Shown in pieces: positions 1 to 64,000 of a stretch of DNA of 64,000 nt. Under the pieces are notes generated by a model that made no database searches, had not been told where the DNA came from, and saw nothing but the letters and a program-made list of their open reading frames with translations. Source of the DNA: Mycolicibacterium rhodesiae JS60 (GTDB taxonomy: Bacteria; Actinomycetota; Actinomycetes; Mycobacteriales; Mycobacteriaceae); the NCBI GenBank assembly GCA_000230935.2, contig AGIQ01000001.1, positions 310,001 through 374,000 of the forward strand, in the 5' to 3' direction. The translations under genes were made by a program, and so were the position numbers. Each line of letters begins with the position of its first letter. The stretch's first letter is position 1.

Positions 1-67
1 TGATCAACTGGTCCTGTGGCGCTCGTGGTAGGCGCCGACAACTCGTGCACAACGAAAGGGAACAGCG

Positions 68-844
68 ATGAACTACTTGGACCAGACCCAGCGTTCGTCC
101 TTCGCGGCGCTTGCTGCAATGAGCGCGGTGGCCGCGATTTCGGTGGCCGCGTTCGCCGCCGGACCGTCGAGCTCCACCCTGGCGGCGAGGCTGGCCGCGT
201 TGCCGGTCGGGGTGTCTTCGGCCATCCACGAGGTCCTGGTCGAGGCGCACACCGCGATACACACCGATCGCGGTGAGATCGCCGCCGACCGGAAGGCGAT
301 TCGCGGGACCCGTCACGAGGCAGCGCACGCCATCGGAGCCAGCGTCCTGACCGGCGACCTCGGCGAGGGCCAGATCGAGGCGATCGTCGATGGGGCCCGC
401 AGCGCCATTCAGGACGAGCGGGATGCGGTCGGCGAATCTCGTGGCGACATCCGCCAGACCCGGCAGGCCGCGGCGGCCGATATTCGCACCATCATCGCGG
501 GCAACCATGACGGAAGCACGGTGCAGGATGTGAAAGCGATCCTCGACACCGCCAAGATGGACAACGCGACGACTCGTTCGGCGATTGTTGCCGCCGCCCA
601 GGAGAACAGGTCGATCCGGTACACCACCGCCAGCGACGCCGCGGCGATTCGGGCGAGCGTGCGGGCCGGCGAGATCAGCAAGCAGGAAGCCGCGCAAGAG
701 ATCCAGGCGGGGCGCAGCAGCGCGCATGCCGAAATCGCCGACAACCACGCCCAGATGGCCACCTCGCACAAGGACATCAAGGCGACCCGCCACCAGGCGG
801 CCAAGGACGTCGTCACGACCGTGCACCAGGGCCGGATCCCATAA
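68..844 (+). CDS. Exported helical-repeat protein of unknown function
   Basis: 258 residues. The ATG follows an AAAGGGA ribosome binding site. Residues about 10-35 form a hydrophobic Ala/Val/Ser segment that looks like a signal peptide or signal anchor. The rest is charged, Ala-rich and strongly helical, with a degenerate internal repeat of about 25 residues whose copies end in TRHEAA, TRQAAA and TRHQAA (around residues 80, 128 and 245). This suggests a coiled-coil or helical-bundle domain outside the membrane. I recognise no catalytic motif and do not assign a function. A 15-bp tandem duplication straddles the stop codon. Confidence 0.7.
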   Translation: MNYLDQTQRSSFAALAAMSAVAAISVAAFAAGPSSSTLAARLAALPVGVSSAIHEVLVEAHTAIHTDRGEIAADRKAIRGTRHEAAHAIGASVLTGDLGEGQIEAIVDGARSAIQDERDAVGESRGDIRQTRQAAAADIRTIIAGNHDGSTVQDVKAILDTAKMDNATTRSAIVAAAQENRSIRYTTASDAAAIRASVRAGEISKQEAAQEIQAGRSSAHAEIADNHAQMATSHKDIKATRHQAAKDVVTTVHQGRIP

Positions 845-860
845 CGCCGGATCTCATAAC
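831..860. repeat. 15-bp tandem duplication at the end of the first gene
   Basis: Two copies of GCCGGATCYCATAAC lie head to tail (831-845 and 846-860), differing at one base. The first copy contains the TAA stop of the upstream gene. It looks like a local duplication with no coding consequence. Confidence 0.7.
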
Positions 861-924
861 AAAGAGGTCAGTAAGACAACGGTAAGGAAACGCCCAGATC
901 TCAAACGGTGATGTTGCCGTGTCG

Positions 925-939
925 CAAATGTGACATTTG
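925..939. promoter_or_regulatory. Inverted repeat CAAATG-TGA-CATTTG
   Basis: A perfect 6-bp inverted repeat with a 3-bp spacer lies about 65 bp upstream of the small membrane-protein gene at 1003, in a stretch richer in A/T than its surroundings. It may be a regulator site. I cannot name the regulator. Confidence 0.35.
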
Positions 940-1002
940 TGCACCAGTGTTACCGAAGTGAAATCGAGCGCCTCGGGCCTCGAACCAAGGGCAGGAGTGG
1001 CA

Positions 1003-1296
1003 ATGACTTCTATGACCGCGTATGAATCGTGGACTGCCGACTCGTGGACTGCCCCGACCATGCTCAGCCTGTGGACCGAACCGGAGCCCAAGCAAGCCAA
1101 GGTCGTTCGTCACGTATCGCAATGGGTGAAGGCCGTCGACACCACCGTGATCGTGCTCTGCCCGCCCGTCGTGTCGGTCTGCGCCATCTTCGCCGCGATG
1201 ATGTGGCCGGGCCCCGTACTGGCCGACACCATCGGCCATGCGGCGACATCGGTGCCGCTGAACGCTCAGCTTCAGGACGTCGCCCCGGCTCCCTAA
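1003..1296 (+). CDS. Small single-pass membrane protein, unknown function
   Basis: 97 residues from the ATG at 1003, chosen because AGGAG lies 6 bases upstream; an in-frame upstream start at 937 lacks such a site. One clear transmembrane segment spans about residues 45-68 (TTVIVLCPPVVSVCAIFAAM), followed by a short Pro/Ala tail. It ends in a 4-base overlap with the convergent TetR gene. I recognise no family. Confidence 0.55.
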   Translation: MTSMTAYESWTADSWTAPTMLSLWTEPEPKQAKVVRHVSQWVKAVDTTVIVLCPPVVSVCAIFAAMMWPGPVLADTIGHAATSVPLNAQLQDVAPAP

Positions 1297-1913
1297 CCGC
1301 TTGTGCGCGTTGACCGGTCGTGCGTGCGGAGTGCCGCACCGACCCAGCGGCCCAGGTAGCGGCGCAGCTCGGGCCCGTGCCGCGGTGGCCGGCCAGGGTC
1401 GACCATGAACGACTGGACGATCCGCAGCAGATGCTCGCCCAGTTCGTCGAGATCGCTGTCGCTGAATCCGTGTGCGGCCCAATCGACATCGAAGCGGCGC
1501 AGCAGGGAGCCTGCGAACGTCAGTGCGACATCCGAGGTCACCTCGGCGCTGAACGCGCCGGCCCGCTCCGGTCCGAGCAGCAGGCCCATGTGCTTGTCAT
1601 GGGGCAGCGCTTCCACCGCGGCCGCAATACCTTCGGTGACCGCCTCGGCCGGGTCGGTGATGCCGGACAAGTGCGCGGCCATCCGGTCGAGGAATCCGGC
1701 CGCAGACGCCATCGCCGCGGCCTGCAGCAGTGCGTCGGTACTGGGGAAGTAGCGATAGACGGTCTGGCGGGTGACGCCGAGGGTGCGGGCCACGTCGGCG
1801 ATGCTCAGGTCGGCGCCGCGGGCGTCGATGGCCTGGTTGGCGGCGGCCAGAATCCGGGCGACGGCTTCTTCGTCGGTGCCAGGCGCCGAACCCGACCAGC
1901 CGTGGGTGCGCAC
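1293..1913 (-). CDS. TetR/AcrR-family transcriptional regulator
   Basis: 206 residues. The N-terminal helix-turn-helix (about residues 15-60) has the family pattern: IADVARTLGVTRQTVYRYFPS, where the YRYF element marks the end of the recognition helix. The C-terminal ligand-binding half is divergent, as usual for the family, so the ligand cannot be predicted. It is transcribed away from the preceding small gene and lies 3 bp downstream of the 1917-2297 membrane-protein gene on the same strand, so the two are probably co-transcribed. Confidence 0.9.
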   Translation of the reverse strand: MRTHGWSGSAPGTDEEAVARILAAANQAIDARGADLSIADVARTLGVTRQTVYRYFPSTDALLQAAAMASAAGFLDRMAAHLSGITDPAEAVTEGIAAAVEALPHDKHMGLLLGPERAGAFSAEVTSDVALTFAGSLLRRFDVDWAAHGFSDSDLDELGEHLLRIVQSFMVDPGRPPRHGPELRRYLGRWVGAALRTHDRSTRTSG

Positions 1914-1916
1914 GAT

Positions 1917-2297
1917 CTACCCGCCCACTGCCGCGGCGTAGGCTAGGCCGCCGAAGAACAGCACGACCAGGCACAGCACCAGGGTGCCGACGGCGAAGGG
2001 CCAGCCGCGCTTGCGCCGGGCCAACTGCACGATGGTGACGACGATCCCGGCCAGGCCCACCAGCGCCATGATCGCCAGGGCAGACAGTACCGACGTCACG
2101 GCGCCATCGACACTGCACGTCGCGGGCGGGCAGTGGTCCAGGAACGCCAGCGAGAACAGGCCGAGAAAGGCCCCGCACGCGCCAACGATCACCGTCGACA
2201 CCATCAGGATGATCGAGATCGTCAGGTCGGCCGCCGAGCGCGGCGGCTCGGCAGGCGGCGGATAGCCGGGGTAGGGCGCATAGCCCGGGTAGCCCAT
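1917..2297 (-). CDS. Pro/Tyr-rich small membrane protein
   Basis: 126 residues. The N-terminus is a Gly-Tyr-Pro-rich cytoplasmic tail (MGYPGYAPYPGYPPP), followed by three hydrophobic helices at about 27-50, 68-90 and 98-122. This layout is common in actinobacterial DUF4190-like membrane proteins, but I cannot place it firmly. It lies immediately upstream of the TetR gene and is likely in an operon with it. Confidence 0.7.
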   Translation of the reverse strand: MGYPGYAPYPGYPPPAEPPRSAADLTISIILMVSTVIVGACGAFLGLFSLAFLDHCPPATCSVDGAVTSVLSALAIMALVGLAGIVVTIVQLARRKRGWPFAVGTLVLCLVVLFFGGLAYAAAVGG

Positions 2298-2326
2298 GAC
2301 CCGGGATGCTATCTCCGGCCCCGGCG

Positions 2327-3589
2327 TCAGTGGTATGCGACAGGCAGTTCTTTGACCCCGTTGATCCAGCCCGAACGCAGCCGCTCAGGCTCGCCGAGCT
2401 TGCTGATATCGGGGATCTGATTGGCGATCTCGTTGAAGATCAGTTTGATCTCCATGCGCGCGAGGTTGGCGCCGATGCAGAAGTGCGCGCCGTTGCCGCC
2501 GAACCCGAGGTGCGGGTTCGGGTCACGCAAGATGTTGAATCCGAACGGGTTGTCGAAGACTTCCTCGTCATAGTTGGCCGAGCTGTAGAACAGCCCGGCC
2601 CGCTGCCCCTGGCGGATCGTGACGCCGCCGATTTCCACATCCCGGGTGGCGGTGCGCTGGAAGCAATGCACCGGGGTGGCCCAGCGGACGATCTCGTCGG
2701 CCGTGGTCTCGGGCCGCTCCCGCTTGAAAAGCTCCCACTGCTCGGGGTTTTCGAAGAAGGCGTTCATCCCGTGGGTCATGGCATTGCGGGTGGTCTCGTT
2801 GCCGGCCACCGCGAGCAGGATCACGAAGAACGCGAACTCGACCTCGCTCAGCGATTCCCCATCGATGTCGGCCTGCACCAATTTGGTGATGATGTCGTCG
2901 GCCGGACACTGCCTACGCTGCTCGGCCATCGTGTACGCGTAACCCATCAGCTCGGCGTTGGCGACGGTCGGGTCGTCGTCGAAGTCCGGGTCGTCGGTGT
3001 TCATGATGCTGTTGGTCCAGTGAAAGAGCTTCTGGCGATCCGCTTCCGGGACGCCCAACAGGTCGGCGATGGCCAGCAGCGGCAACTGCATCGCGATGTC
3101 GGCGACGAACTCTCCGGTGTCCTTCTCGGCGGCCGCGGCCACGATGTCGCGGGCGGCGTCGGCCAGCTTCTCCTCCAGCTTGCCCACCGCCCGCGGGGTG
3201 AACAGTCGCGAGACCAGCTTGCGCAGCCGGGTGTGCTCCGGGGCGTCGTGGTTGATCAGCAGTGCCTTGGTGATCTCTACCTGGTCTTTGGTCATGTCGT
3301 CGGCGAAGCGCATCACGACGCCTTGGGCGTTCGTCGACCACAGGTCGCCGTCGCGGGAGATGTCCCGGATATCGCGATGCTTGCTGATCACCCAGTAGCC
3401 GCCGTCGTCGAAGACCGACGGTGCCTCGTTCCACCACACCGGCGCGGTCTTGCGCAGCTGCGCCAGCTGGGCGACGGGCATGCCTTCTTTGAGCAGGTCG
3501 GGGTCGGTGAAGTCAAAGCCGGAGGGCAGGAGCGAAGCGACCCGGGAATTGGGGTCAGCTCCGAACGGGCACACGCTCGCGGTGGTCAT
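2327..3589 (-). CDS. Cytochrome P450, CYP125-like
   Basis: 420 residues, full length for a bacterial class I P450. Visible motifs are the I-helix AGNETTRN, the K-helix EIVR, and the haem loop FGGNGAHFCIGANLAR with the Cys ligand at residue 371. The N-terminal FDFTDP, PVWWN and DAPEHTRLRKLVSRLFTPRAVG stretches closely recall mycobacterial CYP125 (cholesterol C26/27 hydroxylase) as I remember it, so a sterol or branched-lipid substrate is likely but not shown. The ATG has GAGGTAAACC upstream. The segment SRVASLLPS near residue 20 is encoded by a dispersed 31-bp repeat also found in mshD. The gene is divergent from purD. Confidence 0.9.
   Translation of the reverse strand: MTTASVCPFGADPNSRVASLLPSGFDFTDPDLLKEGMPVAQLAQLRKTAPVWWNEAPSVFDDGGYWVISKHRDIRDISRDGDLWSTNAQGVVMRFADDMTKDQVEITKALLINHDAPEHTRLRKLVSRLFTPRAVGKLEEKLADAARDIVAAAAEKDTGEFVADIAMQLPLLAIADLLGVPEADRQKLFHWTNSIMNTDDPDFDDDPTVANAELMGYAYTMAEQRRQCPADDIITKLVQADIDGESLSEVEFAFFVILLAVAGNETTRNAMTHGMNAFFENPEQWELFKRERPETTADEIVRWATPVHCFQRTATRDVEIGGVTIRQGQRAGLFYSSANYDEEVFDNPFGFNILRDPNPHLGFGGNGAHFCIGANLARMEIKLIFNEIANQIPDISKLGEPERLRSGWINGVKELPVAYH
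3519..3549. repeat. Copy of a dispersed 31-bp element inside the P450 gene
   Basis: The 31 bases match, in reverse complement and with one mismatch, a segment at 55266-55296 in mshD (core GGGTCGCTKCGCTCCTGCCC). Here it is read as SRVASLLPS; in mshD it is read as PGSLRSCPP, a different frame. This points to a mobile or spreading element that keeps reading frames open. Confidence 0.7.
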
Positions 3590-3633
3590 GGTTTACCTCG
3601 CTGTCCTGTGATGTAGCGCACGTTGGCTACGAC

Positions 3634-3658
3634 CATACACCTAAGCGCAGAGTGTATG
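3634..3658. promoter_or_regulatory. Candidate operator CATACAC-N11-GTGTATG
   Basis: A perfect 7-bp inverted repeat with an 11-bp spacer lies between the divergent P450 and purD genes, 45 bp upstream of the P450 start. The size and symmetry suit a dimeric regulator such as a TetR protein. Its position suggests control of the P450. The regulator is unknown. Confidence 0.45.
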
Positions 3659-3715
3659 CCCGTTAGGTTCGCCGCTCAGGCGGTTCGTCGACACCTGGTA
3701 GTTCGGAGTGGGCGA

Positions 3716-3721
3716 TAGGGT
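3716..3721 (+). promoter_or_regulatory. -10 element of purD (TAGGGT)
   Basis: TAGGGT ends 8 bases before the GTG start of purD, which puts the transcription start within about 2 bases of the start codon. This is the mycobacterial leaderless or near-leaderless layout. Confidence 0.5.
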
Positions 3722-3729
3722 GTGAACCT

Positions 3730-5001
3730 GTGCGCGTCCTCGTGATCGGATCCGGTGCCCGCGAACATGCCCTGCTACTGGGCCTGCGCAAAGACCCACA
3801 GGTCGACTTCCTGGCCGTTGCGCCCGGTAATGCCGGCACCTCGGCCGTCGCTGAACAGCACGACATCGACGTCACCTCGGCAGAGGCCGTCACCGCGCTG
3901 GCGAAAAAGCTCGAGGTCGACCTGGTGGTCATCGGCCCCGAGGTGCCGTTGGTGCTCGGGGTCGCCGACGCGGTGCGCGCCGCAGGCATCGCCTGCTTCG
4001 GCCCGTCGAAGGAAGCCGCCCGAATCGAAGGTTCCAAGGCCTTCGCCAAGGACGTGATGGCCACCGCCGGTGTGCGGACCGCGGGCAGTGAGACCGTCGA
4101 CAACCCCGCCCACCTCGATGCCGCACTCGACCGCTTCGGCCCGCCCGCCGGTCAACCCGCCTGGGTGGTCAAGGACGACGGCCTGGCCGCGGGCAAGGGG
4201 GTGGTGGTCACCGCCGACCGCGACGCCGCCCGCGCGCACGCCGCCGCACTGCTGGACTCGGGGCATCCGGTGTTGCTGGAGTCCTTCCTCGACGGACCCG
4301 AGGTGTCGCTGTTCTGTCTGGTCGACGGTGCGACCGTCGTCCCGCTACTGCCCGCCCAGGACTTCAAGCGGGTCGGCAACAACGACGCCGGCCCCAATAC
4401 CGGTGGAATGGGCGCATATTCACCACTGCCCTGGCTGCCCGCCCAAGCGACCGCCGCAATCGTCAGTGGTGTCGTGGAACCCGTTGCCGCCGAACTGGTT
4501 CGCCGCGGCTGCCCGTTCTCCGGCCTGCTGTATGCCGGGTTGGCGATGACCTCCAACGGTCCGGCGGTGGTCGAATTCAACTGCCGGTTCGGCGATCCCG
4601 AGACCCAAGCCGTGCTGGCGCTGCTGGAAACCCCGCTCGGCCAGGTGCTGCACGCCACGGCCACCGGAACGCTGGCCGACTTCGGCCCGCTGCACTGGCA
4701 TGACGGGTATGCCGTCGCTGTCGTGGTGGCCGCGGAGAACTATCCGGGCCGCCCGCGAGTCGGTGACGTCATCACCGGCTCGGAAGCCGACGGTGTGCTG
4801 CACGCAGGCACCGCGCGCCGAGACGACGGCGCCGTCGTCTCCTCCGGCGGGCGGGTGCTCTCGGTCGTCGGTTCCGGCGCGGACCTGGTGGCCGCGCGCG
4901 CAGCCGCCTACCGAACCCTGGACTCGATTCGGTTGCCCGGCAGCCACTTCCGCACCGATATCGCACTTGCGGCGGCCGAGGGCCGGATCACGCTAGCTTG
5001 A
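3730..5001 (+). CDS. purD: Phosphoribosylamine-glycine ligase (GARS)
   Basis: 423 residues, the normal family length. The enzyme catalyses ATP-dependent joining of glycine to phosphoribosylamine, the second step of purine synthesis. The N-terminal [13 protein letters not shown] and APGNAGT, the ATP-grasp region with [13 protein letters not shown] and [13 protein letters not shown], and the C-terminal metal-binding [10 protein letters not shown] are all family signatures. It starts at GTG 3730 with a TAGGGT box just upstream. It is divergent from one P450 and its last 14 bases overlap the end of the convergent P450. Confidence 0.97.
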
Positions 5002-6259
5002 CGGGTAGCCGCTTCACGCCGTGAATGACGTTGCTGTGCAGGTATTCCGGCTCGCCGACTTCGACTTCCGGTAGCCGCGTTAGTAGTTGATGGAACAGCT
5101 GCCGAAGCTCGGTCCTGGCCAGATTGGCGCCGAGGCAGAAGTGTGGCCCACCGCCGCCGAACCCGAAGTGCGGGTTCGGTGATCGGGCGATGTCGAACTC
5201 GCCTGGGCGGTCGAACACGGCCTCGTCGCGATTGGCCGAGCAGTAGAACAGGGCGACCTTCTCGCCGGCCTTGATCGTGGTGCCCGCGAGCTCGGTGTCG
5301 ACTTTCGCGTGCCGGGCGAAGTTGAGGACGGGAGTGGCCCAGCGAATGAACTCCTCGGCGGCCGCGGGTATGCGGGCATCGAAATCCTCGAGAAGCCAGG
5401 CCTTCTGGGCCGGATTGTCGGCGAGTGCCTTGAACGCGTGCGAGGTGGTCTGCTTGGTGGTGTCGTTGCCCGCCGAGGCCAGCAGCACCATGAACGACCC
5501 GATCTGGATATCGGTGAGCTGATGACCGTCGACCTCGGCGTTGACGATATTGGTCATCAGGTCGTCGTGCGGTTCGCGGCGGCGCAGCTGGGCCAGCTCG
5601 ATACCGGAACTGGTCAGGATCCCGATCTGGGTCAGCGCGTGCGTGGCGCGTTCCTCGAAGCTGGCGTAGTCGTCGTCGGTGCCGCCGAAGAGGCTTTCGG
5701 CCGCGTACGCCACCGCTTCCTGATCAGCGGGCGCGATGCCGATCATGTCCGAGACGGTCCGCATCGGCAGCTTGGACGAGCATTCGCTGACGAAGTCGAT
5801 TTCCTCGCCGTCACGCAGTCTTTCGATCAGCCGGCTGACGATATCGGCGGCGTTGGCCTGAATCTGGGCCTCGATGCGGCGGACCTGCTTCGGAGTGAAC
5901 GTCGCACTGATCAGCCGCCGATACAGTGTGTGCTCAGGCGGGTCCATCGCCAGGAAGAAACTGGTGGCCTGCTGCACCTCGGCCGGAAGGGGGTCGACGC
6001 TCATGCCCAGTGCCGAGCTGAAGATCTCCGGGTGCGCGCTGACGTACTTGATGTCGGCGTGCCGGGTGATCGCCCAGTATCCGGTCTCCGAGTGCGGGAA
6101 GACCGAGGACACCGGCGCATGCCAGGACAGCCCGTCAGCGGCGCGCAACTGCGCGAACGTGCGGTCGCGAGTGGTGAAATCGGCGGTCCAGAAGTCCGGT
6201 GCCGAGATGTCCAGCCGGTGGTACGGCCGCGGCGATATCGGGGGGCTCTCGACGGTCAT
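4988..6259 (-). CDS. Cytochrome P450 (CYP124/CYP125-like clade)
   Basis: 423 residues from the ATG at 6259, chosen for its AGGAG site; the open frame runs further upstream without a P450-like sequence. Motifs are I-helix AGNDTTKQ, K-helix EEFIRW, and haem loop [18 protein letters not shown] with Cys 375. The LDFW-like N-terminal [11 protein letters not shown] and the overall pattern recall CYP124-type lipid hydroxylases, but I cannot name the family. It needs a ferredoxin and reductase that are not adjacent. It converges on purD with a 14-base overlap. Confidence 0.9.
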
Positions 6260-6344
6260 GATCTCCTCGGTGGCGCTTCCGCAAGGCTTATCGAATGGCT
6301 GACAGTAATAGCGACTGTAGACAATTCCAGAACGGGAGACAATC

Positions 6345-7133
6345 ATGGCCGACGTGACAGCGGACCGTGGTGCGGCGTTCAAGGCCGAGCGCGCCGACAT
6401 GCTGGCCTTCTGCACCGGGCTCGATCCCGCCGAGTGGCGGATGGACAGCCGGTGCGACGGATGGCGAATCCATGACGTCGTCGCGCACCTGGGCACCGGC
6501 TGCAAGGCGATGTTCAGTCCTGCCGCCGCAAAGCTGATGCGCGCCAACGACATCGAAGCGGCAAACGATCTGTTGGTCGATACCCGCCGGGATCGGGCGG
6601 CGCCGGACGTGCTCGCCGAGTACCGTCGCTGGAGCGCGGTGGCCGCCGCCATCTTCCCGGTCATGGCGCGCCGACCGCTCGGCGGAGTGCAGATGCGGCT
6701 GGCCGACCTGGGCAGGTTCCCGCTGCGGGTGCTCACCGGCGCCCTGGTCTTCGACCACCACACCCACCTGCGTCACGACATGGCGCCGGCACTGGGGCGG
6801 CCCGCACCGGTCACCGATGCCAACCGGATGACCGTCGTCGGAGAGTGGATGATGGCGGTGCTTTCCAACCAGGTCCGCGCGGCGGCGCCGGCATGGCTGG
6901 ACCGTCCGCTGGGGATCACGCTGACCGGACCCGGCGGTGGCACGTGGCGGGTGGTGCCCGAGGGCGCGGTCGTGCGGGGTCCGGCGGACGACTGCGCCGC
7001 ACAGATCACCGGCGCGGCGTGCGAGTTTCCGGAGTGGGGCACCCGGCGCGCGCGCTGGCAGGACCGCGATGTGCGGATCAGTGGCGACGCCGATTACGCG
7101 ACGGCGTTCCTGGACACCGTCAACGTGATCTGA
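6345..7133 (+). CDS. Maleylpyruvate isomerase-type / DinB-fold mycothiol-dependent protein
   Basis: 262 residues with GGGAG upstream of the ATG. The N-terminal half has the pattern of the mycothiol-dependent maleylpyruvate isomerase family: four-helix DinB-like fold with CDGWRIHDVVAHLGTG near residue 40 and LVFDHHTHLRHD near residue 135, whose His residues would bind a metal. The C-terminal half resembles the small SCP2-like domain seen in these proteins. Probably a mycothiol-utilising metalloenzyme of unknown substrate. It is divergent from the P450 at 4988-6259 with an 85-bp gap. Confidence 0.75.
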   Translation: MADVTADRGAAFKAERADMLAFCTGLDPAEWRMDSRCDGWRIHDVVAHLGTGCKAMFSPAAAKLMRANDIEAANDLLVDTRRDRAAPDVLAEYRRWSAVAAAIFPVMARRPLGGVQMRLADLGRFPLRVLTGALVFDHHTHLRHDMAPALGRPAPVTDANRMTVVGEWMMAVLSNQVRAAAPAWLDRPLGITLTGPGGGTWRVVPEGAVVRGPADDCAAQITGAACEFPEWGTRRARWQDRDVRISGDADYATAFLDTVNVI

Positions 7134-7142
7134 ACTCCGCCC

Positions 7143-8045
7143 TCACGCGACCAATAACGGTGCCATCCAGGCGATCTCGCCGGGCAGTTGTGAGCTCCAG
7201 TAGCTGCCGTCGTGCCCGCCCGGTGAGAAGCCGCCGGCCGGGGGGTTGGGCAGCTGGGCGATGAATTGTTTTGTCGCCGAATAGAACGGGTCGCTGGTGC
7301 CGCAGTCGATCCGGATCGGAATCGAGGCCAGGGCGGGCAGCCCGAAGACGGTGTTGGCCGCGAAGTCGTCGGGACTGTCGAACGCGCCTGGCGCGGCCGC
7401 ACCGGACGACAGCCACAGTGCCGGGCTGACCGCGGTGATCGCAGCGGTGCGGGCCGGACCGAGTCGGGCGCCCAGTAGCAGCGCCCCGTAACCACCCATC
7501 GACCACCCGATGAAGGCGACCCGCGAGGTGTCCAGGCCCTGACCGCCGAGCATCGGGATCAGTTCGTCGAGAACCATGGCGCCGGAGTCTTCGCCGGACG
7601 CGCGCTTGTGCCAGTAGCTGCCGCCACCGTCGACGGCGACCACCGCGAACGGCGGCAGCCCGGCCGCCACCGCTTGCGCCAGGCCCTGTTCGACACCGCC
7701 GGCCATCACGCCCGCCGCATCCTGACCTTTGCCGTGCAGCGCGATCACCGGCCGCAGCGGCGCCGTCTGCCCAGGCGGGCGGGCGATGGCCCAATTGGTG
7801 TTGATGCCGCCGCGCGCGGCCGACACGAACGAGCCGGTGACCATCGTGGGAGCGGGGGCGCCCGCCGACGCGGGTTCCAGCGGGGCGGGCGGCAACAGGG
7901 GGGCACCGACACCGGTCATCGCGACGTCCGGGCCAGCAAGCTGCGCCGCGGGTTCGAGGATGCGGCCGGCAGCGAAGGCGCCGGCGGCGCCCGCGACGGC
8001 TCCGGCGCCGAGTCGCAGAACAGCGCGACGGCTCAGGTTCGCCAT
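7143..8045 (-). CDS. Exported alpha/beta-hydrolase (esterase, Rv0774c-like)
   Basis: About 300 residues. An N-terminal twin-arginine signal (LSRRAVLRLGAG followed by an Ala/Gly-rich stretch) predicts Tat export. The catalytic Ser lies in GWSMGGYGALL, with Asp in DCGTSDPF and His in GGHDGSYW, as in esterase D/antigen 85-like hydrolases. The start at 8045 gives a compact Tat n-region; 8057 is the alternative and no ribosome site decides it. By position and type it corresponds to the Rv0774c lipase/esterase near purD. It converges on the preceding gene with a 9-bp gap. Confidence 0.85.
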   Translation of the reverse strand: MANLSRRAVLRLGAGAVAGAAGAFAAGRILEPAAQLAGPDVAMTGVGAPLLPPAPLEPASAGAPAPTMVTGSFVSAARGGINTNWAIARPPGQTAPLRPVIALHGKGQDAAGVMAGGVEQGLAQAVAAGLPPFAVVAVDGGGSYWHKRASGEDSGAMVLDELIPMLGGQGLDTSRVAFIGWSMGGYGALLLGARLGPARTAAITAVSPALWLSSGAAAPGAFDSPDDFAANTVFGLPALASIPIRIDCGTSDPFYSATKQFIAQLPNPPAGGFSPGGHDGSYWSSQLPGEIAWMAPLLVA

Positions 8046-8080
8046 TCGGCACATCATGCCATCGCGGGCCGTTCAGCCTA

Positions 8081-8779
8081 GTGCCAGGTCAAAGCCAGGT
8101 TAATGATTCTTCGCCAAAGGGCGATGCCGCTTCGGCGCTGCTGGCAGCATTGCTGAACGTGACGGCAGCGATGACCCCCAAGGGGGAACGACGACGGTAT
8201 GCGCTGATCAGCGCTGCCGCCGAGCTGTTGCGGGAAGCCGGATTCGAGGCGGTGCGGCATCGGGCGGTGGCCCGTCGCGCGGGCCTGCCCCTGGCGTCGA
8301 CCACCTATTACTTCTCCTCGCTGGACGACCTGGTGCACAAGGCCGTCGAGTACATCTGCGCGGTCGAGACCGCCCAGCTGCGGGCGCGGGTCGACGCCCT
8401 GCCGCGCCGGCGGCGCGGTGCCGAGGCGATCGCCGACGTGCTGGTGGATCTGCTGGTCGGCGATCCGGAGGGCGAGGCCAGCAGCGAAGAATTGATTTCC
8501 CGCTACGAGCGCTATATCGCCTGCGCCCGTCAGCCCGAATTGCGGGAAGTCCAGCGCCGGCTACTGCAGCAGCGCTTCGACGCCGTGGGGGAGGCGATTG
8601 CGCGTTCGGGACGCACCATGCGGGTCGATCTGGTGACCGCGCTGGTCCACGCCGTCGACGGTGCCGTGGTCTCGGCGCTGTTCGGCGACGGCGACGGCCC
8701 CCGCGAGCTGGCGAGGGCGACGCTGATGGACGTGATCGACGTGTTGGCGCCGATCGACGAGCGGACCATGCGGGTCTGA
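8081..8779 (+). CDS. TetR-family regulator (Rv0775-like)
   Basis: Up to 232 residues from GTG 8081; ATG 8171 is an alternative that begins just before the DNA-binding domain. The helix-turn-helix reads FEAVRHRAVARRAGLPLASTTYYFSS, with the TTYYF pattern of the TetR_C-like subgroup. It is divergent from the esterase, which it may control. The same pair occurs in M. tuberculosis from memory. The inducer is unknown. Confidence 0.88.
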   Translation: MPGQSQVNDSSPKGDAASALLAALLNVTAAMTPKGERRRYALISAAAELLREAGFEAVRHRAVARRAGLPLASTTYYFSSLDDLVHKAVEYICAVETAQLRARVDALPRRRRGAEAIADVLVDLLVGDPEGEASSEELISRYERYIACARQPELREVQRRLLQQRFDAVGEAIARSGRTMRVDLVTALVHAVDGAVVSALFGDGDGPRELARATLMDVIDVLAPIDERTMRV

Positions 8780-8797
8780 GCGATTACGTTCGACGAC

Positions 8798-9793
8798 ATG
8801 GATTTCTCCGGGCTCGCCCGGCCGGCCGCGGCTCTGCTAGATGGCGTGCTGGACCGGGCTTTCGTCGGCTATACCAAGATCGGCTCGGGCCTGCGCAAGC
8901 AGTGGTGGGCGGCCGACGCCGGACCGCAGGCGTTGCTGGGCAAGCGGGTGCTGATCACCGGGGCGACCGCGGGAATCGGCCTGGCGATGGCGCGGTCATT
9001 CGCCGGACTCGGTGCGGGAGTGCACCTGCTGGGCCGCAACCCGGAGAAGGTGGACCGCTGCGCGGCCATGATCCGCGACGACGTCGCCGGCGCCCACGTC
9101 GTGGCCGAAGTGTGCGACGTCTCCGATCTGGACGCGGTGCGGCAGTGGACGGCCGACTTCGCCAACCGGGTGCCCGCGCTGAACGGATTGGTGCACAACG
9201 CCGGGCTGATGCCCAAGGACCGGATCCTCACGCGCGAGGGCCACGAAGTGCAGCTGGCCACCCACGTGCTCGGCCCGCACCTGATCACCGAGCGCCTGCT
9301 GCCGCTGCTTCGGGCGGCGGGCGGGGCATCGGTGGTGTTCGTGTCCTCCGGCGGCATGTACAGCTCGCCGCTGGTGGTCGACGATCTGGAATACCGGCGC
9401 GGCTACAACGGGGTGCGGGCGTACGCGCGCACCAAGAAGATGCAAGTCGTGCTCGCCGATTCGTGGTCGCGGCGGCTGGCGGGTACCGAGATCCGGGTGG
9501 AGAGCATGCATCCCGGCTGGGTCGACACCCCCGGGGTCGCGCAGTATCTGCCGCGTTTTCGCGCCGTCACCCGACCGCTGCTGCGCGATGTGGCCGATGG
9601 TGCCGACACCGCGGTGTGGCTGGTGGCCACCCGGCCGGAGTCCAAGGCGGGGCACTTCTGGCATGACCGCAGCCAGCGGCCGACGACGTTCGGATGGCAG
9701 CGCCACGAGAACCCGATCAAGGTGCGCCGCTTCCTCGAGCAGGTCAGCCGGCTGACCGGGACGTCGGAATCCTGGTCGGGCCTGCGCGCCTAG
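8798..9793 (+). CDS. Short-chain dehydrogenase/reductase, DHRS-like
   Basis: 331 residues. The Rossmann motif TGATAGIG is at about residues 53-60, followed by NAGLM, the catalytic VSSGG Ser region and the YARTK pair (Tyr/Lys). A roughly 45-residue N-terminal extension and a basic C-terminal tail are typical of the retinol dehydrogenase-like, membrane-associated SDR group. The substrate is probably lipophilic but not determined. It lies 18 bp after the TetR gene, so co-transcription is likely, and overlaps relZ by 4 bases at the 3' ends. Confidence 0.88.
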   Translation: MDFSGLARPAAALLDGVLDRAFVGYTKIGSGLRKQWWAADAGPQALLGKRVLITGATAGIGLAMARSFAGLGAGVHLLGRNPEKVDRCAAMIRDDVAGAHVVAEVCDVSDLDAVRQWTADFANRVPALNGLVHNAGLMPKDRILTREGHEVQLATHVLGPHLITERLLPLLRAAGGASVVFVSSGGMYSSPLVVDDLEYRRGYNGVRAYARTKKMQVVLADSWSRRLAGTEIRVESMHPGWVDTPGVAQYLPRFRAVTRPLLRDVADGADTAVWLVATRPESKAGHFWHDRSQRPTTFGWQRHENPIKVRRFLEQVSRLTGTSESWSGLRA

Positions 9794-11508
9794 TCGGGAT
9801 CGGGCGCTAACCGCCGCAGGCGGGTCTGCAGCAGCGACACCCGATGCTCGTTGCCGGCCAGGCCGACGTAGCGGTCGGCGAACGCGGCCAGCAGGGCGTC
9901 GTCCAAGCGCCGCACGGCACCCGCCGGGAAGCGGTAATCCATTTTTTCGTTGACGGCGTCGGTGTCGAGGTTGGTCAACAGCTCCTCGAGGGCGTCGAGG
10001 GTCAGGATGCAGAGCTCACCGAGCAACGTGGAGATCCATGCATAGTGCTCGGTGCGGGACCAGCCTGCTTCGGGGAAGCGGTGGCCCAGGTAGGTGGCCA
10101 GTACCGGCGCGGAAATGCCTGCGCCCGCGGCGGTCGGGGTGTGGTCGTCGGCCATCGACGCCCGCAGGCGCTCACGGATCTCGGTGAATTCCCGGTCGGC
10201 CAACTCGAGCAGCCCCGCCGCCAGCGTGAACCGGCGGTCGAGTTCCGGCGCGTCCCGTTCGGGAACAGTGCCCTTGTAGCGAATGTCGTGTTCGAACTCC
10301 GCCCACGCGTGCTGCAGAACGGTGCGCACCTGCACCGACGCCGGCTGCGGTTCACCCTCGATCGTGACCAGCAGGTGACGGCTCGCATATCCCCAGCGGC
10401 CCTCACGCGCGGTGACCTGCCCCATGTCCAGGTCGGCAAGGACCTCCAGTTCCTCGGACAGCACGGTGCCCACCGCGGTCACGTCCTCGCGCAGGTAGGT
10501 GATGACCCGCACGCCGACCTGGTCGGTGATCTCGGTCGCCGGGTCGGTGTAGATCCGCTGGCCGTGGATGCTGCGATCGGCCTTGGCCGCGAAGGACGCG
10601 ACGCTCTTGGTGCGGGCCGTCACGCTGAGGTAGTTGATGCCGGCGTCGTCCAGGAGCCGTTTGATCAACGCCAGGTAGTGCTCGGTGGTGGCGATCAGGG
10701 CGGGGCGCTGTTCGGCGTAGCGCGCGACGGCCTCGCCCACGACGCCGGGCGTCGGTTCGGGCGGTGCGGGTGTGAGGTCGGCCGGCAGCGTCGGCGTCAC
10801 GATGTAGCCGCTGGCGAAGTCCCCGTAGGTAGTCACCGAGGCGGGCCGTCGCGTCGCGTACAGCCCGACGTAGGCGCACACCACCGCGTCGACCGGATCT
10901 TCGGCGCGCCGTAGATCGCTCTTGCGTTGCGCATTCTCGACGGCACTGCGCATTTCGATCCACGTGGGGTTGTCGCCGACCCGAAGGGGCACCGCCGCCT
11001 GTGCGAGCCGTTCGATCTCGTCCATCAGCCGCAGCAATTCGGTGCGCAGTTGTGCCAGGGTGCGACCCTGTTTGTGCTTGTACTTCAGCGTGCGGCCGAG
11101 GCGGAACAACACCACTGTGGCCGGATGTGGGTAGACCTCGATGGCCCGCCGGGCTGCCCTCGATTGGGGGTCCATGTCCAGCCCGAGTGCGCCTGCGATG
11201 CGGGCGCCGCGCGGCGTGCCGGCGAATTCGGGCTTTCCCGTGTTGGACGGGTGCGCGCCGGCCTCGAACTTGGCGAAGTCGCGGTTCAGGTCCGTTTCAC
11301 AGCCCCGCTGTCCGCTCGGGTTGGTCACCACCAGCGGAGCGTCGATGGCGACCAGACAAGGCCCGTCGAGGTAGGGCGCAAGCTGCGCGAGGATGCTCGA
11401 ATCGTCTTGGGCGGTAGCGATATGAACGAGCCTGCCGTCGTCGTCGAGTACCGCGACTCCGGTGGGCTTGCGCTCACCCCAGGCCAGATCCAGGCCGACA
11501 AAGTGCAT
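9790..11508 (-). CDS. relZ: RelZ: RNase HII-like (DUF429) / small alarmone synthetase fusion
   Basis: 572 residues. Residues 1-225 are a DUF429 RNase H-fold domain with acidic residues at GLDLAWG (Asp7), AIDAPL (Asp56), EVYPHP (Glu124) and EDPVDAVVC (Asp204/207). A Pro-rich linker (about 240-258) leads to a RelA/SpoT synthetase domain (about 285-415) with TRTKSVASFAAK, DQVGVRVITY, GYASRHL and VQVRTVLQHAWAEFEHDIRYK. The last 150 residues are helical. This is the architecture of M. smegmatis RelZ (MS_RHII-RSD), which has RNase HII activity and makes (p)ppGpp/pGpp. No hydrolase domain is present. Divergent from purB with a 40-bp gap. Confidence 0.9.
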   Translation of the reverse strand: MHFVGLDLAWGERKPTGVAVLDDDGRLVHIATAQDDSSILAQLAPYLDGPCLVAIDAPLVVTNPSGQRGCETDLNRDFAKFEAGAHPSNTGKPEFAGTPRGARIAGALGLDMDPQSRAARRAIEVYPHPATVVLFRLGRTLKYKHKQGRTLAQLRTELLRLMDEIERLAQAAVPLRVGDNPTWIEMRSAVENAQRKSDLRRAEDPVDAVVCAYVGLYATRRPASVTTYGDFASGYIVTPTLPADLTPAPPEPTPGVVGEAVARYAEQRPALIATTEHYLALIKRLLDDAGINYLSVTARTKSVASFAAKADRSIHGQRIYTDPATEITDQVGVRVITYLREDVTAVGTVLSEELEVLADLDMGQVTAREGRWGYASRHLLVTIEGEPQPASVQVRTVLQHAWAEFEHDIRYKGTVPERDAPELDRRFTLAAGLLELADREFTEIRERLRASMADDHTPTAAGAGISAPVLATYLGHRFPEAGWSRTEHYAWISTLLGELCILTLDALEELLTNLDTDAVNEKMDYRFPAGAVRRLDDALLAAFADRYVGLAGNEHRVSLLQTRLRRLAPDPD

Positions 11509-11534
11509 CCGTCTACCTTGCCGTACCAGGGCCG

Positions 11535-11540
11535 TAAGCT
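11535..11540 (+). promoter_or_regulatory. -10 element of purB (TAAGCT)
   Basis: TAAGCT ends 8 bases before the GTG start of purB, predicting a transcript that starts at or within about 2 bases of the start codon. No Shine-Dalgarno sequence is needed in such an arrangement. Confidence 0.5.
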
Positions 11541-11548
11541 AATGCGTT

Positions 11549-12976
11549 GTGACAATCCCGAATGTCCTGGCCTCCCGCTACGCCAGCGCCGAGATGGTCG
11601 CGATCTGGTCTCCCGAGGCCAAGATCGTCGCCGAACGCAAGCTGTGGCTGGCGGTGCTGCGCGCGCAGAAAGAACTCGGCGGCCCCAATATTTCTGTACC
11701 CGACTCCGTTATCGAGGACTACGAACGGGTGCTCGAGAACGTCGACTTGGCCTCGATCGCCGCGCGTGAACGTGTCACCCGCCACGACGTGAAGGCCCGC
11801 ATCGAGGAATTCAACGCTCTGGCCGGGCACGAACACGTGCACAAGGGGATGACGAGTCGCGACCTCACCGAGAACGTCGAGCAGCTGCAGATCCGCCAGT
11901 CGCTGCAACTCGTGCACGCCCACGGCGTGGCCGTTGTGGCGCGGCTTGCCGAGAGCGCGGTCATGTACCGCGATCTGGTGATGGCCGGACGCAGCCACAA
12001 CGTCGCCGCCCAGGCCACCACGCTCGGCAAGCGGTTCGCTTCGGCGGCCGAGGAGACGTTGATTGCGTTGCGGCGCATCGAAGAGCTGATCGCGCGCTAC
12101 CCGCTGCGCGGCATCAAAGGGCCGATGGGTACCGCCCAGGACATGCTCGACCTGTTCGACGGCGACCCCGACCGGCTGGCCGAACTGGAACGCCGGGTCG
12201 CCGAATTCCTGGGTTTCAACGCCGTTTTCACCAGCGTTGGGCAGGTGTACCCGCGATCGCTGGACCACGACGTGGTGTCGGCTCTGGTTCAGCTGGGTGC
12301 GGGCCCGTCGTCGTTCGCGCACACGGTGCGGCTGATGGCCGGTCACGAGCTGGTGACCGAAGGGTTCGCGCCGGGGCAGGTCGGTTCCTCGGCGATGCCG
12401 CACAAGATGAACACTCGCAGCTGTGAACGGGTGAACGGCCTGCAGGTCGTGCTGCGCGGATACGGCTCGATGGCCGCGGAATTGGCTGGCGCGCAATGGA
12501 ATGAAGGTGACGTCTTCTGCTCGGTGGTGCGCCGGGTGGCGTTGCCGGATGCGTTCTTCGCCGTCGACGGGCAGATCGAGACATTCCTGACCGTGCTCGA
12601 CGAGTTCGGTGCCTACCCCGCCGTGATCCAGCGGGAGCTGGATCGCTACCTGCCGTTCCTGGCCACCACCAAGGTGCTGATCGCCGCGGTGCGGGCCGGG
12701 GTGGGCCGGGAGACCGCGCACGAGGTCATCAAGGAACACGCGGTGGCCGTCGCGCTGGCGATGCGCGAAAAGGGCGCCGAGCCAGACCTTTTGGACCGGT
12801 TGGCCGCCGACGAGCGGCTGCCGCTGGACCGGGCCGCGTTGGATGCCGCGCTGGCCGACAAGCAGGCCTTCAGCGGTGCGGCCGCAAGCCAGGTCGACCA
12901 GGTGGTCGCCGAGGTCGACGAGCTGGTGAGCTCCTACCCCGACGCCGCCAAGTACGCTCCGGGCGCGATCCTCTAA
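11549..12976 (+). CDS. purB: Adenylosuccinate lyase
   Basis: 475 residues. It cleaves SAICAR to AICAR and adenylosuccinate to AMP, two separate purine steps. The fumarase/aspartase-superfamily signature GSSAMPHKMN is present near residue 285, with the catalytic-site regions HEHVHKGMTSRD (about 92-103) and GRSHNVAAQATTLGKRFA. The GTG start is preceded by a well-placed TAAGCT box. It is divergent from relZ, so purine synthesis and alarmone synthesis share a 40-bp control region. Confidence 0.97.
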   Translation: MTIPNVLASRYASAEMVAIWSPEAKIVAERKLWLAVLRAQKELGGPNISVPDSVIEDYERVLENVDLASIAARERVTRHDVKARIEEFNALAGHEHVHKGMTSRDLTENVEQLQIRQSLQLVHAHGVAVVARLAESAVMYRDLVMAGRSHNVAAQATTLGKRFASAAEETLIALRRIEELIARYPLRGIKGPMGTAQDMLDLFDGDPDRLAELERRVAEFLGFNAVFTSVGQVYPRSLDHDVVSALVQLGAGPSSFAHTVRLMAGHELVTEGFAPGQVGSSAMPHKMNTRSCERVNGLQVVLRGYGSMAAELAGAQWNEGDVFCSVVRRVALPDAFFAVDGQIETFLTVLDEFGAYPAVIQRELDRYLPFLATTKVLIAAVRAGVGRETAHEVIKEHAVAVALAMREKGAEPDLLDRLAADERLPLDRAALDAALADKQAFSGAAASQVDQVVAEVDELVSSYPDAAKYAPGAIL

Positions 12977-12991
12977 AACCCATGCGGCTAA

Positions 12992-13951
12992 GTGAGATTG
13001 GCTGATATGCGTCCGCCGCCCGACGTGTTCGCGGCGGTGATGGCCACCGGCATTGTCTCGATCGCCGCCGCTGACCACGGTTATCGCTGGATCAGCCTGG
13101 GGTTGGCGGTGATTGCCGCGTGTGCTCTGCCGGTGCTTGTCGTCGTGTGTGCCCTCTCGTGGCGGCGGCACCCGCTGAATGCCGGCGACCCCGACGTGCT
13201 GTTGCGGTTGTTCACCTATGTGGCGGCCTGTGCGGTACTGGGGGCGCGGCTGGCCGAGTGGCGGGTTGTGCCGTGGGTGTTGGCCGTTCTGGCACTGCAG
13301 TTCTGGTTGACACTGGCGCCCATGGTGGTCCGGCGGATGTGGCGGAACCGCTGGACCGGACTGCGCGACCGTGCGCACGGTGCGTGGGAGCTGGCCAGTG
13401 TGGCTACGTCGGGGCTGGCGATTCTGTCCGCCGACCTGCGTTGGCTGTTCGGGGCGCTGCTGTTCTGGGTGCTGGCACTTCTGGTCTATGCCGTGATGAC
13501 CGCCCTCATTCTCTGGCGGGCTCTGCACGAACGGCTGGACCCCGGGGGCTTCGAACCCGACGGCTGGATCCTGATGGGTGGCCTGGCCATTGCGGCTCTG
13601 GCGGGCGATCACATCCACCGGGTGTGGGCCTCGGATGTGGTCGAAGCGGTCACCGTGGTCACCTGGGTGCTGGCGACACTGTGGATCCCGGTGTTGGTCT
13701 ACTTCGGCATCCGGCGGATCAACTCCGGGCCGGGTGCGTTGCGGTTCAGGGGTGTCTGGTGGGCGATGGTGTTCCCGCTCGGCATGTATTCGGCGGCGAC
13801 GTTCGCGGTGTCCCGGGAATCGGCGGTGGCGGCTCTTGCCACGGTGTCGCTGGTGTTCTTCTGGGTGGCCTTCGCAGGCTGGCTCACCGTGACCGTCGGC
13901 GCGGTGCTGAAGCTGCGGTCACATCACGGCGTGACCGGCGTCGACGGGTAG
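12992..13951 (+). CDS. TDT-family transporter (TehA/Mae1-like)
   Basis: 319 residues with about ten hydrophobic segments throughout. The opening PPDVFAAVMATGIVSIAA matches the conserved first helix of tellurite-resistance/dicarboxylate (TDT/SLAC1) channels, where a Phe-gated pore conducts anions. The substrate cannot be told from sequence. It begins 15 bp after purB (GTG 12992, alternatively ATG 13007), so it may be read through from purB. Its last 33 bases overlap the convergent SDR gene. Confidence 0.8.
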   Translation: MRLADMRPPPDVFAAVMATGIVSIAAADHGYRWISLGLAVIAACALPVLVVVCALSWRRHPLNAGDPDVLLRLFTYVAACAVLGARLAEWRVVPWVLAVLALQFWLTLAPMVVRRMWRNRWTGLRDRAHGAWELASVATSGLAILSADLRWLFGALLFWVLALLVYAVMTALILWRALHERLDPGGFEPDGWILMGGLAIAALAGDHIHRVWASDVVEAVTVVTWVLATLWIPVLVYFGIRRINSGPGALRFRGVWWAMVFPLGMYSAATFAVSRESAVAALATVSLVFFWVAFAGWLTVTVGAVLKLRSHHGVTGVDG

Positions 13952-14740
13952 GGCCACGCCGGTGATGTAGCGGGCTTTCGGACTGGCCAGCCACACAACG
14001 GCATTGGTGACGTCCTCCGCCTCGACGAAGGGGACCGGCAGCAGATTGGCCGACAATGCGGCGCCGTTGGTGTTCTCCTCGAATGTGCGCAGGGTGTGAT
14101 CGTTGAGAATCATCGGGGTACCGACTCCGCTGGGGTGCACGGTATTGACCCGGATATTGTGCTGGGCATAGGCATTGGCCGCCGAGCGCATCAGCCCGAC
14201 CACGCCGTGCTTGGCCGCGGCATAGGCGAACATCGCCGCGCTGCCGTCGCCGCCGCGGCCCACCAGCCCCTGTGCGGAACTGGTCAGGATGATCGAGCCG
14301 CCGCGCCCCTTGCGGATGATCGAAGGCACCGTCGCCACGATCGTGTGCCACACGCCGCCCAGGTTGGTATCGACGATGTCGCGGTACACCTGCTCGTCGA
14401 CCGGATCTTTGAGCCCGATGGCCACCACTCCGGCGTTGGCCACGACGATGTCGATATCGCCGAGTGCGTCCACACCGCTCTGGACCCCGGTTCGTAAGGC
14501 GTCGAGGTCGCGGACGTCGGCGACCACCGGCACGATTCGCCGGCCCTGGGCCTCGACCAGCCGGACGGTCTCGTCGAGATCGTCCTTGGTGCCCAGCGGA
14601 TACGGGATCGAGTCGATATCGGCGCAGCGGTCGATCGCGATGATATCGGCGCCCTCGGCGGCCAGTGCCACGGCGTGGCTCCTGCCCTGACCGCGGGCGG
14701 CGCCGGTGATGACGGCGACGGTGTCGATGAGCTCTGCCAC
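13919..14740 (-). CDS. Mycofactocin-coupled short-chain dehydrogenase
   Basis: 273 residues from GTG 14740. The N-terminal TGAARGQGRSHA motif, with a GQGRSH loop in place of the usual SSGIG-type end, is the hallmark of the SDR subfamily with tightly bound NAD and mycofactocin as external electron acceptor. The segment CADIDSIPYPLGTKDDL is also typical. Catalytic residues are visible as SSAQG and YAAAKHG. It likely oxidises a secondary or primary alcohol. It is divergent from the TetR gene (51-bp gap) at the distal end of the Rieske cluster and probably acts in the same catabolic route. Confidence 0.9.
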   Translation of the reverse strand: MAELIDTVAVITGAARGQGRSHAVALAAEGADIIAIDRCADIDSIPYPLGTKDDLDETVRLVEAQGRRIVPVVADVRDLDALRTGVQSGVDALGDIDIVVANAGVVAIGLKDPVDEQVYRDIVDTNLGGVWHTIVATVPSIIRKGRGGSIILTSSAQGLVGRGGDGSAAMFAYAAAKHGVVGLMRSAANAYAQHNIRVNTVHPSGVGTPMILNDHTLRTFEENTNGAALSANLLPVPFVEAEDVTNAVVWLASPKARYITGVALPVDAGHAVM

Positions 14741-14791
14741 GACGCGGACTCTAACCGATCCGGCCGCGACTGTGAGAAGCTTCCAACAGCG

Positions 14792-15436
14792 ATGGCGAAA
14801 CCCAAAGGTGCAGCGTCGGCCAACTCCTCGTTCCTCGGTCGGCCGGTCGGCGCCAACAGTGAAGAGACGAGGCGGCGGATCCTCGAGGCGACCATGCGCT
14901 GTGTCGCGGAGGTCGGCTACTCGAAGACGACGATTCGCGAGATCGCGCGTCAGGCGAAGATGACCAGCGGCAGTCTCTACCACTACTTCCCGAACAAGGC
15001 CGAGCTCGTCAAAGCGACGTTCGACGAGGTCGCGACCATCGCCGTGCCACGCTTGGAGCAGGCCGCCGGACAGAACGCCGCCACCCTCGACAAACTGATG
15101 GCCGTGCTCGACGAGAGCGTCCAGGTGATGCGGGATTACCCGCTGGCGGTCGCCTTCGACAGAGCCATCCGCGCGGAGAGCCCGCAGCATCTGCACCTTG
15201 CCGAGACCAGCGACACCCGGTTCGTCGCGCTGCGCAACCTGATCCGCGACATTCTCGAACAGGGCGTCCAGGACCAGGAACTGGGCCGCGGTGTGGACGT
15301 GGAGAGCGCGGCCAACGCCGTGTACATGGTCTTCCGGGGCTTGAACGAATACGCCGCCAGCGCACCGCCACCCGAGGAATACCTGGCCACCGTGGCCGCG
15401 CTCAAACAGCTTCTGCGCGGCCAGCTTTTCACCTAG
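14792..15436 (+). CDS. TetR-family regulator of the Rieske/GMC cluster (proposed)
   Basis: 214 residues from the ATG at 14792. The helix-turn-helix reads YSKTTIREIARQAKMTSGSLYHYFPNKAELV, a well-conserved TetR DNA-binding domain (about residues 20-65). The C-terminal half resembles the KstR2/TetR_C groups but is not diagnostic. It is divergent from the mycofactocin-type SDR and converges on the amidohydrolase end of the cluster, with a 4-base overlap. By position it is the obvious local regulator. The perfect inverted repeat before the Rieske gene is a plausible target; this link is inference. Confidence 0.88.
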   Translation: MAKPKGAASANSSFLGRPVGANSEETRRRILEATMRCVAEVGYSKTTIREIARQAKMTSGSLYHYFPNKAELVKATFDEVATIAVPRLEQAAGQNAATLDKLMAVLDESVQVMRDYPLAVAFDRAIRAESPQHLHLAETSDTRFVALRNLIRDILEQGVQDQELGRGVDVESAANAVYMVFRGLNEYAASAPPPEEYLATVAALKQLLRGQLFT

Positions 15437-16203
15437 AGCCGGTAGAACACCCGCGCGTTCGTCTCGAGAACCGATTCGGCATGCTCGCGGCCGACCGCAT
15501 CGACGACGCGATCGATGTCGCTGTCCTGGAACGGAATCGCCGCACGGGTCGACGGCAGGTCGCTGCCGAAGATCAGCGCTGCAGGGTTCACGCCGACGAT
15601 CGCGCGCATCAGGGCGTCGGGGTCGGTCACGCTGATCCGCCCGGCGAGGGCGTCTCCTTCGCCTCCGGCGAATCGGGTTGCCTTGACCACGGTTCCGGCC
15701 TCTACCAGGCGCAGCAGCGGTCCGGTGTCGTCCGACATCGCCAGGTGGTCGATGCTCACCTGCGGCAGGGCGGCCAGTGTGGCCTCCAGCTCGGGCAGGT
15801 CGGCGGCGTCGAGATAGAACTCGGAATGCCAGCCGGCGACCTCGTGCACACGTCGCGCCAGGGTGTCGACGTGGTCCGAAGTGGCCGACCCGCCGCGATA
15901 CAGGTTGAAGCGCACTGCGCGGACACCGGCGCGATCCAACGCCAGGATGTCGTCGTCGGCCGTGTCGACGGGAATCTGCGTGACCCCCACGAAGCCCGGA
16001 CCCAGCTGTGCCAGAGCGTCTTTCAGATACTCCTGGTCGAAGCCCTGAAATGAGCCGCTGACCACTGCGCCGCCCGTGACGTGTAGTGCGCCGACACGTT
16101 GCAGGTAGTCGGCGGCGGTGAACGAATCAGGCAGGTAACCGTTGTTGGGCACCAACGGAAATCGGGAATCGATGATGTGGAAGTGCGCGTCGAAGACGTT
16201 CAT
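15433..16203 (-). CDS. Amidohydrolase-family (PF04909-like) metal-dependent hydrolase
   Basis: 256 residues. It opens with FDAHFHIID, the HxH metal site of the TIM-barrel amidohydrolase_2 family, and has IDHLAMS (second-half His) and FGSDLPST (Asp ligand) in the expected order. Family members include lactonases such as 2-pyrone-4,6-dicarboxylate hydrolase and decarboxylases of aromatic acids. It is the last gene of the minus-strand operon and its start overlaps the GMC stop by 4 bases (ATGA-type coupling). A role in hydrolysing or decarboxylating an oxidised intermediate is inferred. Confidence 0.88.
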   Translation of the reverse strand: MNVFDAHFHIIDSRFPLVPNNGYLPDSFTAADYLQRVGALHVTGGAVVSGSFQGFDQEYLKDALAQLGPGFVGVTQIPVDTADDDILALDRAGVRAVRFNLYRGGSATSDHVDTLARRVHEVAGWHSEFYLDAADLPELEATLAALPQVSIDHLAMSDDTGPLLRLVEAGTVVKATRFAGGEGDALAGRISVTDPDALMRAIVGVNPAALIFGSDLPSTRAAIPFQDSDIDRVVDAVGREHAESVLETNARVFYRL

Positions 16204-17762
16204 GTGGCGGCTTGGATGAAGTCAGCACAGCGTTCGCCGACCATGATCGCCGGAGCGTTGGTGTTGGCCCGGGGGATGCACGGGAACACCGACGCGTCGG
16301 CCACCCGCAAGCCGTCGACGCCACGCACTTTCAGCTTTTCGTCCAGGACGCTGCCCGCATCGGTGCCCATCGCCGCCGAGCAGGCGGGGTGGCCGGTGGT
16401 TGCCACCGAACTGCGCACCCACGCCTCGATCTGAGCATCGGTGACCACGTCGGGACCGGGGTTCAGTTCGGTGGTGATGACCGAGCCGAATGGCTCGGCG
16501 GCGACGATCTCCCGAGTGCGACGCACCACCCGGACGAACGCTTGCACATCGTCAGGATGGGCCAGGGTGTTCAGCCGGATCTCCGGTGCGTCACGGGGAT
16601 CCGCCGACTGGGCCAGCACCGTGCCGCGGCTCTTCGGCGTCCAGTACGACTGCAGCACCGAGGACGCACGGCGCAGTTCGCGCTCCATCGCGGCGAGGTT
16701 GACGTAGCTGGGGGAGTGGATCAACTGGAAGTCCGGTGCCGGCAGGTCCGGGTGCGACCGGATGTGCGCGAGGGCTTCCATCGCGTTGCTGGTCATCTTG
16801 CCGGTTCGGCGAAACACCCAGCGCAGCAACCACTGCGGCTTCTGCGCATCGGAGAGTCCGACGAAGCCGGGATGGACGTCCCAGCTCATCGCTGTCGCGG
16901 GGTGGTCGGTGAGATTGGTTCCCACCCTGGGGCTTTCGGCGATCGGTACGATACCGATGGCACGCAGATGGTCGGCCGCCCCGATGCCGGACAGCTGTAA
17001 CAGCTGAGGTGTCCCGTACGCGCCTGCCGAGAGGATCACCTCGCGGTTCGCGCCGGCGATCACCCGCTGTCCCTTGCGGTCGTACTCCACGGCGATCACC
17101 CGGCGGTCGCGGATCACCACCCGGTGCACGAGGGCTCCGGTGAGCACGGTGAAGTTCGGGCGGCGCCGTGCCGGGCGAAGATACGCCCGCGCGGTGTTCC
17201 AGCGCTGGCCCTTCCACACCGTCACCGGCGCGATGGACGTCCCGTCGAGATCCGGTCCGCCGAGGTCCTCGTTCGCGGAGACACCCGCGGCCCTGGCTGC
17301 CGAAATCCAGCGGGTGGAGGTGACATCGGGCTCGGCCAGCCGGGTCACGCGCACCGGTCCCGAGGTGCCGTGTGCCGGGCCGCCGAGATAGTGCGACTCG
17401 ATGCGGCGGAACACCGGCTCGACATCGGACCAACCCCAGCCGGGCAACTGCCAACCGTCGTAGTCGAGCTGGGTGCCCCGCACCCACACCATCGCGTTCA
17501 TCGAACTGGTGCCGCCCAGCACCCGGCCGCGGGGTTGTGGAATGACACGGTCGTCGCACGCCGGTTCGGGGACCGAACGGTAGTCCCAGTCGGTCGGGCC
17601 GCCCATCTGCGCGGCGAAGGCCAGCGGTGCCCGGACCGTCAACCGCCGATCGGACCCGCCGGCTTCCAGCAGCAGGACGCGCGATGTTCCGGCTGCCAGG
17701 CGGCCGGCCAGCGCACAGCCCGCCGAGCCGGCGCCGATCACGATGTAGTCGTAGTCGGGCAC
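16200..17762 (-). CDS. GMC-family FAD-dependent oxidoreductase
   Basis: 520 residues from GTG 17762, whose first base is the last base of the ferredoxin stop codon. The FAD-binding VIGAGSAGCALAGRL and LLLEAGG are at the N-terminus. Both GMC signatures are visible (GRVLGGTSSMNAMVWVRG near 82 and SAGAYGTPQLLQLSG near 250). The catalytic His lies in TTGHPACSAAMG, and NTNAPAIMVGER ends the domain. The family oxidises alcohols such as choline or long-chain alcohols. Here it likely oxidises the product of the Rieske enzyme or a pathway alcohol; the substrate is unknown. Confidence 0.92.
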   Translation of the reverse strand: MPDYDYIVIGAGSAGCALAGRLAAGTSRVLLLEAGGSDRRLTVRAPLAFAAQMGGPTDWDYRSVPEPACDDRVIPQPRGRVLGGTSSMNAMVWVRGTQLDYDGWQLPGWGWSDVEPVFRRIESHYLGGPAHGTSGPVRVTRLAEPDVTSTRWISAARAAGVSANEDLGGPDLDGTSIAPVTVWKGQRWNTARAYLRPARRRPNFTVLTGALVHRVVIRDRRVIAVEYDRKGQRVIAGANREVILSAGAYGTPQLLQLSGIGAADHLRAIGIVPIAESPRVGTNLTDHPATAMSWDVHPGFVGLSDAQKPQWLLRWVFRRTGKMTSNAMEALAHIRSHPDLPAPDFQLIHSPSYVNLAAMERELRRASSVLQSYWTPKSRGTVLAQSADPRDAPEIRLNTLAHPDDVQAFVRVVRRTREIVAAEPFGSVITTELNPGPDVVTDAQIEAWVRSSVATTGHPACSAAMGTDAGSVLDEKLKVRGVDGLRVADASVFPCIPRANTNAPAIMVGERCADFIQAAT

Positions 17763-17953
17763 TAGCCTTCCGCGCTGATCGCGTGCTCGGGGCAGTCTCC
17801 CACGGCCTTGACGACGAGATCTCGGTACTGGTCCGGGATCTCGCCGAGCACCACTTCGGCATAGCCGTCCGGAGTCCAGGCGAAGACCTCTGCGCACGTC
17901 GACACGCAGTGGCCGTGCCCGGCGCAGCGGTCGGAATCGACAGCGGCCTTCAT
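17762..17953 (-). CDS. 3Fe-4S-type ferredoxin
   Basis: 63 residues, a typical length for actinobacterial P450/oxygenase ferredoxins. The cluster motif is CAGHGHC-x3-C with a distal CPEHAI. The second Cys of a 4Fe-4S motif is replaced by His (CxxHxxC), as in mycobacterial 3Fe-4S ferredoxins. It lies between the NTF2-fold protein and the GMC gene, so it is a likely electron donor to the Rieske oxygenase of the same operon. No dedicated ferredoxin reductase is present in the cluster. Confidence 0.92.
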   Translation of the reverse strand: MKAAVDSDRCAGHGHCVSTCAEVFAWTPDGYAEVVLGEIPDQYRDLVVKAVGDCPEHAISAEG

Positions 17954-17966
17954 CGGTCCCCAATCG

Positions 17967-18392
17967 TCAGATCTCGACACCCTCGTAGCTGGCGAGCATA
18001 TCGGGATCCGGCAGCGCCATTTGCAGATATACGTCGATGCGGGTGATCTTTCCCGCCGCGTCGAATTCGTACACCGACACCGAATTGACCGAGTTGCTGA
18101 ACGCACCGATTCTGCTGCGCTCTTCGAGCTCCAGGAACACCACATTGCCGACCTCGGTGACCCGCTTGAACTCCGAGTCCCACTCCGATGACGTCGCCCA
18201 GTTGGTCAGGAAGCTGACGTACTCGGCCCAGTTCATCACCTCTTTGAAATTGCCTACCCGGACGAAGTTCTCGGTGTCGATCAGCTCGGCCAGCGGCGCC
18301 CAGCTCTCGGTGGTGAAGCCCGGTTGCTTGGCCTCGTCGACCAACCGCTTCATCAGCGCGCTGTAATCGAGCACGGTCGCCGACAACGTCAT
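17967..18392 (-). CDS. NTF2-like (SnoaL-fold) protein 1
   Basis: 141 residues with the compact alpha+beta pattern of SnoaL/NTF2-fold proteins: an N-terminal helix, then strands including VVFLELEERSRIG and SVSVYEFDAAGKITRIDVYLQM, the usual final hairpin. The start codon overlaps the stop of the preceding gene by 1 base. Family members act as small hydrolases, isomerases, or as the beta subunit of Rieske dioxygenases. I cannot tell which role applies here. It is co-transcribed with the oxygenase. Confidence 0.8.
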   Translation of the reverse strand: MTLSATVLDYSALMKRLVDEAKQPGFTTESWAPLAELIDTENFVRVGNFKEVMNWAEYVSFLTNWATSSEWDSEFKRVTEVGNVVFLELEERSRIGAFSNSVNSVSVYEFDAAGKITRIDVYLQMALPDPDMLASYEGVEI

Positions 18393-18919
18393 CAGACGGT
18401 CAATCCCTCTTCAGCCAGCCGGCGCTCCAGTGCGTCGGTGTACTCGTGGGTGCCGTGGAATGGCCCATGCACGCCGATCGCGACATCGAGGAAGTCGCTG
18501 TACTCGCCGTTGACGTGGGTCTCCCAGCGCATGACTTCGCCGTCGTCGTTGGTGTCGACGAAACTGTATGAGTAGAAGCCCATTACGGTGCCGTCGGCCT
18601 TGTTGGTGCCCTGCCAGCGGGTCTTCATCACGAAGCCGTTGTCTGCCGCCCAGTGCCGGAAGTCGACGGGCTTCCAGTCCGGGAATCGCAGCGAGTACAC
18701 CTTGGCCTCCATCGTCGAGGCGCGGGCGGATTCTTCGGGGAACTCGCTGAGCTTGAAGGCTTCGTCGCCGGTGAAGTAGGGCGAGGCGTACATGCAGTCG
18801 GGATGGAACTTCCAGACCTCCACGAACTTTTCGCCGTCCTGCACACCCTGGCGCAGATAGGCGTCTCCGTAGGCATGAGCCATCCGGTTGTGCAGGGCAA
18901 TGCGTTCTTCGAGGTTCAC
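18392..18919 (-). CDS. NTF2-like (SnoaL-fold) protein 2, possible oxygenase beta subunit
   Basis: 175 residues from GTG 18919, chosen because GTGA overlaps the Rieske stop codon and AAAGGGA lies upstream. The sequence has an N-terminal helix (ERIALHNRMAHAYGDAY) and SnoaL-type strands (GFYSYSFVD, GEVMRWETHVNGEYSDFLDVAIG). Its size (about 160-180 residues) and place directly after the alpha subunit are what is expected of a ring-hydroxylating dioxygenase beta subunit, but its similarity to known ones is not evident to me. It could also be a hydratase or aldolase. Confidence 0.78.
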   Translation of the reverse strand: MNLEERIALHNRMAHAYGDAYLRQGVQDGEKFVEVWKFHPDCMYASPYFTGDEAFKLSEFPEESARASTMEAKVYSLRFPDWKPVDFRHWAADNGFVMKTRWQGTNKADGTVMGFYSYSFVDTNDDGEVMRWETHVNGEYSDFLDVAIGVHGPFHGTHEYTDALERRLAEEGLTV

Positions 18920-20268
18920 CGTGTTCCCTTTCCGGCCATCCACCGATCCAGTGTGTCGTGGAATTTGGCGACGACGACTTCTTCGGTCACCAGCATCAGG
19001 TGATCCAGACCCTGGTTGCGCAGGCCTGCCTGCTGTCGCTGCATCTGCTCGTAATCCTGTTGCAGCGCTTCGAAATACTTGTAGCTACCGGGTGTGTCGA
19101 CCTCGATCAGGTCTACCGTGAAGGCGTCGGCCATCTCCGGCGGCAGGTACATGTAGCTGGCCACGTGCCAGATGCACCGGTTGGGGTCGCCGTCGGGGTG
19201 CGGCATCGACAGGATCACATGACACTCGCCGGCCCGGATGGTCATCATGAAGTTGGGGAACAGGAACCAGCCGTGGTTGTCGCTCATCTGGGCGTCGGTC
19301 AGGCCGCTGACGTCCAGGCCCATCTCGGTCAGGTGCGCGCGGGTGGCCTTCTGCAGCAGCGTGCGCGCCGTGACACCGCCCGGAAAGTCGATGGACCCGT
19401 CGGCTGCGGTGTACTCCGTGACGAGCTCTTGGAAGCGCGGAATCACCGCGACCGTTCCCGGGAAGGTCTCGGGCAGAGCGAGTGTCCCCTCTACCTGTTT
19501 CTCGGGCGTCGCTCCGACGACCTCGAACGGCGCCATGGCGATGCCGTGGTTCTCGAAGAACTTGTAGCGCGTGGTCTCCGGCTGGATGTTGAGCACCGCC
19601 AGCAGTTGGGGGTGGACACCGTTGACGTGGTAGCCCTCGTTGAAGGCGTCCATCACCACTTTCCAGTTGCAGTCCAGCGCCTCGCGGACATTCATCACCG
19701 TCGACATCTGCTCGAGGTGGTATGGCTCGAGCGTCGCCATGGCCTCCTGGCCGAGCCAGTCCGCGAGCGGTGTGGCGCCGGGATCGGGGTTGAGGAAGAC
19801 GAACCCGCCGAAGGTGTCGACCGGTATCTCGATCAGGCCGCTCTCGCTCTTGTCCAGGGGGCCCGCCTGCGCTTCACGCAGCAGTCCCATGAGCTTGCCC
19901 TCGAGGTCGTAGGACCACAGGTGGTACTGACACAGGAATCCGCGCTTGGCGTTGCCGGTGCCCTGGCACAGGGCATTCCCGCGGTGCCTGCAGGCGTTGA
20001 CGAATCCGCGGAGCTTCTCGTCCTTGCCGCGCACGATGATGAAGGACTGGTCGTAGATCGTGTGGACTTTCCAGTCGCCTACCTTCGGCAGTTCGTCGGT
20101 GCGGCCGGCGACCTGCCAGGTCTTCATCCAGATCGCCGCCCGCTCGCGCTCGGCGTACTCGCGACAGCGGTAGCGGTCCGTTGAGATCCGCACATTGAAG
20201 CGGCCCGCTAGATCGTCGAGGCCGGGGGCGTGGTCAACCCACTCTCCGGGTAGCGCGGTTGACGTCAT
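18916..20268 (-). CDS. Rieske non-haem iron oxygenase, alpha subunit
   Basis: 450 residues from the ATG at 20268, which has AGAAGGATC upstream. The Rieske [2Fe-2S] centre is CRH (Cys93, His95) with CQYH (Cys113, His116), spaced by 17 residues. The mononuclear iron site is in DAFNEGYHVNGVHPQ (His214, His219), with the bridging Asp just before. This is the aromatic-ring-hydroxylating dioxygenase layout. It is the first gene of a six-gene minus-strand operon with two NTF2-fold proteins, a ferredoxin, a GMC oxidase and an amidohydrolase. A perfect inverted repeat lies 21 bp upstream. The substrate is unknown. Confidence 0.93.
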   Translation of the reverse strand: MTSTALPGEWVDHAPGLDDLAGRFNVRISTDRYRCREYAERERAAIWMKTWQVAGRTDELPKVGDWKVHTIYDQSFIIVRGKDEKLRGFVNACRHRGNALCQGTGNAKRGFLCQYHLWSYDLEGKLMGLLREAQAGPLDKSESGLIEIPVDTFGGFVFLNPDPGATPLADWLGQEAMATLEPYHLEQMSTVMNVREALDCNWKVVMDAFNEGYHVNGVHPQLLAVLNIQPETTRYKFFENHGIAMAPFEVVGATPEKQVEGTLALPETFPGTVAVIPRFQELVTEYTAADGSIDFPGGVTARTLLQKATRAHLTEMGLDVSGLTDAQMSDNHGWFLFPNFMMTIRAGECHVILSMPHPDGDPNRCIWHVASYMYLPPEMADAFTVDLIEVDTPGSYKYFEALQQDYEQMQRQQAGLRNQGLDHLMLVTEEVVVAKFHDTLDRWMAGKGTR

Positions 20269-20289
20269 CGGTGATCCTTCTGCGGCTGC

Positions 20290-20311
20290 ATTAATCAATC
20301 ATTTGATTAAT
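20290..20311. promoter_or_regulatory. Operator: ATTAATCAA-TCAT-TTGATTAAT
   Basis: A perfect 9-bp inverted repeat with a 4-bp spacer lies 21 bp upstream of the Rieske start. It is strikingly A/T-rich in GC-rich DNA. The symmetry and length fit a TetR-type operator overlapping the promoter of the operon. The TetR protein encoded at 14792-15436 is the natural candidate to bind it. Confidence 0.7.
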
Positions 20312-20358
20312 TACCCGCGGTGTCAAGGTCTGGCGCGGTTTCGTGCGCAGCGCGCCCG

Positions 20359-20997
20359 TCAGCGTGCCGAAGTCCGCCACGCGCGCGGCATCGCGACGCC
20401 CGCCGAGCGCAGTTCGAGCGCGGCCAACCCGCGGATCGCATACGGGTCCTCGCGCCGCCACGCCCCGACCGGATCGAAGCTGACCTCGGTGAGCCTGCGC
20501 AGGGGTCGGTTGGCCAATGCCCGCAGTGCCAGCAGCTGTTCGCCCGCGGGAGTTCTGGCCAGCATGATCACCGTCCACTTCCGGCGGAAGAACCGGATGC
20601 GCAGGAACAGCCACGGCATCCCGATCGCGAGAATCGGCGGCGCGGCCACCGCGATACCCAGCAGCACCGCCAGCCATGAGGCCGTGGTGTCCAGATTGTG
20701 GCCCGCCCCGGCGAGGTCGAGCGCATACTCGCTGGCCGCGCGCAGCGGTTTGGACACCGTGTCGCCGACCAGTGGGATCTTGTGCGCGCTGTCGCCGGCG
20801 GAGTGCAGGTTGTCGGAGATTCCGGTGGCACCCTCCTTCACCTCGCGGCCCACCTCGGCGATCGTCGCGACCGCCGCGTGCACCGCCAGCCCGACCAGTA
20901 CCCACACGGTGATCCACGACGCGACCAGCAGGTCGCTGAACAACTGCGCGAGAAGCCGGCCTGGAGTTGTGGCATAGGGCAGGAACCGCGATCTCAT
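20359..20997 (-). CDS. Membrane protein of the Rv0779c type
   Basis: 212 residues with two strong hydrophobic helices (about 18-45 and 105-130) flanking a soluble loop of about 60 residues rich in Gly, Ser and Asp. The C-terminal 80 residues are basic and probably cytoplasmic. It is divergent from purC with a 51-bp gap, the same position as the conserved transmembrane protein Rv0779c in M. tuberculosis as I recall. Function unknown. Confidence 0.8.
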   Translation of the reverse strand: MRSRFLPYATTPGRLLAQLFSDLLVASWITVWVLVGLAVHAAVATIAEVGREVKEGATGISDNLHSAGDSAHKIPLVGDTVSKPLRAASEYALDLAGAGHNLDTTASWLAVLLGIAVAAPPILAIGMPWLFLRIRFFRRKWTVIMLARTPAGEQLLALRALANRPLRRLTEVSFDPVGAWRREDPYAIRGLAALELRSAGVAMPRAWRTSAR

Positions 20998-21036
20998 GGC
21001 TTGATCCCAGCACAGTCCCGCCGTGTCAGCGGCCGT

Positions 21037-21042
21037 TAGGCT
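21037..21042 (+). promoter_or_regulatory. -10 element of purC (TAGGCT)
   Basis: TAGGCT occupies exactly -12 to -7 relative to the ATG of purC, so transcription is expected to start at the A of the start codon, giving a leaderless mRNA. Confidence 0.6.
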
Positions 21043-21048
21043 GACGCG

Positions 21049-21942
21049 ATGCGCCCTGCTCTGAGCGACTATCAACACCTGGCCAGCGGGAAGGTTCGCG
21101 AGATCTATTCCATCGACGACGAGCATCTGTTGTTCGTCGCCAGCGACCGGATCTCGGCCTACGACTACATCCTGGACAGCCTCATCCCCGATAAGGGCCG
21201 CATCCTCACCGCGATGAGTGTGTTCTTCTTCGACTACATCGACGCCCCCAATCACCTGGCCGGGCCGCCCGACGATCCCCGCATCCCCGACGAGGTACTG
21301 GGCCGCGCGCTCGTTGTCCGCCGGCTGGAGATGGTGCCCATCGAATGTGTCGCGCGCGGCTACCTCACCGGCTCGGGCCTGCTCGATTACCAGCGCGACG
21401 GCACCGTCTGCGGGATCGCACTGCCCCCCGGCTTGGGCGAGGCGAGCAAGTTCGACGAGCCGCTGTTCACCCCGGCGACCAAGGCCGAGCTCGGCGACCA
21501 CGACGAGAACATCTCGTTCGAGAAGACCATCGAACTGGTCGGTGCCGTGCGCGCCAACCAGCTTCGGGAGCGCACCCTGCAGATCTACCTCCAGGCCGCC
21601 GACCACGCTCTGACGAAGGGCATCATCATCGCCGACACCAAGTTCGAGTTCGGCGTGGACGCCGACGACCGGGTGGTGCTGGCCGACGAGGTCTTCACCC
21701 CGGACTCGTCGCGGTACTGGCCGGCCGACACGTACAAGCAGGGAGTGGTGCAGCCCAGCTTCGACAAGCAGTTCGTCCGCAACTGGCTCACCGGACCCGA
21801 ATCGGGCTGGGACCGCTACGGTTCCGCCCCGCCACCGCCGTTGCCCGACGAGATCGTGGAAGCCACCCGCGCCCGCTATATCGAAGCCTACGAACGCATT
21901 TCAGGACTGTCGTTCGCCGACTGGATCGGACCCAACCCGTGA
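21049..21942 (+). CDS. purC: SAICAR synthetase
   Basis: 297 residues. It catalyses ATP-dependent addition of aspartate to CAIR. Signatures include [27 protein letters not shown] at the N-terminus, [14 protein letters not shown], and ADTKFEFG with [15 protein letters not shown]. Length and motifs are typical of the monofunctional actinobacterial enzyme. It is divergent from the membrane-protein gene and its stop overlaps the GTG of the oligopeptidase gene (GTGA), so the two are translationally coupled. Confidence 0.97.
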
Positions 21943-24026
21943 CTCCTCCTCTTCCCAAGCGGATCGATACCCAGCGTGTCCACCACGACGATGTCTTCGT
22001 CGATCCCTACGAGTGGTTCCGGGAGAAGACCGATCCGGAGGTGATCGCCCACCTCGAGGCCGAGAACGCCTACGCCGACGAAGCGACTGCCCACCTGGAG
22101 CCGTTGCGGCAGAAGATCTTCGACGAGATCAAGGCCCGAACCAAAGAAACCGACATGTCGGTTCCGACCCGGCGCGGCGACTGGTGGTACTACGGGCGCA
22201 GTTTCGAAGGTAAGCAGTACGGCGCGCATTGCCGCTGCCCGGTCGCCGGCCCGGACGACTGGGATCCGCCGGTCTTCGACGAGAACACCGACGTCCCCGG
22301 CGAGCAGGTGCTGCTTGACGAGAACATCGAAGCCGATGGTCACGAGTTCTTCTCGCTCGGTGCCAGCAGTGTGAGCCTTGATGGAAACCTGCTGGCCTAC
22401 TCGGTCGACATCGTCGGCGACGAGCGGTACACATTGCGGTTCAAGGATTTACGTACCGGCGAGCTTTATCCCGACGAAATCAAGGGCATCTCGTCCGGGG
22501 TGACGTGGGCGGCCGACAATGCGACCGTCTACTACACGACGGTCGACGAGGCCTGGCGTCCGGACACGGTGTGGCGCCATCGGCTCGGCGCCGGTGAGCC
22601 CGACGAGCAGGTGTTCCACGAACCCGACGAGCGGTTCTGGATCGGCATGGGGCGCACCCGCAGCAACAAGTACGTGATCATCGCCGCGGGCTCGGCGATC
22701 ACCTCGCAAGTGTGGGTCGGGGCCGCCGCCGACCCGAATACCCAGTTCACCAGCGTGCTTCCGCGCCGCGACGGCGTCGAATACTCGGTGGATCACGCGG
22801 TGATCGGTGGTGAGGACAAGTTCCTCATCCTGCACAACGACGGAGCGGTCAACTTCACTCTCGTCGAAGCGCCGGTCACCGATCCGGCCGACCAGCGCAC
22901 CCTGATCGAGGCCAGTGACGACGTGCGTCTCGACGGTGTCGACGCCTTCGCCGATCACCTCGTCGTCAGCTACCGCAGGGAAGCGTTGCCGCGGATTCAG
23001 TTGTGGCCCATCGGTGCCGACGGCTACGGCACGCCTGAGGAGATCGGATTCGACTCGGAGCTGGCGTCGGCCGGGCTGGCCGGCAATCCGAACTGGTCGA
23101 CCCCCAAGCTGCGAGTGGGCACCACGTCGTTCGTGACGCCGCTGCGCATCTATGACCTCGACCTGGCCACCGGTGAGCGCACGTTGCTGCGTGAGCAGCC
23201 GGTGCTGGGCGGTTACCGCCGCGAGGATTACGTCGAGCGCCGGGACTGGGCCGTCGCCGAGGATGGCACCCGAGTGCCGATCTCCGTCATCCACAAGGCG
23301 GATATCGAATTCCCCGCTCCCGCACTGCTCTACGGCTACGGCGCCTATGAGTCGTCCGAGGATCCCCGGTTCTCGGTGGCGCGGCTTTCGCTGCTCGACC
23401 GGGGAATGGTGTTCGCCATCGCCCACGTTCGCGGCGGCGGCGAGATGGGACGGCTGTGGTACGAACGCGGCAAGCTTCTGGAGAAGCGCAACACCTTCAC
23501 CGATTTCATCGCGGCGGCACAGCATCTCGTCGACTCCGGTGTGACCCGGCCGCAGAATCTGGTGGCGCTCGGCGGCAGTGCCGGCGGTCTGCTGATGGGG
23601 GCGGTCGCCAACCTGGCGCCGCACCTGTTCGCCGGAATCCTCGCCCAGGTGCCGTTCGTGGATCCACTGACCACCATCCTGGATCCGTCGTTGCCGTTGA
23701 CGGTGACGGAGTGGGACGAGTGGGGAAATCCGTTGGAGAACTCCGACGTCTACTTCTACATGAAGTCCTATTCGCCGTACGAGAACGTCGAGGCCAAGGA
23801 GTATCCGGCGATCCTGGCGATGACCTCGCTCAACGACACCCGCGTTCTCTACGTCGAGCCCGCGAAGTGGGTTGCCGCGCTTCGGCACACCAAGACCGAC
23901 GAGCGTCCGGTGCTGCTGAAGACTCAGATGGCCGCCGGGCACGGCGGGATCAGCGGACGCTACGAACGGTGGAAAGAGACGGCGTTCCAGTACGCGTGGC
24001 TGCTGGCCACCGCGGGTGCTTGCTAG
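21939..24026 (+). CDS. ptrB: Oligopeptidase B (prolyl oligopeptidase family S9A)
   Basis: 695 residues from GTG 21939. The N-terminal part (about 1-420) is a seven-bladed beta-propeller with many strand repeats. The C-terminal alpha/beta-hydrolase domain carries the nucleophile in [12 protein letters not shown], Asp in SLNDTRVLY, and His in [20 protein letters not shown] near the start is the family's conserved N-terminal motif. It cleaves short peptides after basic residues in the cytoplasm. M. tuberculosis has this gene split as ptrBa/ptrBb; here it is intact. Confidence 0.95.
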
Positions 24027-24037
24027 GGTCTGACAGC

Positions 24038-24526
24038 ATGAGTCTGACGGACATCCCGCTCACCACGCTCGCCGGCGCACCGACTTCGCTGGCCGATTAC
24101 GCCGACCGCGCGGTCCTCCTGGTCAACGTCGCCTCCAAGTGCGGTCTCACCCCGCAGTACGGGGCGCTGGAACAGTTGGCGCGTGACTACGCCGACCGCG
24201 GCCTGACCGTGATCGGCGTGCCCTGCAACCAGTTCATGGGACAGGAGCCCGGGACGGCCGAAGAGATTCAGACCTTCTGCTCGACCACCTATGGCGTGAC
24301 GTTCCCCCTGCTGGCCAAGACCGACGTCAACGGGCCGGACCGGCACCCGCTATATGCCGAGCTCACCGAATTCGCCGACGCCGAGGGCAAGGCAGGCGAC
24401 ATCGCATGGAACTTCGAGAAGTTCGTCATCGCCCCCGGCGGCACGGTGGTCAAGCGGTTCCGCCCGCAAACCGCGCCCGACGCCCCCGACGTGGTTGCCG
24501 CGATCGAGGCGGTCCTGCCGGGCTGA
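24038..24526 (+). CDS. Glutathione peroxidase-family thiol peroxidase
   Basis: 162 residues from the ATG at 24038. The active site NVASKCGLTPQ carries Cys in place of selenocysteine, and the conserved GVPCNQFMGQEPG and WNFEKFVI supply the Gln and Trp of the peroxidatic site. As mycobacteria lack glutathione, the reductant is probably thioredoxin, as for other Cys-type Gpx proteins. It begins 11 bp after ptrB and is probably in the same operon. Confidence 0.93.
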   Translation: MSLTDIPLTTLAGAPTSLADYADRAVLLVNVASKCGLTPQYGALEQLARDYADRGLTVIGVPCNQFMGQEPGTAEEIQTFCSTTYGVTFPLLAKTDVNGPDRHPLYAELTEFADAEGKAGDIAWNFEKFVIAPGGTVVKRFRPQTAPDAPDVVAAIEAVLPG

Positions 24527-24595
24527 ACACCGATGGACGCCTGACATCTGGATGCCAGACACCGTTTGGACACCTGAAATTGCCACACTGCGAAC

Positions 24596-25300
24596 GTGGC
24601 TGGTCAACTCGTCGTGTCGATTTCCGGGATCACTGATCGAACGCTGGGCGAGGTCAAGGAGTTCTGCGCTGCACTCGACGGTCGCAAGGTTCCGCTGTCG
24701 CTGCTCGTCGCACCCAGGCTCAAAGACGGCTATCGCCTGGAATCCGACCCCGGCACCATCGGCTGGCTGACCAGCCGGCGCTCCAGAGGGGATGCCCTGG
24801 TGCTGCACGGATTCGACGCAGCCGCCACCAAGAAACTGCGCGGGGAGTTCGCCACGCTGCCCGCGCACGAAGCGAACCTGCGGCTGATGGGCGCAGATCG
24901 GGTCCTCGAACACGTCGGCCTGCGGACCCGGTTGTTCGCCGCCCCGGGCTGGACGGTCTCCTCGGGAACCGCGCTCGCCCTGCCGCGCAACGGCTTCCGG
25001 TTGCTCGTCGACCTGCACGGGGTCACCGACCTGGTGACCGGGGTAACAGCGCGGGCACGGGTGGTCGGCATCGGCGAAGGATTTGTCACCGAACCGTGGT
25101 GGTGCCGCACCCTGGTGCTCTCCGCGGAACGCACCGCCCGTCGCGGGGGCATCGTCCGATTGGCCGTCACGGCAAAGCAACTCGGCAAGGTCGGCCCGCG
25201 TCAGGCCATGCTCGACGCGATCGACCTGGCCCTGATGCACGGGTGCGAGCCGACGGTGTACCGCTGGGGGACCGCGACGCCCGCCTCGTCAGCTGCCTGA
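24596..25300 (+). CDS. DUF2334-type (polysaccharide deacetylase-fold) protein
   Basis: 234 residues from GTG 24596. The order of elements fits the DUF2334 family, a deacetylase-like barrel: VSISGITDRT, VPLSLLVAPRL, GDALVLHGFD with the His/Asp pair, and FAAPGWTVS. M. tuberculosis has a similar conserved hypothetical (Rv0784 by my memory of the gene order) in this place. No signal peptide is visible, so it probably acts in the cytoplasm. Substrate unknown. Confidence 0.75.
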   Translation: MAGQLVVSISGITDRTLGEVKEFCAALDGRKVPLSLLVAPRLKDGYRLESDPGTIGWLTSRRSRGDALVLHGFDAAATKKLRGEFATLPAHEANLRLMGADRVLEHVGLRTRLFAAPGWTVSSGTALALPRNGFRLLVDLHGVTDLVTGVTARARVVGIGEGFVTEPWWCRTLVLSAERTARRGGIVRLAVTAKQLGKVGPRQAMLDAIDLALMHGCEPTVYRWGTATPASSAA

Positions 25301-25302
25301 GC

Positions 25303-26103
25303 TCAGCGGCCCGAACCGCTCGCCGTCGTCGCCATCCCGCCGTCGACCGGGATGATCGCCCCGTTCACATACGAGCCGGCCCGGCTGGCCAGAAAGATTG
25401 CGATCCCGGCCATATCGTCGTCGCGGCCGATCCGCCGCAGGGGTGAGGAGGCCGCGATGGCGTCCCCGAACGCATCCAGGGTGGCGGCCATCATCTTCGA
25501 CTGGAATGGTCCTGGTGCCACCACATTGACCGTGACATGTTGCGGTCCAAGCTCTTTGGCGAGCACCCGGGTCAGCTGATGCACGGCCGCCTTGCTGGCC
25601 GAATAGGAGTAGGTGTGCGTCACCGGGACGTGGATGCCGTCGACGCTGCCGATGTTGATCACCCGCGCGGGATCGTCGGCAGTGCCGGCCTTGCGCAACG
25701 CATCCGCCAGCTCCTGCACCATCCAGAACGGTGACTTCACGTTGAGGTCGAGGACCTTGTCCCACGCCGAGGTCGGAAACGACTCCAGCGGTTCACCCCA
25801 CGTCGCGCCGGCATTGTTGACCAGGATGTGCAGCTCGTCGGTGTCGGCGAGGATCTCGGCGGCCAGCCGCTTGCACTCCGCCCGGCGAGACAGATCCGCC
25901 GGGATGGCGCTGATCGTCCCGAACTCCGAAAGCGCCTCGACCACCTGCGCGCACCTGTCGGCTTTGCGCGAGCTGATGATCACCCGGGCGCCCGCCTGCA
26001 GCAGACCGCGCGCGATCATCACCCCGATGCCGCTGCTGCCGCCGGTGACCAGCGCGGTCTTGCCGGACAATCCGAATAGGCGGGTCAGATCTGCAGAACT
26101 CAT
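25303..26103 (-). CDS. Short-chain dehydrogenase, FabG/gluconate dehydrogenase-like
   Basis: 266 residues from the ATG at 26103 with AAAGG upstream. The NADP-binding TGGSSGIG, then NNAGAT, the INIGSVDG Ser and YSASK catalytic pair, and a terminal IPVDGGMA are textbook classical SDR features. Close relatives are annotated as 3-oxoacyl-ACP reductases or polyol dehydrogenases; the true substrate is not evident. It follows the MBL-fold gene by 25 bp on the same strand and is probably in an operon with it. Confidence 0.9.
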   Translation of the reverse strand: MSSADLTRLFGLSGKTALVTGGSSGIGVMIARGLLQAGARVIISSRKADRCAQVVEALSEFGTISAIPADLSRRAECKRLAAEILADTDELHILVNNAGATWGEPLESFPTSAWDKVLDLNVKSPFWMVQELADALRKAGTADDPARVINIGSVDGIHVPVTHTYSYSASKAAVHQLTRVLAKELGPQHVTVNVVAPGPFQSKMMAATLDAFGDAIAASSPLRRIGRDDDMAGIAIFLASRAGSYVNGAIIPVDGGMATTASGSGR

Positions 26104-26128
26104 CAAAGGCCTTTCAGTGCAGGACTTC

Positions 26129-26767
26129 TCAGAACCGGAACGAGCTCTCCTCCGGCAGCACCCGGAAGTCGGTGTCGGTCATCTCGGTGAGCCGACCGTA
26201 GTAGATTCCCCGGGCCTCCGGAGCCACTATGCCCTGATGGATGGGGACCGCGTGCGCCGGTGCCACCGCCCGCAGGTAGTCGACCGCTTCGGAGATCCGC
26301 ATCCATGGGGCGGCTGCGGGCGCGGCCAGCACGTCCACCGGCTCGTCCGGTACGTACAACGCGTCACCGGGATGCATGAGCCGGGCCGGATGGTCGGCAT
26401 CGCCGATCAGATACGAGATGTTGTCGATCACCGGGATCTCCGGATGGATGACGGCATGCCGGCCGCCCACTCCGCGGATGGTCAGCCCGGCGACATTCAA
26501 TTCGTCTCCGACGTGTACCGCACGCCACGGCTCTCCGAGTTCGGCCGCGGTCGCCGGATCGGCGTACAGCACCGCGTTCGGGTTGGCCTCCACCAGCGCG
26601 GGCAGCCGGTCCCGGTCGGCGTGGTCGGGATGTTGATGGGTGATCAGAATGGCCGACAGGCCGGTCACACCCTCGAAACCATGGGAAAAGTTGCCCGGAT
26701 CGAACAACAGCGCGGCGCCATCGAACTCGGCGAGAAGGCATGAATGCCCGAAATGCGTCAGTTCCAT
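26129..26767 (-). CDS. Metallo-beta-lactamase-fold hydrolase (UlaG-like, Rv0786c-type)
   Basis: 212 residues from the ATG at 26767. The opening ELTHFGHSCLLAEFDG and LFDPGNF are typical of the UlaG/L-ascorbate lactonase-like branch. The metal-binding THQHPDHAD motif is intact, and the final His lies in HAVPIHQG. It is probably a cytoplasmic Zn- or Mn-dependent hydrolase of unknown substrate. It is divergent from the exported protein at 26786 with only 18 bp between starts. Confidence 0.9.
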   Translation of the reverse strand: MELTHFGHSCLLAEFDGAALLFDPGNFSHGFEGVTGLSAILITHQHPDHADRDRLPALVEANPNAVLYADPATAAELGEPWRAVHVGDELNVAGLTIRGVGGRHAVIHPEIPVIDNISYLIGDADHPARLMHPGDALYVPDEPVDVLAAPAAAPWMRISEAVDYLRAVAPAHAVPIHQGIVAPEARGIYYGRLTEMTDTDFRVLPEESSFRF

Positions 26768-26785
26768 GTTTACGATTGTGCGCGC

Positions 26786-27454
26786 ATGGGGAGGCGTCAA
26801 AACGTGCGGTGGCTCGTCGCAGTAATGCTGGTGGCCTACGGGCTCGCCGTCGCGCCGCCTGCTGCCGCCGACGAGCTGTGTCCGCCCAATTGCGACCGCA
26901 TCCCCGACGCCGCGTGGATCGCGCCGTGGGCGATGCCGCTCAATGCCCGCTACACCTGGCCGCGCCTGGCCGGGGTGGCGGTGACCGCCACCGCGCCCCG
27001 ATTCCGGTTCGAGGAATTGTGCGGCACGCCACCGGTCGCCCAGGATCCGCGCGTCTACGCCGTCGCGGAACGGGCATCCGTCGCCAACCCCGACGGCCAG
27101 TGGCAGCTGCAGGCCACCGTGATGCACTGGCGTGGGGAAACCTGGCGCGGTGGCCAACTCGCCGACGACGTCTATCATCGCGCCGTCACCGCGCTGCGGT
27201 CCTGCCAGCGCACCAACCCGCTGGCCTCGCCTTCGCTGATCATCGACGAGGCCGACCGGATGGCCGCGGTGGTCAGCGGACCGGTGATTTTGCGCGAGTA
27301 CGTGGTGGCCAATCCGGCGAACAGCACCGTGACCGAGCTGGCGATGTGGTCGACCGCGCCGCCGCAGACAGCATGGCCGATGACCGCCGACGAAACCGTG
27401 CTCGACGCCCTCGGCGCGCCGCTGTGCACGGCCTACATCGGGTCCTGCGGGTGA
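26786..27454 (+). CDS. Secreted protein of unknown function
   Basis: 222 residues from ATG 26786; an upstream in-frame ATG at 26744 would overlap the divergent gene and spoil the signal peptide. The start MGRRQNVRWLVAVMLVAYG with AAADE predicts a Sec signal cleaved near residue 30. The mature part contains four Cys residues in the order LCPPNC ... LCG, suggesting disulfides. No catalytic motif is recognised. It lies just upstream of purS, as a hypothetical gene does in M. tuberculosis. Confidence 0.7.
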   Translation: MGRRQNVRWLVAVMLVAYGLAVAPPAAADELCPPNCDRIPDAAWIAPWAMPLNARYTWPRLAGVAVTATAPRFRFEELCGTPPVAQDPRVYAVAERASVANPDGQWQLQATVMHWRGETWRGGQLADDVYHRAVTALRSCQRTNPLASPSLIIDEADRMAAVVSGPVILREYVVANPANSTVTELAMWSTAPPQTAWPMTADETVLDALGAPLCTAYIGSCG

Positions 27455-27462
27455 GCCGCCGG

Positions 27463-27468
27463 TAGAGT
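27463..27468 (+). promoter_or_regulatory. -10 element of purS (TAGAGT)
   Basis: TAGAGT lies 37 bases before the purS start and would give a leader of about 30 bases that contains the AGGAG ribosome site. Confidence 0.45.
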
Positions 27469-27505
27469 TACACCGCAACATTCCCCGACGTCAGCAGGAG
27501 TGCCT

Positions 27506-27745
27506 GTGGCCCGTGTGGTGGTCAACGTGATGCCCAAAGCCGAGATTCTCGACCCCCAGGGTCAGGCGATCGTCGGTGCATTGGGCCGGCTGGGTCACGC
27601 CGGCATCTCAGATGTCCGGCAGGGCAAGCGATTCGAACTGGAAGTCGACGATTCGATCAGTGACGAAGCGCTCGCCGAGATCGCCGAGTCGCTGCTGGCC
27701 AACACCGTCATCGAGGACTGGTCAGTTACCCGGGAGTCGTCGTGA
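27506..27745 (+). CDS. purS: FGAM synthase small subunit PurS
   Basis: 79 residues. The start at GTG 27506 is preferred to GTG 27500 because AGGAG is then 6 bases away and the protein begins with the conserved [18 protein letters not shown]. The sequence [11 protein letters not shown] is also a PurS hallmark. PurS bridges PurQ and PurL in the FGAM synthase complex that converts FGAR to FGAM. Its stop overlaps the purQ start (GTGA). Confidence 0.95.
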
Positions 27746-28413
27746 GCGCACGGATCGGGGTCATCACTTTCCCGGGAACGCTCGACGACATCGATGCCGC
27801 CCGCGCGGTGCGGCTGGCCGGTGCGGAAGCCGTCAGCCTGTGGCACGGTGATGCCGACCTCAAGGGCGTCGACGCCGTCGTCGTGCCGGGCGGTTTCTCC
27901 TACGGGGACTACCTGCGCTGCGGGGCGATCGCCAAGTTCGCGCCTGTCATGGGCGAGGTCGTCGCCGCCGCGAACGGCGGTATGCCGGTGCTGGGCATCT
28001 GCAACGGATTCCAGGTGCTGTGCGAGGCGGGGCTGCTGCCCGGGGCGCTGACCCGCAACGCCGGCCTGCACTTCATCTGCCGCGACGTGTGGCTGACGGT
28101 CGACTCGATCACCAGCGCGTGGACGTCACGCTACGAGTCCGGCGCCGAACTGCTGGTGCCGCTGAAGTCCGGTGAGGGCCGCTACGTGGCCAGCGAGGCC
28201 GTGCTCGACGAGCTCGAGGGCGAGGGTCGGGTGGTCTTCCGCTACGCCGACAATCCCAACGGCTCGATGCGCGACATCGCCGGCGTCAGCTCCGCCAACG
28301 GCCGGGTCGTCGGGCTCATGCCGCACCCCGAGCACGCCACCGAGGCGCTGACCGGCCCGTCCGACGACGGACTCGGCCTGTTCTACTCCGCGCTGGACAG
28401 TGTTTTGATTTAG
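27742..28413 (+). CDS. purQ: FGAM synthase glutaminase subunit PurQ
   Basis: 223 residues of a class I glutamine amidotransferase. The nucleophile is the Cys in [14 protein letters not shown], with His and Glu in [22 protein letters not shown] is the PurQ-specific stretch. It supplies ammonia to PurL. It is coupled to purS, while purL is 7 kb away at 35775. The stop codon TAG touches a 14-bp sequence that is repeated in inverted orientation beyond the insertion sequence downstream. Confidence 0.97.
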
Positions 28414-28494
28414 CGATTTCGGCGCGTAAACCGCCGCTGACCCTCTTTGCCAGGCTGGTTGTGAGTCAATTAGCAGCCAGTTTTGGGAGGGTGT

Positions 28495-28929
28495 GTGTCG
28501 ATCACTGCGGGGTTCAGTCCGGCCGAGATTCGTGAGCTTGTCGTTGAGTATCAGTTGGTGCCGCACGGGCAGAAGGGGCCGTGGCTTGCTGCGCAGGGGA
28601 TCTCGAACCGGCAGTTCAGACGGTGGCAAGCCGCGGTGTTCGACGGTGATCTCGACCTGGGCCTGATTCCGCGAGAGGGTGTCGGTATGACAGTTCCCCC
28701 GGCCAAACGCAGAGCGATGGCCAAAGCCGAGGAGGCCCAGCAGCGGCGCGATGAGGCCGAACTGGCTCGGCTACGAGCGCGGGTGCGCCAGCTGGAGGCC
28801 ACGAATGAGGCGTTGGGAAAAGCTATCGGGCTCTTGCACGAGCTGAACGTGCCCGGGCCCGACACCGCCCCGACGATCACCGATCTCGACGATTCCTCGA
28901 CCGCGAAAACGGACTCGTCACCGAGCTGA
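28495..28929 (+). CDS. IS3-family transposase OrfA
   Basis: 144 residues from GTG 28495, with GGGAGG just upstream. The N-terminal half is a helix-turn-helix (about residues 5-45, with GPWLAAQGISNRQFRRWQ). The C-terminal half is a leucine-zipper-like coiled coil (EAELARLRARVRQLEATNEAL) as in other OrfA proteins. An A-AAA-G run at 28818-28822 is a candidate -1 slippage site into the OrfB frame, which is open from 28809. Confidence 0.85.
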   Translation: MSITAGFSPAEIRELVVEYQLVPHGQKGPWLAAQGISNRQFRRWQAAVFDGDLDLGLIPREGVGMTVPPAKRRAMAKAEEAQQRRDEAELARLRARVRQLEATNEALGKAIGLLHELNVPGPDTAPTITDLDDSSTAKTDSSPS

Positions 28930-28958
28930 CCGCCGCGATCGGATCGCAGCGCCGCGCG

Positions 28959-29930
28959 TTGGCAATGATCGCGTTGTCACGCTCGAGCTGGCACTACCGG
29001 TGGCATCCGCGGACGCGGGTGGCTGATCCGTTGCCGCAAAAGGATCGGGCCTACCCCTCGCGCATCCACGCTGCTGAGCGGGCGGTCATCCAAGCCAAGA
29101 TCATCGCCGGCTGGCGGGCCGGGGGATCGGTCGACCAGTCGTTCGCCACGGCCTGGGATGACGGTGTGCTGCTGGCCTCGCGCCGGTCGTGGTGGCGCAT
29201 CGCTGCGGCGATCGAGGATCAAAGTGTCCGTCCAATCGCTCCGACGCGCGCCAAGAACAAGGCGCCCCGTGCGGCACCGGTGCTCAAAGCAACCGCACCA
29301 CAACAGATCTGGAGTTGGGACATCACCGACCTACGTACCCCGTGGCGAGGTGTGGCCTACAAGGCCTACTCGATCATCGACATCTACTCCCGCAAGATCG
29401 TGGGTTGGCGCGTCGAGGAACGCGAATGCGACGAGCTGGGCGTCGACATGTTCACCACGGCGATCGCCACTTACGGCCCACCGGCGGTGGTGCACGCCGA
29501 TTCCGGGCCGGCGATGCGCTCCACCGACCTCAAGGACCTGCTCGCCGACCTCGGGATCGGTCAGACCCACAACCGGCCCCACGTCAGCAATGACAACCCG
29601 TTCTCCGAATCAGAGTTCCGCACCATGAAATACCGGCCCAACTACCCTGGCGTCTTCGACGACCTGCAGGCAGCACGGAACTGGGTCAGCACCTACGTCT
29701 CCTGGTACAACACCCACCACCGCCACAGCGGCATCGCCTTATTCACCCCCGACGAGGTCCACAACGGAACATGGACACAGCAGTGGCACCACCGCGACCA
29801 GGTTCTACAGGCCTACTACGACACCCACCCCGAACGATTCCGCACACGCCCACACACCAAAAAACCCAGCCCCGTAGTCGGCATCAACCTCCCCACCGAA
29901 AACGACACCGACCGACTCCACGCAGCTTGA
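28959..29930 (+). CDS. IS3-family transposase OrfB (DDE integrase)
   Basis: At least 323 residues; the frame is open back to 28809 and encodes FLDRENGLVTEL before any usual start codon, so expression by -1 frameshift from OrfA is likely. The DDE catalytic triad is visible: Asp in WSWDITDL (about 121), Asp in VVHADSGP (about 181) and Glu in DNPFSESEF (about 217). The rve-type core is followed by WYNTHHRHSGI, typical of IS3 members. It appears intact and possibly active. Confidence 0.88.
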   Translation: MAMIALSRSSWHYRWHPRTRVADPLPQKDRAYPSRIHAAERAVIQAKIIAGWRAGGSVDQSFATAWDDGVLLASRRSWWRIAAAIEDQSVRPIAPTRAKNKAPRAAPVLKATAPQQIWSWDITDLRTPWRGVAYKAYSIIDIYSRKIVGWRVEERECDELGVDMFTTAIATYGPPAVVHADSGPAMRSTDLKDLLADLGIGQTHNRPHVSNDNPFSESEFRTMKYRPNYPGVFDDLQAARNWVSTYVSWYNTHHRHSGIALFTPDEVHNGTWTQQWHHRDQVLQAYYDTHPERFRTRPHTKKPSPVVGINLPTENDTDRLHAA

Positions 29931-29972
29931 CAACGCCCGTGAGCGAACGAAAGCGCGCCGAAATCGCGGGCG

Positions 29973-30770
29973 CTAGGTCGTCAGGGCGACCGACGCCTCG
30001 GCGGTGTAGCAGAGGAACGTCAGCGTCTCCTGCAGGTACAGCTGCACGGTGTCGGCATCATGGCTCAGATAGCCGATCGCGACGTCAGTGCCGAGTTGCA
30101 GATCGAAATCCCCGCCGCGAGTGCTCAGCAGGAACGCGCCGTCAATGGCGGGCGCCCAGATGATCTCGCCGTCGACCAGCCGATTGAGGTGCTCGCGGAT
30201 CGGATAGCCGTGCTCGGTGGTCTCGCTGACCTTCGTGTAGGCGTCGGCGGACAACAACACCGAGTAGGGCCCGTCCACACCGGCCAGCCGCAGCTCGGAG
30301 AGTGCCTGGGCGAAGACGTCGGGATATTCGCGGGGATCCTCGGGCAGCGCCAGCGCCGGATTGGAGCTGCAACTGCGGATTCCGTCGATCGAGGCCGCCG
30401 AGTAGCCCTCGAAGATCGCGCGGTCCTCGATGAACGCCAGCTTCTTGGCGGCATCCTTGACCGGATCCCAGTCGGAATCCTGCGCACCGCGCTCCACATC
30501 GTCGATTGCGGTGCGCGACAACGTGAACGGCACCCGCAGCCGCACCAGCGGCTTGGACTCTCGAAGGTGAGCCACCACGCCCTCGGCGGGCGCGGGCACG
30601 TCACGCAGGTGACCGGTGCTGATCGCCGCCGTCACCGGGCCGCCCGGCTCGCTGACGTCGACGACGCGACGGCCGGCGATGTGCCGCTTGAACGTCCGGG
30701 TCGCCTCCAATTCGATTTCGCTCCAAGCAGATTCGGTGATCGGAGCAAGCTCGCGGTAGAGGTTGTTCAT
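29973..30770 (-). CDS. Encapsulin shell protein (Cfp29-like)
   Basis: 265 residues, the usual length of a type 1 encapsulin (HK97 fold). It starts [16 protein letters not shown], the conserved shell N-terminus, and includes GRRVVDVSEPGG, EDRAIFEGY and the C-terminal LGTDVAIGYLSHDADTVQLYLQE. The start codon overlaps the Dyp peroxidase stop (TGATG), so shell and cargo are translationally coupled. It corresponds to Rv0798c/Cfp29. The protein self-assembles into a nanocompartment in the cytoplasm. Confidence 0.96.
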   Translation of the reverse strand: MNNLYRELAPITESAWSEIELEATRTFKRHIAGRRVVDVSEPGGPVTAAISTGHLRDVPAPAEGVVAHLRESKPLVRLRVPFTLSRTAIDDVERGAQDSDWDPVKDAAKKLAFIEDRAIFEGYSAASIDGIRSCSSNPALALPEDPREYPDVFAQALSELRLAGVDGPYSVLLSADAYTKVSETTEHGYPIREHLNRLVDGEIIWAPAIDGAFLLSTRGGDFDLQLGTDVAIGYLSHDADTVQLYLQETLTFLCYTAEASVALTT

Positions 30771-31792
30771 CAGGACTGTCCTTTCAGGCTGCCGATCGCC
30801 AATGAGCCGTCGGAGGTGGGGGCAGGTGCCGGGGGAGCCGCCACGGTCTCGCCGAAGCCCGGCCTCGGCGGCGGATTGTTCAGGAAATCGACGATGGGAG
30901 TGAAGAACATCGAGCCGGTCAGCGCGGTGGAGAAATCCAGGATGCGGTCGGTATTGCCCGGCGGATCGCCGAGGAACATGTTCTCCAGCATCTTCTCGGT
31001 CACCTCGGGTGAGCGCGAGTAGCCGATGTAGTACGTGCCGTATTCGCCCGCGCCGACCTCCCCGAACGGCATGTTGGCCCGTACGATCTTGAGCTCGTTG
31101 CCGTCGGCGTCCTCGATCACGTTCAACGCGATGTGGGAGTTGGACGGTTTCACATCGTCGGCCATCTCGATGTCCTCGAGCTTGCTGCGGCCGATCACGT
31201 TCTCCTGCTCGGTGACCGACAACGAATCCCACGACGTCATGTCGTGCACGTACTTCTGCACGTGGACATAGCAGCCGCCGGCGAAATCCGGGTCCTCGTC
31301 ACCGATCTCGGTGGCGTTCACCGCTTGCGGGCCGTCCGGATTCTCGGTGCCGTCGACGAATCCGAGCAGGTCTCGGTTGTCGAAGAACTTGAACCCGTGC
31401 ACCTCGTCGACGATCGTGATCGCCCCGTTCATCGCCTTGAGCACCCGGCCGGCCAGTTCGAAACAGACGTCGAGTGTCTCGGCGCGGATGTGGAACAGCA
31501 GGTCACCCGGTGTCGACGGGGCGTGGTGACGGGAGCCGTGCAGCTCGACGAAGGGGTGCAGATCCGCCGGCCGCGGCCCGGCGAACAGCCGGTCCCACGC
31601 GTCGGATCCGATCGAGGTCACCATCGACAGGTTCTTGGTCGGGTCGCGGAATCCGATCGCGCGGACCAGGCCGCCCAGATCCGGTAGCGCGTCGTGTACC
31701 GCGGCCTCGCCACCCTCGTTGATCGTGGCCACCAGAAAGATCGCGGCGGGCGTCAGGGGAGCCAGTACCGGTTGAGGTAGCGGGGAGGGCAC
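30770..31792 (-). CDS. Dye-decolourising peroxidase, encapsulin cargo
   Basis: 340 residues. The Dyp signature [11 protein letters not shown] is at about residue 143 and a conserved distal Arg/His region follows (proximal haem His in SHIALN). The last 13 residues, [13 protein letters not shown], form a canonical encapsulin targeting peptide after a Pro/Ala-rich linker. It is upstream of and coupled to the encapsulin gene. The haem peroxidase is expected to be packed inside the shell for oxidative stress defence. GTG start at 31792. Confidence 0.96.
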
Positions 31793-31834
31793 CAGCTGAC
31801 CCTAACGAAGATGATGTCGGCGATGATGGTGAAC

Positions 31835-33109
31835 ATGTCCACAGGTGCCAGTGCGCACGGGTTGTGCGAGTTCGTCGACGCGTCGCCGTCACCGTTCCAC
31901 GTCTGCCACACGGTCGCCCGGCGGCTGACGGCCGCCGGGTACACCGAGCTGACCGAGACCGACCGATGGCCGGACGGCAGCGGCAGCTACTTCACGGTGC
32001 GGGCCGGATCGCTGGTGGCCTGGAACGCGGCTGCCGGCGCCGACAAGCCGTTCCGCATCATCGGTGGCCACACCGACAGCCCCAACCTGCGCGTCAAGCA
32101 GCATCCCGATCGCGTGGTGGCCGGCTGGCAGGTCGTCGCGCTCGAGCCCTACGGCGGGGCGTGGCTCAACTCCTGGTTGGACCGCGACCTCGGGATCAGC
32201 GGCCGGCTCTCGGTGCGTGACCCTGGCGCCGACGGCGGGGTGTCGCACCGGCTGGTCCGCATCGACGACCCGATCCTGCGGGTGCCGCAGCTGGCCATCC
32301 ATCTCGCCGAGGACCGGGCGGCGGTCAAGCTCGATCCGCAGCGCCACGTCAACGCGGTGTGGGGGCTGGGCGGCGAAACCCGGTCGTTCCTCGGCTACGC
32401 CGCCGAATGGGCCGGGGTGCGGCCCGCCGACCTGCTCTCCGCCGATCTGATGACCCACGATCTGACCCCGTCGACACTCCTCGGAGTCGACGATGAGTTC
32501 GTCAGCGCACCCCGGCTGGACAACCAGGGCACCTGCTATGCCGGACTGGAGGCCTTCCTGGCCGCCGAGCCGCGTGGCTACCTGCCGGTGCTCGCGTTGT
32601 TCGACCATGAGGAAGTCGGTTCGACCTCCGATCACGGCGCGCAGTCCGATCTGTTGCTGACGACGCTGGAGCGCATCGTGCTGGCCGCCGGGGGAGACCG
32701 TGAAGATTTCCTGCGTCGGCTGACCGCGTCGATGGTGGCCTCCGGCGATATGGCCCATGCGACGCATCCCAACTATCCCGACCGCCACGAACCGGGGCAC
32801 CTGATCGCGGTCAACGGCGGCCCGGTGCTCAAGGTGCAGCCGAACCTGCGCTACGCCACCGACGGCCGGACCGCGGCCGCGTTCGAGCTGGCCTGCCGCC
32901 AGGCCGGTGTGCCGCTGCAGCGCTACGAGCACCGTGCCGATCTGCCGTGCGGCTCGACCATCGGGCCGATGACCTCGGCGCGCACCGGAATCCCCACTGT
33001 GGACGTCGGCGCGGCCCAGCTGGCCATGCACTCCGCGCGGGAGCTGATGGGGGCGGCCGATGTCGCCGCGTATTCGGCTGCGCTACAGGCCTTTCTGTCA
33101 CCTGCCTAA
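31835..33109 (+). CDS. pepC: M18-family aminopeptidase
   Basis: 424 residues from ATG 31835, which puts [17 protein letters not shown] at the N-terminus as in Rv0800; an in-frame ATG at 31811 is the alternative. Metal-binding and catalytic regions are visible: [41 protein letters not shown], and [17 protein letters not shown]. It is a Zn-dependent cytoplasmic aminopeptidase, normally a large homo-oligomer. It is divergent from the Dyp/encapsulin operon. Confidence 0.93.
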
Positions 33110-33178
33110 ACGGCCGTGTTCATCGGCTAGACGGTTTCTGGACGGCCAGGAAACGTCGGCGCCGCCTATCATCCGCCG

Positions 33179-34474
33179 GTGCCGACGATCGCGTTGCCGC
33201 CCGCCCCGCCGATCCCGCGTGCCCTGCAAGCCGCGATAGCGGTGGCCGACCGCCGGACCGCCCTGCACATGGTGCGGCGGCGCTACGGCTCGGCCTTCAC
33301 CCTCAACCTGCCCATCTTCGGGCGGGTCGTGGTGCTCAGCGACCCCGGCCAGATCCGGGCGCTGTTCACGGCCGGCGCTGACGTCGCCGACACCACCGAC
33401 GCCAACCTCGGCCGGGTCATGGGCCCCAATTCGATGTTCGCGCTGGCGGGGTCGCGTCATCGCGCGCACCGCAAGCTGCTGACACCCCCGTTCAACGGGC
33501 GGCGGCTGGGAGCGTACGAAGCCATCGTCGAGCGCGAAGCCGTCGCCGAATTCGGCACCTGGCCCCAGGAGCGCAGATTCGCGGCGCTGCCCGCGATGAT
33601 GCGCATCACGCTGAACGTCATCCTGCGCGCGGTGTTCGGGGCCGACGGCGCGGAGTTCGATCGCCTGCGCGAAATGCTGCCACCGGCCATCCAACTCGGC
33701 TCAAGGCTCTCGCTCATCCCTGTGCCGCAATGGGATTGGGGACGATGGAGTCCCTGGGGCCGTTTCGGTATCTACCGCCGCGAGTACGACGAGATCGTCG
33801 GCCGGCTGATCGACAGGGCGCTGGCCGATCCCGATCTGCAAACCCGCAACGACGTGTTGGCCCTGATGCTGGGCAGCCGTTACGAAGACGGCTCACCGAT
33901 GAGCCGCGCCGAGATCGCCGACGAGCTGATCACCCTGCTCGCCGCCGGCCACGAGACCACGGCCACCACGCTGGCGTGGGCAGTCGAGCGCCTGTCGCGT
34001 CACCCGGTGTTGTTGGCGCGCCTGGTGGAGGACCTCGACAACGGATCCGATGCGCTACTGAACGCCACCATCCTCGAGGTCCAGCGCACCCGTCCGGTCA
34101 TTGACGTGACGTTCCGGCAGGTCACCGCGCGCGCATTGACGCTGGGTCCCTGGACGATTCCGCAGGGGCTGACGATCGTGGCCAGCATCGGGCTCCTGCA
34201 CGCCGACGAAGCCGTCTTCTCCGACGCCGGCCGATTCGATCCCGACCGGTTCTTGTCCCGGTCCCCGGATCCGTCCGAATGGATTCCCTACGGCGGCGGC
34301 ATCCGCCGCTGCATCGGGGCCGCGTTCGCGAACATGGAGATGCGCGTCGTGCTGCGAACGCTGTTGCGCGACCACACGATCATCCCGTCGAGTGCGCGAG
34401 GTGAACAGCAAATGTCCCGGGGCGTGGCCATCGCTCCGGCCAAGGGCGCCCTGGTCGCCGTCAGCGCACGATGA
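33179..34474 (+). CDS. Cytochrome P450, CYP138-like
   Basis: 431 residues from GTG 33179. The I-helix AAGHETTATT, K-helix EVQRTRP and haem loop PYGGGIRRCIGAAFANMEM (Cys 378) are intact. The LPPAPPIP start, the FALAGSRHRAHRKLLTPPFNGRRLGAYE stretch and LPAMMRITLNVILRAVFG closely resemble mycobacterial CYP138 as I recall it. The substrate is unknown. It stands alone between the aminopeptidase and an antiporter gene. Confidence 0.9.
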   Translation: MPTIALPPAPPIPRALQAAIAVADRRTALHMVRRRYGSAFTLNLPIFGRVVVLSDPGQIRALFTAGADVADTTDANLGRVMGPNSMFALAGSRHRAHRKLLTPPFNGRRLGAYEAIVEREAVAEFGTWPQERRFAALPAMMRITLNVILRAVFGADGAEFDRLREMLPPAIQLGSRLSLIPVPQWDWGRWSPWGRFGIYRREYDEIVGRLIDRALADPDLQTRNDVLALMLGSRYEDGSPMSRAEIADELITLLAAGHETTATTLAWAVERLSRHPVLLARLVEDLDNGSDALLNATILEVQRTRPVIDVTFRQVTARALTLGPWTIPQGLTIVASIGLLHADEAVFSDAGRFDPDRFLSRSPDPSEWIPYGGGIRRCIGAAFANMEMRVVLRTLLRDHTIIPSSARGEQQMSRGVAIAPAKGALVAVSAR

Positions 34475-34535
34475 GCCGGCCGACACGGCTGCCCGGGCGC
34501 GCGTCGAGCGCGTGGCTGGGGAATGATGCCTAGCT

Positions 34536-35765
34536 GTGGTGCAGTCGCTGATCGCACTCTCGGTGGTGCTGACGATCTGGTCGCTACTCGCCCGGCCGAT
34601 GCAGCGGGGCCGGATCACCGCCCCGATCCTGCTGGTGGTGGTCGGGGCCGGCATCGAGTACGGCACCTACCATGCCGTGGCCGACACGTTGAATTCCCAG
34701 GTGGCTCAGCATCTTGCGGAGCTGATCCTGGCCGTGCTGGTGTTCGTCGACGCCACCGACGTGCGTGGCGGGCTGCTGGGCCGGGACCCCCGCTCGGCGC
34801 TGCGGCTGCTCGGCATCGCGTTGCCGCTCAGCATCGGGCTGGCATTCGTGCTGGGGTGGGTGTTGCTGCCCGGCATGACCTGGCCGGTGCTGCTCGTCCT
34901 CGCCTGCATCGTGGTGCCCACCGACTTCGCACCGGCATCCCGGATCCTGCGCGATGCACGGATTCCTGAGCGGGTGCGCGAACTGCTCAACGTCGAGGCA
35001 GGCTATAAGGACGGCATCGTCGCGCCCGTGCTCGTCTTCGCGCTGGCCCTGGCGGCCGGGCCGGAAGAACACGAGCCGCCGATGCACGCGTTCACCGAGG
35101 CGATCCCCGAGGTCGGCATCGCGTTGATCGTCGGCCCCCTGGTCGGCGTGCTGCTCGGCAGGCTGGCCAACGCCGCCGACCGCAGGAACCTGATGACCGA
35201 GCAGTCCAAACGGATCATCTACGTGGCCGCACCGCTGCTGTCCTACTCGCTGAGCGTCGGCCTCGGCGGCAACGGCTTCGTGTCGGCGTTCCTGGCCGGG
35301 ATGGCGATCAACTACGTGCGCGAGACGCAGGACAAACACCGCGAACTGGAACTCATCGACGACGTGGCCGTGCTGCTCACCGCGTTCATGTGGTTCACGG
35401 TCGCCGGCATCGGCGTCATCGCCCTGATGTCGGGCGGCGTCACGTGGGGCATCGTCGGTTACACCGTCGTCGCCGTGACCATCGTCCGGCTCATCCCGGT
35501 GTTGTTCGCGCTGCTCGGATCGGACCTGGACTGGCGGGAGCGGCTCCTGGTCGGGTGGCTGGGCCCCAGGGGCACCACCTCGATCGTGTTCGGTCTGCTG
35601 GCATTCAACGTGCTCGATGGCGGTATCGAGAAGCAGGTGTTGTTGATCATGGTGCTGGTGGTGTTGAGCAGTGTGGTGGTCCACGGCCTGTCCGCCTCGG
35701 CGGTCGCCCACGTCTTCGCACGATCGCGCGCGCGACGGCGCCGAACCGCCGAGCTGCGCCACTAG
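34536..35765 (+). CDS. NhaP-type Na+/H+ (cation/proton) antiporter
   Basis: 409 residues with about twelve hydrophobic helices. The CPA1-family features are the conserved ACIVVPTDFAPASRIL (helix with the Thr-Asp pair) and NVEAGYKDGIVAPVLVF, where the EAGYKDG segment is the substitute for the ND-type core. LGPRGTTSIVFGLLAF near 345 is also typical. It resides in the plasma membrane and exchanges protons for cations. It ends 9 bp before purL. Confidence 0.85.
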   Translation: MVQSLIALSVVLTIWSLLARPMQRGRITAPILLVVVGAGIEYGTYHAVADTLNSQVAQHLAELILAVLVFVDATDVRGGLLGRDPRSALRLLGIALPLSIGLAFVLGWVLLPGMTWPVLLVLACIVVPTDFAPASRILRDARIPERVRELLNVEAGYKDGIVAPVLVFALALAAGPEEHEPPMHAFTEAIPEVGIALIVGPLVGVLLGRLANAADRRNLMTEQSKRIIYVAAPLLSYSLSVGLGGNGFVSAFLAGMAINYVRETQDKHRELELIDDVAVLLTAFMWFTVAGIGVIALMSGGVTWGIVGYTVVAVTIVRLIPVLFALLGSDLDWRERLLVGWLGPRGTTSIVFGLLAFNVLDGGIEKQVLLIMVLVVLSSVVVHGLSASAVAHVFARSRARRRRTAELRH

Positions 35766-35768
35766 ACT
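35763..35768 (+). promoter_or_regulatory. -10 element of purL (TAGACT)
   Basis: TAGACT lies exactly at -12 to -7 relative to the GTG of purL, the signature of a leaderless transcript that starts at the first base of the start codon. It overlaps the stop codon of the antiporter gene. Confidence 0.6.
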
Positions 35769-35774
35769 GTCCTC

Positions 35775-38084
35775 GTGACATCTGGGCTCACTGGAGCTGT
35801 CGACACCGTCGACCACGCGACGACCACCCCCGAGCACCCGCAGCCGTACCGCGAACTCGGCCTCAAAGACGACGAGTATCAGCGGATCCGGGACATTCTC
35901 GGCCGCAGGCCTACCGACGCCGAGCTGGCGATGTACTCGGTGATGTGGAGCGAGCACTGCTCCTACAAGTCCTCCAAGGTGCACCTGCGCTATTTCGGCG
36001 AGACCACCACCGACGAGATGCGCACGTCGATGCTGGCCGGTATCGGCGAGAACGCGGGCGTCGTCGACATCGGCGACGGCTGGGCGGTGACGTTCAAGGT
36101 CGAGTCGCACAATCACCCCTCCTACGTCGAGCCCTACCAGGGTGCCGCCACCGGTGTGGGCGGCATCGTGCGCGACATCATGGCGATGGGTGCACGGCCG
36201 GTGGCGGTCATGGACCAGCTGCGCTTCGGTGCGGCCGACGCCCCCGACACCCGCCGCGTGCTCGACGGCGTGGTCCGCGGCATCGGCGGCTACGGCAACT
36301 CTCTTGGCCTGCCCAACATCGGCGGCGAGACCATCTTCGACCCGTCGTATGCGGGTAACCCTCTGGTCAACGCGCTGTGTGTGGGGGTGCTGCGCAAGGA
36401 AGACCTGCACCTGGCGTTCGCCTCGGGGACCGGCAACAAGATCATCCTGTTCGGCGCGCGCACCGGCCTGGACGGTATCGGCGGCGTGTCGGTGCTGGCC
36501 TCGGACACGTTCGGCGGCGACGAGGGCTCTGGGCCCGGCCGCAAGAAGCTCCCGAGCGTGCAGGTCGGCGACCCGTTCATGGAGAAGGTGCTCATCGAGT
36601 GCTGCCTCGAGCTGTACGCCGCCGGGCTGGTGATCGGCATCCAGGACCTCGGAGGTGCCGGATTATCCTGTGCCACTTCCGAATTGGCATCAGCTGGCGA
36701 CGGCGGAATGGCCATCGAGCTGGACAAGGTGCCCCAGCGGGCGGCCAACATGACCCCGGCCGAGATCCTGTCCAGCGAGTCGCAGGAACGTATGTGCGCG
36801 GTGGTGTCCCCGGACAACGTCGAGAAGTTCATGGCGGTCTGTCGCAAGTGGGACGTGCTGGCGACGGTGATCGGCGAGGTCACCGACGGCGACCGGCTGC
36901 GGATCACCTGGCACGGCGAGACCGTCGTCGACGTACCGCCGCGCACAGTTGCCCACGAGGGCCCCGTCTACCAGCGTCCGCTCGCGCGCCCGGACTCGCA
37001 GGACGCGCTGATCGCCGACACCTCGGCCTCGCTGCCGCGACCGGCGACGGGTGACGAACTGCGCGCGACTTTGCTTGCGCTGGTTGGCAGTCCGCACCTG
37101 TGCAGCCGGGCGTTCATCACCGAGCAGTACGACCGCTACGTGCGCGGCAACACGGTGCTGGCCGAGCATGCCGACGGCGGCGTGCTGCGCATCGACGAGG
37201 CCACCGGCCGGGGGATCGCGGTGTCCACCGATGCCTCGGGGCGTTACACCCAGCTCGACCCGTACACCGGAGCGCAGCTGGCGCTGGCCGAGGCCTACCG
37301 CAATGTCGCGGTCACCGGCGCGACCCCGATCGCGGTGACCAACTGCCTGAACTTCGGCTCGCCGGAGGATCCGGGCGTGATGTGGCAGTTCTCCCAGGCC
37401 GTCCGCGGGCTGGCCGATGGCTGTGCGGCCCTTGGCATTCCGGTCACCGGCGGCAACGTGAGCTTTTACAACCAGACCGGTTCCACGGCTATTCTCCCCA
37501 CTCCGGTGGTGGGCGTGCTCGGCGTCATCGACGATGTGAGCAGGCGGCTGCCCACCGGGCTGGGCAACGAGCCGGGGGAGACCCTGTTCCTGCTCGGCGA
37601 CACCTACGACGAGTTCGACGGCTCGATTTGGGCGCAGGTCACCGCCGACCACCTCGGGGGTGTACCGCCGAAGGTGGACCTCGCTCGCGAGAAGCTGATC
37701 GGCGAGGTTTTGGCGGCGGCATCCCGCGACGGGCTGGCATCGGCCGCGCACGACCTGAGCGAAGGTGGCCTGATCCAGGCGGTCGTGGAAGCGGCCCTTG
37801 CCGGTGAAACCGGTTGCCGCATAGTGATTCCCGAAAGGTTTGCCGAAGGCACGGGCCCGTTCACGTTCCTGTTCTCCGAGTCGGCGGGCCGGGTCTTGGT
37901 TGCCGTGCCGCGCACCGAGGAAAGCCGCTTCGTGGCGATGTGTGAAGCCCGCGATCTGCCTGCGACCCGCATCGGGGTGTCCGACCCGGGATCGGATTCC
38001 GTTGAGGTCCAAGGCTTGTTCACGGTGACGCTGGAAGAGCTGCGCACCACCTCGGAGAAAGTGCTGCCCGGGCTTTTCGGATGA
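35775..38084 (+). CDS. purL: FGAM synthase large subunit PurL
   Basis: 769 residues, small-type PurL that works with PurS and PurQ. Characteristic stretches are [34 protein letters not shown], and two ATP-binding halves each with Gly-rich [15 protein letters not shown] loops. SEGGLIQAV and [10 protein letters not shown] mark the C-terminal half. It makes FGAM from FGAR using ammonia from PurQ. Its stop overlaps the next gene (ATGA). Confidence 0.97.
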
Positions 38085-39865
38085 CCAGCGCGGTCGACGA
38101 CGTCACCGGCGAGGCGCAAGCCCCGCCAGCGCCACGGCGTCATCGCGAATCGTTCGTCGAGTGGGCGTGGAGTCTGGTCCGGCTGGACTTCGTCGGTGTG
38201 GCGTTCGGCACGCTGTTCTTCTGCCTGTCGCTGACACCGTCGCTGATGCCGCGCGACTGGGTGCTGGCGGGCGTGATCGGCGGGATCAACGCCGCAATCG
38301 GTTATGGCATCGGGGTTTTGGTTGGCAAGGTGGTGCGCCGGCTGTTCCTCGACCACCGGCCGTGGTGGCCACCGCGCGGGGGAGTTCTCTTCGGCCTGAA
38401 GGCCCTGACCGTCACGCTGTCGATCACCGCGAGCGTGCTGATCCTGATGCCTGCCGCGGCCTGGCAACGTCAGATCGCGGCGGTCATGGGGATCGAGGCG
38501 CTGTCGACCGCCGTCTATCTGCGCACCCTGCTCGTCGCGCTGATCGTCGGTGGCCTCTTGGTCGGCCTGGCGCGGGTGATCAAGGACGCCATCAAATTCC
38601 TGGCCCGCGTGATGATCCGGCGGTGGAACATCAACGACGAGGTCGCGATGTTCATCGGCACCGCGATCGTCGTGGCGCTGGTCATCACGCTGGTCAACGG
38701 TGTGCTCTACCGCGGCTTCATCGCAGGTGCCAGCGCGATGTTCCAGCCCGTGAACGACACCACCCGCCCCGGGATCTCTCAACCCGTCCAGTCCGAGAGA
38801 TCGGGCAGCGCAGGGTCATATGCGGACTGGGACACCTTGGGTTTTCAAGGCCGCAACTTCGTGGCCACCGGCCCGCACGCCGCCGAGCTCACCGAACTCA
38901 ACGGGCGACCTGCCAAGGAACCGATCCGGATCTACGCCGGCCTGGAAACCGCCGACACCACCGAGGGCCGGCTGGCCGTCCTGCTCTCGGAACTGCAGCG
39001 CACCAAGGCTTTTGAGCGCAAGGTGCTGGTCATCATCCCCACCACCGGTACTGGCTGGGTCGACCCGGTGGCGGCCCGCTCGATCGAGTCGATGTACAAC
39101 GGCGACACCGCGCTGGTGGCGATGCAGTACTCGTACCTGCCGAGCTGGATTTCGTTCATGGCCGACCGGGAGAAGTCGGTCGAGGCCGGCCGGGCGATGA
39201 TCGATTCAATTCACCAGCGGTGGTTGCAATGGCCCGAGGCGAGCCGGCCCAAACTGATGCTCTACGGCGAGAGCCTGGGGTCGATGGCCGGCCAGGGAGC
39301 GTTCGGCTATCTGCCCGACGTCGCCGACCTGGGGTTCTCCTCGGTGTTGTGGGTGGGACCACCCAATGCCAGCACCTTGTGGAAGGCCCTGACCGTCCGG
39401 CGTGACCCGGGCACCCCGGAGGTTCAGCCGTCCTACGACGCCGGGCGCACCGTCCGATTCGCCCAGGCGGCCGACCCTGCCGAGATCGCCGGCGTCGCGG
39501 CGTCCCCGCCGTGGAAGGGCACCCGGGTGCTCTACCTGCAGCACCCGTCGGATCCGGTGGTGTGGTGGACGCCCGATCTGCTCTTCGACCGTCCGGACTG
39601 GTTGAAGGAACCGCCGGGCTTCGACCGCAGCCCGGCCATGCGCTGGTATCCGATCATCACGTTCTGGCAGGTCAGCGCCGATATGGCCGGCAACGTCACC
39701 AGCGCGCAGGCCTCACCCGTCGGGCACGGACACAACTACGGGGACAGCCAGCTCGACGGCTGGGTCGCGGTCGCGGCCCCCGACGGCTGGACCCCGGCGG
39801 ACACCGAACGGATCCGCCGGGCGCTGGAGAAGCTCATCGCCGCCGGCGGTCCCGAATTCCAGTGA
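38081..39865 (+). CDS. Membrane alpha/beta-hydrolase (Abhydrolase_9 type)
   Basis: 594 residues. The N-terminal half has five or six transmembrane helices (about 40-240). The soluble C-terminal half is an alpha/beta-hydrolase with the nucleophile in [12 protein letters not shown], and [17 protein letters not shown] and [20 protein letters not shown] as family stretches. [11 protein letters not shown] near the end supplies a His. This is the actinobacterial DUF2319/Abhydrolase_9 architecture. Its substrate is unknown. It is translationally coupled to purL. Confidence 0.85.
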
Positions 39866-40476
39866 ATCGCAACGTATACCGGGCCTCGGCCCTGGCTGCT
39901 GGAGTGGTCGGGTACAGCTTCACCGCCGGCCTGGAGGTGCCGGGCCGGCGTCATCCGATGGTGCAAGGGGTACTGGGTACCGCGTTGGCGGTCGCAGTGC
40001 GGGCGCCGCTGGGGTTGCGGCCTCCCGCAGTGTGGTCGGGACTGCGGTTGGGTGCCGCGGCCGCGGCTGCGGTGGCGGCCGCTGTCGCGGCGACTACGGC
40101 CATTCCTCGTGTGCGGGCGGCGATGAACGACCGCGACCTTCCCGCGAACGCCTGGCAATGGCTTGCCTTCGAGATTCCGGTCGGCACCGTGTGGTCTGAG
40201 GAGATGGCATTCCGTGCGGCGCTGGGCACGCTCGCGGCCGCCGCCTTCGGGCCAGGGGGTGGCCGGTTGCTGCAGGCGGCGGCCTTCGGCCTTTCGCACG
40301 TTCACGATGCCAAGGTCACCGCCGAGCCGGTCGTCGGCACCGTACTGGTGACGGGATTGGCCGGGTGGGTGTTCGGCTGGCTCGCCGAGCGGTCGGGCAG
40401 CATGGTGGCCCCGGTGCTGGCACACCTGGCGATCAACGAGGCCGGGGCAGTGGCCGCACTTCTCGTCCGGCGTTAG
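39862..40476 (+). CDS. CPBP-family intramembrane metalloprotease (CAAX/Abi-like)
   Basis: 204 residues from GTG 39862, overlapping the upstream stop (GTGA). Motif 1 EEMAFRAALG (EExxxR), motif 2 FGLSHVHD and motif 3 HLAINE, all on hydrophobic helices, define the ABI/CPBP intramembrane protease family. All catalytic residues are present, so it should be active. The substrate is unknown. It corresponds in position to Rv0804 by memory of the M. tuberculosis order. Confidence 0.9.
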   Translation: MNRNVYRASALAAGVVGYSFTAGLEVPGRRHPMVQGVLGTALAVAVRAPLGLRPPAVWSGLRLGAAAAAAVAAAVAATTAIPRVRAAMNDRDLPANAWQWLAFEIPVGTVWSEEMAFRAALGTLAAAAFGPGGGRLLQAAAFGLSHVHDAKVTAEPVVGTVLVTGLAGWVFGWLAERSGSMVAPVLAHLAINEAGAVAALLVRR

Positions 40477-40904
40477 TCGGCCGTCGTCGGGACATCCCGG
40501 GTGTCGGGCACCAGGTCGTGCGGCTCGGTGTCGGTGTCGTCGATGCCGAAACTGATGATCCGCTTGGGGGTGATCCGGATCAGGCCCGCGCCGTCGGGTG
40601 TCTCGGCCTGTTCGGCGGTGCCGCGGATTTCCAGGCAGCGCACCCGCCACGGGTTGCGTGAGGCGATGTCGTCGACGACGAACGCGACGGTGTTGTTGGT
40701 GGTGAGATTGCGGAACTTGCGGCTCTTGGCCATGTTGTAGCCGACCACGTCGAGCGTGCCGAGCGCCTCGTTGTAGCTGAAACCGACGGGGCTGTTCTGC
40801 AGTGTGCCGTCCGGTGAGATGGTGGCGAGCCTGCCGAGGTCCGCCGAGTTCAGGTAATCGATTTCGTAGCGTTTGAAAGGCCCTGGAAATGACATGGGCC
40901 TCAC
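40473..40904 (-). CDS. PPOX-class F420-dependent oxidoreductase
   Basis: 143 residues from GTG 40904 (TTGAGG 7 bases upstream); ATG 40895 is an alternative. The split-barrel fold is seen in LGRLATISPDGTLQNSPVGF, the NMAKSRKFRNLTTNNTVAFVVDD stretch and WRVRCLEIRGTAEQ, as in the pyridoxamine-phosphate-oxidase-like family that uses F420 or flavin. The substrate is unknown. It converges on the CPBP gene with a 4-base overlap. Confidence 0.85.
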   Translation of the reverse strand: MRPMSFPGPFKRYEIDYLNSADLGRLATISPDGTLQNSPVGFSYNEALGTLDVVGYNMAKSRKFRNLTTNNTVAFVVDDIASRNPWRVRCLEIRGTAEQAETPDGAGLIRITPKRIISFGIDDTDTEPHDLVPDTRDVPTTAD

Positions 40905-40951
40905 GCTAGGACCTCAAGTTCGGTTGACGTCAAGGTCGCATACTTGAAGCC

Positions 40952-41344
40952 ATGCCCGCCCGCCGCGACGCCGACCCCGAAGCGACGGTGGCCGCCGTGC
41001 GCGCCGTGGCGGCCTGGCTGCGCGACGAGACCACGCCCGCCCCCGACCGCGTCGCGATCGCATCGGCCGTCCGGCTCACAGCACGCACTCTGGCCACTGT
41101 GGCCCCAGGGGCCAGTGTGGAGGTCCGCGTCCCACCTTTTGTTGCGGTGCAATGCATCTCCGGTCCCCGGCACACCCGCGGCACCCCGCCGAACGTCGTC
41201 GAGACGGACCCCAGAACATGGCTTCGGCTGGTGACAGGCCTGCTCGACGTCGACGAGGCGGCCGATCACGGGGCGCTGCGGTTGTCCGGGTCGCGGGCCG
41301 GCGAGGTCGCGGCGTGGCTGCCGATCGTGACACTCGGGGAGTAG
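40952..41344 (+). CDS. Sterol carrier-like small protein (Rv0807 type)
   Basis: 130 residues from ATG 40952. The sequence has the compact pattern of the bacterial SCP-like family: an N-terminal helix ATVAAVRAVAAWLRDE, then VRLTARTLATVAPGASVEVRVPP and a final GSRAGEVAAWLPI. A similar small protein precedes purF in M. tuberculosis (Rv0807). It may bind a lipid. It is divergent from the F420-type gene. Confidence 0.75.
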   Translation: MPARRDADPEATVAAVRAVAAWLRDETTPAPDRVAIASAVRLTARTLATVAPGASVEVRVPPFVAVQCISGPRHTRGTPPNVVETDPRTWLRLVTGLLDVDEAADHGALRLSGSRAGEVAAWLPIVTLGE

Positions 41345-41391
41345 TCAGCGCGACACTCGGCGTTCAATTCCGCGTTTCCTGCCGATGGCCG

Positions 41392-41397
41392 TAAACT
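41392..41397 (+). promoter_or_regulatory. -10 element of purF (TAAACT)
   Basis: TAAACT predicts a transcription start near 41404, which lies downstream of the ATG at 41385 and 35 bases upstream of GTG 41439. This supports the later start for purF. Confidence 0.45.
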
Positions 41398-41438
41398 GGC
41401 TTACAGTCACCGACCTGCGCCAGGGAGCAGCCCATATC

Positions 41439-42968
41439 GTGACCGAAGAACTGGAAAACCCACCTGCGGAAGAATGCGGCGTCTTCGGAGTCTGGGCACC
41501 GGGCGAAGATGTAGCGAAACTCACTTATTACGGCCTCTATGCGCTGCAACACAGGGGCCAGGAGGCGGCCGGTATCGCCGTCGCCGACGGTTCTCAGGTG
41601 CTGGTCTTCAAGGATCTCGGTCTGGTCAGCCAGGTATTCGACGAGCAGACGCTGGCCGCGATGGAGGGCCACGTCGCCATCGGCCACTGCCGCTACTCGA
41701 CGACTGGGTCCACCACCTGGGAGAACGCCCAGCCAGTCTTCCGAAACACCGCGGCGGGCACCGGAGTCGCGTTGGGTCACAACGGAAACCTGGTCAACAC
41801 CACCGACTTGACGACGCGGGCCCGCGATGCCGGCCTGATCAACCCGAACATGCCGGGTGCGGCGACCACCGACTCCGACATCCTCGGGGCACTGCTCGCA
41901 CACGGCGCAGCGGACTCCAGCATCGAGCAGGCCGCGCTCGAGCTGCTGCCCAGCGTCCGCGGCGCGTTCTGCCTGACCTTCATGGACGAGACCACGCTCT
42001 ATGCCGCCCGCGATCCGTTCGGGGTGCGCCCGCTGTCGTTGGGCCGGCTGGACCGCGGCTGGGTGGTGGCCTCCGAAACCGCCGCCCTCGACATCGTCGG
42101 CGCCTCCTTCGTCCGTGACATCGAACCCGGTGAGCTGCTGGCCATCGACGCCGACGGCGTCCGTTCCACCCGCTTCGCCAACCCGACGCCCAAGGGCTGC
42201 ATCTTCGAATACGTGTACCTGGCCCGGCCGGACAGCACGCTCGTCGGCCGCTCGGTGCATGCCACCCGCGTTGACATCGGCCGCCGGCTGGCCAAGGAGA
42301 AGCCGGTCGAGGCCGATCTGGTGATCGGTGTGCCGGAGTCCGGCACACCCGCCGCTGTCGGCTACGCGCAGGAATCCGGTATCCCGTTCGGCCAGGGCCT
42401 GATGAAGAACGCCTACGTCGGGCGCACGTTCATCCAGCCGTCGCAGACGATCCGGCAACTGGGCATCCGGCTCAAGCTCAACCCGCTCAAAGAGGTGATC
42501 CGCGGTAAGCGGCTCATTGTCGTGGACGATTCGATCGTCCGCGGCAACACTCAGCGCGCCCTGATCCGGATGCTGCGCGAAGCGGGTGCCGTCGAGGTGC
42601 ACGTGCGCATCGCGTCACCGCCGGTGAAGTGGCCGTGCTTCTACGGCATCGACTTCGCCACCCCGGCCGAGCTCATCGCCAACGCGGTCGACAACGAGGG
42701 CGAGATGCTCGAAGCGGTGCGGCACGCGATCGGCGCCGACTCGCTGAGCTACATCTCCCAGCAGGGCATGATCGCGGCGACCGAACAGCCGCCAACCAGG
42801 TTGTGCTGCGCCTGTTTTGACGGCAACTACCCGATCGAGCTGCCAGGCGAGACGGCGCTGGGCAAGAACGTCGTCGAGCACATGCTGGCCACCGCCGCGC
42901 GCACCGGCCTCCCGATCCAGCCGGTGGCGGCCGACAACGACAACGTCTCCGCGCTCAGTCGCCCTTAG
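41439..42968 (+). CDS. purF: Amidophosphoribosyltransferase
   Basis: 509 residues from GTG 41439; an ATG at 41385 would add 18 residues but lies upstream of the probable transcription start. With the chosen start, 12 residues (ending PPAEE) precede the catalytic Cys of ECGVFGVW, the size of propeptide removed in the B. subtilis-type enzyme. The C-terminal phosphoribosyltransferase domain shows VIGVPESGTPAA and LIVVDDSIVRGNT. Four Cys residues (including CCACFDG) probably hold the 4Fe-4S cluster. It performs the first committed step of purine synthesis. Confidence 0.96.
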   Translation: MTEELENPPAEECGVFGVWAPGEDVAKLTYYGLYALQHRGQEAAGIAVADGSQVLVFKDLGLVSQVFDEQTLAAMEGHVAIGHCRYSTTGSTTWENAQPVFRNTAAGTGVALGHNGNLVNTTDLTTRARDAGLINPNMPGAATTDSDILGALLAHGAADSSIEQAALELLPSVRGAFCLTFMDETTLYAARDPFGVRPLSLGRLDRGWVVASETAALDIVGASFVRDIEPGELLAIDADGVRSTRFANPTPKGCIFEYVYLARPDSTLVGRSVHATRVDIGRRLAKEKPVEADLVIGVPESGTPAAVGYAQESGIPFGQGLMKNAYVGRTFIQPSQTIRQLGIRLKLNPLKEVIRGKRLIVVDDSIVRGNTQRALIRMLREAGAVEVHVRIASPPVKWPCFYGIDFATPAELIANAVDNEGEMLEAVRHAIGADSLSYISQQGMIAATEQPPTRLCCACFDGNYPIELPGETALGKNVVEHMLATAARTGLPIQPVAADNDNVSALSRP

Positions 42969-43980
42969 CGGTCCAGCGATTCAGCGGTCGTGAGGGCCCG
43001 GCCCAAGGCGGATCGCTCGGCAGCTGCGCGGCAACGTCGGTGTCCCAGCTGGGCTCGCGTTCGGCGCGGGCCAATGCCTCCGAGACCGCCAGCCGATACG
43101 GCGTCAGCCCCGTGGCCGGCCGGTCGATGATCGTGTCGACGTCGTGGTTGGCCATCACGGCATTGCAGTGCAGGGATTCGACCAGCGGGCGGGCCAGCCC
43201 GGACGGGATGGGCGTCACCAGGCCCACCCACAGCGAGGCGATCCGCGGGGTCAGCACCGGCAGGACCAAGATGCGCCGCCGGGCCAGCCCGGCGACTTCG
43301 GCGTAGATCTGCATCATGTCGCCGTACTCGAGGATGTCGGGGCCACCGACGTCCCACGCGCGCGAGGTCGGCACCGCGGCGGTGGCGGCGGCCGCCAGGT
43401 AGTGCAGCATGTCGCCGATCGCGATCGGCTGGATCTTGTTGTGCACCCACTTCGGCGTCGTCATCACCGGCAGCCGGTTGGTGAGGTGACGGATCATCTC
43501 GAAGGATGCCGAACCCGAACCCACCACGACGCCCGCCTGGAGCACGACGGTTTCGACGCCGGAGCCGATGAGGATGTCACCGACGGCGGTGCGTGACGCG
43601 AGATGTGTTGATAATTGCGCCCCTTCGGGGTGCAGACCGCTGAGATAGACGATGCGCCGGACACCGGTGCGGCGTGCTGCGGAGGCGACGTTCTGTGCGG
43701 CGCGACGTTCTTCGGCGGCGAAATCGGACGCGGTGCCCATCGAATGCACCAGGTAGTAGACGACGTCGACGTCGGCGAAAGCCTCGGTGAGCGAGCCGGC
43801 GTCGCTCAGATCGCCGCGGACGACCTCGACGCTGTCCCGCCACGGCACGGTCGCGAGCTTCTCGGGGGTGCGGGCGAGCACGCGCACGGCGAACCCGTCG
43901 TCCAGAAGTCGTGGGACCAGCCGGCCACCGATGTAGCCGGTCGCACCGGTCACCAAGCATCGAGTTCGCTGCGCCGACAT
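42955..43980 (-). CDS. NAD(P)-binding atypical SDR (NmrA/SDR5-like)
   Basis: 341 residues from ATG 43980, which has GGAGGATCC upstream. The N-terminal LVTGATGYIGGRLVPRLL is a dinucleotide-binding fold of the extended/atypical SDR class; VRGDLSDAGSLTEAF and VYYLVHSMG follow. The usual YxxxK pair is not obvious (LSGLHPEG is in the Ser position), so it may bind a cofactor without classical redox chemistry. Function unknown. It converges on purF with a 14-base overlap. Confidence 0.85.
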   Translation of the reverse strand: MSAQRTRCLVTGATGYIGGRLVPRLLDDGFAVRVLARTPEKLATVPWRDSVEVVRGDLSDAGSLTEAFADVDVVYYLVHSMGTASDFAAEERRAAQNVASAARRTGVRRIVYLSGLHPEGAQLSTHLASRTAVGDILIGSGVETVVLQAGVVVGSGSASFEMIRHLTNRLPVMTTPKWVHNKIQPIAIGDMLHYLAAAATAAVPTSRAWDVGGPDILEYGDMMQIYAEVAGLARRRILVLPVLTPRIASLWVGLVTPIPSGLARPLVESLHCNAVMANHDVDTIIDRPATGLTPYRLAVSEALARAEREPSWDTDVAAQLPSDPPWAGPSRPLNRWTAKGD

Positions 43981-44036
43981 GGATCCTCCGTCCGACGGAT
44001 CCACCGTACGGATCCGATGACCGCAGGGATTGCCAG

Positions 44037-44471
44037 TTATTCGAACGGGCAACCAGGATTGGGCATGTCCACGGCCAGCGGGCTGCCCTCCGGCTTGATG
44101 TAGAGCACCCACATGACCACCGGGCCGGGGCCTTCGTTGCGGCCCTCGTGCACGTAGCCCGCGCCGCTGCCCTCGCTGATGGAGTCGCCGGCGTTGTACA
44201 CACCGTCCACCGAGCAGTCGCCGTCGTAGTGGGTCAAGGTGCCCTGTTTGATCACGCCGAACACCTGCCCGGGGTGGTAATGCCACCCCGTGGTGCCGCC
44301 CGGGGCGATGGTGAGTTCACGGGTGACGAAGTCCTTGCCGTTCAGCGTGGACTCGACCATGGTGGTCGCGTCGATGCCGGCGCTCGGCGTGGCCGCCGCC
44401 GAACCCGGAGCCAGCACGGCCGCGGCGACGGCGACGGGCATGACCACTGGCAACCACTGCAACGGCTTCAT
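44037..44471 (-). CDS. Secreted cupin-domain protein
   Basis: 144 residues from ATG 44471. The N-terminal hydrophobic segment with GSAAATPS predicts a signal peptide. The cupin motif 1 region is GTTGWHYHPGQVFGVIKQG: the two His are present, but the usual Glu is replaced, so metal binding may be altered. HEGRNEGPGP corresponds to motif 2. The mature protein is a single small beta-barrel outside the membrane, of unknown ligand. It is divergent from the DUF2461 gene. Confidence 0.8.
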   Translation of the reverse strand: MKPLQWLPVVMPVAVAAAVLAPGSAAATPSAGIDATTMVESTLNGKDFVTRELTIAPGGTTGWHYHPGQVFGVIKQGTLTHYDGDCSVDGVYNAGDSISEGSGAGYVHEGRNEGPGPVVMWVLYIKPEGSPLAVDMPNPGCPFE

Positions 44472-44500
44472 GGACGAACAGGGTGTCACACAATGTTCGG

Positions 44501-45118
44501 ATGGCGTTTCACGGATGGCCCATTGAAGCGGTCGAGTTCTACGAGGGCCTCGAGGCTGACAACTCCAAGGTGTACTGGACCGAACACCGGGCGGTCTACG
44601 ACCGCCAGGTGAAGGCACCGATGGAGGAACTGCTGGCCGAACTGGCCGACGAGTTCGGCGCGGGCACGCTGTTTCGGCCCTACCGCGATGTGCGGTTCAG
44701 CGCCGACAAGGCACCGTACAAAACCAACTGCGCGGCACGGATCGGATCCGGGTACGTGTCGTTCTCGGCCGACGGTCTCTCGGTGGGCAGCGGTCTGTAC
44801 ATGCCCGACGCGGCCGCGCTGGCCCGCTACCGCGAAGCCGTCGACGACAAGAAGGCCGGTGCCGAGCTCGCCGGGATCGTTGCGACGCTGCACGACGGCG
44901 GCTACGACACGATGGCCCACGAGGTGCTCAAGACCGCGCCGAAGGGATATCCGAAGGACCATCCGCGCATCGAGCTGCTCCGCCACAAGGGCATCGCGAT
45001 GATGAAGATCTTTCCTGTCGGTGCCTGGCTCGGCACGCGCGCGGCCAAGGACCGGGTCGTCACCACCCTGCGGGCCGGGGCGCCGCTGCGCGACTGGCTG
45101 GCTCGCAACGTCGGCTGA
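44501..45118 (+). CDS. DUF2461-family protein
   Basis: 205 residues from ATG 44501 (GTG 44483 is an alternative that adds six residues). The sequence matches the DUF2461/TIGR02453 pattern: FYEGLEADNSKVYWTEHRAVYD near the N-terminus, FRPYRDVRFSADKAPYKTNCAA in the middle and PKGYPKDHPRIELLRHKG. The family's function is unknown. It is followed closely by purM. Confidence 0.85.
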   Translation: MAFHGWPIEAVEFYEGLEADNSKVYWTEHRAVYDRQVKAPMEELLAELADEFGAGTLFRPYRDVRFSADKAPYKTNCAARIGSGYVSFSADGLSVGSGLYMPDAAALARYREAVDDKKAGAELAGIVATLHDGGYDTMAHEVLKTAPKGYPKDHPRIELLRHKGIAMMKIFPVGAWLGTRAAKDRVVTTLRAGAPLRDWLARNVG

Positions 45119-45151
45119 CGATGGCCCGTATCGGCCGGGGTCGGGGACCGG

Positions 45152-45157
45152 TAGCCT
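45152..45157 (+). promoter_or_regulatory. -10 element of purM (TAGCCT)
   Basis: TAGCCT ends 8 bases before the purM ATG and predicts a start of transcription within about 2 bases of it. This is the same layout as at purB and purD. Confidence 0.5.
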
Positions 45158-45165
45158 TATGCCCG

Positions 45166-46236
<1,071 letters not shown>

Positions 46237-46242
46237 AGGGGA

Positions 46243-46259
46243 GCGGCGCTCAGCGCCGC
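46243..46259. terminator. Hairpin between purM and the DUF3073 gene
   Basis: GCGGCGC-TCA-GCGCCGC forms a perfect 7-bp stem with a 3-base loop just after the purM stop and overlapping the stop of the convergent gene. It could end transcripts from both sides. There is no T-run, as is common in mycobacteria. Confidence 0.45.
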
Positions 46260-46435
46260 CAGCTGCTCTCGTCGGCCCACGGGTCGTCATCGAACCCGTT
46301 GTCGACGGTGTCAGGCTCTCTCGAGTCCGACCCTGACAGCTCTTGCTGGAGCCGGTCGAAATCGGTCTGCGGGGAGCTATATTTCAGCTCCCGAGCAACC
46401 TTGGTCTGCTTTGCCTTTGCCCGGCCGCGGCCCAT
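46250..46435 (-). CDS. Small DUF3073 protein (Rv0810c-like)
   Basis: 61 residues. It begins MGRGRAKAKQTKVARELKY, a basic stretch typical of DUF3073, followed by an acidic C-terminal tail (DNGFDDDPWADESSW). The family is found in actinobacteria and its function is unknown; the basic start suggests nucleic-acid contact. It converges on purM. The 137 bases upstream hold its promoter region and no other gene that I can see. Confidence 0.88.
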   Translation of the reverse strand: MGRGRAKAKQTKVARELKYSSPQTDFDRLQQELSGSDSREPDTVDNGFDDDPWADESSWRR

Positions 46436-46572
46436 GGGGGAACCCCCTCGCGCAATAACGGAGCGGCCCGGGATGCAGGCGGCTCCGATCTGTGTGTTCG
46501 TTATTGTCCTGCCAACACCTTACCGTGCCCGACTGCGATGTGCTGGCAGGCCCGTTCGGCCGAGGGTGAACG

Positions 46573-47664
46573 TCACAGCGCGCCGCGGCGCAGGCGCTCC
46601 ACCGCCAGCCGTCCGGCGCCCACCGCATCGGTCGGCGGCAGCGAGTCGGCGTCGATCTCGGCAGCCACCTCGTGCTCGCCGCCCGTGGTCAGGGCGGTTT
46701 CGGCCGGAATGCCCCGCTTCACCAGAGCCAGTGCGATCGGACCGAGGTCGACGTGATCGACGACCGTGCCCAGCCGGCCGACGACACGCCCACCGGCCAG
46801 CAGGGGGTCGCCGGTGGCCGGGCGTTCGCCGGACCCGTCGAGGTGCACGAGGACCAACATCCGGGGTGGTTTTCCCAAGTTGTGGACGCGGGCCACGGTC
46901 TCCTGACCGCGATAGCAGCCCTTGTCGAGGTGCACAGCCCCTTGCCCCGGTCCGCCGATCCAGCCCGCTTCATGCGGGATGGTCCGTTCGTCGGTGTCCA
47001 CGCCCAGCCGGGGGCGTTGGGCGGCGACCCGGTGGGCCTCGTACGCCCACACTCCGGCGCGGCGGACCCCGGCGGCCTCCAAGCGGGCCAGCCAGTCGGC
47101 GGCGTCGGCCCGCGGCACCAGCAGGTCTAGCTCGATCTGGCCCGGCTCGGAAGGCATCCGGCGCACGAAACCACCGCTGCTGAGTGGGACGGCCGTCGAC
47201 TCGGCGGGCAGTTCGGCCAGGCCGAGGACCGCCAGAACGGCGGGGTCGCCCAGGCGCGGACCGAGCAGCGAGAGCACCGCGAGGTCGGCCGCCTCGGGGG
47301 CAACGTCGGACCAGAACACCATCTTGCGCAGATAGGCCAGTAGCGGCTCGCCCCGTGAGCCCTCGGTGTCGAGGTAGGTGACGCCGTCCAGCTCGGTCTG
47401 CACCCAGTGATCCTCGACACGGCCCTGCCCGTCGAGGCTCAGATTCTCCGTCGACACGCCGTCGGGCAGCTCGCTGACGTGCTGGCTCGAGATCGAGTGC
47501 AGCCAGCTGCGCCGGTCGGCTCCGGTCAGCGCGAGGACGGCGCGGTTGGACCGATCCACCACGACGGCGTCATGTGCGGCAGAGCGCTGTTCGCCGAACG
47601 GATCGCCGTAGTGCCAGATCGCGCCGGCGTCGGGAGAGTTGTCAGGGGCGGGGACGGCTGACAC
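46573..47664 (-). CDS. Folate-binding YgfZ/GcvT-like protein (Rv0811c type)
   Basis: 363 residues from GTG 47664. The hallmark KGCYRGQETVARVHNLG (KGCYxGQE) is at about residue 245, and SQHVSELPDGVSTENLSLDGQGRV at the N-terminal GcvT-like domain binds folate. YgfZ-type proteins help repair or assemble Fe-S clusters in a tetrahydrofolate-dependent way. It is divergent from the aminodeoxychorismate lyase gene, which is also a folate-pathway gene, with 38 bp between starts. Confidence 0.93.
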   Translation of the reverse strand: MSAVPAPDNSPDAGAIWHYGDPFGEQRSAAHDAVVVDRSNRAVLALTGADRRSWLHSISSQHVSELPDGVSTENLSLDGQGRVEDHWVQTELDGVTYLDTEGSRGEPLLAYLRKMVFWSDVAPEAADLAVLSLLGPRLGDPAVLAVLGLAELPAESTAVPLSSGGFVRRMPSEPGQIELDLLVPRADAADWLARLEAAGVRRAGVWAYEAHRVAAQRPRLGVDTDERTIPHEAGWIGGPGQGAVHLDKGCYRGQETVARVHNLGKPPRMLVLVHLDGSGERPATGDPLLAGGRVVGRLGTVVDHVDLGPIALALVKRGIPAETALTTGGEHEVAAEIDADSLPPTDAVGAGRLAVERLRRGAL

Positions 47665-47702
47665 ACATCAACTCTACGGGGCTGCCAGTACGCTGTGACC
47701 CC

Positions 47703-48587
47703 ATGCCCGATATGCCGAGCAGCCCGTCGGTGCTCGTCACCCTCGACGGCGAGGTGTGCGATCCAGCCCAGCCGCTGCTGTTCGCCGACGACCTGGCCGC
47801 CGTGCGCGGTGACGGCGTTTTCGAGACGCTGCTGGTCCGCGACGGCCGTGCCTGCCTGGTGGAAGAACACCTCTATCGGCTGGTTCAGTCGGCCAGGATG
47901 ATGGACCTGCCCGAGCCGGACCTGGCGGCCTGGCGGCGGGCCCTCGTTATCGCGGTCGCGCAGTGGACGTCCGCCGAGGAGGCCGCACTGCGGCTGGTCT
48001 ACAGCCGCGGCCGCGAGCACGGCACGGCGCCGACGGCCTACCTGACGGTCAATCCGCTGCCGGCGCGGGTTGGCGTGACCCGCCGGGACGGAATCGCCGC
48101 GCTGCTACTCGACCGCGGGCTGCCCGCCACCGGGGTCGACACCATGCCCTGGCTGGTGGCCGGCGCCAAGACGCTGTCCTACGCGGTGAACATGGCCGCG
48201 CTGCGGTACGCCGCCGAAAAGGGCGCCGGTGACGTGATCTTCGTCAGCTCCGACGGATATCTACTCGAGGGTCCGCGGTCGACGGTGGTGATCGCCACCG
48301 ACGACGGTTCCGGCGGGACATGCTTTCTCACCCCGCCGCCGTGGTATCCGATCCTGCGGGGAACGACTCAGCAGGCGCTGTTCCAGGTCGCCCGGGACAA
48401 GGGCTACGACTGCGACTACCGCGCGCTGAAGCCATCGGATCTGCTTGATGCCCAAGGGGTTTGGCTGGTGTCCAGCATCACTCTCGGGGCCCGGGTGCAC
48501 ACCCTTGACGGACAACCCTTGCGGCCCAACAGGCTGGCGGCCGAGGTTAGCGCGCTGGTTGACGCCGCGATTGTCTGCGATCGCTGA
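47703..48587 (+). CDS. pabC: Aminodeoxychorismate lyase-like PLP enzyme (Rv0812 type)
   Basis: 294 residues from ATG 47703. It belongs to fold-type IV PLP enzymes: the Schiff-base Lys is in VAGAKTLSYAVNM, the cofactor-binding Glu in YLLEGPRSTV, and RGDGVFETLLVRDG is the conserved N-terminal stretch. The likely reaction is formation of p-aminobenzoate from aminodeoxychorismate for folate synthesis; a D-amino acid or branched-chain aminotransferase is possible. It is divergent from the folate-binding YgfZ-like gene. Confidence 0.88.
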   Translation: MPDMPSSPSVLVTLDGEVCDPAQPLLFADDLAAVRGDGVFETLLVRDGRACLVEEHLYRLVQSARMMDLPEPDLAAWRRALVIAVAQWTSAEEAALRLVYSRGREHGTAPTAYLTVNPLPARVGVTRRDGIAALLLDRGLPATGVDTMPWLVAGAKTLSYAVNMAALRYAAEKGAGDVIFVSSDGYLLEGPRSTVVIATDDGSGGTCFLTPPPWYPILRGTTQQALFQVARDKGYDCDYRALKPSDLLDAQGVWLVSSITLGARVHTLDGQPLRPNRLAAEVSALVDAAIVCDR

Positions 48588-48601
48588 AAAGCGAAAATCT
48601 G

Positions 48602-48631
48602 TTGGCAGACCCGGTGTGGCGCGGGTACGGT
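48602..48631 (+). promoter_or_regulatory. Promoter of the 48.6-kb small transcript
   Basis: TTGGCA (48602-48607) and TACGGT (48626-48631) are spaced by 18 bases and fit a vegetative (SigA) promoter. Transcription should begin near 48638, after the pabC stop and before the near-perfect ribosome binding site. Confidence 0.55.
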
Positions 48632-48665
48632 CGGCCCTACACAGGGAAGGAGGTGGTCTGCGAAA

Positions 48666-48704
48666 TTGATAGCTTCTAGGACATGTGAGGTGGCTGCCAG
48701 CTAG
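48666..48704 (+). CDS. 12-codon small ORF in the candidate small transcript
   Basis: TTG 48666 opens MIASRTCEVAAS, ending at TAG 48702-48704, 11-12 bases after the GAAGGAGGTGG site. An overlapping alternative, GTG 48653 to TAG 48679 (8 codons), starts within the same ribosome site. The unusually strong Shine-Dalgarno sequence suggests that translation occurs here. The peptide contains a single Cys and no known motif. The start choice is uncertain. Confidence 0.4.
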   Translation: MIASRTCEVAAS

Positions 48705-48767
48705 CAGCACCAGGTGCGGTGGATTCACCTGCGTCCTGCGCGCGCTGGCGAATTCCCGGCAGCTACC

Positions 48768-48816
48768 CGGCCCCCGAGCTCTGGTTTGTCCAACCAGGTG
48801 AACGGCTCGGGGGCCG
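48768..48816. terminator. Strong two-tier hairpin after the small transcript
   Basis: CGGCCCCCGAGC pairs perfectly with GCTCGGGGGCCG (12 bp). Within the loop, CTGGTT pairs with AACCAG around a 5-base loop. It ends the plus-strand transcript and, read from the other side, lies just beyond the stop of the minus-strand lipoprotein gene, so it can serve both. Confidence 0.65.
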
Positions 48817-48848
48817 CCCCATTTCTGCAGACCTCTTGTGCGGCCTCG

Positions 48849-49184
48849 TCAGTGCTGCGGTGGCGCGGGCGCCAGTGACGCGCACGCCTGTAGGCCCCTG
48901 TCCCATACGGATTGATCGACACCGGGCGGCGCCGGCGGCTGACTGCCCTGCCCCTGCCCACCCGGACCGCCCTGGGGCGGCTGACCGTTCGGACCACCTT
49001 GCGGTGGCGGCCCCTGAGTCGGTGCGGGGACACCGTTTTCAGTCATGCAGGCGACGAAGGGATCATTCGGTCCGCCCGGATTGCCCGGCGCGGCCTCACT
49101 CGACGGCGAGCAGGCCGCCACCGTACCGATCACAGCAGCCCCCAGGGCGATCGTCGCCCCGGCATGCAGCGGTCGCAGAATCAT
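48849..49184 (-). CDS. Pro/Gly/Gln-rich lipoprotein A
   Basis: 111 residues from ATG 49184, which has AAGGAG upstream; earlier in-frame starts are less likely. The signal peptide ends in a lipobox-like IGTVAAC (Cys about 25). The middle is a Pro-Gln-Gly-Gly low-complexity linker. The end has GVDQSVWDRGLQACASL, and VACMTENGVPAP precedes the linker; both segments match lipoprotein B encoded next door, so the two are paralogues. Function unknown; it is expected to be anchored on the outer face of the plasma membrane. Confidence 0.75.
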   Translation of the reverse strand: MILRPLHAGATIALGAAVIGTVAACSPSSEAAPGNPGGPNDPFVACMTENGVPAPTQGPPPQGGPNGQPPQGGPGGQGQGSQPPAPPGVDQSVWDRGLQACASLAPAPPQH

Positions 49185-49316
49185 CGTCGTCTCCTTCTCG
49201 AAAGCGAAGCCCGACCGTATGCACGCCGCGTAGGTGTGGATTAGCACCCGGCTGTGGGGCACCTGTGAGCCACCCGGATCTTCGAATCCGATTCTGCTGA
49301 AAAGGTGTTGACGAAT

Positions 49317-49334
49317 CCCCGGCTGGAGCCGGGG
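49317..49334 (-). terminator. Hairpin abutting the lipoprotein B stop
   Basis: CCCCGGC-TGGA-GCCGGGG (7-bp stem, 4-base loop) begins at the base next to the stop codon of lipoprotein B on the minus strand. It likely reduces read-through into lipoprotein A. There is no T-run. Confidence 0.45.
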
Positions 49335-49616
49335 CTAGCTGGCGGGCCCCGGCTCCAGCGGGGTGCACGCTTTTCTGGCCTGGTCCCAGACGCCGGGGTC
49401 TACGCCCGCCGGCGGGCCCAGCACGGCCGGGCCTGCCGAATCGGGCACGCCGTGCTGGTGCAGGCATTGCGCCAGCGACCCATGCTCGGCCGGGGCCGCG
49501 CTCGTGGTACTCGGTGCCGGACTGATCACCGTGGGTTGTGACGGGGATGGGGTGGGTGCGCAGCCCGCCAGGATCGCGGTGGCCGCCGTGGCGACCCCGA
49601 TGGTCAGGCCGCGCAT
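49335..49616 (-). CDS. Small lipoprotein B, paralogue of lipoprotein A
   Basis: 93 residues. The N-terminal TAATAILAGC is a clear lipobox (Cys 19). A Ser/Pro/Thr linker follows, then LAQCLHQHGVP and GVDPGVWDQARKACTPL, which correspond to segments in lipoprotein A (CMTENGVP and GVDQSVWDRGLQAC). The two conserved Cys residues may form a disulfide. Its ATG overlaps the stop of the nitrobindin-like gene by one base (TGATG), so the two are coupled. Confidence 0.8.
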   Translation of the reverse strand: MRGLTIGVATAATAILAGCAPTPSPSQPTVISPAPSTTSAAPAEHGSLAQCLHQHGVPDSAGPAVLGPPAGVDPGVWDQARKACTPLEPGPAS

Positions 49617-50263
49617 CAGCCGACGTATCGGGTCAGGCGCGCGGACAGATGGGGCACCAGGCCGCCGTCAGCGTCGACACGCTCCTCGACGTAGGCCAGG
49701 TCGCCGCCCTCGACGATCCCGTAGAGCCGCTTGGCCCCGCCGACCAGCACACCGGACTTGCTGCGGGCCAGCGCGTCGGTCACCAGCTCCCACGACGACT
49801 GCGTGAGCGGCTGGCCGTAGAACAGCTCCACGTAGCCGGCGGAATGCGCCAGCAGGAGTTCGATGGCCTGAGACTCGCCCGCGTCGGCGGGGTCGGTGAC
49901 GAACCGCCAGAAGCCGGTCTCCCGCAGGCCAGGGGAGTGATAGTCACCGCCCTCGTCGAGACGCCACGACCGGGCGTCCCAGTTCAGATAATCCCCGCCG
50001 TCGTGGGAGACGATGATCTGCTGTCCGAAGCGGTAGTCGCCGCGCGGGCCGCGGCCTTCGCCCTCGCCACGCCACACACCGACCAGTGGCAGCAAGGCCA
50101 GCAGTGCGTCGTGGAGATTGGCGCCCAGGCGCAGATTCGCGGTGTCGGCGGGCAACGGCAGGTCGTCGAAAACGGGGATGTTCCGACCGGCCGTCTCCTT
50201 GGCGCGCTCAGCGGCCGCGGCTACGGCGCGATCACCGCTACGGGGGGTGTCCTCGGAACTCAC
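49616..50263 (-). CDS. Nitrobindin-like FABP-fold protein (Rv0813c type)
   Basis: 215 residues from GTG 50263, which overlaps the stop of the small membrane gene upstream (GTGA). The beta-barrel hallmark [11 protein letters not shown] is at about residue 57, followed by [21 protein letters not shown] and HLSARLTRY near the end with the candidate haem-ligand His. The M. tuberculosis counterpart Rv0813c has a lipocalin/FABP-type barrel and relatives bind haem. A role in haem or nitric oxide/peroxynitrite chemistry is inferred. Confidence 0.88.
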
Positions 50264-50358
50264 GACTCGTCGGTGACCAGTCGGTAGAGCGCGTACAACG
50301 CGAACCAGGTGATCAACACGACCGTCGCGACCAGGAGGATCTCGAAGAAAAGAACCAC
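50260..50358 (-). CDS. 32-residue single-pass membrane protein
   Basis: GTG 50358 to TGA 50260 encodes 32 residues, of which about residues 2-27 form one transmembrane helix ([18 protein letters not shown]), ending YRLVTDES. The stop overlaps the start of the nitrobindin-like gene by GTGA, the same coupling used throughout this operon, which supports it as a real gene. No strong ribosome site is visible. Function unknown. Confidence 0.6.
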
Positions 50359-50417
50359 GCTGCCAGTCTATCCGGGGCTCGGGCGGACGCACCGCCCGAG
50401 CCACCCCGGCTTCGTCG

Positions 50418-50720
50418 TCACGCGACCTTGATGTCGACCTCGTGGATGCCTGCGCCGACCGGCGCCACCGTGGCGTCGCCGTTGCCGACCTTGGACAGTG
50501 CACGCACGGTCCAGGTGCCCGGCGCGGCGAAGAACCGGAAGTCACCGGTCGCCGAGGCCACCACCTCGGCAGTGAACTCGTCACTGGAATCCAGCAGGCG
50601 CACGAACGCGCCGGCCACCGTCTGACCCGAGTCGTCGACGACGCGACCGGTGATCACGGTTTCTTTCTCCAGGTCGACACCGGCAGGCAGGGTCTGTCCT
50701 TGTTTAGGTGCAGAGCACAT
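50418..50720 (-). CDS. sseC: SseC-like DUF1416 protein
   Basis: 100 residues. It starts [20 protein letters not shown] and continues as a carboxypeptidase-regulatory-like beta-sandwich ([39 protein letters not shown]). In mycobacteria this gene always accompanies a CysA-type sulfurtransferase and is called sseC. It lies 2 bp after cysA. Its role in sulfur metabolism is inferred from that pairing. Confidence 0.92.
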
Positions 50721-50722
50721 GA

Positions 50723-51556
50723 TCAACTTCCCAACTCGATCGGGGCCCCCACCAGGGAGCCGTATTCGGTCCAACTACCGTCGTAGTTCTTGACGTTCTT
50801 GTGCCCCAACAGTTCCTGCAGCACGAACCAGGTGTGCGACGAGCGCTCACCGATGCGGCAGTAGGCGATGGTCTCCTTCTCGCCGTCCAGGCCGGCCGCC
50901 GCGTAGAGCTTGGCCAAATCCTCATCGGACTTGAAGGTGCCGTCTTCGTTGGCAGCCTTGCTCCACGGAACGTTGATGGCGCCGGGGATATGCCCGGGGC
51001 GCTGGCTCTGCTCCTGCGGCAGGTGGGCCGGCGCCAGGATCTTGCCGGAGAATTCGTCGGGGGAGCGGACGTCGACGAGGTTCTTGGCGCCGATGGCGGC
51101 GATCACCTCGTCGCGGAACGCGCGAATGCTGTTGTCGGGCGCCGCGGCTGTGTACGTAGTGGCGGGGCGCGGCGCGACATCCGTCACCAGGGGGCGTCCG
51201 TCGAGTTCCCACTTCTTGCGGCCGCCGTCGAGCAGCTTGACGTTCTCGTGGCCGTACAGCTTGAAGTACCAGTACGCGTAGGCGGCAAACCAGTTGTTGT
51301 TGCCGCCGTACAGGATCACGGTGTCGTCGTTGCTGATTCCCTTGTCGGACAACAGCTTCGAGAACTGCTGCTGATCGACGAAGTCACGCTTGACCTGGTC
51401 CTGCAGCTCGGTCTTCCAGTCCAGCCTGACGGCGCCGGCGATGTGGCCGCCTTCGTAGGCCGAGGTGTCCTCGTCGACCTCGACGAAGACGGTGTTCGGC
51501 GCGTCGAGATTGCTCTCGGCCCAGTCGGTGGAGACCAGGACGTCGGAGCGTGCCAT
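50723..51556 (-). CDS. cysA: Thiosulfate sulfurtransferase (rhodanese), CysA2-type
   Basis: 277 residues with two rhodanese domains. The active-site loop CRIGERSSH carries the persulfide Cys (233) in the C-terminal domain; GGHIAGAVRLDW and DVRSPDEFSG are conserved in the two halves. It transfers sulfane sulfur from thiosulfate to acceptors in the cytoplasm. The name follows the mycobacterial cysA2/cysA3 usage and does not mean the sulfate transporter. It lies downstream of a DUF4395 gene and a polycysteine leader peptide. Confidence 0.95.
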   Translation of the reverse strand: MARSDVLVSTDWAESNLDAPNTVFVEVDEDTSAYEGGHIAGAVRLDWKTELQDQVKRDFVDQQQFSKLLSDKGISNDDTVILYGGNNNWFAAYAYWYFKLYGHENVKLLDGGRKKWELDGRPLVTDVAPRPATTYTAAAPDNSIRAFRDEVIAAIGAKNLVDVRSPDEFSGKILAPAHLPQEQSQRPGHIPGAINVPWSKAANEDGTFKSDEDLAKLYAAAGLDGEKETIAYCRIGERSSHTWFVLQELLGHKNVKNYDGSWTEYGSLVGAPIELGS

Positions 51557-51590
51557 GAAGTGGTTCCTTTCGGTTGCGGGTCTTGAAGTC

Positions 51591-52061
51591 TTAAAGGGTT
51601 TCCGGAGCCGGGCGCAGCCGGGCTACGAGTGGGTAGAGCTGGCAGCCGAGGCAGATGCCGAAGGCTGCGTTGAGGAACGTGGCGAACAGCGCGAAGGAGG
51701 TCGCGATCGTGCCGAGCAGGGGCGCGCCGAATGCGAAGCCGGCGACGCCGACGACGGCGAACACCAATCCCACCAATTGGGCGAACTTCAACGGCGGTAC
51801 CGGTTCCCGCTCGGTGACCGGGGCCAGTCGCGGCGCCACCAGATTGGCGAAGATCAGCCCGTACGGGTGCTGACGCGGCCCGCGCAGCGCACCGATCGTG
51901 AACACCGCGGCTTGCAGTGCCAGCAGGATCGCCGCGGCGACGGTGCTGAACCCCGAGATCACCAACACCGCGATCAGGACGACGGTGGTGACCCACGCCC
52001 CGAAGCGAGGGCCGCGGACGTCCACCTGGGTGGGTCTGGCGGTGTTGGTGCTGGTCGACAT
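51591..52061 (-). CDS. DUF4395 membrane protein of the sulfur operon
   Basis: 156 residues from ATG 52061, which has AGGAG upstream. Four hydrophobic helices are visible (about 22-40, 44-60, 95-115, 118-140), with a GICLGCQLYPL motif near the C-terminus that holds two Cys residues in a CxxC-like spacing. DUF4395 proteins are often encoded beside rhodaneses and thioredoxins, so a role in sulfur transfer or transport is likely. It is 90 bp downstream of the polycysteine peptide. Confidence 0.88.
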   Translation of the reverse strand: MSTSTNTARPTQVDVRGPRFGAWVTTVVLIAVLVISGFSTVAAAILLALQAAVFTIGALRGPRQHPYGLIFANLVAPRLAPVTEREPVPPLKFAQLVGLVFAVVGVAGFAFGAPLLGTIATSFALFATFLNAAFGICLGCQLYPLVARLRPAPETL

Positions 52062-52150
52062 CGATCTACTCCTGTTGCTCATCGGGCTGGACGGAGACAA
52101 GCCGCAAACGGCCGCTCCAGAGTGGCGGCGCGAACGGAAGGCGCGGCTAC

Positions 52151-52243
52151 TCAGCAGCTACAGCAACAACAGCAACAACCCGCGACGCGGCACAGATCAA
52201 CTGCGCGACGCTTGGTGAGCGAGAGCTCGAGGCGGGCTGACAC
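52151..52243 (-). CDS. Polycysteine leader peptide (cysteine attenuator uORF)
   Basis: 30 residues from GTG 52243 (an in-frame ATG at 52252 is the alternative), ending RVAGCCCCCCSC with six consecutive Cys codons. TAGCAT ends 7 bases before GTG 52243, the position for a leaderless transcript. Leaderless polycysteine ORFs upstream of sulfur operons have been reported in M. smegmatis as cysteine-responsive attenuators: when Cys-tRNA is scarce the ribosome stalls and the downstream genes are expressed. It sits before DUF4395-cysA-sseC, matching that arrangement. Confidence 0.85.
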   Translation of the reverse strand: MSARLELSLTKRRAVDLCRVAGCCCCCCSC

Positions 52244-52272
52244 GCCAGACATGCTACCCAATGACCGGGGTC

Positions 52273-52686
52273 TCAGGCCAACAGAGGTTCGACGGCCGAG
52301 CGCAGGTCAGCGGCCTTGGGAACACCCGCCGTGCGGTATCGCTGCCGGCCCTGCGCGTCGAAGATGAACGTGGTTGGCAGCGACATGACCGAAAGCTTGC
52401 GCGCGGCAGCCGGATTGGCATCCATATCGATCTCTACGTGAGCGACGTCACGCATGTCGTCGCAGACCTGGTTGACCACTCGGCGAACTCCTGCGCAGGG
52501 TCCGCACCACACTGCGCTGAAGTGCACGATCGTCGGCCCGGTCCGGGAAAGTCCCAGCTCGCTGACGTCGACATCGGCCGATTCGGCTTCGCGCACGATG
52601 CCCGAACGCCGGTTGTGCAGCACGCCGGCGACTCCGGCCACGCCTAGCGCGACGACCGCGATGATCGCGGTGACCGTGGGGGTCAT
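52273..52686 (-). CDS. thiX: Membrane-anchored thioredoxin-like protein ThiX
   Basis: 137 residues. An N-terminal transmembrane helix (about 4-22) is followed by a thioredoxin domain with the active site WCGPC (residues 60-64) and the cis-Pro in SLPTTF. The domain would face one side of the plasma membrane. Its start overlaps the lmeA stop (ATGA). It corresponds to Rv0816c. It probably reduces disulfides for the neighbouring sulfur enzymes, but this is inference. Confidence 0.92.
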   Translation of the reverse strand: MTPTVTAIIAVVALGVAGVAGVLHNRRSGIVREAESADVDVSELGLSRTGPTIVHFSAVWCGPCAGVRRVVNQVCDDMRDVAHVEIDMDANPAAARKLSVMSLPTTFIFDAQGRQRYRTAGVPKAADLRSAVEPLLA

Positions 52687-53486
52687 GACTGTTTGAACCC
52701 GTCGAGGCGCAGCGTTACTCCCTCGGTGATGCCTTCGATGATGATGTCCGATCCGCGGGCACCCTCGGTGGTGGGGCGCACGCCGAACGGCAGCTTCTGG
52801 CCCGGCAGGCTGCCGCTGAACGCCGCCAGTACGGCCGGCTTCCGCTCGTCGGGCACCGCCTGGTCAGCCGTACCGGGCCCGGTCTGCACATCGGTCGCGG
52901 TGAATACCAGCGTCGCATGGTCCTCGCCGGCGATCGACAGGTCGACGGCGACGCTGACCGGCTTATCGAAGTCGGCTTTATTCGGCGTTCCGGTGAACAC
53001 CAGCCCCTTGTTGCCGGAGATGCCCGACTCGGTGGTGCCGCCGGTCGCGTCGTTGGTCTCTTTCGACGGCGCCTCCACCATCAGGTCCTTGATCCCCATG
53101 AACCGGCCGAGGTGGCCGGAGTCGATGATGATGCGGCTCTCCAGCTTGCCCACCGGCAGATCCGCATCCGGCCTGATCAGCCACGATGCCTGGGTGAGGT
53201 CGATGTCGTGCAGGGTGGCCTCGAGCGAGGCCTTGCCGACCACCGGATGTCGCACCCCGTTGGCCTTGATCTCGATCTCGTGAAAACGATGTTGCATGGC
53301 CTGGCGGATGAAGGGAAAGCCCAGGATGGCGACCGACGGGTCGAACGACAGCCCAGCGGCGGTCCGGACCGTGCGAGCCAGCCGGTATTCGGCGTAGATC
53401 GTCGCCCCGAAATCGGCCCCGACCGCCCCGACCAGCACGGCCAGCACCGTGGCTCCCAGGGTGATCAGCAGCTTCCGCACCTGCAT
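52683..53486 (-). CDS. lmeA: LmeA-type lipid-binding protein (DUF2993)
   Basis: 267 residues from ATG 53486 (GTG 53498 is possible). An N-terminal hydrophobic segment (about 6-28) acts as signal or anchor. The mature part is beta-rich and has the DUF2993 pattern ILGFPFIRQAMQHRFHEIEIKANGV. M. smegmatis LmeA and Rv0817c bind phosphatidylinositol and are needed for proper lipomannan elongation. It is the first gene of the pair lmeA-thiX, divergent from glnR. Confidence 0.92.
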   Translation of the reverse strand: MQVRKLLITLGATVLAVLVGAVGADFGATIYAEYRLARTVRTAAGLSFDPSVAILGFPFIRQAMQHRFHEIEIKANGVRHPVVGKASLEATLHDIDLTQASWLIRPDADLPVGKLESRIIIDSGHLGRFMGIKDLMVEAPSKETNDATGGTTESGISGNKGLVFTGTPNKADFDKPVSVAVDLSIAGEDHATLVFTATDVQTGPGTADQAVPDERKPAVLAAFSGSLPGQKLPFGVRPTTEGARGSDIIIEGITEGVTLRLDGFKQS

Positions 53487-53583
53487 ATTCTGGCTCACCA
53501 CCGTCAGGCGGCCAGCGCGTGGCCGCGGGCTGCATCCGTCGGATCGGCTAAATAGCAGGTGGCGGGTTAAAGTTATGTGACCC

Positions 53584-53602
53584 ATGGTCGGGTAACGACC
53601 AT
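53584..53602. promoter_or_regulatory. Inverted repeat ATGGTCG-N5-CGACCAT upstream of glnR
   Basis: A perfect 7-bp inverted repeat with a 5-bp spacer lies in the lmeA-glnR intergenic region, 72 bp upstream of the glnR start. It could be an operator or a hairpin in the glnR leader. The binder is unknown. Confidence 0.4.
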
Positions 53603-53673
53603 ATGTCGCCCATGAGTCTGGTGGGTCAACGCGACGGTGCTGTCGACGATGAGCATCCAGGGCATTGGAGAGT

Positions 53674-55472
<1,799 letters not shown>

Positions 55473-55495
55473 TTAGCGGCTTTCCGCAATGCCCC

Positions 55496-55525
55496 GTTCA
55501 TGAACCTGTTCACCTCTCGTTCACC
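55496..55525 (+). promoter_or_regulatory. Pho-box-like direct repeats upstream of pstS
   Basis: GTTCA occurs at 55496, 55508 and 55519, and the last two are extended to GTTCACC with an 11-base period. Direct repeats of about 11 bp with a TTCACC-type half-site are the pattern recognised by OmpR-type phosphate regulators (SenX3-RegX3/PhoP/PhoB). The site is about 80-105 bp upstream of pstS, well placed for activation. Confidence 0.65.
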
Positions 55526-55601
55526 TTCCATGTCCGTTCCGTCTACCACCACCGCATACGTTGCCGAGGTGTCTCCAAGCCGACGAGGGAAAGTAGGAGC
55601 A

Positions 55602-56735
55602 GTGACGTTCATCAGCATTGGCAAGGCGTTCGGCACCACGGTGTCTGTCGCAGCGGTCGCGGCGTTGACACTGTCCGCCTGCGGTAGCGACAACAACACC
55701 ACGTCGTCGTCGGGTTCGGCCACCGGTGGCGCGGCGGCTGCGGACTGCAGTGGCAAGAAGTCGCTCAAGTCGAGTGGCTCCTCGGCTCAGGCAAATGCCA
55801 TGACGCGTTTTGTCACCGCCTACGAAGCCGCGTGCCCGGGCTACACGCTCAACTACACCTCGAGCGGGTCGGGAGCCGGTGTGTCCGAGTTCCTCGGCGG
55901 CCAGACCGATTTCGGCGGCACCGACTCGCCCCTGAACGCTGACAAGGGTGAGGTGGAGAAGGCCAAGGAGCGGTGCGGCGGCAGCGACGCCTGGAACCTG
56001 CCGTTGGTATTCGGTCCGATCGCGGTCACCTACAACGTGCCGGGCGTCGACGGGATCGCCCTCGACGGACCCACCCTCGGCAAGATCTTCAGCGGCGCCG
56101 TCAAGACCTGGGACGCACCGGAGATCGCCGGTTTGAACGCAGGCAAGACACTTCCGGCCGAGCCGATCAACGTGATCTTCCGCAGCGACGAGTCGGGCAC
56201 CACCGACAACTTCCAGAAGTACCTGAGCGCCGCCGCTGCCGACGCATGGGGCAAGGGTGCCGGCAAGACGTTCAACGGCGGCGTCGGCGAAGGCGCCAAG
56301 GGTAACGAGGGCACATCGGCGGCGATCAAGAGCACCCCGGGATCCATCACCTACAACGAGTGGTCCTACGCCAAGAACCAAGGCCTGCAGATTGCCAACA
56401 TCATCACCTCCGCGGGACCTGATCCGGTGACGTTGAGCGTCGAATCGGTCGGCAAGTCGATCGGTGGCGTGAAGATCAAGGGCCAGGGCAACGACCTGGT
56501 GCTCGACACCTCGTCGTTCTACAAGCCCGCAGAAGCCGGCGCATACCCGATCGTGTTGCCGACATATGAGGTTGTCTGCTCGAAGTATCCGGAAGGCGAC
56601 GTTGCTCCCGCGGTGAAGGCCTTCTTGACCGCGGCGCTGGGCAAGGGCCAGGAGGGCCTGACCGACAACGGTTACATCCCGGTGCCAGACTCCTTCAAGG
56701 GCAAGCTGACCACTGCGATCAACGCCATCTCGTAA
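55602..56735 (+). CDS. pstS: Phosphate ABC transporter substrate-binding lipoprotein PstS
   Basis: 377 residues from GTG 55602, after GTAGGAGCA; earlier in-frame ATGs lie within the Pho-box region. The signal peptide ends in the lipobox TLSAC (Cys about 28), followed by a Ser/Thr/Gly linker. The phosphate-binding pattern [23 protein letters not shown] and [15 protein letters not shown] is intact, as are the conserved Ser, Asp and Arg contacts. It captures phosphate outside the membrane for PstCAB. A 13-bp hairpin follows the gene. Confidence 0.95.
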
Positions 56736-56772
56736 CTTCCACCAGCCGATGACGATCAAGCCAGAACCGACC

Positions 56773-56806
56773 GCTGTGGGCTCGCGAACTTCAGCGAGCC
56801 CACAGC
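56773..56806 (+). promoter_or_regulatory. 13-bp hairpin between pstS and pstC
   Basis: GCTGTGGGCTCGC pairs perfectly with GCGAGCCCACAGC around an 8-base loop. No T-run follows, so it is more likely a transcript-stabilising or partial-termination hairpin that makes pstS mRNA more abundant than pstCAB. It also argues that pstC starts at 56827, after the hairpin. Confidence 0.6.
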
Positions 56807-56826
56807 AGGCGGAGGATACTTCGACC

Positions 56827-57795
56827 ATGACCACGACGCCACCGCCGAAGGCCGGGCTCCGCGCCGGTGGCCGCCGGTGGGGAGACCAGGTTTTTCGGTC
56901 GATTGCCGTCGCCGCGGGGGCCACGATCATCGGCGCGATCGCGCTGATGGCTTTGTTCCTGATCATTCGGGCGCTGCCGTCGCTTCAGGCCAACAAAGCC
57001 AACTTCATCACCAGTTCCGAGTTCAAGACGACCGACTCGGACAACCTGCGGTTCGGTATTGCCGAACTATTCCAGGTCACCGTGTTGAGTTCGATCTTTG
57101 CCCTGGTGATCGCGGTCCCGATTGCAATCGGCATCGCCAGTTTCCTGACAAACTATGCGCCGCGCAGGCTTTCGAAGCCGTTTGCCATCCTCGTCGACCT
57201 GCTCGCCGCTGTGCCATCGATCGTGTTCGGGCTCTGGGGCATCTTTGTCCTGGCGCCGTGGCTGGGACCGATCGCACAATTCCTCAACGACAACCTCGGC
57301 TGGCTCTTCCTGTTCTCCAAAGGCAACGTCTCGCTGGTCGGCGGTGGCACGATCTTCACGGCCGGCGTGGTACTCGCGGTGATGATTCTGCCCATCATCA
57401 CCTCCGTGACGAGGGAGGTGTTCAGCCTCACCCCACGCGGACATGTGGAGGCCGCGCAGGCGCTGGGTGCTACCAAGTGGGAAGTCATCCGGATGACGGT
57501 GTTCCCTTACGGCCGTAGTGGAATGATCGCCGGATCGATGCTCGGCTTGGGTCGGGCACTCGGTGAGACGGTCGCCGTGTTGATCATCCTGCGCTCCGCC
57601 GCACAAGCCGGACACTGGTCGCTGTTCGACGGCGGTTACACGTTTGCGTCCAAGATCGCCTCGGCCGCAGCGGAATTCAGTGCACCATTGCCGACGGGCG
57701 CGTACATCGCCGCCGGTTTCGTCTTGTTCATCTTGACATTCATCGTCAACGCGCTCGCCCGCGCAGCGGCGGGAGGAAGGGTGAGTGGAGGATGA
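56827..57795 (+). CDS. pstC: Phosphate ABC transporter permease PstC
   Basis: 322 residues from ATG 56827 (GGAGG 11 bases upstream); ATG 56749 would translate through the hairpin. Six transmembrane helices are visible. The EAA-type cytoplasmic loop is [37 protein letters not shown] and [12 protein letters not shown] are PstC hallmarks. It pairs with PstA to form the membrane channel. The stop overlaps pstA (ATGA). Confidence 0.95.
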
Positions 57796-58697
57796 CACAA
57801 GCCGCGCTCGATGCACCGATCAAGGGACCCACGTTCCACCCGATCAGTCCCACTCGAAAGTTCAAGAACCGCCTTGCCACAACGTTGTTCGGTCTGTCGT
57901 TCGTGATCGCGATGGTGCCGCTGGTGTGGGTGCTCTACACCGTGTTGGAGCGGGGCTTCAAGGCGGTCGTCACGCCGGAGTGGTGGACCAGGTCGCTGGC
58001 CGGCGTCCTGCCGGATCAGTTCGCCGGCGGCGTCTATCACGCGATCTACGGAACTGTCATTCAAGCCGGGATCGCGGCGGTGATCTCGGTCCCGCTGGGC
58101 ATCATGGCCGCGGTGTACCTCGTGGAGTATGGCACCGGCAGATTCGCCAAGATCACCACGTTCATGGTGGACATCCTGGCTGGTGTCCCCTCGATCGTGG
58201 CAGCACTGTTCATCTTCGCGCTGTGGATCACAACGCTGGGGTTCCCGCAGAGCGCGTTCGCAGTGTCGCTGGCCCTGGTGCTCTTGATGCTGCCGGTCGT
58301 GGTGCGCAACACCGAGGAAATGCTGAAGCTGGTTCCCGACGAATTACGTGAAGCCTCATACGCCCTGGGCGTTCCCAAGTGGAAGACCATCGTGCGGATC
58401 GTCGTGCCGACGGCGCTTCCGGGCATGATCAGCGGCATCCTGCTGGCGCTCGCCAGGGTGATGGGCGAGACGGCGCCCGTCCTGGTGCTGGTCGGCTACG
58501 CGAGGTCGATCAACTTCGATGTGCTCGACGGAAACATGGCCTCGCTGCCGCTGCTGATCTACACCGAGCTCGTCAACCCGGAGGCCGCTGGTCGTTTGCG
58601 GGTGTGGGGTGCGGCGCTCACGCTCATCTTGATCGTGGCCGCGCTCTACATTGCGGCCGCCTTTGTCAACCGATACCTCACGCGCAACCGAGTCTGA
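57792..58697 (+). CDS. pstA: Phosphate ABC transporter permease PstA
   Basis: 301 residues, with six transmembrane helices, the conserved [14 protein letters not shown] and [16 protein letters not shown], and an EAA loop [44 protein letters not shown] is typical of PstA. It forms the transport channel with PstC. The start overlaps the pstC stop by ATGA and pstB follows 16 bp later. Confidence 0.95.
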
Positions 58698-58713
58698 GGC
58701 TCAGGGAGAGAAC

Positions 58714-59490
58714 ATGGCCAAGCGAATAGATCTCAAAGACGTCAACATCTACTACGGCTCGTTCCATGCGGTCGCCGATGTATCCCTTGCGGTGCCGCCG
58801 CGTAATGTGACTGCGTTCATCGGCCCGTCGGGCTGCGGTAAGTCGACGGTGCTGCGTTCGTTGAACCGGATGCACGAAGTCATTCCCGGCGGCCGCGTCG
58901 AAGGATCGGTCCTGCTCGACGGCGAGGACATCTACGGTTCCGGTGTCGATCCGGTCAGCGTGCGCAAGACCATCGGCATGGTGTTCCAGCGTCCCAATCC
59001 CTTTCCGACCATGTCCATCAAGGACAATGTCGTCGCCGGTCTCAAACTGCAGGGTGTGCGCAACCGCAAGGTCCTCGACGAGACCGCCGAGCGATCACTC
59101 AAGGGTGCCAACCTCTGGAATGAGGTAAAGGACCGGCTCGACAAGCCGGGCGGTGGCCTCTCTGGTGGTCAGCAGCAGCGGCTGTGTATTGCGCGCGCCA
59201 TCGCCGTGCAACCCGACGTGTTGCTGATGGACGAGCCGTGCTCGGCGCTTGACCCGATCTCGACGCTGGCAATCGAAGACCTGATCTCCGAACTCAAGCA
59301 GGACTTCACGATCGTGATCGTCACGCACAACATGCAGCAGGCCGCGCGCGTGAGCGATCAGACCGCGTTCTTCAACCTGGAAGCCACCGGCAAACCGGGC
59401 CGGCTCGTCGAGGTCGACGACACCGAGAAGATCTTCTCCAACCCCAGCCAGAAAGCTACCGAGGACTACATTTCGGGCCGCTTCGGCTGA
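58714..59490 (+). CDS. pstB: Phosphate ABC transporter ATPase PstB
   Basis: 258 residues, full length. The Walker A motif GPSGCGKST (residues 37-45), signature LSGGQQQR, Walker B VLLMDEP and H-loop VTHNMQQA are all intact. AGEGAG... is followed by the AGGxS-type start ATG. It powers phosphate import. M. tuberculosis has a PstB-type gene (phoT) at this place. The last 25 bases overlap the convergent DUF3349 gene. Confidence 0.95.
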
Positions 59491-59765
59491 GCCGGCGTTC
59501 TCGGCTCGCCGGCCGTCATTACCTCGACGACCTTGCGAATTTGGTGGTTGGTGGGTAGGCGGTCGGTGATCTTGGTGATCGCTACGGCGATGTCAGCAAG
59601 GTCGGCCGGGTGGTTGCGCAGTTGCTCAAGTACGTGTGCGGTTTGTCGTGGTGTAAGCACGACCGGCCCGGTGAGCGCCACCAGCGGCGAGTAGCCGGTG
59701 TGTGGTGCCTCCTCGGTATAGCCAGCTCGCATCCAGTCGAGGACCGATCGAAACGCCGTCGACAC
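59466..59765 (-). CDS. DUF3349 small protein
   Basis: 99 residues from GTG 59765, preceded by a strong GGAGGAGGG site. The sequence [24 protein letters not shown] and [21 protein letters not shown] matches the mycobacterial DUF3349 family (for example Rv0543c), a small helical fold of unknown function. It converges on pstB with a 25-base overlap. The longer open frame upstream of this start lacks family similarity. Confidence 0.85.
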
Positions 59766-59829
59766 TACCCTCCTCCGTTGGAACCGCCGGCCGCCCGCTG
59801 GGCCGACCGCCGCACCTGCCCGGGAGCGG

Positions 59830-60507
59830 CTACGCCTGGATGGCAACATCGAGTTCGCCCAACAGGCGGCGTACGCGGCGTTCGATCTCATCGCGGATCG
59901 GCCGCACGCTGTCGACTCCCTGGCCGGCGGGGTCGTCGAGCACCCATTCCTCGTAGCGGCGTCCCGGGAATACCGGGCACGCGTCGCCGCAGCCCATAGT
60001 GACGACCACATCGGCGGCCCGCACAATCTCGTCGGTCCACGGTTTGGGGTATTCAGCGGAGATATCGATGCCGCGTTCGGCCATCGCCTCTACGGCTGCG
60101 GGGTTGACTTCATTCCCGGGCTCTGAGCCGCCAGACCAAGCCACAGCGGCGTCGCCGGCAAGGTAAGCGAAGAACCCCATCGCCATCTGCGAGCGCCCGG
60201 CATTGTGGGTGCACAGGAACAGCACGGTCGGTCTGCCGTCGTGGGAGAGTCCTTCCACCTTTGCGAGCGCCCGAAGTCGCTGCCGGGCAAAGCGTTCGGC
60301 GAGCAGCGGAAGGAAGTTGGGGACGGAGGCACGGGTGGCGAACTGCTCGTAGGACGAATGTAGGAACCGTTCGATGGTCTCCACGCCGAATATGTCGGCG
60401 AACTCGGTCTGCAAATGCGTGGCAGCGGTCTTCAGGGCCAGTCGCTGGTCGATGGACAGATCGGCGCGCAGGTGTCCTGGCGTTTCGGTGGTGACGTGGT
60501 CAGTCAT
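59830..60507 (-). CDS. arsC: Arsenate reductase / low-MW phosphatase-type protein with N-terminal helical domain
   Basis: 225 residues. Residues 1-85 form a three-helix domain. The rest is a low-molecular-weight phosphatase fold with the P-loop CTHNAGRSQ (Cys99 to Arg105, CX5R), GGSEPGNEVNPAAVEAMAERGIDIS, and the catalytic Asp in VLDDPAG. In actinobacteria this type acts as arsenate-mycothiol transferase or mycoredoxin-dependent reductase. It lies 15 bp after the ArsR-ArsC fusion gene on the same strand. Function as arsenate reductase is likely but not proved. Confidence 0.88.
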   Translation of the reverse strand: MTDHVTTETPGHLRADLSIDQRLALKTAATHLQTEFADIFGVETIERFLHSSYEQFATRASVPNFLPLLAERFARQRLRALAKVEGLSHDGRPTVLFLCTHNAGRSQMAMGFFAYLAGDAAVAWSGGSEPGNEVNPAAVEAMAERGIDISAEYPKPWTDEIVRAADVVVTMGCGDACPVFPGRRYEEWVLDDPAGQGVDSVRPIRDEIERRVRRLLGELDVAIQA

Positions 60508-60522
60508 GTTCTGGCTCCGTTG

Positions 60523-61212
60523 CTATTTGGTGTGCACTGCGGGGGCTAGGCGATTGATCCGCTCGGTGAGCTCATCGAAGGCCACGTCGAACGCTTCGGG
60601 GGTTCCGGTGCGCACCGGGTCGGGAATCGACCAGTGGATGCGGCGCGCGTCGGCTGGCAGTTCTTCGTGAGCGTTGTCGCACACGGCGACAACTAGGTCA
60701 CCAGGTTTGACGATGTCATCGATGTGCACCGGGGCGCTGGGCTGCATCGGCAGGTGGTGGCGCTGGGCGGTTTCGATCGCGCCGGGGGCGACCTCGGCTG
60801 CCGGTTGAGTGCCCGCGGATGAGGCCGGTAGAGGGCTTCGTCGATTCCACACCGCCACCGCCAGCTGGCTGCGGGCCGAGTTATGGCTGCACACGAACAC
60901 CACACGGCTGGCTTGCTGACTCGCAGTGGGCACCATCGCTTCCAGTGCCTCGGGGATCAGCCGGAGGTAGGTGCGCCGGCGGTCCCCTTCCGAGCGGCCG
61001 CGCTTTACGACCCCGGCGTGCTCGAGCACCCGCAGGTGGTGGGCCATCAGATTCGACGGTATCGACAGCAGAGCCTGCAATTCCGACGGTGACGCGTCGG
61101 CCAGCAATAGGCGGTCGACGATGGCCAACCGGGCGGGGTCGGCGAGCGCGCCGTGGATAGCCGCACGCCGGATCGAAGCGGAATCCCACTCATTGGTAAT
61201 TGACTCAATCAT
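60523..61212 (-). CDS. ArsR-family regulator fused to an ArsC-type domain
   Basis: 229 residues. Residues about 14-95 are an ArsR winged helix (ALADPARLAIVDRLLLAD, SPSELQALLSIPSNLMAHHLRVLEHAGVV). Residues 103-229 are a low-MW phosphatase/ArsC fold with the P-loop CSHNSARSQ (Cys108-Arg114). The usual ArsR CxCx2C metal site is absent. The regulator may sense arsenate through the fused domain. A 30-bp palindrome covers its start codon. It leads the two-gene operon with the other arsC. Confidence 0.9.
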   Translation of the reverse strand: MIESITNEWDSASIRRAAIHGALADPARLAIVDRLLLADASPSELQALLSIPSNLMAHHLRVLEHAGVVKRGRSEGDRRRTYLRLIPEALEAMVPTASQQASRVVFVCSHNSARSQLAVAVWNRRSPLPASSAGTQPAAEVAPGAIETAQRHHLPMQPSAPVHIDDIVKPGDLVVAVCDNAHEELPADARRIHWSIPDPVRTGTPEAFDVAFDELTERINRLAPAVHTK

Positions 61213-61226
61213 GATTGAGTCAATTA
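61197..61226. promoter_or_regulatory. 30-bp perfect palindrome over the arsR-arsC start
   Basis: Each 15-bp arm is the perfect complement of the other (half-site TAATTGACTCAATCA). It includes the ATG of the ArsR-ArsC gene at 61210-61212. The A/T-rich symmetry is that of an ArsR operator, so the gene is probably autoregulated by occlusion of its own start. Confidence 0.75.
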
Positions 61227-61414
61227 TGATTGAGTGGCGGAGCGGGAGTCAAGTTCTGGATGTGAAGCTTGGCTGCGCAGTATTTCTCGGCCCCGAGGCG
61301 GTATCGGCTGCACGTGTTGCCGCGTGCAGCAACCTCGATCGGTACTGTGAGCAGTCAATTGGATTGCGCCGCAGGGAATCCCGTGCCGCGACGTAGCCGG
61401 CATGGTGCACACCG

Positions 61415-61515
61415 GTGATGACTGGGGTCGGCGAGACCATCGCCGGCGCCAAGATCAGCGGCCAAGGCAACGACATCGTTCTGGACATCCCGTCGATCCG
61501 CAACCCGGGCGAGAA
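61415..61515 (+). pseudogene. Remnant of a pstS gene
   Basis: About 30 codons encode VGETIAGAKISGQGNDIVLD and then IRNPGEK, which align with [20 protein letters not shown] and FYKPAEA of the intact PstS. No start, signal peptide or upstream PstS sequence remains and the frame soon diverges. The rest of the 353-bp stretch 61213-61565 holds only the palindrome, this remnant and the phoY2 terminator, and I see no gene in it. It suggests an earlier second pstS next to phoY2 that was lost. Confidence 0.75.
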
Positions 61516-61520
61516 AGCGA

Positions 61521-61552
61521 ATGGGCTGCCGCGCCGGTGCGCGGCAGCCCAT
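61521..61552 (-). terminator. 14-bp stem terminator of phoY2
   Basis: ATGGGCTGCCGCGC pairs perfectly with GCGCGGCAGCCCAT around a 4-base loop, 14 bases beyond the phoY2 stop on the minus strand. The stem is very strong though no T-run follows. It lies between phoY2 and the pstS remnant. Confidence 0.65.
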
Positions 61553-61565
61553 CCGTCATGCAGGT

Positions 61566-62231
61566 CTAGTACGTCGAGATCTCTTCCTCGTCGGGTAGGT
61601 GGCCGGTGACCTGGAAGATCACTCGCCGAGAGATCTCCACGGCATGGTCGGCGAAGCGCTCGTAGAACCGGCCCAGCAGCGTCACGTCGACCGCGGCGGC
61701 CACTCCGTGCTTCCACTCGCGATCCATCAGCACGGTGAACAGATGCCGATGCAGATCGTCCATCGCGTCGTCTTCCTCGCGGATGCGACGGGCCTTCTCC
61801 GGATCCCGGGACAGCAGGACCTCTTGCGCACTGTTGCCCAATTCGACTGCAACACGACCCATTTCGGCAAAGTAGCCGTTCACTTCCTCGGGCAGCGCGT
61901 GCTGCGGGTGCCGGCGGCGGGCGATCTTGGCGACATGCAGTGCCAGAGCTCCCATCCGGTCGACATCAGCGACGATCTGGATGGAGCTCACGATCGCCCG
62001 CAGATCGCCGGCCACCGGCGCCTGCAGAGCCAGCAGCACGAAGGCCGCTTCCTCGGCACGGGCGCTGGCCGAGGAGATCTGATCGTGGTCGGTGATGACC
62101 TGTTCGGCGAGCACCAGGTCGGCCTGGAGCAGCGCCTGAGTCGCCCGTTCCATCGCGACCCCGGCCAGCCGACACATGTCCGCCAGCTGGTTGGTCAGAG
62201 CATCGAGTTGCTCGTGGTACGCGGTCCGCAT
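61566..62231 (-). CDS. phoY2: Phosphate-system regulatory protein PhoU (PhoY2)
   Basis: 221 residues from ATG 62231 with TGGGAGCT just upstream. It has the two three-helix PhoU repeats, with metal-binding patterns around [21 protein letters not shown] and the [14 protein letters not shown] motif near residue 195. PhoU represses the SenX3-RegX3 response when phosphate is plentiful, by contact with PstB. A direct-repeat Pho-box-like site is 47-65 bp upstream of the start. Confidence 0.95.
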
Positions 62232-62277
62232 AGCTCCCACCCTACTTTCTGCTTGTGCGCTCAGTATGTGCAGGCAG

Positions 62278-62296
62278 GGTGAACGAACGGTGAATG
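62278..62296 (-). promoter_or_regulatory. Pho-box-like direct repeat upstream of phoY2
   Basis: On the minus strand the sequence reads ATTCACCGTTCGTTCACC: two TTCACC half-sites with an 11-base period, the same pattern as at pstS. It is in the intergenic region between phoY2 and the LCP gene. It suggests feedback control of phoY2 by the phosphate regulator. Confidence 0.5.
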
Positions 62297-62322
62297 AAAG
62301 CAAACCCCTCGTGCGGGCGGCC

Positions 62323-64000
62323 CTATTCGCAGGTGACGTCGGCTGCGTTGGTGACGGTGAGATCCTCGGGCAATTGGGTAGGGGTGCTGTTGGAGTTGTG
62401 ACTGACGTGAACGCTGACCGTCGATCCGCTCGGCGGCGGGGCACCGACGGCGCTGAAATCGGGGCCGAGAACCACCTGCACGGTGTTCTTCAGGCCGTCC
62501 ACCCGCTCCATCTGCGCGTTCGGGAATGCTGCGGCCACGGTGGCCGCGGCCTGCTCGTTGCCCGCCGAGAACATGACCGTCGTCGAGTTGACGGCGTTGC
62601 CGGTGTAGTCGTCGGGTTGCAGCACGCGGAAACCGTGTTCGCGCAGCGCGGCGGTCGCGGTGGCGCCCAGTCCGTCCTGGCCGGTGGCATTCGAGACCTG
62701 CACGCTGATGTCCTGCGGATCGGTGGTCACCGCGTTGACCAGCTCGGTCTGGGTGGTTTCGGCAGGCTGCTCGGTGGGATTCGGCTTGGCGGCCTGAAGG
62801 GTCTGCTGCGCCGCGGTCAGCGGGCTGGTGGTCGCGTTGGTGTCGTTCTCGCCGGGCAGCGGGTCGTCGTTGATGATCGCGTCGAACAAGCTGCGGATGT
62901 CCTCGGTGCGTGGCGGCTCGTTACCGTCGGCGTCGGTGATCCCGGTGGTCGGAACGGTGACGAAGGTGATCCGGCCCGCGTTGACGCCCTGCAGTGACTG
63001 CCCGAGGTCGACGAGGTCCTTCGTCCGGACGTTGTCCACGTAGCTGTCGCCGATGAACATGTTGACCACGTTGTTGAGCTTGCTGAGGCTGAACAGCGTG
63101 TCCTTGGAGATGATCGAGCGCAGCAGCGAGGACAGGAACAGCTGCTGGCGTTTGATCCGGCCGTAGTCACCGTTGACCTCGGTGGTGACCTGGCGGGCGC
63201 GCACGTAGTTCAGCGCGGTGTGCCCGTCGAGCGTTTGGTGCCCGGCACTGGCGAGCACGGTGCCCAACTCGTAGTCATCCAGCGGGGTGGTGCTGCACAC
63301 GTCGACCCCGCCGAGGGCGTCGACCATCTTGGAGAACCCGGCGAAATCGACCGCCATGAACCGGTTGATCGATAGTCCCGACATCTTCTGGATGACCTTG
63401 ACCAGGCACTTCGGTCCGCCGTATGCGTATGCCGAGTTCAGTTTGGTCTCGGTATACCGGTAGTCGTCACTCATCTCGCCGGTGAACTTGTCGAGAACCG
63501 GACCGTACTTGCCGCTGTCGGGGTCCCAGGCCTGGCAGTAGGCCGGAGTGATCGCCAGGTCCCGGGGGAAGGACACCGCGACGACGCGCTTGCGGTCGGC
63601 TGGGACGTTGACCAGCATGACGGTGTCCGAGCGGGCGCCATAGGCGTCTTCAATGGTGCCGGCACCGATCTCACCATTGGCGCCGGTCCGGGTGTCGACG
63701 CCGACGATCAGGAAGTTCTCGTCGCCGAACTGGGCGTTGGGGTCGACGATGTCGCGCGAATCGGGATCCAGCGCCGCGACGTTGCGCAGCAAGTCGTTCT
63801 TGGTGGACTGCCACTGCCAGGCGCCGCCGGTCAGCACGAGGGCCGACACCGCGAAGATCGCCGCCGCCGACCGGCCGGCCACCAGGACGGGCTTGAGTGC
63901 CGCGGTCTTCGTCTTCTTTTTCTTCGCGCGCTTGGGCGCCTCGGCCGGGTTGGGGTTCGCGACCAGCGGACCCCTGGCGCGGTTGAGTGCCTCGAGGTCG
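62323..64000 (-). CDS. LytR-CpsA-Psr (LCP) family protein, 5' part beyond the window
   Basis: At least 559 residues; the frame stays open to the window edge, so the start is missing. The cytoplasmic N-terminal part is basic ([13 protein letters not shown]), followed by one transmembrane helix. The LCP domain has [56 protein letters not shown] and [11 protein letters not shown], with the Arg and Asp catalytic residues. A LytR_C domain (about residues 400-500) ends the protein. LCP enzymes attach arabinogalactan to peptidoglycan in mycobacteria. It corresponds to Rv0822c. Confidence 0.93.

Follow-up and report, generated by a model that had tools for sequence, protein, structure and literature searches.

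The window, a stretch of 64,000 nucleotides from Mycolicibacterium rhodesiae JS60, contains a cluster of eight genes between purB and purC, all of them found where the first-pass annotation had placed them. Six lie on the minus strand: a 450-residue Rieske oxygenase catalytic subunit (RO, 18916..20268; PF00355 and PF00848, and alignment with CntA and reference alpha subunits), two small proteins with a predicted NTF2 fold, here termed N2 (175 residues, 18392..18919) and N1 (141 residues, 17967..18392), a 63-residue ferredoxin of predicted 3Fe-4S type (17762..17953; Fer4_15), a choline-dehydrogenase-like GMC flavin oxidoreductase of 520 residues (16200..17762; PF00732 and PF05199, GMC_oxred_N/C) and a lactonase-like Amidohydro_2 protein of 256 residues (amidohydrolase, 15433..16203; PF04909). 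These six had been described as coupled and the set does look co-transcribed, with overlaps of 4 bases (RO/N2), 1 base (N2/N1), 1 base (ferredoxin/GMC) and 4 bases (GMC/amidohydrolase) and one gap of 13 bases between N1 and the ferredoxin. Beside them is the plus-strand gene of a TetR-family regulator (14792..15436; TetR_N), predicted to control the cluster, and divergent from this, with 51 bases between, the minus-strand gene of a mycofactocin-coupled, carveol-dehydrogenase-like SDR of 273 residues (13919..14740). The purB-purC interval is without the cluster in 8/8 other genomes checked, and the gap in the usual gene order noticed earlier is thus an insertion at this point. Neither a reductase nor a ring-cleavage gene was found in the cluster among the window genes and their Pfam families, so neither an electron route nor a full degradation can be read from it. 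The combination had not been recognised in the first-pass annotation, and our literature search likewise found no description of an RO, two NTF2 proteins, GMC, amidohydrolase and SDR together, and no known pathway for the set.

Alignment assigns C93, H95, C113 and H116 of RO as Rieske ligands and H214, H219 and D405 as iron ligands, all invariant in 81/81 sequences; RO thus has the C-x-H/C-x2-H ligands and 2-His-1-Asp site by which Rieske non-heme iron oxygenases are recognised. The bridging residue is Glu211 (Glu in 81/81 aligned ROs), which aligns with the bridging E205 of CntA, the nearest solved RO by score. The SDR scored 356.5 bits on the mycofactocin-coupled model TIGR03971 (cut-off 300), and of its nine PDB matches at E 1e-50, six bear the name carveol dehydrogenase; mftC, the one mft gene looked for, is present in the genome (TIGR03962, 655 bits against a cut-off of 265), which bears out the mycofactocin-type assignment made earlier. 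The ferredoxin carries C10-H13-C16...C54, with C54 followed by P and an extra C20, and with the second cluster Cys replaced (C-x2-H-x2-C...CP) it would belong to the 3Fe-4S type. For the GMC protein, in which H458 and N502 are present and are presumably the active-site residues, neither the MftG model (TIGR03970, 290.1 against 387.45 bits) nor that of the choline dehydrogenase BetA (TIGR01810, 414.7 against 732.1 bits) was reached. The amidohydrolase has H7/H9/H153/D215, which we take to be functional residues, and its PDB matches include 2-pyrone-4,6-dicarboxylate hydrolases; it scored 30.2 bits on the 4-sulfomuconolactone hydrolase model NF042924, whose cut-off is 500.

The two small proteins gave no Pfam match at E 0.001. 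Their AlphaFold2 models were confident (mean pLDDT 90.9 for N1 and 89.2 for N2) and matched NTF2-fold structures in fold searches, the nearest solved folds being those of limonene epoxide hydrolase (LEH) and ketosteroid isomerase (KSI) for N1 and those of KstA15/SnoaL2 type for N2. N1 may be a hydrolase, as put forward earlier, but the LEH/KSI fold fixes no reaction. Within the N1 family, SnoaL_2 was matched by 18/43 members (best E 0.00074) and PF07858 weakly by 3/43 (best E 0.038). Compared by eye, the invariant N1 residues did not seem to coincide with the catalytic sets of LEH and KSI.

Had the genes been scattered without co-occurrence in related genomes, the earlier reading of a cluster would have failed; a count over 198 genomes of the genus gave the opposite outcome. 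RO was found in 57, N1 in 56 and N2 in 51 genomes, and at the identity limits used neither N1 nor N2 occurred without RO. The three lists were merged by hand, and the limits left out one RO of 42% (G117) and all lower, N1 relatives of 39-43% (G123 twice, G136, G148) and nine N2 relatives of 28-34%. In 36 of the 51 genomes with N2 it lay less than 3 kb from RO; in 8 the distance was 10-16 kb, in 5 more than 100 kb, and in 2 the genes were on different contigs. N2 is kept with RO even when 10 kb to megabases apart (15/51). Among the best 80 of 109 confirmed loci, N1 followed RO, directly or behind N2, in 78, and one of the two remaining loci is cut off at the RO end; an arrangement so regular is not due to chance. 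RO, N1 and N2 form a real functional unit. Across 298 genomes of the order, in samples overlapping with that of the genus, RO (E to 1e-90) was found in 13, N1 (at least 60%) in 13 and both in 12, the exceptions being G123 (RO without close N1) and G415 (N1 without RO). Beyond the genus, the RO family was found in Rhodococcus, Nocardia, Actinomadura and Frankia; plasmid records held RO only below 60% identity (16 records), and no N2 was found in them.

The accessory genes are less constant. Of 19 related purB-purC loci, 14 were counted, L133 and L135-L138 being dropped since equal identities marked them as the same genomes as L013, L018, L012, L014 and L009. The core of RO, N2, N1, TetR and SDR was present in 14/14, with RO split in two pieces in one; genes were taken from a simple caller that missed some short genes and starts, and accessory genes were counted by tblastn. 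The GMC and amidohydrolase steps proposed earlier do have their genes in the window, yet these are accessory, the GMC being present in 12/14 loci and an undamaged amidohydrolase in 7/14; the ferredoxin was found in 10/14. Elsewhere the RO-N1 pair is most often followed by a P450 (directly behind N1 in 33 of the 78 loci, from the best 80 of 109), whose place is taken in the window by ferredoxin, GMC and amidohydrolase, and even at the window's own purB-purC locus L017 has a P450 and ferredoxin instead. The ferredoxin, found at this position behind the P450 in L017, is probably a leftover of a P450-ferredoxin pair, and with these three genes in place of the P450 the pathway in the window would start from an alcohol.

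A predicted TetR operator, AATCAAATGATTGATT, lies on the minus strand at 20293..20308, 24 bases upstream of the RO start codon. It was kept with 0-1 mismatches in 12/12 aligned upstream regions that have otherwise diverged, and the 7.28 Mb genome has no second exact copy. The genome also has an operator-like site with one mismatch, two-mismatch sites on C30 and C31, which lie in or beside genes without evident link, and a further operator-like site on C23. Among the best 80 of 109 loci, the operator AATCAANNGATTGATT occurred in 21/21 with a TetR of the window type, nine of them in other genera and outside the derivation of the motif, versus 3/59 of the others, all three of which sit at contig ends. 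A second, TATACAT-type class belongs to ROs whose N2 lies far off (10 kb or more); this motif was counted in the same loci from which it was derived, any one of its three forms being accepted with at most two mismatches. Of the 15 genomes with a distant N2, 11 were read, and all 11 have it just upstream of N2, with 1-3 mismatches where up to three were allowed and against shuffles that preserved base content only. Operator strings at L121 and others are up to 3/14 positions off consensus. Operator type matches TetR type, and this match, with the conservation, is the basis for the predicted control. Sharing of the operator with the TetR-SDR gap was rejected, as no palindrome with 6-base arms is present in that gap of the window; similar strings were seen, by eye only, in the TetR-SDR gaps of L010 and L017. 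The operator offers a reporter for screening inducers, and hence for finding the substrate.

Rieske oxygenases often carry the annotation of aromatic dioxygenase, and the 175-residue N2 had been put forward as a dioxygenase beta subunit. A classical two-subunit ring-hydroxylating dioxygenase, with RO as alpha, N2 as a diverged beta and the ferredoxin as donor, would fit the sizes of 450 and 175 residues and the order of alpha gene then NTF2 gene, and beta subunits also have the NTF2 fold; the agreement, however, is one of size and fold class only. Asp occupies the bridging position in 7/7 beta-coupled reference alpha subunits where RO has Glu, and the tree places RO outside their clade. Ring_hydroxyl_B was matched at E up to 1 by 0/55 N2 and 0/43 N1 family members, and hhalign against seven beta subunits gave probabilities of 0.03% (N2) and 0.04% (N1). 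N2 is moreover at least 10 kb from RO in those 15 of 51 genomes and lies within the stretch examined around RO in only 17/29 dereplicated loci, and the ferredoxin is absent from 4/14 loci. The fold searches had no beta subunit among the matches listed, which proves nothing. N2 as beta subunit was ruled out on sequence grounds (Pfam, profile comparison, bridging residue and tree), and the two-subunit enzyme as a whole is very improbable. We infer that N1 and N2 are not oxygenase beta subunits but enzymes or ligand carriers. It is unlikely that N1, and N2 with it, serve the Glu-bridged RO as accessory subunits without catalysis or as partners in substrate channelling, in a new type of RO complex. 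Strict co-occurrence of N1 with RO (56 of 57 RO genomes) would also fit a structural subunit, and the two diverge at similar rates outside the purB-purC loci (identities to the window proteins of about 57-72% for N1 and 60-72% for RO). Against this, N1 relatives exist away from RO, at 74% in L131, at 60% in L156, whose genome lacks this RO, and at 37-38% in G123 (two P450-SDR loci), a genome that also has an RO-N2 locus without N1; and in L019-L021 RO seems to have been swapped alone, N1 and N2 being retained.

The likeness of RO to CntA, its Glu bridge and F209, an aromatic residue two before the bridge that aligns with the pi-cation position Y203, suggest a group V (CntA/GbcA-like) system for quaternary amines, to which the GMC, with its 478 bits for a choline dehydrogenase model, could contribute. 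This is quite improbable: RO reaches 124.7 bits on the GbcA model NF058607 (curated cut-off 670), the GMC falls below both choline dehydrogenase cut-offs and is present in only 10/80 RO loci (best 80 of 109), the Cys-x-x-Cys pair near the iron site is missing in RO (G212 and V215 are there instead), and the FxE motif is also found in ROs of other clusters. Unlikely, too, is a biosynthetic or lipid-tailoring cluster in which RO, a P450 or GMC and SnoaL-like proteins would modify a terpenoid or polyketide made by the cell itself. Among the folds closest to N2, KstA15 and SnoaL2 carry polyketide-enzyme labels, the operon has no ring-cleavage gene and its chromosomal place is stable in 14 loci; the distribution, however, is patchy (57/198), accessory genes have been lost and decayed, TetR control is predicted, and neighbours at other loci are of catabolic type (CMD, aldehyde dehydrogenase, acyl-CoA genes, F420 enzymes). 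The tert-butyl alcohol/2-hydroxyisobutyrate pathway (Rieske plus GMC) was weighed in view of the B12 mutase at L022-type loci, and was rejected as the window cluster has no mutase and the available part of PMC7176365 mentions no NTF2 protein. The Mycolicibacterium ibuprofen genes were also set aside, the available part of PMC11347016 discussing a dioxygenase alpha-beta pair and giving no match to the window set.

The reading that we favour, at a probability of about 0.45, is a TetR-controlled catabolic operon around a glutamate-bridged RO that hydroxylates a hydrophobic ring compound, the product passing to the NTF2-fold proteins, the GMC and the mycofactocin-linked SDR. An inducer would lift TetR off the predicted operator; RO, an oligomer of alpha subunits alone that draws on a reductase from another locus, would likely hydroxylate the ring compound, and N1 and N2 would act on the product by isomerisation, dehydration or hydrolysis. 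The SDR would then oxidise a secondary alcohol via mycofactocin and, in strains keeping them, the GMC may oxidise an alcohol and the amidohydrolase open a lactone. Going by family names only, a weak best guess for the substrate is an alicyclic terpenoid- or steroid-like compound. It is possible, and put forward tentatively, that RO-N1-N2 constitutes an undescribed actinobacterial module for oxygenation and rearrangement, in which an alicyclic skeleton is hydroxylated and then rearranged by two NTF2-fold enzymes, with two interchangeable TetR/operator systems and with P450 or GMC according to whether the substrate is a hydrocarbon or an alcohol. The RO family is common in the genus sample, with two NTF2-type proteins missed by Pfam and a defined predicted switch, and, given the co-occurrence and operator results, N1 and N2 can be tested as the missing enzymes in a catabolic pathway that would rely on mycofactocin.

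The cluster is apparently an undescribed branch of oxygenase systems. It shares the bridging Glu with the group V ROs (CntA/YeaW, GbcA, OxyBAC), among which yeaW likewise has no beta gene beside it, and an aromatic residue two before this Glu is described for one group V subgroup in the available part of PMC7948474. The window RO differs in lacking the Cys-x-x-Cys pair, a trait of some group V members, in scoring far under the GbcA cut-off, and in having two NTF2 partners and no adjacent reductase. With the alpha3beta3 dioxygenases (HcaEF, BphA1A2, NdoBC) it has in common the Rieske and iron-ligand motifs and a next gene whose product has the NTF2 fold and about the size of a beta subunit, whereas its bridge, its place in the tree and the sequence of N2, unrelated to beta subunits, set it apart. 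Hsh2/BaiE, NTF2-fold hydroxysteroid dehydratases according to the available part of PMC12175502, offer a functional precedent only for this fold in a catabolic context, the likeness being drawn without sequence comparison. The SDR resembles the mycofactocin-coupled enzymes of carveol dehydrogenase type in its TIGR03971 score and its nearness to solved chains of that name, but sits beside a Rieske oxygenase. Plasmid pNL2 of Novosphingobium aromaticivorans also carries, at 148-160 kb, three Glu-bridged ROs beside NTF2-annotated genes, SDRs, an FAD oxidoreductase and a P450; its matched RO, however, is 29.6% identical to that of the window, and profile comparison shows its NTF2 proteins to be unrelated to either N1 or N2.

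The Rieske oxygenase (RO) and the two small proteins of predicted NTF2 fold, N2 and N1, occur together across the genus. RO (at least 60% identity) is present in 57 of the 198 genomes of the genus, three of which (G004, G052, and G074) were counted from split matches, while N1 (at least 57% identity) is found in 56 and N2 (at least 50% identity) in 51. Within these limits, every N1 genome and every N2 genome also carries RO, with Fisher P values for co-occurrence with RO of 5.5e-49 (N1) and 4.9e-41 (N2), uncorrected for shared ancestry. N2 lies less than 3 kb from RO in 36 of its 51 genomes, 10–16 kb away in eight, more than 100 kb away in five and on another contig in two. Among the best 80 of the 109 confirmed RO loci, N1 follows RO, directly or behind N2, in 78, and N2 is located within the locus stretch in 54 of these loci. 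When thinned to 29 loci of less than 85% identity, the set holds N1 in 28, N2 in 17 and a P450 in 14. Among the papers listed by full-text literature searches, which mostly covered journals outside subscription, none dealt with this gene combination.

The predicted operator AATCAANNGATTGATT is common to 12 RO upstream regions of the purB–purC loci with 0–1 mismatches, the remainder of these regions having diverged. Allowing up to three mismatches within 400 bases upstream of RO in the best 80 of the 109 loci, a motif of this type was identified in all 21 loci having a window-type TetR (at least 48% identity to that of the window over at least 120 residues) and in three of the 59 without one (L016, L061, and L062). 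As the stretches of these three loci reach a contig end no more than 5.7 kb after RO, a TetR gene may lie beyond it. Nine of the 21 motif loci (L063, L065, L066, L068, L073, L074, L076, L083, and L086) are outside the set from which the motif was derived, and belong to Actinomadura, Rhodococcus, Actinocorallia, Nocardia, and Frankia. A second palindrome, TATACAT-NN-ATGTATA, is present in 55 of the 59 loci without a window-type TetR and in none of the 21 with it. Another TetR family lies beside RO in 52 of the same 80 loci, including many of the 59. Among these 80, the RO family stands under two TetR/operator classes, AATCAANNGATTGATT and TATACATNNATGTATA.

A TATACAT-type palindrome with one to three mismatches is also found 51–112 bases before the distant N2 in all 11 cases examined, out of 15 in which N2 is at least 10 kb from RO; the chance expectation was 0.65 matches over 13 loci scanned. 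The separated RO and N2 units bear the same predicted operator class, and this shared class lends independent support to RO and N2 serving one pathway. No exact AATCAA-type site other than that upstream of RO occurs in the window's own genome. A copy with one mismatch on contig 29 (L175:5662) is flanked by a TetR gene on one side and an SDR gene on the other, and this locus is a possible second regulon member. The surroundings of this copy also include a second mycofactocin-like SDR and an Amidohydro_2 gene, with a P450 and a ferredoxin recognised by eye.

RO, N2, N1, TetR, and the SDR are constant in all 14 distinct purB–purC loci, with the RO of L132 (G004) occurring in two pieces in overlapping frames. 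The GMC oxidoreductase is present in 12 of these loci and the ferredoxin in 10. The amidohydrolase is full in seven, damaged in two (partly deleted or broken, at L011 and L134) and absent in five. All three genes are absent at L015, and at L017 their place is taken by a P450 followed by a ferredoxin. The best matches of this P450 are P450s of other RO–N1 loci (75–78% identity), where N1 is followed by a P450 more often than by any other gene (33 of 78 loci, drawn from the best 80 of the 109). We infer that the window ferredoxin is left over from a P450 pair, the GMC and amidohydrolase genes being additions. Four P450 paralogues occur elsewhere in the window genome, the best being 61% identical.

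Eight other genomes were selected for comparison, of which five lack RO and three have it at another place. In these, what follows the gene before purC is a P450 (three), the SLAC1-type transporter gene (two), purB (one) or nothing nameable (two), and RO was found beside purC in none of the eight within approximately 1.5 kb on each side of purC. Genes between purB and purC bear in M. tuberculosis names such as cyp126 and Rv0779c. In the window, a SLAC1-type membrane protein (12992–13951) adjoins purB; several relatives have at its place a P450 which the window does not possess. A single ORF on the minus strand of the window (9790–11508) fuses DUF429 with a RelA/SpoT domain.

N1 is also encountered away from RO. 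A solitary N1 of 74% identity in G065 adjoins an FAD-binding-2 oxidoreductase and an alpha/beta hydrolase, with a flavin monooxygenase also seen beside it by eye, and an N1 of 60% in G415 lies in another catabolic-looking locus without RO. Two P450–SDR loci of G123 hold N1 relatives (37–38% identity), and the RO–N2 locus of this genome is without N1. Compared with the other purB–purC loci, RO at L019–L021 is only 74–80% identical, whereas N2 is 91–98% identical, and the split of RO between L019–L021 and the window with L009–L018 is not shared by N2, N1, TetR, SDR or GMC. Judging from these sequences, RO at L019–L021 was apparently exchanged alone, or changed fast. Because N1 occurs away from RO, and given this apparent exchange, the evidence speaks for N1 as an enzyme more than a subunit.

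In several mycobacteria N2 lies inside a larger catabolic-looking cluster, as does RO–N1 at L078, L079, and L082. This cluster encodes AveC-like, CbbQ/NorQ-type AAA and VWA proteins, an F420-dependent oxidoreductase, one or two further Glu-bridged Rieske oxygenases, an Amidohydro_1 protein and a PaaE/GbcB-like reductase, a type that is a candidate electron donor. It spans L079:1908-20653 and occurs also at L119–L124, with a protein of ~120 aa after the further oxygenases. A partial version, 39–57% identical, is present in the window genome on contig 29 at about 900.1–903.6 kb (L144) and comprises CMD, a second Rieske oxygenase, a small protein and Amidohydro_1. On plasmid pNL2 of N. aromaticivorans (L155), three Glu-bridged Rieske oxygenases are interleaved with NTF2 and VOC genes, and this set is a parallel RO–NTF2 architecture in sphingomonads.

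The Rieske and iron ligands of RO are all present and are invariant in the 81 aligned members (the best 80 of the 109 loci and the window), as is the bridging residue, Glu211. All seven reference alpha subunits adjoining an annotated beta gene (HcaE, two BphA1, NdoB, and the alphas of M. rufum, N. pentaromativorans, and Rhodococcus BH4) have a bridging Asp, and YeaW and the remaining oxygenases of the reference alignment, all without an annotated beta gene, have a Glu. In the tree of this alignment the beta-coupled seven form a single clade (support 0.999), with RO outside it. Among known systems, CntA requires its bridging Glu205 and one group V subgroup has an aromatic residue at 203, according to PMC7948474; F209 of RO occupies this aromatic place. 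RO differs in having no counterpart of the Cys pair that PMC10952381 reports for some group V members. With no membership of group V implied, the bridging residue, the clade and the comparison with CntA lead us to read RO as an enzyme that would work like a Glu-bridged oxygenase without a beta subunit.
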